From positions 1 to 21,046 of the IMG/VR virus record IMGVR_UViG_3300024346_000620: a DNA stretch of 21,046 nucleotides. One strand, written 5' to 3'. The notes below the pieces were generated by a model. That model had not been told where the DNA came from and ran no database searches. It saw only the letters and a program-made list of their open reading frames with translations. Shown here one piece after another: positions 1-21,046 of the stretch. Each line of letters begins with the position of its first letter. Positions within the stretch are counted from its first letter, which is position 1. Source of the DNA: a virus. A program made the position numbers and the translations under genes.

Positions 1-14
1 TGATTCGTTTGAAT

Positions 15-20
15 TGTCAA
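15..20 (-). promoter_or_regulatory. -35 box of an early-type promoter reading off the left edge
   Basis: On the minus strand this reads TTGACA inside ACTTGACA, followed by an A-rich spacer containing CGAATCA. The same spacer motif occurs in the promoters at 1951-1979 and 2333-2361. With a 17-bp spacer the -10 box would fall just outside the window, so only half of the promoter is visible. It would drive a gene to the left of position 1. Confidence 0.5.
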
Positions 21-43
21 GTATTATTTCACACTTTTAAATA

Positions 44-229
44 TTAAGCCTCGTCAATTAGAGTAAAATATTCCTCTTCATCTTTGCTCAGGTAAATCGC
101 ATCAAAAAGATTTTCTGGCACAACGCCTAGACCAACTGCACGACGAGTTTGACAATAGTGTGCATAATCTACACACTCTTTAATTTCTGGTAGATATGGG
201 TGTGATGAAACGATGATTTCTTGCGTCAT
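44..229 (-). CDS. Small hypothetical protein (61 aa), early-type gene
   Basis: I do not recognise a family. The protein is short and acidic towards its C-terminus (KDEEEYFTLIDEA), with no signal peptide or membrane segment. The ATG at 229 follows a purine-rich AAAGAGAA stretch at usable spacing, and a sigma70-like promoter lies immediately upstream (261-289). The gene has its own promoter and is isolated from its neighbour by the terminator at 293-316, as expected for a small phage early gene. Such genes often encode host-interaction proteins, but nothing in the sequence shows a function here. Confidence 0.6.
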   Translation of the reverse strand: MTQEIIVSSHPYLPEIKECVDYAHYCQTRRAVGLGVVPENLFDAIYLSKDEEEYFTLIDEA

Positions 230-260
230 GTGATTCTCTTTCTTTTTAACTTATACATAC

Positions 261-289
261 TTTATAGCAGATGTATGTTATGTTGTCAA
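261..289 (-). promoter_or_regulatory. Sigma70-like early promoter for the 44-229 gene
   Basis: Minus strand: -35 TTGACA (284-289), 17-bp spacer, -10 TATAAA (261-266). The downstream sequence TATAAAGTATGTATAAGTT differs by a single base from the equivalent region of the promoter at 1951-1979, so these are copies of one promoter type. The -35 box directly follows the T-tract of the terminator at 293-316. Confidence 0.8.
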
Positions 290-292
290 GTA

Positions 293-316
293 AAAAGGGC
301 ACCGAAGTGCCCTTTT
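293..316 (-). terminator. Rho-independent terminator with UUCG loop, downstream of 346-1614
   Basis: A perfect 10-bp stem, AAAAGGGCAC pairing with GTGCCCTTTT, closes on a TTCG loop when read on the minus strand. This is the stable C(UUCG)G tetraloop. It lies about 30 nt beyond the stop codon of the 346-1614 gene. The T run is followed within a few bases by the TTGACA of the next promoter. Confidence 0.85.
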
Positions 317-345
317 ATTTTCCTCTACTAAATCTGTTTGTTGGT

Positions 346-1614
346 CTATTTTTTAACGATATCGTATGTCAGTTCTTCTATTTTCATAACACCTTTTCCG
401 TTCCAAATCTCATTCCCAAACTCAATTGCACCGACGATATCATCTTCATTGATCCAGCCTAAAGAAACCATTTGGTCCAGTAATTCTTTCACATTAAAAG
501 AGATATCAAATGCTCCAGTTTGATTGTTATAATCATCCTTACCATTTTGATTTTGGTAAGTGTCCGTAAAGTAGATCGCAGTAGAATTAAATGGAAGACA
601 GTTTGGATCTTGGTCATTCCAATTCTTTAAATCAGAACATTGCGAAACTCTATGAAACGCAAAGAGTTTCTGTCCTTCGATATTTAAATATTTTGTGCTT
701 CTACCCGGTCCTGTATAAAAACCAGTCCGTCGGCGTTCCTTTACCAAGTGGTTATCTTTAATGAGGACCATTATTTCTTTGCCCCCAACACGCAATTTCT
801 CAAACTCTGCTAAACTATATTTTTTGTCCATTAAGACAAAACGAAGATGTGTGTTGCCCTCGCCCATAAAAGTATAGTTGTATTTCACATTCATAGACAA
901 CTTTGAAAGCTCATTGATACGGAGTGGAAATTCACCAGATGTATGAAACCTATTGCCGTATTTATCAAACGCTTTAACGCCAATCAAATGATGCGGATGA
1001 AACTGCGCTCGTTTAGTCCCTTCATAGAACTTGGGTGCGATATCAAAAAACCAACCCGTTCCATCGCGTTTCATACAAGACTTAACTTCTGGAATATTAC
1101 CTTTGAATACCGTCCATCCAAAATCGGCATTGGAAGCCCAATCTGACTCAATACGTTTGCCGCCTTTTATTTCTATTTGTTCCTTATAAGGATCCCGATA
1201 ACCTGAACCTGTTTTCTTTTCCTCGATATCTTTTTGCTGATAATTATAACAGGTCCTATCGGCATTATTTACAACTGAGCCTGCCGGTGTCGTTTTTTGC
1301 ATTATGCCAGTACCTGTAGTTCTGCTTTCATTTGTATAAAATTCAAAGTCAGTATTAGTACTAAGAAAATAATTATCCATTTCTTCACGTAAATCGGTGA
1401 GTTCATTTGAATCTAAAACACCATCAAACCTGTCACCTTTATTCTTGTAAAAAGCCTCTAATGCACGGCGTGTTTTCCCACCGTAAGAACCATCGACTAC
1501 ACCTGCATTATACCCTAAATTATGAAGTAGGTTTTGAGCATCAGTTACAGGATTTGCACCTACAGTAGTAGATAGTGCAACCGTAACGGCTACGGTGGAT
1601 AGTAAATTTTTCAT
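346..1614 (-). CDS. Exported peptidoglycan-binding protein with GH12-like domain
   Basis: 422 aa. Residues 1-20 form a typical signal peptide (Lys-Asn, hydrophobic core, VGA cleavage site). Residues about 24-75 look like a PG_binding_1 domain (LGY.AGVVDG.YG..TRRAL..F). Residues about 165-420 resemble the beta-jelly-roll of glycoside hydrolase family 12: GGKEIMVLI has the form of the nucleophile strand (candidate E280), and IEFGNEIWNGKG has the form of the acid/base strand (candidate E402). What is seen: signal peptide, domain order and the two motifs. Inferred: an enzyme sent to the cell envelope that binds peptidoglycan and may cut a glycan. It could act in lysis or surface modification, or be an acquired host gene. 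Cysteines at about 122, 180, 326 and 339 would suit disulfides in an exported protein. The start at 1614 has AAGGAA upstream. Promoter at 1643-1669, terminator at 293-316. The GH12 call is from motif recall only; the first two features are surer. Confidence 0.75.
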   Translation of the reverse strand: MKNLLSTVAVTVALSTTVGANPVTDAQNLLHNLGYNAGVVDGSYGGKTRRALEAFYKNKGDRFDGVLDSNELTDLREEMDNYFLSTNTDFEFYTNESRTTGTGIMQKTTPAGSVVNNADRTCYNYQQKDIEEKKTGSGYRDPYKEQIEIKGGKRIESDWASNADFGWTVFKGNIPEVKSCMKRDGTGWFFDIAPKFYEGTKRAQFHPHHLIGVKAFDKYGNRFHTSGEFPLRINELSKLSMNVKYNYTFMGEGNTHLRFVLMDKKYSLAEFEKLRVGGKEIMVLIKDNHLVKERRRTGFYTGPGRSTKYLNIEGQKLFAFHRVSQCSDLKNWNDQDPNCLPFNSTAIYFTDTYQNQNGKDDYNNQTGAFDISFNVKELLDQMVSLGWINEDDIVGAIEFGNEIWNGKGVMKIEELTYDIVKK

Positions 1615-1642
1615 TGTATTTCCTTCATGTGTTTACACTTGA

Positions 1643-1669
1643 TTTATACTAATTCTTTTAGAATATCAA
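1643..1669 (-). promoter_or_regulatory. Degenerate early promoter for the 346-1614 gene
   Basis: Minus strand: TTGATA (1664-1669) and TATAAA (1643-1648) with only 15 bp between them. The spacer (TTCTAAAAGAATTAG) matches that of the promoter at 1951-1979 (TTCTAAACGAATCACTT) except for substitutions and a 2-bp deletion. The short spacer predicts weak activity or a need for an activator. Confidence 0.5.
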
Positions 1670-1917
1670 GCAAAAAGTGGTTGCATTGTTTCGAAAACTT
1701 TGTTGTAAGCATTTACTTCTGCTTCATAGTATTCATAAAAATCTGAGTCGTCAGTAAAATGAGCATGGTCACAATTATAACTGGCACAATGTTCATCCCA
1801 TACACGATTCATTGCTTCCATGCCTTCAAGCAAATCACCACGACCATAAGAAGTCATTACTGTTTTAGCATCTTCAAAGGTAGTAGCAAACTTATAAAAA
1901 CTAGGGATTCTAAACAT
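1666..1917 (-). CDS. Small hypothetical protein (83 aa), early-type gene
   Basis: No family recognised. The protein is rich in aromatic and acidic residues (DDSDFYEYYEAEVNAYNKVF near the C-terminus) and contains two cysteines and three histidines in the middle (EHCASYNCDHAHF). That cluster could bind a metal, which is inference only. Start ATG at 1917 with a strong GGAGAA Shine-Dalgarno, behind a clear sigma70-like promoter. No hairpin separates its end from the promoter of the 346-1614 gene, so it may read through. Confidence 0.6.
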   Translation of the reverse strand: MFRIPSFYKFATTFEDAKTVMTSYGRGDLLEGMEAMNRVWDEHCASYNCDHAHFTDDSDFYEYYEAEVNAYNKVFETMQPLFA

Positions 1918-1950
1918 ATTACATTCTCCGTTTTCTCAACTTATACATTC

Positions 1951-1979
1951 TTTATAAAGTGATTCGTTTAGAATGTCAA
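1951..1979 (-). promoter_or_regulatory. Sigma70-like early promoter for the 1666-1917 gene
   Basis: Minus strand: TTGACA (1974-1979), 17-bp spacer holding CGAATCAC, TATAAA (1951-1956). The following bases TATAAAGAATGTATAAGTT match the promoter at 261-289 at all but one position. The T-tract of the terminator at 1984-2010 runs directly into the -35 box. Confidence 0.85.
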
Positions 1980-1983
1980 GTAA

Positions 1984-2010
1984 AAAACGCAAGAAAGAAT
2001 CCTGCGTTTT
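1984..2010 (-). terminator. Rho-independent terminator downstream of 2025-2309
   Basis: Stem AAAACGCA (minus strand) pairs with TGCGTTTT around an 11-nt loop and is followed by further T residues. It lies 14 nt beyond the stop codon at 2025 and abuts the next promoter. Confidence 0.75.
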
Positions 2011-2024
2011 CAATGACTTATAAA

Positions 2025-2309
2025 TTAATTTGTATACATCTTACGATATGCTTCGATATCTTTCTCATACTGTTTTGAACAAAAACTAGATTGACGTTTC
2101 CAAAAATTCATCTTACGCTCACATATGTCTAACTCTTTAGAGGCATGATGTTTTTCAACTCTATCGTCACTTTTCAATAATATAAATTTCAGGAAAAAAT
2201 AGTTTTCTAAATGCTTACAAATCATATGATTAGAATCATAATCATCTGTTCTAAATGCAGAATTAAATGTACGCTTATCAGTGTCGCTATAAAAAAACAT
2301 CATGTGCAT
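2025..2309 (-). CDS. Small hypothetical protein (94 aa), early-type gene
   Basis: No family recognised. It is a charged protein with a hydrophobic patch near residues 36-45 (YFFLKFILLK) and a Lys/Glu-rich C-terminal half, with four Cys residues spread along it and no clear motif. The start at 2309 is supported by AAGGAGAT upstream; an in-frame ATG two codons later (MHM) is also possible. Own promoter at 2333-2361 and own terminator at 1984-2010, so it forms a single-gene early unit. Confidence 0.55.
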   Translation of the reverse strand: MHMMFFYSDTDKRTFNSAFRTDDYDSNHMICKHLENYFFLKFILLKSDDRVEKHHASKELDICERKMNFWKRQSSFCSKQYEKDIEAYRKMYTN

Positions 2310-2332
2310 ATCTCCTTTAAATCACATATACT

Positions 2333-2361
2333 GTTATATCAGTGATTCGAAGATTTGTCAA
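2333..2361 (-). promoter_or_regulatory. Sigma70-like early promoter for the 2025-2309 gene
   Basis: Minus strand: TTTTTACTTGACA with the -35 box at 2356-2361, 17-bp spacer containing CGAATCACT, and -10 TATAAC (2333-2338). The spacer motif is shared with the promoter at 1951-1979 and the half-promoter at 15-20. Confidence 0.8.
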
Positions 2362-2368
2362 GTAAAAA

Positions 2369-3193
2369 CTAAGAAAAAATATTGTTTATATTGCCTTCAA
2401 ATATAAAATGTCCAGTGTGGTCTAATTTTACCAAAGGATCAAGCCATATCTTACCATCAAGATTTTGCCATCGTCTACAAAACGCATAGTCTTCTGATAG
2501 ATATCTTTTTGTATCAGGTTCTAGATATGTATCAAAGAACAAGTATGTCCATTTTGCAAACTCTGGATCCATATTCAAATCATTATTAAAATAAAGATCA
2601 GGATATTCTTCAATCATTTTTATAATTACTTCACGCTTAATTAGCATGAAACCAGTTGCAGCATCTTTTAACTCTGTAAGACCATCTGTCATTTGTATTT
2701 GTGGTTCATCGCCGTCTATATTATATTTGAAGTTAAGTGCATAGTTTGAACCAACTGAATTTAATAAGTTTGCATCAATTGATGTATTATTTACTACATT
2801 ATGTTTTATATTATTCCAGTTCAAATCTTTTTTAGGATATGCACCCACAATAATATCTTTATCATGTTGTAGCATATGTAAGATATCAAGTGCATCAAAA
2901 TTTATATCTGCATCAATAAACATCATATGTGTTGCTTCTGGATTAGCCATAAAATATGCTACCATATGGCATCTAGCACGTGATATTAAACTTTCGTTTG
3001 CACTTGTAGTCAGAGAGTATGGTATTTCATGTTTTGTGAACATCATATGTGCACGTGTCCATGATCTAAAAAACGGTTCTGTTACCTGCCCGCCATAACA
3101 AGGAGTGCAGTAATGTACATGTGTTTTTTTAATAAAGTCTAAATCAATTTCTTTTCTAAATTGCAGGCAATGCTCTAATGCGCTATTATTCAA
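2369..3193 (-). CDS. GT-A-type glycosyltransferase
   Basis: 274 aa. The N-terminal part has the strand and nucleotide-binding look of GT-A enzymes (HVHYCTPCYGG, residues 25-35; ESLISRARC, 67-75). A DxD-type metal site follows a hydrophobic strand (MFIDADINF, D94-A-D96). SEDYAFCRRW (233-242) resembles the catalytic-base segment, and LDHTGH (257-262) supplies a late metal-binding histidine. It would transfer a sugar from a nucleotide-sugar to an unknown acceptor, for example phage DNA, a virion protein or host surface glycan. The reading frame opens with TTG at 3193 just after an in-frame stop (TAG two codons upstream), and no Met occurs until about residue 50, so TTG is the likely start. Shine-Dalgarno is weak. 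Promoter at 3229-3257. The early-type location fits modification of a host or DNA target more than virion assembly. Confidence 0.8.
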   Translation of the reverse strand: MNNSALEHCLQFRKEIDLDFIKKTHVHYCTPCYGGQVTEPFFRSWTRAHMMFTKHEIPYSLTTSANESLISRARCHMVAYFMANPEATHMMFIDADINFDALDILHMLQHDKDIIVGAYPKKDLNWNNIKHNVVNNTSIDANLLNSVGSNYALNFKYNIDGDEPQIQMTDGLTELKDAATGFMLIKREVIIKMIEEYPDLYFNNDLNMDPEFAKWTYLFFDTYLEPDTKRYLSEDYAFCRRWQNLDGKIWLDPLVKLDHTGHFIFEGNINNIFS

Positions 3194-3228
3194 TTTCTAT
3201 CCGCTTCATTAATTTATAGTTAGATTAT

Positions 3229-3257
3229 ATTTTACACGATTCTAAAGTATTTGTCAA
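3229..3257 (-). promoter_or_regulatory. Sigma70-like promoter for the glycosyltransferase
   Basis: Minus strand: TTGACA (3252-3257), 17-bp spacer, TAAAAT (3229-3234). The -35 box overlaps the TGA stop codon of the upstream kinase gene (3254-3256). Confidence 0.7.
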
Positions 3258-3931
3258 CTTCTTTGATCTTTGATCCAGTTCTTGGCCTGTGGCATAGATG
3301 GAGACTTATTTAAAAATTTATCAATTTCTCTATCAACTTCTAAGAAATTTGATTTACGTTCTGGATCTTCTAGTCCACCAGAGTTATCAACAATATGAAA
3401 TTTTCCTGCACCGAATAACTGTTGGAACTTCATAAGATTCTGCTGTACTGCTTGCCACATCTTAGTTACTTGGTCTCTTGGTAAACTTCTAGGACGATTT
3501 TCATTACGCTCTTGTGCAACATCTTCACTCGTATTAACAAACAACATCATTGTTTCATAGCCAAGTTCTTTTAATTGTTCACTTGCTTTTTGAACTTTTG
3601 CTACATCTTTACCGGTACCATCAATAATAAGACCCAAACGTCCGTCAATATGCAATTGTTGTTTATTCTTTGTAATCTGTTTTGCACGATTACGAATTTC
3701 TTGTCCTTCATCAGAATAGATATCATCTGGAGTCAATTCTTTTCCTGCTTTATCCATCATATATTCATAAATGTCATCTGAATTTACTGTTCTGAGACCA
3801 GTTCCTTTGAGCATCTTATTAGCAACAAAACTTTTGCCACTACCTGGACCGCCTGCAAGGAATACTGCTTTGAAAATATGAGGGTCATTAACACCTTCAT
3901 CCACTTGTTTAATAACTTCATTAACACGCAT
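3254..3931 (-). CDS. P-loop kinase (zeta-toxin/polynucleotide-kinase-like)
   Basis: 225 aa. Walker A is GGPGSGKS (residues 27-34) after a hydrophobic strand. SDD (51-53) sits where substrate-binding acids occur in zeta-like and polynucleotide kinases. LIIDGTGKD (101-109) is the second conserved strand, and ERNENRPRSLP (141-151) looks like an arginine-rich lid. The fold would phosphorylate a small molecule, nucleotide or nucleic-acid end; the substrate cannot be read from sequence. Start ATG at 3931 has CGGAG upstream, and a late promoter (3963-3970) lies 32 bp away. It is the last gene before the early-type block. Late expression and its presence in a phage argue for nucleic-acid-end or nucleotide chemistry more than for a toxin of a toxin-antitoxin pair; no antitoxin-like gene is adjacent. 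Confidence 0.75.
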   Translation of the reverse strand: MRVNEVIKQVDEGVNDPHIFKAVFLAGGPGSGKSFVANKMLKGTGLRTVNSDDIYEYMMDKAGKELTPDDIYSDEGQEIRNRAKQITKNKQQLHIDGRLGLIIDGTGKDVAKVQKASEQLKELGYETMMLFVNTSEDVAQERNENRPRSLPRDQVTKMWQAVQQNLMKFQQLFGAGKFHIVDNSGGLEDPERKSNFLEVDREIDKFLNKSPSMPQAKNWIKDQRS

Positions 3932-3962
3932 TTGTACTTACTCCGATAATTCTTTACATGTA

Positions 3963-3970
3963 TATTTATC
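3963..3970 (-). promoter_or_regulatory. Late promoter (GATAAATA) for the kinase gene
   Basis: Minus strand GATAAATATACATG, 32 bp upstream of the kinase ATG. It overlaps the stop codon (TAA, 3966-3968) of the 698-aa gene, so promoter and stop share bases. Confidence 0.75.
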
Positions 3971-6062
3971 TAGGACCCAAGACTGTCTGAGATTTTATTG
4001 ATTCCCATGATGTGATACTATTTGCTATTTTAGGAGAAACATTATTAATAATTCTAGTATGACGTGGTTGTATGCTATTAGTAAATAACACACGCTTTTC
4101 TTCTTCTTTTACTGCATTATAATCAGCACCAGGCGATTCGTATGCAAGTTCCTTTCTTACACTATACAAATTACGCAATGTCTTCTTATATCCAGAAAGT
4201 TCTTCAATTATTATCATTGCTTGTTTTTTTTGTCCAGTTTTGAAGATAACAGAATTAGATTCAGTATATTGTCTAATATCACTTATTGCATTTCGAATTA
4301 ACGTTTGTTGTGTTGTTACGCTTTTTCCTATAGTTGGGCGCCACAGTGATTTAAATGATTGAGAAAGAACTGACATTAATGGTAACTTATTTCCTTTGTT
4401 GTCAGTAGTTGTGTGATTCCCCGCAGTGTCTATAATAGATGCATCAGATGCTGCAGATGAAATTTGTGGATTTGATATATCGCCCCTTAGGTCCGGTGCA
4501 GTAAAATTAGGCTGGCCGCCACCTTGTGAAATGCCGACCACATCTTTGATACTAGGTGGCGAATCCAAATCAGGAATAGGCAATTGAGATGTTTCTCCTC
4601 TAGACACAGATGAAATATTAGATGATGTTGCTGATGTTGAATTACTACCAGTTACTGGTTTTCTAACGATACGTTCTGATCCATCAGATGATGTTATAGT
4701 TTCAAATTCTGAACTTAAACCATTATTGCCAGTATATAAATCAAATAAGTATGCGTCTATTGGTTGATAGATACTTGCTGCCAAACTGAATGGTGATTGA
4801 GGAACTCCTGGTAGTGAAGATGCATTATCTATTGCACTACCAAGGATTGAATCAACATCACCTGCAAACGCACGAGGATCTACAGAAGTAGGGATATTAA
4901 ATCCAGCATTACCTGTTGGTAACGGAGCATTTAATAATCCAGCAGCATTTTTTAATGCAGGTGATCCTGTATTCATTAATACTGCTAATTTACATGGATC
5001 CAACATAGCACCTGCCATTGTCATTGCTGCTAGTTTGTCTGCTATCTGAGATGCCATATTTGCAATGTTTGCTATTTCTCCAAATATTTGGTTTGCCACA
5101 CTTGATACAGCATTCATCGCACTTGCTGCCATGTTCCCTAAATCACCTAGCATACCTTTAATGTTTGGTAATAACCCCATCACAGAATCCAATGCTCCAT
5201 TAACTACGCTAGATATATTGCTTATTAATGAATTAATATTATCAGATATTGGGCCAACTAATCCTGAAATTATATTTGAAATATCGCCCGAGATTCCATT
5301 AAAGAAATCCATAACACCAGTTTGATTGAGTATATTTAAGAGTGACGATTTTGCACTATCCAATAGTCCAAACGCACTATCAAAACTACCTGACATTACA
5401 CCCATTAATTCGTTGAATAGGCTACAACTATTATCCTGTTCTCCAAAAGATTTATTAAGGCTTGATAAGGTGTCAGCATCTTGCAATGTCTGTGGCAAGT
5501 CTTGGATCTGTTGTCCTGTATGTAAATTTAAATTATTAAACATACCAATTGCAGCAGTTCCTAAGGTCGCACCAAGTAATATTTTATCAAAATCTAATCC
5601 AGTTTCAGTCAATACTCCTGCAATAATTGTACTTTTAAGAAGAACGCTACCACCATTGCTAGTATCAGCCAACAAATTAAAAGAATTATCTGCGCCACTT
5701 AGTGATGAAACCCCTGGACTTGAATTGTATTCTGTATAGTTTGAAATACCATCGTTGGAAACCGAGGTATATGGATTTGTAAAATTATTATCTGCTAGTT
5801 CACTTGATATAATAGATAATGCTTCTTTTCTATTATATTGTTCTTCCGCAGCATTTAACTCTGCTAACCGAGAGGGTGATAATTCAATTTTACTTGTTTC
5901 GTCATAGTATTCTACAGGTGTATTGACAGTTTCGCCCAAAGACGCAAATATAATATTGTCTGCAGTAGGAGTATTTGATCCTGTTAGACTACCGCCACCT
6001 TTTCTTATAAATTCTTGATATAGTCTTTCAAATTCTGCTTCGCTCATTGACATCTTATTCAC
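3966..6062 (-). CDS. Large putative virion/tail protein (698 aa), unidentified
   Basis: I cannot assign a family. The centre (residues about 150-370) is a long run of Ala/Gly/Ser/Ile-rich amphipathic segments (MDFFNGISGDISNIISG, AASAMNAVSSVANQIFGEIA), as in tape-measure-like or membrane-interacting tail proteins. Before and after it the protein is Ser/Asn/Thr-rich. The C-terminal about 120 residues are charged and probably helical. It starts with GTG at 6062, overlapping the stop of the PAAR gene by 4 bases (GTGA), which suggests translational coupling; an ATG at 6053 (MSMSEAE) is an alternative start. Position directly after the PAAR spike-tip gene and an LSm-like gene argues for a baseplate or tail-tube role. 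Confidence is high that it is a real gene and moderate that it is structural. Confidence 0.7.
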   Translation of the reverse strand: MNKMSMSEAEFERLYQEFIRKGGGSLTGSNTPTADNIIFASLGETVNTPVEYYDETSKIELSPSRLAELNAAEEQYNRKEALSIISSELADNNFTNPYTSVSNDGISNYTEYNSSPGVSSLSGADNSFNLLADTSNGGSVLLKSTIIAGVLTETGLDFDKILLGATLGTAAIGMFNNLNLHTGQQIQDLPQTLQDADTLSSLNKSFGEQDNSCSLFNELMGVMSGSFDSAFGLLDSAKSSLLNILNQTGVMDFFNGISGDISNIISGLVGPISDNINSLISNISSVVNGALDSVMGLLPNIKGMLGDLGNMAASAMNAVSSVANQIFGEIANIANMASQIADKLAAMTMAGAMLDPCKLAVLMNTGSPALKNAAGLLNAPLPTGNAGFNIPTSVDPRAFAGDVDSILGSAIDNASSLPGVPQSPFSLAASIYQPIDAYLFDLYTGNNGLSSEFETITSSDGSERIVRKPVTGSNSTSATSSNISSVSRGETSQLPIPDLDSPPSIKDVVGISQGGGQPNFTAPDLRGDISNPQISSAASDASIIDTAGNHTTTDNKGNKLPLMSVLSQSFKSLWRPTIGKSVTTQQTLIRNAISDIRQYTESNSVIFKTGQKKQAMIIIEELSGYKKTLRNLYSVRKELAYESPGADYNAVKEEEKRVLFTNSIQPRHTRIINNVSPKIANSITSWESIKSQTVLGPR

Positions 6063-6364
6063 CCATTAATATATGTTTTGGCTGCACCAGATGCTACTTT
6101 AATTCCACATGAATGTGAATCATTAACTCTACCAAGTGGCCTACCGTTGACATAAACGTTAGGAGAACCTTGCACTAATGGAGTTACATGTGGAACACAA
6201 GACGGTGGTGATCCCATGGGTATATCGTGAGGAAAAGTTTTATCCCCTAGCCTATATGCAAGTTTACCTTCAATAATAACATTCTCACTGCCCATACCAC
6301 ACTTCCCAGGAGCACAAGGCGCATGGGGCGTTAACATATCTGTTGTTCTGGCAGCCTGTGGCAT
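6059..6364 (-). CDS. 5.4: PAAR-domain spike-tip protein (T4 gp5.4-like)
   Basis: 101 aa, close to the 97 aa of T4 gp5.4. It has the PAAR layout: an N-terminal Pro-Ala-Ala-Arg-like start (MPQAARTTDM), Gly/Pro-rich turns, VNGRPLGRVNDSHSCG near residues 72-87, and candidate zinc ligands among H14, H46, H59, H84 and C86. Known role of the family: it caps and sharpens the trimeric beta-helix spike at the baseplate centre for piercing the outer membrane. The ATG at 6364 overlaps the stop of the preceding gene by one base (TAATG), and it is coupled to the next gene by GTGA. The spike protein itself (gp5) is not in this window. Confidence 0.9.
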   Translation of the reverse strand: MPQAARTTDMLTPHAPCAPGKCGMGSENVIIEGKLAYRLGDKTFPHDIPMGSPPSCVPHVTPLVQGSPNVYVNGRPLGRVNDSHSCGIKVASGAAKTYING

Positions 6365-6675
6365 TATGTAATTAATCCTGGTGTATCTGGTACAACTAAT
6401 CCGCTTGTAGCGGCTCGATATGCATCTGTTGTTTCTTTATTTGTTTTTAACACTGCTACTACTTTGTCTGCACTAAATGCCACTTCACCTTCTGCATCAC
6501 CTGTGATAGTGAAAGGCTGAAATGCAGCACCTTGTGGCCCAATTGCGATAGTCAGCGGGCGGGCAAGAACAATTGTTTCAGTATTTTCACTTATCAATTT
6601 TCCTAATGCCTCTTGCCCACTCATAAGAGCAATGGTAACAATATCGTTTACTTTGTGTTTCGCTTGTACTAACAT
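6364..6675 (-). CDS. LSm-like small protein, probably virion-associated
   Basis: 103 aa. The first about 75 residues follow the Sm/LSm beta-barrel pattern: VNDIVTIALMSGQEALGKLISENTE, then a strand with ARPLTIAI and a third with VAFSADKVVAVL. Similar proteins occur next to structural genes in marine T4-like phages (recalled, not searched). It is probably not a true RNA-binding Hfq, because the typical RNA-contact motifs are not evident. Start ATG at 6675 has GAGGAT upstream and a late-type AATAAATA at 6699-6706. It heads the unit with PAAR and the 698-aa protein, so a baseplate or tail role is the best inference. Confidence 0.6.
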   Translation of the reverse strand: MLVQAKHKVNDIVTIALMSGQEALGKLISENTETIVLARPLTIAIGPQGAAFQPFTITGDAEGEVAFSADKVVAVLKTNKETTDAYRAATSGLVVPDTPGLIT

Positions 6676-6698
6676 TTTATCCTCATTCTATTATGTTA

Positions 6699-6706
6699 TA
6701 TTTATT
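6699..6706 (-). promoter_or_regulatory. Probable late promoter (AATAAATA variant) for 6675-3966
   Basis: Minus strand AATAAATATAACAT, 24 bp upstream of the ATG at 6675, the same spacing as the GATAAATA sites. Its first base differs from the other seven sites, which fits the NATAAATA form seen in relatives. Confidence 0.6.
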
Positions 6707-6726
6707 CTTTTAATTAACTTATACTA

Positions 6727-7170
6727 TTATATATCTCTGAATTTCAACGTATCTAAGATAAATTCTTTGGAGAAACGTTTCAAAACATCGAAGTCAGTAG
6801 GTGTATCCTCTACACGCTCAAGTATTCCACTACTCCTGTTTAATATCCATCCATCCACAACACATATAAGGTATATATCACCGTATAGTAAATCGTGTAT
6901 TAATAAAAGTTCAGGATCTTTATCTGGACACGCATGGCATACAGTATGGAAACAACATAGACCGTTTCCACTGTTAGTATAAAATCCTTCACTGATATAT
7001 TCCCATACATCAGGCCAAGTAGTAGGATTATCATAGTTAAATCCTTGACTATGGTATTTTAAACTTTTCCACCAATCTACAACTTCTTGTAGGTTAGTTT
7101 CTGTGAAATTGTTTTTAAGTTCTAGTCTTTTCTGGCGCCACTCATAAAGAAGTGTCGATTTGTCACTCAT
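6727..7170 (-). CDS. Conserved-looking hypothetical protein (147 aa)
   Basis: Family not recognised with certainty. It is Trp-rich (WRQKR, WWKSL, WPDVWEYI) with a Cys/His cluster CCFHTVCHAC at about residues 72-81, then a hydrophobic strand (GDIYLICVVDGWILN). Cys followed by His on a later strand would fit a papain/transglutaminase-like fold, or the cluster could bind zinc; both are inference. It begins immediately after the stop of the fibre-like gene (TAA then ATG, no gap), so it is co-transcribed and probably translationally coupled. Function unknown; a chaperone or accessory for the upstream virion protein is one possibility. Confidence 0.65.
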   Translation of the reverse strand: MSDKSTLLYEWRQKRLELKNNFTETNLQEVVDWWKSLKYHSQGFNYDNPTTWPDVWEYISEGFYTNSGNGLCCFHTVCHACPDKDPELLLIHDLLYGDIYLICVVDGWILNRSSGILERVEDTPTDFDVLKRFSKEFILDTLKFRDI

Positions 7171-9174
7171 TTACATTGACCATCTTTTTATTGTATAACT
7201 AATTTCAGTTGTATAGGTTGCATCCTGTATAAAGTGTATTATTAATTCGTCATTTTCAACTTTAACATCGAATGAAATATTAGAAAATTCTACTTCCGGT
7301 GCCACTGGTGGCGCAGGTACCGCTGGCGGTTCAGGATACAATGGGTTAGGATACATCTCTGCGATATTATCTGTATTAAAATCCTGCCACAATTCAGTAC
7401 TTTCGTCTGTTAATTTAACTTGATTCACACCATGTGGATAACCATTAATTACTTTCATAGTTCCTGTACGAAGGAATAAATTACCCTCTACTGTACTTTC
7501 TTGCTTTAATGAGTAATCAATAAAGTATGTACTGCATGTATCAACATGATATTTTAAGAATGTATCTGCTGTAATTTCAAATGTTTTCTTAAACAAACTA
7601 GAACGTTTGCCGCTATGGTGGGAATGTGATGAAAGATGCTGGTCTGCAAATATTTGATTATATGAGTTCTCTGTTAAAACTTCTACATTTCTGCGGGATC
7701 TTGCATAAAATGGTGCCTCAAATTCTGGTACATCTATATAGCCAACATCTATTGTGTCAGCAAAATCTACATCTGATGGACTACCAATTAATGTTTTAGT
7801 ATAATAATATTCTCTATGCTTATTACTATAGTTATATAGTGTGTAATCATTTGCTCCTGCTTTATCACGTTCATTAATAAAAATAGTAGCACTGTTTGAT
7901 ACTAAGTCTGGTAATGCCCACATTAATTGAAACTCTAATAAGTTCAATGATGCTAATGCATCGGATGTATATACTGGTAATGTAGTATCATCATATCTAT
8001 AGTAGTTATTAATTTCTTCTAGTGACATTGAAGATAAATCAGAACCAAGAGGCACCGTTGCAACTCTAGGAGATAGAAAATCAAACTCTGATAAAACAAG
8101 CGACAATCCATTCTGTATATCTCGACTATAATCTATGTAGTAGTCATTATTTATAAGTGGCGTCCCATCACTTCTAAGAGTTGGAGTTGAAAGTGGAGTT
8201 ACATCAAGATCCTGTGTATCAATATCAGTTGTATGAAATTGAAAATCTTGATTACCCGTACCCAACTGCTGCCATTCGCCTACATTATTTCTATACCAAT
8301 AGGTAACTCTGTCAGGCCCAGTGATCACTGCTACATCACCATTTCCACCAAAACTGTCTAATGGTTGAACTGGTGTTGTTGTATAATCTATATTTACGTT
8401 AAGTGGATGATAATCAAGAATGTAATCTATAACTTCAGGAACCCATTCAGAATTATCCCACTTGAATAATCCAAAATTTGATTTATTCATATAAGTTGAT
8501 TTATCATTGGGAGCAATGTCTTGGGACGGCATCGCATCATTATGTTTCATATACAAGGAAGTTATAGTTACATCCCTTACAGAATCATATACTACTGATG
8601 TTACAGTGCCTTGCGTATAATCTTCAACCCCAATGACTTCTAATACTTCGCCATCTCCATTTAATGGGCCAAGTGCAAGTGATGTAAACTGTAAATTTAT
8701 ATCATTTGATGGTGCGCCCATAGTTCTGTATTCAGTATTCCCAATCTTTTTTATAATATATGTTTTTCCAGGATCAATTTCAGATGATGGAATTCGATGG
8801 TCATCATATAAAAATCTCTTTAAATAAATTGTTTCGCCAGGAGATAGATTTACATTGCCTTCCCATTCTACATTTTGTAAGTAAAAATGCATTGCTTCAA
8901 TTAACGCATTAACGTCTTGAATATTTCTTATTACTAAATCTTCATCGATTTTTAAACCAGGTTCGGGATTATCATTGCTATCCAACCAAGTTTGTATAAC
9001 TGCATGAGCATTTGCAAATGTATCAAATTGAACTTCATCAATTGCATCATCTACACCAACGAACAATTGGTTAGTATCTATAGTGAAACCCATTTCACCT
9101 GTTTCTAATGTATCAACGCCTATTTCCTCACGGAGGCCGCGTCTTAGTAGAATTTTTACGTTTGTTATTGCCAT
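7171..9174 (-). CDS. Fibre-like virion structural protein (667 aa)
   Basis: The first about 43 residues (LLRRGL....V..LETGEMGFTIDTNQLFVG) match the N-terminal attachment motif common in phage tail fibres and major-tropism-determinant-like proteins. The body is beta-rich, with many Asp, Tyr and Thr. A His-rich patch (HLSSHSHHSGKR) lies about 150 residues before the C-terminus and a Pro-rich linker (PEPPAVPAPPVAPEVEF) near the end precedes a short beta-rich terminal domain. Inferred role: baseplate- or virion-attached adhesin or a component joining to one. Start ATG at 9174 has GGAG nine bases upstream, and a late promoter lies at 9199-9206. The N-terminal motif is shared with the 405-aa protein at 14471-15688. 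Confidence 0.7.
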   Translation of the reverse strand: MAITNVKILLRRGLREEIGVDTLETGEMGFTIDTNQLFVGVDDAIDEVQFDTFANAHAVIQTWLDSNDNPEPGLKIDEDLVIRNIQDVNALIEAMHFYLQNVEWEGNVNLSPGETIYLKRFLYDDHRIPSSEIDPGKTYIIKKIGNTEYRTMGAPSNDINLQFTSLALGPLNGDGEVLEVIGVEDYTQGTVTSVVYDSVRDVTITSLYMKHNDAMPSQDIAPNDKSTYMNKSNFGLFKWDNSEWVPEVIDYILDYHPLNVNIDYTTTPVQPLDSFGGNGDVAVITGPDRVTYWYRNNVGEWQQLGTGNQDFQFHTTDIDTQDLDVTPLSTPTLRSDGTPLINNDYYIDYSRDIQNGLSLVLSEFDFLSPRVATVPLGSDLSSMSLEEINNYYRYDDTTLPVYTSDALASLNLLEFQLMWALPDLVSNSATIFINERDKAGANDYTLYNYSNKHREYYYTKTLIGSPSDVDFADTIDVGYIDVPEFEAPFYARSRRNVEVLTENSYNQIFADQHLSSHSHHSGKRSSLFKKTFEITADTFLKYHVDTCSTYFIDYSLKQESTVEGNLFLRTGTMKVINGYPHGVNQVKLTDESTELWQDFNTDNIAEMYPNPLYPEPPAVPAPPVAPEVEFSNISFDVKVENDELIIHFIQDATYTTEISYTIKRWSM

Positions 9175-9191
9175 TTCGTGTAACTCCTAGA

Positions 9192-9881
9192 TTACATGTA
9201 TTTATCAAAATAGTCTTGAACCTTAGTAGCCCATAACAATGAATACTTGTCAAATTCTTCACCTTCTACAACAAATTCTTGATAATTTCCTAGATTATCT
9301 GCTTCAGCATCCCACCCAATCATCATAATAACAATAGTGCGTATATCAGTGCCATACAATTCATTATGTGCTGCTGCATATGCTGCACCTTGCAAGAAGT
9401 AATCATCAATCCATGCACGTTTTTTAGGCTTGCGTGTTGTTTTGAAATCGATAATTGCTTGTTGTCCTTTGTATACGCCAATACAATCTGCAGTACCAGC
9501 ATACAATCCTGGGTAGTATAATGGAACTTCAGTTCCCCATACTTCACTGATCTTACTAAGACCATCTTTGATAACAATATCTGATAGTTCTTTAGCCATC
9601 TGATGTATGAGGTTTGATCCACTTGGTCTATCTTCTTCAAGTATAAACTTTTCTAAGTGTAAGTGTACTTGCGTACCAATGCCAGTAGCAAGGTTCATAA
9701 TACGATTTGCCTCTTCATTTCCGACACGTTTTCGCCATTCATGTAACGCAGTTTTATCAGCAAGTGCACTCAAAACTGTCGTGACACTTGGTAAGGGCTT
9801 ACCCTCAGGCGTTTGATAATGACGAGACCCGTCTAGATTCACACGTGATAGGGGAGCATAGGTATAAGTTTCTTTTAACAT
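9192..9881 (-). CDS. PD-(D/E)XK nuclease (RecB/MGME1-like exonuclease)
   Basis: 229 aa. The PD-(D/E)XK core is readable: GTQVHLHLEKF (69-79) gives the conserved His/Glu helix, GTEVPLY (116-122) a Glu, GTADCIG (129-135) the metal-binding D132, IIDFKTT (143-149) the D145-x-K147 pair, and YFLQGAAYA (161-169) the Q/Y helix. Such phage enzymes usually degrade single-stranded or recombination-intermediate DNA and act in replication or recombination; the exact substrate is unknown. The ATG at 9881 has no Shine-Dalgarno and lies six bases after a TATAAT box, so the mRNA may be leaderless. Its last codons and stop (encoding DKYM) coincide with the late promoter of the next gene. Confidence 0.85.
   Translation of the reverse strand: MLKETYTYAPLSRVNLDGSRHYQTPEGKPLPSVTTVLSALADKTALHEWRKRVGNEEANRIMNLATGIGTQVHLHLEKFILEEDRPSGSNLIHQMAKELSDIVIKDGLSKISEVWGTEVPLYYPGLYAGTADCIGVYKGQQAIIDFKTTRKPKKRAWIDDYFLQGAAYAAAHNELYGTDIRTIVIMMIGWDAEADNLGNYQEFVVEGEEFDKYSLLWATKVQDYFDKYM
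9199..9206 (-). promoter_or_regulatory. Late promoter (GATAAATA) for the 667-aa fibre-like gene
   Basis: Minus strand GATAAATACATG, 25 bp upstream of the ATG at 9174. It is embedded in the final codons of the nuclease gene. Confidence 0.8.
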
Positions 9882-9887
9882 AGTTTT

Positions 9888-9916
9888 ATTATACTACACT
9901 TTCATGCAAATTGCAA
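9888..9916 (-). promoter_or_regulatory. Sigma70-like promoter for the nuclease gene, leaderless layout
   Basis: Minus strand: TTGCAA (9911-9916), 17-bp spacer, TATAAT (9888-9893), then AAAACT and the ATG at 9881. Transcription normally starts about 7 bases after the -10 box, that is at or next to the A of the ATG. Confidence 0.8.
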
Positions 9917-9970
9917 GTCTTTATTTACTATAATACCGTTATATAGAAATTCTTATCAAATTCCAAGAAA

Positions 9971-10000
9971 AAACGTAAGAGAATTAATTCTCTTACGTTT
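9971..10000 (-). terminator. Terminator: perfect 30-bp palindrome after 10027-10509
   Basis: Arms AAACGTAAGAGAATT and AATTCTCTTACGTTT are perfectly complementary; on the minus strand further T residues follow. It lies 26 nt beyond the stop at 10027 and closes the operon that begins at 11844. The symmetrical sequence could also work on the plus strand. Confidence 0.8.
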
Positions 10001-10026
10001 CAATATGTTATAATTTTTTAAATTAA

Positions 10027-10509
10027 TTACAAATGTTTCTTCAATTCCTCAATCATTGTTGACTTTGTATGTCTACGATCCAGTTGAACGCCTAGATTTT
10101 CATCTGCCCATATGTCTATTTCTTTTTTAGTCATAGACATAAAATCAGGAGTAGTTTTTACTTTTTTACTATTTTTAGTTTCTACTATTAGACTTGCTGA
10201 ATTTGTATCGACTGTAATTGGTGCAACAGTTTCTACTACCGCATCTTTTACTTTTTCTTCAACTGCAATTTGAATTTGTTCTTTTTCTTTTTTAAGTTTT
10301 TCCGCTTCTGCCTGCGCCTCTGCAATTAATGCTGCATTTTCTCTTGCTGCTTTATTTATAAGTGTCTCTCTGCGTCTTTCTGCAACTTCCGGAGATAACT
10401 TTTTCAGTACTTCTTCAGTTGAATCATTCTCAATAGATTTAAGTAAATCTTTCATTTCTTTCTTAGAAACTACTTTCGGTTCTTTACCGCCTTTAATAAT
10501 AAGTGGCAT
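10027..10509 (-). CDS. Hypothetical protein with coiled coil and small C-terminal domain (160 aa)
   Basis: Not assigned to a family. Residues about 15-90 are Lys/Glu/Ala-rich and predicted helical or coiled coil (NAALIAEAQAEAEKLKKEK). A low-complexity linker follows, and the last about 35 residues (MTKKEIDIWADENLGVQLDR... ending EELKKHL) look like a HeH/LEM- or SAP-type helix-hairpin fold, often used for nucleic-acid or protein binding. Third gene of the 11844-10027 operon; its ATG overlaps the preceding stop by one base (TAATG) and has GGAG upstream. Size and charge would suit a prohead-core or scaffold-type protein, but this is inference. Confidence 0.6.
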   Translation of the reverse strand: MPLIIKGGKEPKVVSKKEMKDLLKSIENDSTEEVLKKLSPEVAERRRETLINKAARENAALIAEAQAEAEKLKKEKEQIQIAVEEKVKDAVVETVAPITVDTNSASLIVETKNSKKVKTTPDFMSMTKKEIDIWADENLGVQLDRRHTKSTMIEELKKHL

Positions 10510-10829
10510 TATTTTATTCTCCTTGATGTTGCTTTAGTAGCGAGTTTTTTAACAGTATCTCTAGAATCATCATCGTTATTTGATGTGGGGGCAAACTCTA
10601 GATCAATACTATTTAAACTTGCATTATTAACATATTTACTATTTGATAATATATCAATTAAACTTTCAGCGGTCATTGAATGACCTAAATCATTTAATTC
10701 ACGTACCATTATATCAGTTCCAATGGTATTAATATCATTCGCTTTTAAGCGAACAAGATATACATTTATATCATTAATAAGTTGTGACTTATAATTTTCA
10801 TTTTCGCTTAAAAGTGTTGAAATTTTCAT
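10509..10829 (-). CDS. Conserved-looking hypothetical protein (106 aa)
   Basis: Mostly helical by composition: an N-terminal helix, then KANDINTIGTDIMVRELNDLG, which resembles a small helical domain seen in marine T4-like phages (recalled only). The C-terminus is basic (KKLATKATSRRIK). It starts four bases after the stop of the 336-aa gene and overlaps the next gene, so the three genes form one unit. No enzymatic motif visible. Confidence 0.55.
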   Translation of the reverse strand: MKISTLLSENENYKSQLINDINVYLVRLKANDINTIGTDIMVRELNDLGHSMTAESLIDILSNSKYVNNASLNSIDLEFAPTSNNDDDSRDTVKKLATKATSRRIK

Positions 10830-10833
10830 ATTA

Positions 10834-11844
10834 TTATCTCTTTGCTCTGCCTAGAGGTTCATCATCAGGTCCAGATGCTGCTTCATCGCCGCCTGCAAAA
10901 TCTACTTCGACATCATTTTCGAAATCATCTTGCATATCACCGCCGATTACATCACCAGCAGACATATCATCTGATGGTTTTTCACCATTTAAAACCAAAA
11001 CTGCATCATTTACAGCATCTTTTGTTGAACGTGCTTGTCCTAGTAATCCTGCTACTGCATCATTTACTGCGTCTTTAAATGCTGCTGCATTGTCTGTGCC
11101 GTGCGAATATGCCATTTCGTCTGTAAGTGGACCAAGTTGATCGTTTTGCAGTTTACCTAATTTTTCAATCATATCCTGTAGTTCATCCACCATACCACGT
11201 GCTGCCATCAAAACTTCTGCTTCTGCTGCATCGCTTTCAAGCAACGTATTAAGTTGTGCTAGTAGGCCTTCTTCTAATTTTTCTCTTTTCATTGTATATT
11301 CCTTTGGCTCTTCATATGAATTTTCATATTTTTTAACATTATTTTCATATGATGGCACATCACCTTCGTTTGTTTTTTCTGCTTTTGACGCATGTACTGC
11401 TTTACGCTGTGCATCTGATTTGTATTTACCCTCAGTTGCCACTGATTCATTCTTTAAGAATGCCGGTTTATCATCTGACTTATCGTCTGGTGTGCCATTG
11501 TCATCCATTGGCATCTTACCGTCGCCTTTGGCTTTCTTCTTAGCCGGCGCTTTGCCTTTTTTCTTTGCATCTTGATATGCTTTCAAACCTGCTGGCAATT
11601 CACCTTCAGCAACGTGTGCTTTTAGCAGTGATTTGATTGTTTCAATCATAAGCATGTTTTCGACATATGCACGATCCTGATGGTCTGCTGTCATTTCACG
11701 CTTTTGTGCTTCTAATTGTGCTTTCGCTTCTCTTAGTGATTCAAGATCACCATCTACTTCATAACCAAAGTTACTTTTCATATACTCATTCATTTTTGAA
11801 GAGATAGCAACTGGGTTAGAGTTGTAAAAAATTGTTTTTCTCAT
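10834..11844 (-). CDS. Hypothetical acidic/helical phage protein (336 aa), possible virion or prohead-core component
   Basis: Family not recognised. The N-terminal about 90 residues are helical (SLREAKAQLEAQKREM). A Lys/Ala-rich stretch (KKKGKAPAKKKAKGDGK, around 94-110) precedes an acidic low-complexity segment, then a second helical part (about 190-290) and a strongly acidic Asp/Gly-rich tail ending in a basic RAKR. Alternating basic and acidic low-complexity zones are typical of scaffold or core proteins in T4-like heads, but the sequence does not prove this. ATG at 11844; GGGG lies eight bases upstream and the late promoter at 11878-11885. First gene of a three-gene unit ending at the 9971-10000 terminator. 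Confidence 0.55.
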   Translation of the reverse strand: MRKTIFYNSNPVAISSKMNEYMKSNFGYEVDGDLESLREAKAQLEAQKREMTADHQDRAYVENMLMIETIKSLLKAHVAEGELPAGLKAYQDAKKKGKAPAKKKAKGDGKMPMDDNGTPDDKSDDKPAFLKNESVATEGKYKSDAQRKAVHASKAEKTNEGDVPSYENNVKKYENSYEEPKEYTMKREKLEEGLLAQLNTLLESDAAEAEVLMAARGMVDELQDMIEKLGKLQNDQLGPLTDEMAYSHGTDNAAAFKDAVNDAVAGLLGQARSTKDAVNDAVLVLNGEKPSDDMSAGDVIGGDMQDDFENDVEVDFAGGDEAASGPDDEPLGRAKR

Positions 11845-11877
11845 GGTATTTGCCCCAATACATAAAGTTATATTATG

Positions 11878-11885
11878 TATTTATC
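11878..11885 (-). promoter_or_regulatory. Late promoter (GATAAATA) for the 11844-10027 operon
   Basis: Minus strand GATAAATACATAAT, 34 bp upstream of the ATG at 11844, in the short gap after the 208-aa gene. Confidence 0.8.
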
Positions 11886-11906
11886 TTTTTAGTTTCATTT
11901 TCTAAT

Positions 11907-12533
11907 TTACTTAATCGACTCATATATAGATTTTATACTACGTTTGGCACTTCCTGCTTCTGATTTTGCTCTAGTGAATCTTGCTTCAGAAATATTCATT
12001 TTACTAATATCTTTACGCTTTTTTGCTTTGGCATATGAATCTTTGAACTGAATAGCATCAAAATAAAATTTTTCAAATATTGCGTTACTTGCCATTATTT
12101 TTGTTAACTCTGGTGAGTTTATTTTTTTACCAGAATTCATATGTTTCGTAATAACATATGCAGTCTCATATAAACAAATGTTCTCAAACAATGTATCATT
12201 TGAGCGATTGTCTCTAATATCATAAAACCCTTCATCTGTTTTTTCAACACTAAACATTCCTACTTTTACACCTTTTGGTATCTTCGTAGACTCATTCATT
12301 GTTGTTGCAACCTTTTTACTAACATTTGCACTTGCATTATTAAATGCACTCATAATGTTTTCCATTGCTTTGATATCTTCAGTTTTGACACCGTGTGATA
12401 CATCTATATGCCCAGAATCTGCCATTACTTGTTTTTCATAGGCGACTTGTTCTTTTAATGCAGTTTTGTCACCGTTAAGTGCCTTCATTAAATTAGACAT
12501 TGCATTCACATCTTGTTTACTAGGTGCTGTCAT
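11907..12533 (-). CDS. Hypothetical protein with internal N-terminal repeat (208 aa)
   Basis: No family recognised. Residues 7-19 (QDVNAMSNLMKAL) and about 51-65 (TEDIKAMENIMSAFN) are similar, so a short helical unit appears duplicated. The middle (KVGMFSVEKTDEGFYDIRDNRSNDTLFENICLYETA, written here only for its start) is beta-rich, and the C-terminus is Lys/Arg-rich (SEAGSAKRSIKSIYESIK). Start ATG at 12533 has a strong CGGAGG. It is the last gene of the unit beginning at 13849, with no hairpin seen after it. Confidence 0.55.
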   Translation of the reverse strand: MTAPSKQDVNAMSNLMKALNGDKTALKEQVAYEKQVMADSGHIDVSHGVKTEDIKAMENIMSAFNNASANVSKKVATTMNESTKIPKGVKVGMFSVEKTDEGFYDIRDNRSNDTLFENICLYETAYVITKHMNSGKKINSPELTKIMASNAIFEKFYFDAIQFKDSYAKAKKRKDISKMNISEARFTRAKSEAGSAKRSIKSIYESIK

Positions 12534-12544
12534 TTTGTCCTCCG

Positions 12545-12739
12545 TTAGTTGACTCTATATCCACGTAGTGTTGGTACTAACACGCCCTTATGTACTAATT
12601 TATCAGCAATAATTACTGAGCGGTCACTTAATTGAGATTCATTAACATATTCATTTTCCGAAAAAAACTGGTTTAATAAATCACTTTCTTCTTCGGTGAT
12701 CATAACATAAATGCCACCTAAAACTTCTTGTAATTTCAT
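12545..12739 (-). CDS. Small protein with winged-helix-like C-terminus (64 aa)
   Basis: A helix (EEESDLLNQFF) is followed by LSDRSVIIADKLVHKGVL and a strand-turn-strand VPTLRGYRVN, the pattern of a helix-turn-helix with a wing. It could bind DNA or simply be a small structural adapter; the assignment is tentative. Start ATG at 12739 has AAAAGGAG. It sits 11-12 bases from both neighbours in the 13849-11907 unit. Confidence 0.5.
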   Translation of the reverse strand: MKLQEVLGGIYVMITEEESDLLNQFFSENEYVNESQLSDRSVIIADKLVHKGVLVPTLRGYRVN

Positions 12740-12751
12740 TTTAAACTCCTT

Positions 12752-13309
12752 TTATTTATTGAGTTTATTTAATAGACTTCTAAACTGTTGTGCTGTTTTT
12801 GGATCATTGGCAAGTGCACTAACAGACTTAGCTTGTTGTGACATTGCAAAACGCTGTACAGGTGTCAATGCTTTGCCTTGCTCGGCTCTATCTAGTGCTT
12901 TCGCTGCTTGTTGGCCGCTAATGCCGCCCAAAGCTTGCTTGCCCAATCGTTGCATTGCTTGTGCTTTCTTTGACATTGTAGAAGGATCAGCATCTGCATC
13001 AGCACCTTGTTGTTGTTGTGCTTGTGCCTGCTGCACACCCTTCATTTCGCCTGGTGTTAATGAAGTACGAGTGCCTTGTGATCCTGTTGAATATGCTTCA
13101 TCAATATTAAGACCCAGAACCTCTTTAGCGGCATCTTCATTTCTATCACGTAATGCCCTCATTAATTCAACATACTTACCGAAATCAAGAGTTTTCATTC
13201 GTTTACGGACATCATCATCGCTCGATCCAACTAAATCTGCGATACCAGTCAATCTTGTATTATAAGTTTCAGTGACCATTGCGTTTTCTATACTATCTTT
13301 TAATCCCAT
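12752..13309 (-). CDS. Hypothetical Gln/Ala-rich protein (185 aa)
   Basis: No family recognised. The N-terminal about 75 residues are helical and charged. A Gln-rich linker (KGVQQAQAQQQQGADADADP, around 90-110) follows, and the C-terminal half is Ala/Gln/Lys-rich and helical (LGGISGQQAAKALDRAEQGK). Such composition is common in phage scaffold or core proteins, but that is only suggestive. ATG at 13309 with AGAGAAA upstream; seven bases separate it from the stop of the basic 94-aa gene. Confidence 0.5.
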   Translation of the reverse strand: MGLKDSIENAMVTETYNTRLTGIADLVGSSDDDVRKRMKTLDFGKYVELMRALRDRNEDAAKEVLGLNIDEAYSTGSQGTRTSLTPGEMKGVQQAQAQQQQGADADADPSTMSKKAQAMQRLGKQALGGISGQQAAKALDRAEQGKALTPVQRFAMSQQAKSVSALANDPKTAQQFRSLLNKLNK

Positions 13310-13316
13310 TATTTCT

Positions 13317-13601
13317 CTACCTATTCAGCATTTTTAAGCGTTTACTTGCTGGATTCATTCTCTTAGTCATTTTTGATTTTCGTGCCATACGAGAACCCAT
13401 TTTTGCTTTAGTTTTTGCCAATGTAAATCGTTTCTTAACATTCACTGGCTTAAAGCATGCAGTAGGATTAGCAACTGTCTTACCTTTTAATCTACCAGAT
13501 GAACAACGATATTTACGTACTACTTTTTTACCACTACGGGCATAAACAAGTTTTGCTTCATAAAACTCTTCATCAGTTGTTACAATTTCTTCTATAAGCA
13601 T
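13317..13601 (-). CDS. Very basic small protein (94 aa)
   Basis: From about residue 25 to the end it is dominated by Lys and Arg, with KYRCSSGRLKGKTVANPTAC (30-49) carrying two Cys and a C-terminus of the form RKSKMTKRMNPASKRLK. I recall similar proteins from T4-like marine phages but know no function. The charge suits nucleic-acid binding or contact with packaged DNA. Its ATG shares the A of the preceding stop (TAATG) and has AAGGTG upstream. Confidence 0.6.
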   Translation of the reverse strand: MLIEEIVTTDEEFYEAKLVYARSGKKVVRKYRCSSGRLKGKTVANPTACFKPVNVKKRFTLAKTKAKMGSRMARKSKMTKRMNPASKRLKMLNR

Positions 13602-13849
13602 TATATCACCTTAAACACAGAAGTCAATAGTGCAATTAGCAATGTACCAAATAATGTTGAACTTGCCCAAACAACTATCTTTTTTAACTCTGTAAATTGT
13701 TCCTTTGTATCTAATGTTTGACGTTCTACTAATGTTTCTAACCGCCTGATTGAATCATCTAATTTCTTAAATCGTTCATGATTAACTGCTACATGAGTTT
13801 CTAAACTCTGTATCTCAAGTGCTGCTAATTGCGGTTCATTTATAGACAT
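13601..13849 (-). CDS. XhlA-like membrane-anchored coiled-coil protein (82 aa)
   Basis: I place the start at the ATG at 13849 (MSINEPQ), preceded by GGAGAA seven bases upstream. The upstream in-frame ATG at 13885 would put the late promoter (13876-13883) inside the gene. Residues about 20-57 are a charged helix with heptad-like Leu spacing (KKLDDSIRRLETLVERQ), and residues about 58-80 form one transmembrane segment (WASSTLFGTLLIALLTSVF). This length and order match XhlA-type phage membrane proteins, which assist holins. T4-like phages usually carry holin t instead, so this could be a lysis accessory or an unrelated membrane protein. It is the first gene of the late unit ending at 11907. Confidence 0.55.
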   Translation of the reverse strand: MSINEPQLAALEIQSLETHVAVNHERFKKLDDSIRRLETLVERQTLDTKEQFTELKKIVVWASSTLFGTLLIALLTSVFKVI

Positions 13850-13875
13850 CGTTCTTCTCCACGAATTGTTATATG

Positions 13876-13883
13876 TATTTATC
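13876..13883 (-). promoter_or_regulatory. Late promoter (GATAAATA) for the 13849-11907 operon
   Basis: Minus strand GATAAATACATATAAC, 27 bp upstream of the ATG at 13849. Its location decides between the two possible starts of the first gene. Confidence 0.8.
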
Positions 13884-13913
13884 ATTTTAGGTTAGAAGAA
13901 TTATCCACATATA

Positions 13914-13942
13914 AAAAAACCCAGTTTAAAACTGGGTTTTTT
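13914..13942 (-). terminator. Strong Rho-independent terminator after 14043-14432
   Basis: Inverted repeat AAAAAACCCAGTTT / AAACTGGGTTTTTT with one central base, so in RNA a CCCAGT/ACTGGG stem with flanking A and U tracts. It can act in both directions. It lies 100 nt beyond the stop of the 129-aa gene, much further than the 14-30 nt of the other terminators here. Confidence 0.85.
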
Positions 13943-14042
13943 CTTTACATTCACTGCTTAATGGGGTATCTCCACATTCTATTTCATTATGCGAATGATT
14001 CCAAGACCATACTATGTAGTGGGCGCTCATTAGAATGTAGAT
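13943..14042 (-). ncRNA. Structured 3' UTR, candidate small RNA
   Basis: 100-nt stretch between a stop codon and its terminator with no ORF support. On the minus strand CUACAUUCUA (14031-14040) can pair with UAGAAUGUGG (13972-13981) as a 10-bp stem with one G-U pair. Inside it, UCAUU/AAUGA (13994-13998 with 13984-13988) forms a 5-bp hairpin. It does not fit a tRNA cloverleaf. A processed 3'-UTR RNA is inference. Confidence 0.35.
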
Positions 14043-14432
14043 TTATAGTAGTTCTGACATCTCAAATTCCATTGTGATAGGATCAATTGGCACACCATCA
14101 ATATCTACACCGTAGAATATTTCTTTAAGTAATGCGACATTATCGCCACTACGTTGAAATGCTTGCCCATGCTCTACCGCAAATTTAAAAATCATACCAT
14201 TACCAGTTAGTGTCGGTGCTAGACCAGTAAGTGATACTGGAATAGGACTATTCATAATTACAGGTTGGGCCACCAGATTGATTAGATTACAAACATCATC
14301 AAAATTTTGTTGTGACTGATCTAAGATATCACCGGTTGAGGTGATGTCTAATGTTTTTACATATATTGTATAAAAATTCAAGTTACCTGATAGATTTTCA
14401 CTTGAACCTGCTGCACCGTGTATTCTTGCCAT
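14043..14432 (-). CDS. Putative small virion protein (129 aa)
   Basis: No named family recognised. A Gly/Ser-rich start (MARIHGAAGSSENLSGN) leads into a beta-rich body with FYTIYVKTLDIT and GNGMIFKFAVEHGQAF. The protein is neutral to acidic, without membrane segments or catalytic motifs, and looks like a compact structural protein. ATG at 14432 follows GGAGAAATAAT, the same leader form used by the neighbouring late genes. It lies directly after the fibre-like gene, probably in the same transcript, and ends in the 13914-13942 terminator; a role in the fibre or its attachment site is plausible. Confidence 0.55.
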   Translation of the reverse strand: MARIHGAAGSSENLSGNLNFYTIYVKTLDITSTGDILDQSQQNFDDVCNLINLVAQPVIMNSPIPVSLTGLAPTLTGNGMIFKFAVEHGQAFQRSGDNVALLKEIFYGVDIDGVPIDPITMEFEMSELL

Positions 14433-14445
14433 ATTATTTCTCCAT

Positions 14446-14464
14446 ATTATATTATATTATATTA
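14446..14464. repeat. ATTAT short tandem repeat in the gap before 14432
   Basis: Nearly four tandem copies of ATTAT on the plus strand (TATAATATAAT on the minus strand). It fills most of the 38-bp gap between the fibre-like gene and the 129-aa gene. It may supply a weak -10-like element but has no recognisable -35 or late motif. Confidence 0.55.
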
Positions 14465-14470
14465 GTATTA

Positions 14471-15688
14471 TTAATGTGCAGTGAACCCAGATGGCGGAGT
14501 GTAAACGACATCATTTCCAACGTTGAAATATCCACCGAAACTTATGACATTAGAGCTTCTGGAACCAGCAAAAATGACTGGCGGCACGCTATTTGTAGAA
14601 TAAACCGCCCCTGACCCAGATGCTGGATCACTGGGCCACCAGGTAGTATTATTCTTATTAATCCAAAGTTCTCCAGTCGCACTATCATATGCAAATTGTA
14701 TTACATCCGATTCTCGAACTGGTGCCCCAAGACCTATGTCTGTAATTGTTACTGTGCCATTTGTCTTCGTGATTATTTTCCCAGTATCAAGCGTATAGGT
14801 ATGCGATCCGTCTTCCATGCCAAAGCCGAACTGTGTTTGATCTGATCCTGACACTCCTATCATACCTGACGTTGATTCAGCCCATGCCGCAGAATAGTGC
14901 GACCATATAAACTCAAAGTATTTTTTCCCTGCACTAAGAGTGTTACTTGGAACAGCATTAGTCCAATTATATCCAGTAGTATCACCTGTAAAAATGAATC
15001 CGTCCTTATATGTGGTCGGGTTGCTGCCAAACGATAAGGTGGTCTCGTTCATTCGAGAATCTGTAGTAAATGTAATAGGAGTAGTAAAACTCAGTGCTGC
15101 GGTAGTAGTAGTAGATATAACGTGTATTCCATCAGTTGCTTTTGCACGGAATGTAAAGCTTCCAGCATCTGTCTCTGTAATACTAGGAGTTAACGTAAAT
15201 GTTCCATCATTATTATTTACAATTGTTGCTTGTGCTTGATTGCTTGGACTTGTATCATATGTATATGTTATATCAAATCCTTCTGGATCTGTTGCTGCAA
15301 CAGCTAATGTGTTTGCAGTGCCGTCTGAATTTAATGCTACTGAACTTGGTAATTCTGCTGTCCATATAGGCTTTTCATCTGGGCCTGCCCAAACTTTGAT
15401 CCATTCACTGCCATTGTTTATATGTAGTGTGTCAGAATCACTAAGAAATGCTAAATCACCCTCATTTGCTGCAGCCGCATTACGTGCAGCAATACTGGCA
15501 TATATTGTGACACCACCACCAGATGATGTGGCGCCGCCGCCTGAACCAACTGTATGTCCACCAACAGTTGCACCATCGTGTACTACTAATTGATTTGTAG
15601 TTGTATTCACCGTGACTTCACCTGCTGCGCCAGTAAACGATGCATGTTCTGCAGTTGTTCCACGTCTGAATTTTACTGAGTATGCCAT
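14471..15688 (-). CDS. Tail-fibre-like adhesin with Ig-like and SPRY-like domains (405 aa)
   Basis: Domains in order: residues 1-45, the fibre N-terminal motif FRRGTTAEHASFTGAAGEV.. NQLVVHDGAT; 46-60, a Gly-rich linker; about 63-100, a short repeat-type unit ending in GDLAFLSDSDTLHINNGSEW; about 107-205, an Ig/cadherin-like domain (ATDPEGFDITYTY, DGTFTLTP, GSFTFRAKATDG); about 215-400, a SPRY/B30.2-like jelly roll (GKKYFEFIW, MIGVSG, SDVIQFAYDSATGELWINKN). Ig-like and SPRY-like domains mediate protein or carbohydrate binding, so the protein probably recognises a host surface or decorates the virion. ATG at 15688 with GGAGAA; late promoter at 15719-15726. The next gene (129 aa) probably shares the transcript. 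Confidence 0.8.
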   Translation of the reverse strand: MAYSVKFRRGTTAEHASFTGAAGEVTVNTTTNQLVVHDGATVGGHTVGSGGGATSSGGGVTIYASIAARNAAAANEGDLAFLSDSDTLHINNGSEWIKVWAGPDEKPIWTAELPSSVALNSDGTANTLAVAATDPEGFDITYTYDTSPSNQAQATIVNNNDGTFTLTPSITETDAGSFTFRAKATDGIHVISTTTTAALSFTTPITFTTDSRMNETTLSFGSNPTTYKDGFIFTGDTTGYNWTNAVPSNTLSAGKKYFEFIWSHYSAAWAESTSGMIGVSGSDQTQFGFGMEDGSHTYTLDTGKIITKTNGTVTITDIGLGAPVRESDVIQFAYDSATGELWINKNNTTWWPSDPASGSGAVYSTNSVPPVIFAGSRSSNVISFGGYFNVGNDVVYTPPSGFTAH

Positions 15689-15718
15689 ATTATTTTCTCC
15701 ATATATGGTGTATGTGAG

Positions 15719-15726
15719 TATTTATC
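15719..15726 (-). promoter_or_regulatory. Late promoter (GATAAATA) for the fibre-like gene
   Basis: Minus strand GATAAATACTCACATAC, 31 bp upstream of the ATG at 15688. Confidence 0.8.
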
Positions 15727-15753
15727 AATATCTGATGATAATTAAAAACAAAA

Positions 15754-15778
15754 AAAGACCCAGCATAGCCGGGTCTTT
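15754..15778 (-). terminator. Terminator after the 83-aa gene
   Basis: Minus strand: AAAGACCC pairs with GGGTCTTT around a 9-nt interior that can itself form two further GC pairs, followed by a run of T. It lies 26 nt beyond the stop at 15805. Confidence 0.85.
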
Positions 15779-15804
15779 ATACTCTAATAGATAGAGGTTA
15801 TGTA

Positions 15805-16056
15805 TTAGTAATCAAAGTCTGTTACTGTATAACCTGCACCTAGTGCTGCTTGTAGGTCTGCTGCATCCCATGCGCCGTTGTTTTCAACTGCAACACGTTC
15901 ACCGCCTGCACCTAGAATTACAACTGTTGCTCTCATACCAACTGTTTCGACAACTAATTTCATGTCTACTGCTGATGTGTGTGCGATTGTGAAATGTACT
16001 AGTGATCCTGTTAGGAATTGACCTGCATCATATGATTCATGTACTTTTGCTACCAT
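15805..16056 (-). CDS. Small abundant-looking virion protein candidate (83 aa)
   Basis: No family recognised. It is Ala/Val/Gly/Thr-rich and beta-prone (LVHFTIAHTSAVDMKLVVE, ATVVILGAGGERVAVENNG), ends in TDFDY and has no Cys, Trp-rich patch or membrane segment. Its codons look less AT-biased than those of neighbouring genes. It is the only gene here with both its own late promoter (16105-16112) and its own terminator (15754-15778). A private transcript, a good GGAGAA leader and that codon use suggest high late expression, as for a head-decoration or tail protein. The function itself is inferred. Confidence 0.6.
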   Translation of the reverse strand: MVAKVHESYDAGQFLTGSLVHFTIAHTSAVDMKLVVETVGMRATVVILGAGGERVAVENNGAWDAADLQAALGAGYTVTDFDY

Positions 16057-16104
16057 TTTATTTCTCCATTAAAATTTATTGAGACTTTATCATCTCTATA
16101 CTTT

Positions 16105-16112
16105 TATTTATC
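16105..16112 (-). promoter_or_regulatory. Late promoter (GATAAATA) for the 83-aa gene
   Basis: Minus strand GATAAATAAAAGTATAG, 49 bp upstream of the ATG at 16056, the longest promoter-to-start distance in this set. Confidence 0.7.
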
Positions 16113-16135
16113 CTTTTTACGCCAACAATTGTATG

Positions 16136-16996
16136 TTACTTTCTTCTAGATTGGAATTTTGTTAGACCAGATTTTGTTGGTCTATCATATGTTGTTTTTG
16201 CAGCACGTTTGCCCAATGCTTCTGCACCTTTAACTAAAGCATACGCTCCACCAATCGCAGCGGCGCCTTTAGCAGCACCTTTAACAATAGGGCGATCCCA
16301 AATCTTTTTCTTCTTATCGTTTCTATCATTAACCATATAGTTACCACGCTTTTGAAAAGAAAGTAATGGTTGTGTAAACTCACTACGCATTGCTTTAGAA
16401 CGCATATATTGAACACTACGTGTTACCACTAGTGCACGTTGATTTTGATTCAAATTATCCCAATCTCCAACCAATCTACGCATTGACTTCAACATACTAT
16501 CTTGAATATTTAATTGGCGTTGGAATCTAAGTAGCATTTTTTGCTCATATCCTGAATCAGTTTTATTGTTACCAATATGAGTTAGATATTGCACTAAATC
16601 TGCTTTTTTGAGTGATAATCTTTTCTTAGCGATTACATCTTTTTCATTACTATTATCATTGTCTTTACCCATTAAACGGTTTAAAGAAATATATAGATCC
16701 GTTCCACTTGTTCTAAATGTATCAAAATTTCTAAATGATCCGGTACGTTTAGCATATTCACTTGCCAATGGCGCATAATCATAATCTTTATTGAAAATAT
16801 TTAATAGCATTAAATACATGAATGAAATTTCAGCAGCATCATCTAAATTAACTTCGCTTGCTATCTTTTTATTTCTAAACAAGCGGCTTTCAGTTAGTTC
16901 GTGTACTAATTGTAAACTGTTATCATTGTCATCATCAATTTCGTGACCGCCATATATTTTTGCCCATTGACTGGCTGTATATTTTTTATCACTCAT
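16136..16996 (-). CDS. Hypothetical protein, basic, with Gly/Ala hydrophobic segment (286 aa)
   Basis: No family recognised. The first about 120 residues are helical and mixed charge (DDAAEISFMYLMLLNIFN). Residues about 120-230 are basic and Gln/Arg-rich (KMLLRFQRQLNIQDSMLKSM). A Gly/Ala-rich segment near 240-262 (VKGAAKGAAAIGGAYALVKG) could insert in a membrane or pack as a helical hairpin. The C-terminus is strongly basic. It overlaps the end of the 69-aa membrane gene by eight bases, so it is co-translated with it. Last gene of the operon that begins at 19008. Confidence 0.55.
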   Translation of the reverse strand: MSDKKYTASQWAKIYGGHEIDDDNDNSLQLVHELTESRLFRNKKIASEVNLDDAAEISFMYLMLLNIFNKDYDYAPLASEYAKRTGSFRNFDTFRTSGTDLYISLNRLMGKDNDNSNEKDVIAKKRLSLKKADLVQYLTHIGNNKTDSGYEQKMLLRFQRQLNIQDSMLKSMRRLVGDWDNLNQNQRALVVTRSVQYMRSKAMRSEFTQPLLSFQKRGNYMVNDRNDKKKKIWDRPIVKGAAKGAAAIGGAYALVKGAEALGKRAAKTTYDRPTKSGLTKFQSRRK

Positions 16997-17198
16997 CTTT
17001 CATCTCCCTAAATCGGTTTGCAAGTTCGATAATTTTATCACTTGCATATGTTTTACAGCATCTAGGTATGATTGAATGAATAATAATTGCAAATACTGCA
17101 ATCTGCAGTTGGAGAGCAATACCAATTGCAAATTTTGCATGTTGCAAGGGCCCCATATCTGCTTCTTTTAAATGTTCTTTACATTCTTTACTAAACAT
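16989..17198 (-). CDS. Small membrane protein, DUF6356-like (69 aa)
   Basis: An amphipathic start containing KEHLKEADM and a HAKFAIGIAL motif leads into one transmembrane segment (residues about 22-45, IALQLQIAVFAIIIHSIIP), then two Cys and a charged tail. The pattern EHL..., H..FA..., IH.I.P matches my recollection of the DUF6356 family found in alphaproteobacteria and their phages. Function of that family is unknown to me. The start ATG at 17198 has TAGGGA upstream. A phage may use it for membrane anchoring of neighbours or in lysis, but nothing proves this. Confidence 0.6.
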   Translation of the reverse strand: MFSKECKEHLKEADMGPLQHAKFAIGIALQLQIAVFAIIIHSIIPRCCKTYASDKIIELANRFREMKDE

Positions 17199-17210
17199 AT
17201 TATTCCCTAA

Positions 17211-18557
17211 TTACTTTGCGAAGTTTGCAGCACTAAATTCTAATCTATCAACAATTTTCATAGCGCGCCCAACATGGTCTACAATAACAAATCCCTCAGG
17301 ATCAGTTACCTTAAACGAACCATCTGGTTGTTCAATAAAACTATCAATCGATTTAATATCTCGCATCTTACGCTGAAACATCATTTTCACTGCTTCGGTT
17401 TTTAAATACGCTCTATACATATTCGCAATATTACTTGCATTCTCTTCAATAAATTCAACAACTTGTTTCTTTTTATCTAATTTTGCTAGTCCTGCTTTGC
17501 CTTCTGGTCCAGTTTTTAATTTAGACATATCAGTATCAAACTTATCTTTCAATTTATTAATAAAATCTGATACGAATTTATCAGCATCTTTCTCTAACGC
17601 ATTACCTGAACGAATAGGTGTATTAGCATGTGCTTTAAGTGCAGCAACTATATCTATTCCGCCAATTGTATTATTAATGTTTTTAAACACATCTGGACTA
17701 GGTATAGACAAACTTGAAAGTTCATTAATTGCAGTTGCAATTGCACTAACTTCACCCTTACTAAGATTTACTTGTCCTGATACATCTTTAATACGTGCAT
17801 CAGTATACCAAACATTAGATGATTTATTTAAGTTACTTGCATCATAACCAAATCTTGCACTCATATTTTCTAGTGTATCGCCCTCATAACTAGTATGAAA
17901 TACCACACCAAGTTTAGATGATAGCATTTCACGTGCTGTATCACTATTAGCAGGAACAACGTATGTTATAGTATTAGGCTTGAATGCTATATACTTTTCA
18001 CCTTCAATCTGTACTTCTTTTAAATCGTCACGTGTAAAAAGAAGATCGCCTTGAACTACTCCAGAAATACCCAAGTTTTTGAGGTGTTCTAGTGATGCAT
18101 ATAATTTATCACGTAGTCCTTTTTTACTTATTGCTTCGCCGTTTTTGGTGACATCAGCATGATTTTTTTCAATATCTTCAGGCTTTTTATTCAACTTAGG
18201 AGTTTTTGCAAATACACCCTTAGTTCCAACAAAAAACTCACCATCTTCAGGATCAACCCCAGCAAATATTGCTGGAGCACCATCCCATTTTGTTGTAATC
18301 GCATCGCCGCCGCTATCACCATCCAATGAGGATAATAATTTAGAGTACGTACTCACAACACGTTTTAGTCCCTCTTGTCCGTAAATAAAGATTAATTCTT
18401 CAGCATGATCCAAGTGCGTATTTTTTGCTTCACTCAAATCATTATCAAAAAGACCCTTTAGTTTCGCATGAAATCCAACTTGCTTTTGGCGGGGTTTACG
18501 TGGGCCTCTAAATCTGCGTTCAATTCCTTGATTTAAAATTATATCTGATATCTTCAT
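17211..18557 (-). CDS. Ligase/nucleotidyltransferase-like protein (DUF6267-type)
   Basis: 448 aa. Motifs in the order used by ATP-dependent DNA/RNA ligases: TKWDGAPAIF (89-98) with KxDG giving candidate nucleophile K90 (motif I); FFVGTKGVF (108-116) like motif III; GVVQGDLLF (166-174) like motif IIIa or IV with Asp in place of Glu; KYIAFKPNTITYVV (188-201) like motif V with a conserved Lys. The N-terminal about 80 residues and the C-terminal about 200 residues are helical extensions not found in simple ligases. If active it would become adenylated and seal or cap nucleic-acid ends; the D-for-E change may mean altered activity. I believe it corresponds to the phage family called DUF6267. Start ATG at 18557 overlaps the previous stop by four bases (ATGA). 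Confidence 0.6.
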   Translation of the reverse strand: MKISDIILNQGIERRFRGPRKPRQKQVGFHAKLKGLFDNDLSEAKNTHLDHAEELIFIYGQEGLKRVVSTYSKLLSSLDGDSGGDAITTKWDGAPAIFAGVDPEDGEFFVGTKGVFAKTPKLNKKPEDIEKNHADVTKNGEAISKKGLRDKLYASLEHLKNLGISGVVQGDLLFTRDDLKEVQIEGEKYIAFKPNTITYVVPANSDTAREMLSSKLGVVFHTSYEGDTLENMSARFGYDASNLNKSSNVWYTDARIKDVSGQVNLSKGEVSAIATAINELSSLSIPSPDVFKNINNTIGGIDIVAALKAHANTPIRSGNALEKDADKFVSDFINKLKDKFDTDMSKLKTGPEGKAGLAKLDKKKQVVEFIEENASNIANMYRAYLKTEAVKMMFQRKMRDIKSIDSFIEQPDGSFKVTDPEGFVIVDHVGRAMKIVDRLEFSAANFAK

Positions 18558-18772
18558 TTCTTATCCCCAAATGGATTTTCCCCAGTTAGTTGTGGTCTTG
18601 CAAACCATAACTTAAACCACTCATCCGTTCCAGGTTGTATATTATTCTTTTTCTGATACTCGCCTTTTTCTTGGCCAGTATGTGAGATATTCTCCTGATG
18701 TTGTGATACATCATAAGGCTTATATATACCTGCTAGAACCTTTAGTTGGTGTAACTGTTGTTCAAAATCCAT
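18554..18772 (-). CDS. Conserved-looking small protein (72 aa)
   Basis: The C-terminal part QPGTDEWFKLWFARPQLTGE (residues 46-65) is a compact motif I recall from small proteins of T4-like marine phages. The N-terminal helix (FEQQLHQLKVLAGIY) is probably a protein-binding segment. No enzymatic residues. It overlaps both neighbours (1 base upstream, 4 bases downstream), so it is translated together with the ligase-like protein and may be its partner; that is inference. Confidence 0.6.
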   Translation of the reverse strand: MDFEQQLHQLKVLAGIYKPYDVSQHQENISHTGQEKGEYQKKNNIQPGTDEWFKLWFARPQLTGENPFGDKK

Positions 18773-19008
18773 TATTTGTCTACACTATTCATGCCTCGCT
18801 TAAATTTACGCGGGTCTTTTGTGCGGATACTATTAACTAAACGTTTTTGTAAATCATTTGCAGTATCTTCATCAAAATTATTTTCAATGAATTCCATTAA
18901 ATGTATCGCACCTGCAATAAGGTGTTCGCCCTTTTGTTCAACCAGACGTTTATTATCTTTATCATAAGACATGCTGTTTAGTTCTTCAAATAGACTTTTA
19001 CGTTTCAT
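18772..19008 (-). CDS. Small charged protein heading the late operon (78 aa)
   Basis: No named family. It is helical and mixed-charge, with EHLIAGAIHLMEFIENNFDE in the centre and a basic C-terminus (RTKDPRKFKRGMNS). Start ATG at 19008 has CGGAGAA upstream and a late promoter 20 bp away. First gene of the operon that includes the ligase-like protein and the DUF6356-like membrane protein. Confidence 0.6.
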   Translation of the reverse strand: MKRKSLFEELNSMSYDKDNKRLVEQKGEHLIAGAIHLMEFIENNFDEDTANDLQKRLVNSIRTKDPRKFKRGMNSVDK

Positions 19009-19027
19009 AACAATTCTCCGTTAAGTG

Positions 19028-19035
19028 TATTTATC
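19028..19035 (-). promoter_or_regulatory. Late promoter (GATAAATA) for the 19008-16136 operon
   Basis: Minus strand GATAAATACACTTAACG, 20 bp upstream of the ATG at 19008. Its first bases overlap the TGA stop of the helicase gene (19034-19036). Confidence 0.8.
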
Positions 19036-20455
19036 AAGTTTCATCAAAAGCAGACCTGCTTTTAGTTTTAAGCATTGCTCTAAGTGAACTTGCAGCCTGT
19101 GTCTTTTCAAATACAGGGGTATCATCATCTTCTGGTTTATTTAGGGTTGTTTTCTTTCTAAGTTGGTCAACAACACTTGTAGTACTTCCACCATTGCTTG
19201 ATGCGCCAACACCATTACTATCTTGATCTGGATCATCTGAAATGCGCAAACTATCTCTATCGAATAATAAACTTACCTTACTACCGACACCAGAAGATGA
19301 ACGTGTTTTTAGTAGTTGTAATTGATATTGGCCACGTTCACGCATTGCATTTGATGTAAAGATACCGATAACATTATCTGCTGTTTGAATTTTACTGATA
19401 CCACCAGCAATATGAGAATGATCAAATTCAATTTCTTCGACTGCACTACGATTTAACTGTGATGCAGTCACAGTAACAGTCTGAGTTTCCATAGAAAAGT
19501 TACGCATTTCTTCTGTAACATATTTGTCTTTGGTAAAGGTATCACCTGCAGGCACTTTTTTGGTTGCTGGCATTAACAAGTCTAGATAGTCAATGCACAT
19601 ACAATCAACTGTTTTGCCAGTTTGTATCTGAAGTTCTTTCAAGTAAGACCGTAGATCATTGATTGTTGAACCACTCGGAAGATACTTTATACGTAGCATA
19701 CCGGACTGTTTGCCTTTCGCTTTAACTTGTAGTTCAACATCGTCTAGGTCTTTAAAAATGCGTCTAGTACTGCGGTCCGTCTGCATTGCATACATACGCA
19801 TACTTGAAAGTTCCTCGGATAACTCCAATGTGAAGTAGACACAATTCAACCCAGCCTCCGCCCAATTCAGGCTCATATTTTGCATAAAAAGGGATTTACC
19901 TGCCCCGGAGCCACCTGCAAAAATCGTAATCTCCCCACGATTAATGCCACCATATAACTTATCATCAAGAGATTTCCAACCAGTCGTAATCTGACCATTG
20001 TTGTCTTTCATCCGTTCAAGCACACCTCTAGGATCAGCAAAATAATCTGTTCCTAAACTACGTGCCAGTCCAATTTGAACAGCCTCTTTAATTCTAAGTT
20101 CTACTTCACCGTATTTGCCAGTCTCAAGTAAGTCTGTACTATCGATAATAGCCTTCTCAATAGCCTTGTGACGGCAAAATGTCTCAAACTCATCCACAAA
20201 CCATTCTTCATGCTGGGTTATGTTGTCCAACTTCTCAATGTCTTGCCCCGTTTCTGCCTTAATAATTGCAGTGTCTGGCAGTGTAGAATAATCTTCACTA
20301 TAATCAATAAGTTGTTTGACCACAGGACGAACACTGCGGTCAAAATATTCAGGCTTGATAATCCCTCTGATCCTAGTATATAGTTCAGGATTAGTAACCA
20401 TGAATTGAATGAATAGTTTCTGTAAGTCTGGGCTATAATTTTTTACTTCTGACAT
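19034..20455 (-). CDS. 41: Replicative DNA helicase, DnaB/T4 gp41 type
   Basis: 473 aa, almost the length of T4 gp41 (475). The N-terminal about 150 residues are the helical primase/loader-contact region. The RecA-like core shows GGSGAGKS (Walker A, 181-188), FTLELS with E211 (208-213), DCMCIDYLDLL (Walker B, 284-294), TASQLNR (330-336) and LLKTRSSSGVG (381-391) with the finger residues K383 and R385. The C-terminus is a polar tail. Known role: hexameric 5'-3' helicase unwinding DNA at the fork, coupled to a primase (gp61). The ATG at 20455 has no Shine-Dalgarno and follows a TATAAT box by six bases, so the transcript is probably leaderless. Neighbours are a DNA methyltransferase upstream and a late operon downstream. 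Confidence 0.95.
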   Translation of the reverse strand: MSEVKNYSPDLQKLFIQFMVTNPELYTRIRGIIKPEYFDRSVRPVVKQLIDYSEDYSTLPDTAIIKAETGQDIEKLDNITQHEEWFVDEFETFCRHKAIEKAIIDSTDLLETGKYGEVELRIKEAVQIGLARSLGTDYFADPRGVLERMKDNNGQITTGWKSLDDKLYGGINRGEITIFAGGSGAGKSLFMQNMSLNWAEAGLNCVYFTLELSEELSSMRMYAMQTDRSTRRIFKDLDDVELQVKAKGKQSGMLRIKYLPSGSTINDLRSYLKELQIQTGKTVDCMCIDYLDLLMPATKKVPAGDTFTKDKYVTEEMRNFSMETQTVTVTASQLNRSAVEEIEFDHSHIAGGISKIQTADNVIGIFTSNAMRERGQYQLQLLKTRSSSGVGSKVSLLFDRDSLRISDDPDQDSNGVGASSNGGSTTSVVDQLRKKTTLNKPEDDDTPVFEKTQAASSLRAMLKTKSRSAFDET

Positions 20456-20461
20456 TTGTAT

Positions 20462-20490
20462 ATTATATCATTTCTCTGTATAAAGGTCAA
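20462..20490 (-). promoter_or_regulatory. Sigma70-like extended -10 promoter for the helicase, leaderless layout
   Basis: Minus strand: TTGACC (20485-20490), 17-bp spacer, TGATATAAT giving an extended -10 (TATAAT at 20462-20467), then ATACAA and the ATG at 20455. Confidence 0.85.
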
Positions 20491-20495
20491 CACTT

Positions 20496-21046
20496 TTAAT
20501 CAAACAGTGCTGGGTTTAAATTATTTTCTTCTTTTTTACGCAATCGATCACGCTTCCAACCTTCACGCTGCTTTTCTCTTTTGGCAAGTTCTTCAGCAGA
20601 TGGTGCTATGGGATCTGGGTCAGGTAATACTTCTACTTCATCAAGTGTTGGTAAGAAAGCATCATATGCGTTTTTATTCATTTCAAACCCAACAAACTCT
20701 CTACCGTAACGTAATGCAGTTCTCGGCGTAGTGAAGCCACCACAAAATGGATCCATTACTACATCGCCACGATTACTACTATATAGGATAAACTTCTCAA
20801 TCCAATCTTCATTCAGTTGGTTCTTGTTTTTAATTTGTCCAGGTTTATGACTACGCGGCATTGTCTGCACTGTCAATCGGTCATGATAACTATCTTTACT
20901 ATCAGTGTAATAAGCATTAGTATTAAATGTACGCTTTTGCTTGCTTGTTTCTGGCTTTGACCAAAACAAAACATGATAGTGACTACTTACAAATTTGTTT
21001 TTTGTTGATACACCAAAACTATATTGTGCAATAATATGATTAATTT
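20496..21046 (-). CDS. DNA methyltransferase (N6-A/N4-C type), 5' end outside the window
   Basis: About 182 residues are visible and the frame stays open to the right edge, so the true start lies beyond 21046. The in-frame TTG at 20969 is not the start: the upstream residues IIAQYSFGV...SSHYHVLFWSKPET continue the methyltransferase fold. NEDWIEKFIL (near a conserved substrate helix) precedes DVVMDPFCGGFTTPRTALRYGREFVGFEMN (the start only: DPFCGGFTT), which is the SAM-binding motif I region typical of the pfam01555 family. The catalytic DPPY-type motif would be upstream and is not seen. The C-terminus is a charged tail with many Glu, Lys and Arg. It probably methylates phage DNA against host restriction. 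Family confidence is good; the base and site methylated cannot be read. Confidence 0.85.
   Translation of the reverse strand, partial: INHIIAQYSFGVSTKNKFVSSHYHVLFWSKPETSKQKRTFNTNAYYTDSKDSYHDRLTVQTMPRSHKPGQIKNKNQLNEDWIEKFILYSSNRGDVVMDPFCGGFTTPRTALRYGREFVGFEMNKNAYDAFLPTLDEVEVLPDPDPIAPSAEELAKREKQREGWKRDRLRKKEENNLNPALFD

Follow-up and report, generated by a model that had tools for sequence, protein, structure and literature searches.

The window analysed here, the whole 21,046-bp IMG/VR virus fragment IMGVR_UViG_3300024346_000620, carries its larger genes on the minus strand. Besides a PAAR protein and further genes of phage type, it encodes a DnaB-like helicase that is 53% identical to the helicase of Pseudomonas phage PA5oct; related sister contigs reach up to 155 kb. 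Judged by these genes and by the sister contigs, the window comes from a large tailed phage. At 3254-3931 a Zeta-toxin/AAA-kinase-like protein is encoded (PF06414, E=1.7e-14) that shares 52% identity with one from Methylophilales phage Melnitz. In one sister (L245:11308-13150), two proteins recognised by inspection only are encoded in succession: the first resembles an NAD-dependent epimerase and the second a cation-efflux membrane protein. The open reading frame followed up in this study encodes a protein of 422 aa, and its position is as given in a preliminary description of this DNA (Table 1).

Table 1. Features of the 422-aa protein gene and its surroundings (window coordinates)
Feature	Position	Strand	Basis
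ORF, 422 aa, PG-binding + GH12-like protein (export predicted)	346..1614	-	ORF call and profile matches
Putative Sec signal peptide, residues 1-20, cleavage between VGA and NP	1555..1614	-	hydropathy and inspection
PG_binding_1 domain, residues 21-70	1405..1554	-	Pfam PF01471, E=7.9e-9
GH12-like domain, about residues 122-418	361..1251	-	HMM, hhalign, homologue alignment, Foldseek
E280, GH12 nucleophile column (KEIMVLI)	775..777	-	alignment
E402, GH12 acid/base column (FGNEIWNG)	409..411	-	alignment
Promoter-like element of the 422-aa gene, TTGATA-N15-TATAA	1644..1669	-	sequence match
Terminator-like hairpin immediately past the stop codon; symmetrical, with its T-run on the minus strand	293..316	-	sequence
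Promoter-like element (TTGACA-N17-TATAA) of the small gene that follows, directly after the terminator	262..289	-	sequence
Segment absent from sister phages	298..1657	-	sister flanks (window 1658-1986 and 1-297) abut

The N-terminus of the protein (MKNLLSTVAVTVALSTTVGA, followed by NP) has a lysine-bearing n-region, a hydrophobic core with a 12-residue hydropathy mean of up to 2.05 and, by inspection, a V-x-A cleavage motif. This agrees with the signal peptide proposed in the preliminary description, which we treat as putative, and suggests that the protein would be exported by Sec. The PG_binding_1 domain, named there as well, scores 36 bits against a curated cut-off of 23, and PHROG endolysin families match only this PG-binding stretch, within residues 10-85. 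A Pfam search identified no further family in the rest of the protein, and no recognised murein-cleaving catalytic domain was found in it; its catalytic part is the GH12-like one.

The preliminary description had also proposed a GH12-like domain, and HMM searches with the Pfam models PF01471 and PF01670. While PF01471 matches, PF01670 gave no match to the protein at E<=10, and a single-sequence phmmer search of the PDB returned a weak but colinear GH12 match (1oa4, E=0.22). To collect relatives, a DNA pattern encoding [FY]GxEIWxGxG was scanned across a collection of genomes; GH12 proteins were among the matches listed, most of which were chance, and several of these proteins exceed the PF01670 cut-off (L041, E=5e-17). 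Additional GH12s were gathered by family search. With an HMM of 28 GH12 sequences the 422-aa protein scored 43.1 bits (E=1.8e-15 for one sequence), whereas the highest score among 5000 shuffles was 10.5 bits. The first relatives had been picked through the very motif they share, and the test was therefore redone with eight GH12s not reached via the E402 motif, giving 32.8 bits versus 11.0 for shuffles. Comparison with GH12 by hhalign yielded a probability of 95.2% (E=2.5e-8) over 180 columns covering residues 179-417, and the alignment with a 321-aa phage homologue described below starts at about residue 118. What we rate as the cleanest homology test is a profile of the two phage proteins only, which contains no cellular GH12: its seven best PDB matches are all GH12, with a best E of 1.1e-6.

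A single-sequence AlphaFold model of the protein was discarded (pLDDT 31). Full-length alignment A3 places the N-termini of other GH12s on the PG-binding region, and folding was instead based on the domain-only alignment A4. The alignment-guided model (11 rows) has a pTM of 0.73 and a mean pLDDT of 65, with core blocks above 80 and about half of the model below 70. In the structural comparison, which the preliminary description had also suggested, the best Foldseek matches of this model are GH12 structures (2jem, E=5.8e-13, probability 1.00, TMt 0.68), and GH11, a clan relative of GH12 (PF01670 belongs to clan GH-C), appears lower in the list. Since the AlphaFold alignment included GH12 relatives, we count the match to the beta-jelly-roll GH12 fold as supporting evidence only. 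The protein has profile homology, a best fold match and both Glu columns in common with GH12 endoglucanases/xyloglucanases such as 2jem, 1oa4 and 1h0b. It differs from such enzymes in lying below Pfam detection, in its identity of about 12-18% in the best bacterial fold alignments, in large insertions and in the residues beside the nucleophile. GH12 matches were thus obtained by profile as well as by structure, and on these comparisons the C-terminal domain is a very divergent homologue of GH12.

Both residues singled out in the preliminary description fall on the catalytic columns of the GH12 alignment. The nucleophile column (EIM), occupied by E280, is Glu in 33 of 41 GH12 rows, and the acid/base column (GxEIW), occupied by E402, is Glu in all 40 rows having a letter. 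Three positions beside the nucleophile have been replaced. Arg258, four columns past a conserved Asn, stands at the Asp/Glu position of the YDIW-type motif, where 35 of 41 rows have an acidic residue (22 Asp, 13 Glu); Val260, two columns further on, stands where every one of the 41 rows has an aromatic (29 Trp, 12 Phe); and Leu284 takes the place of the Trp of EIMIW, again kept in 41 of 41. The YDIW-type Asp/Glu and the EIMIW Trp are usual in GH12 and not strictly defining. With these GH12-kept positions replaced, the protein may or may not cut beta-glucans, and the loss of the Asp/Glu and aromatics suggests that its substrate is probably something other than plain cellulose. The catalytic chemistry may persist with a changed sugar-stacking surface, or activity may be lost.

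The gene has its own promoter-like and terminator-like elements. The window contains four matches to TTGA[CT]A-N15-18-TATAA, every one of them minus-strand and located between 262 and 2361, compared with 0.28 expected from shuffles. A general sigma70 scan of the cassette region gave no excess, indicating that the promoter signal resides in this shared, stricter element. The element of the 422-aa gene itself, with its 15-nt spacer, is weaker than those of its neighbours. The early-type promoter control put forward in the preliminary description is consistent, at the level of sequence, with the position of the gene among sigma70-type promoter cassettes. In sisters without the segment, whose neighbouring protein is 97-98% identical, the sequence diverges at the CTTGA of the promoter. 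One sister without the gene (L250:9140-9200) retains the terminator and a stretch like the 3' untranslated end of the window gene, which could be a deletion scar. The cassette gene is present in one assembly only, and a contig 99.9% identical to the window (L161) ends at window position 2795, short of the cassette. We considered a chimeric contig and think it unlikely: both cassette flanks run on at 95-98% identity to the sisters, and the breaks fall at promoter elements.

Shuffling of promoter early stem-loop (PeSL) cassettes is described for T4-type phages (Arbiol 2010 and Comeau 2014, as cited in PMC4503421). As in such PeSL/moron cassettes, small genes in the window are separated by a terminator hairpin with an early-type promoter immediately behind it, and genes are present or absent between near-identical sisters. 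In contrast to the T4-type cassettes, the promoter and terminator sequences belong to this phage group itself and the cargo is a GH12-like protein predicted to be exported. Judged by this layout, the 422-aa gene is a moron/PeSL-type cassette, present or absent at one site, with its own promoter and terminator as read from sequence. We hold the GH12 descent and the cassette nature, taken jointly, to be highly probable.

When complete sister records were searched with a profile, a homologue was detected at a different genomic place in two sister phages, and a contig scan raised the carriers of this 321-aa protein to four related contigs. It has a signal-like N-terminus but no PG-binding domain and is 31% identical to the 422-aa protein. 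Both Glu are retained (LEIMLKI; FQTEVSYGKG), and the Asp/Glu and the W of EIMIW are likewise missing. In a 146-kb sister its gene (L316:4001-4966) has nrdB, identified by inspection, on one side and small genes on the other. A terminator-like hairpin and TTGACA-N17-TATAA, the same kind of element as in the window cassette, precede it. The copies have a dN/dS of about 0.15-0.3, from few changes, and the homologue appears to be under constraint. That it lacks the PG-binding domain indicates that tethering is not essential to the family. No fusion to PG_binding_1 was seen among the cellular GH12 ORFs compared, a limited sample. The tree groups the two phage proteins in a clade with support of 100/99, carried by a long stem, and with so long a branch its placement is unsure. 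By these comparisons they represent a phage clade of GH12-derived proteins, predicted to be exported, with two architectures at two genomic sites.

Searches further afield identified few candidates. Peptide patterns of the 422-aa protein alone detected no close relatives in viral or genome contigs, and none of the 13 matches from a motif scan of viral contigs was related. Neither tblastn of 50,697 annotated phage records nor PHROGs yielded a GH12-like protein, and a library of viral structure predictions contained no fold match to GH12 at E<0.001. Literature on GH12 and phage, judged largely from titles and abstracts, included no paper evidently about a phage GH12. A recent host origin was considered and, on a weak argument, set aside: 369 and 385 genomes sampled from two bacterial classes contained distant GH12s and no close cellular homologue. 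One genome in the collection, a Granulosicoccaceae MAG (G003), has nine GH12 matches (L140, L143, L146, L148, L150, L151, L153, L155 among the loci) in what looks like an expansion.

A second GH12 was found in an 87.6-kb IMG/VR contig (IMGVR_UViG_3300044996_000496; L311:4911-5726), encoding a canonical family member with a lipobox (Pfam E=2e-14). A tail-lysozyme-like ORF (5751-6212) comes right after its gene, and an RNA ligase, a sigma factor and GroES are encoded nearby. Like the 422-aa protein, it combines a GH12 domain with an export signal in a viral contig; unlike it, it has canonical active-site motifs and a lipobox and no PG-binding domain. The tree does not group it with the window clade and gives it no firm placement.

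An ordinary endolysin is encoded by sister phages (L307:1495-2328). This 278-aa protein consists of a GH19 domain and a C-terminal PG_binding_1 domain, a module it has in common with the 422-aa protein; it has no obvious signal sequence, whereas in the 422-aa protein the N-terminus is signal-like and the second domain is GH12-like. The presence of this separate GH19+PG-binding endolysin indicates that the 422-aa protein is not a routine lysin, in agreement with the preliminary description. A 155-kb sister also encodes a PG_binding_1 protein of 354 aa (L305:1084-2145) that has Pro/Thr-rich repeats and whose N-terminus, on inspection, resembles a lysozyme.

Our functional reading, to which we give an even chance, is that of an early, peptidoglycan-tethered, exported GH12-derived protein acting on host envelope glycan; its export, timing, catalysis, substrate and benefit are what we infer from sequence. 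The host polymerase would transcribe the cassette early from its own host-type promoter, and the protein would be exported by Sec and its signal peptide cleaved. The PG_binding_1 domain could then keep the mature protein on periplasmic peptidoglycan, where the GH12-derived domain may act upon a beta-linked polysaccharide belonging to the infected cell's envelope or matrix. Such action would take place during infection rather than at the final lysis step, and envelope remodelling or weakening, or altered access for other phages (exclusion), is the role that we would propose.

The replaced residues beside the nucleophile bear on whether the domain is still an enzyme. Both phage forms have lost the Asp/Glu and Trp at this site and their clade sits on a very long branch; together with the early-type cassette position, this would suit a pseudoenzyme on a GH12 scaffold in which hydrolysis has been lost and the exported protein binds a glycan or receptor, for example in superinfection exclusion. 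We consider this possible but rather doubtful. Both catalytic Glu are kept in phage proteins that are only 31% identical, which drift would not favour and which argues for catalysis.

If the domain is active, its target could lie elsewhere than in our functional reading. GH12s act on beta-glucans, and together with the putative export signal this would fit an auxiliary metabolic gene, a cell-held endo-beta-glucanase helping the infected host to use external beta-glucan. However, a PG-binding tether points to the periplasm or wall and not the medium, the active-site changes poorly fit a plain glucanase and the gene had no visible neighbour for sugar transport or catabolism, so that this seems quite improbable even given the precedent of virus-encoded polysaccharide hydrolases, including an active GH5 endomannanase (PMC6786970). 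Quite improbable, too, is an accessory peptidoglycan hydrolase for lysis or DNA entry, as might be read from the PG_binding_1 domain, whose PHROG matches are endolysins, and from the tail-lysozyme-like gene that adjoins the other viral GH12 (L311). The sisters already have a GH19+PG-binding endolysin, the 422-aa gene sits in a promoter cassette and not in a structural-gene neighbourhood, and peptidoglycan is not a known substrate of GH12s. Speculative and unlikely, in our view, is a broader possibility in which the two phage proteins belong to a phage-specific family of GH12-fold glycosidases that has shifted to a polymer of the envelope, for instance the glycan strand of peptidoglycan with its amino sugars, and that passes between phages in an early cassette for an exported protein, tethered to peptidoglycan or not. 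Returning to the reading of an early protein acting on envelope glycan, the protein, if active, would imply that a cellulase-fold enzyme serves phages in modifying the envelope glycans of their hosts early in infection.
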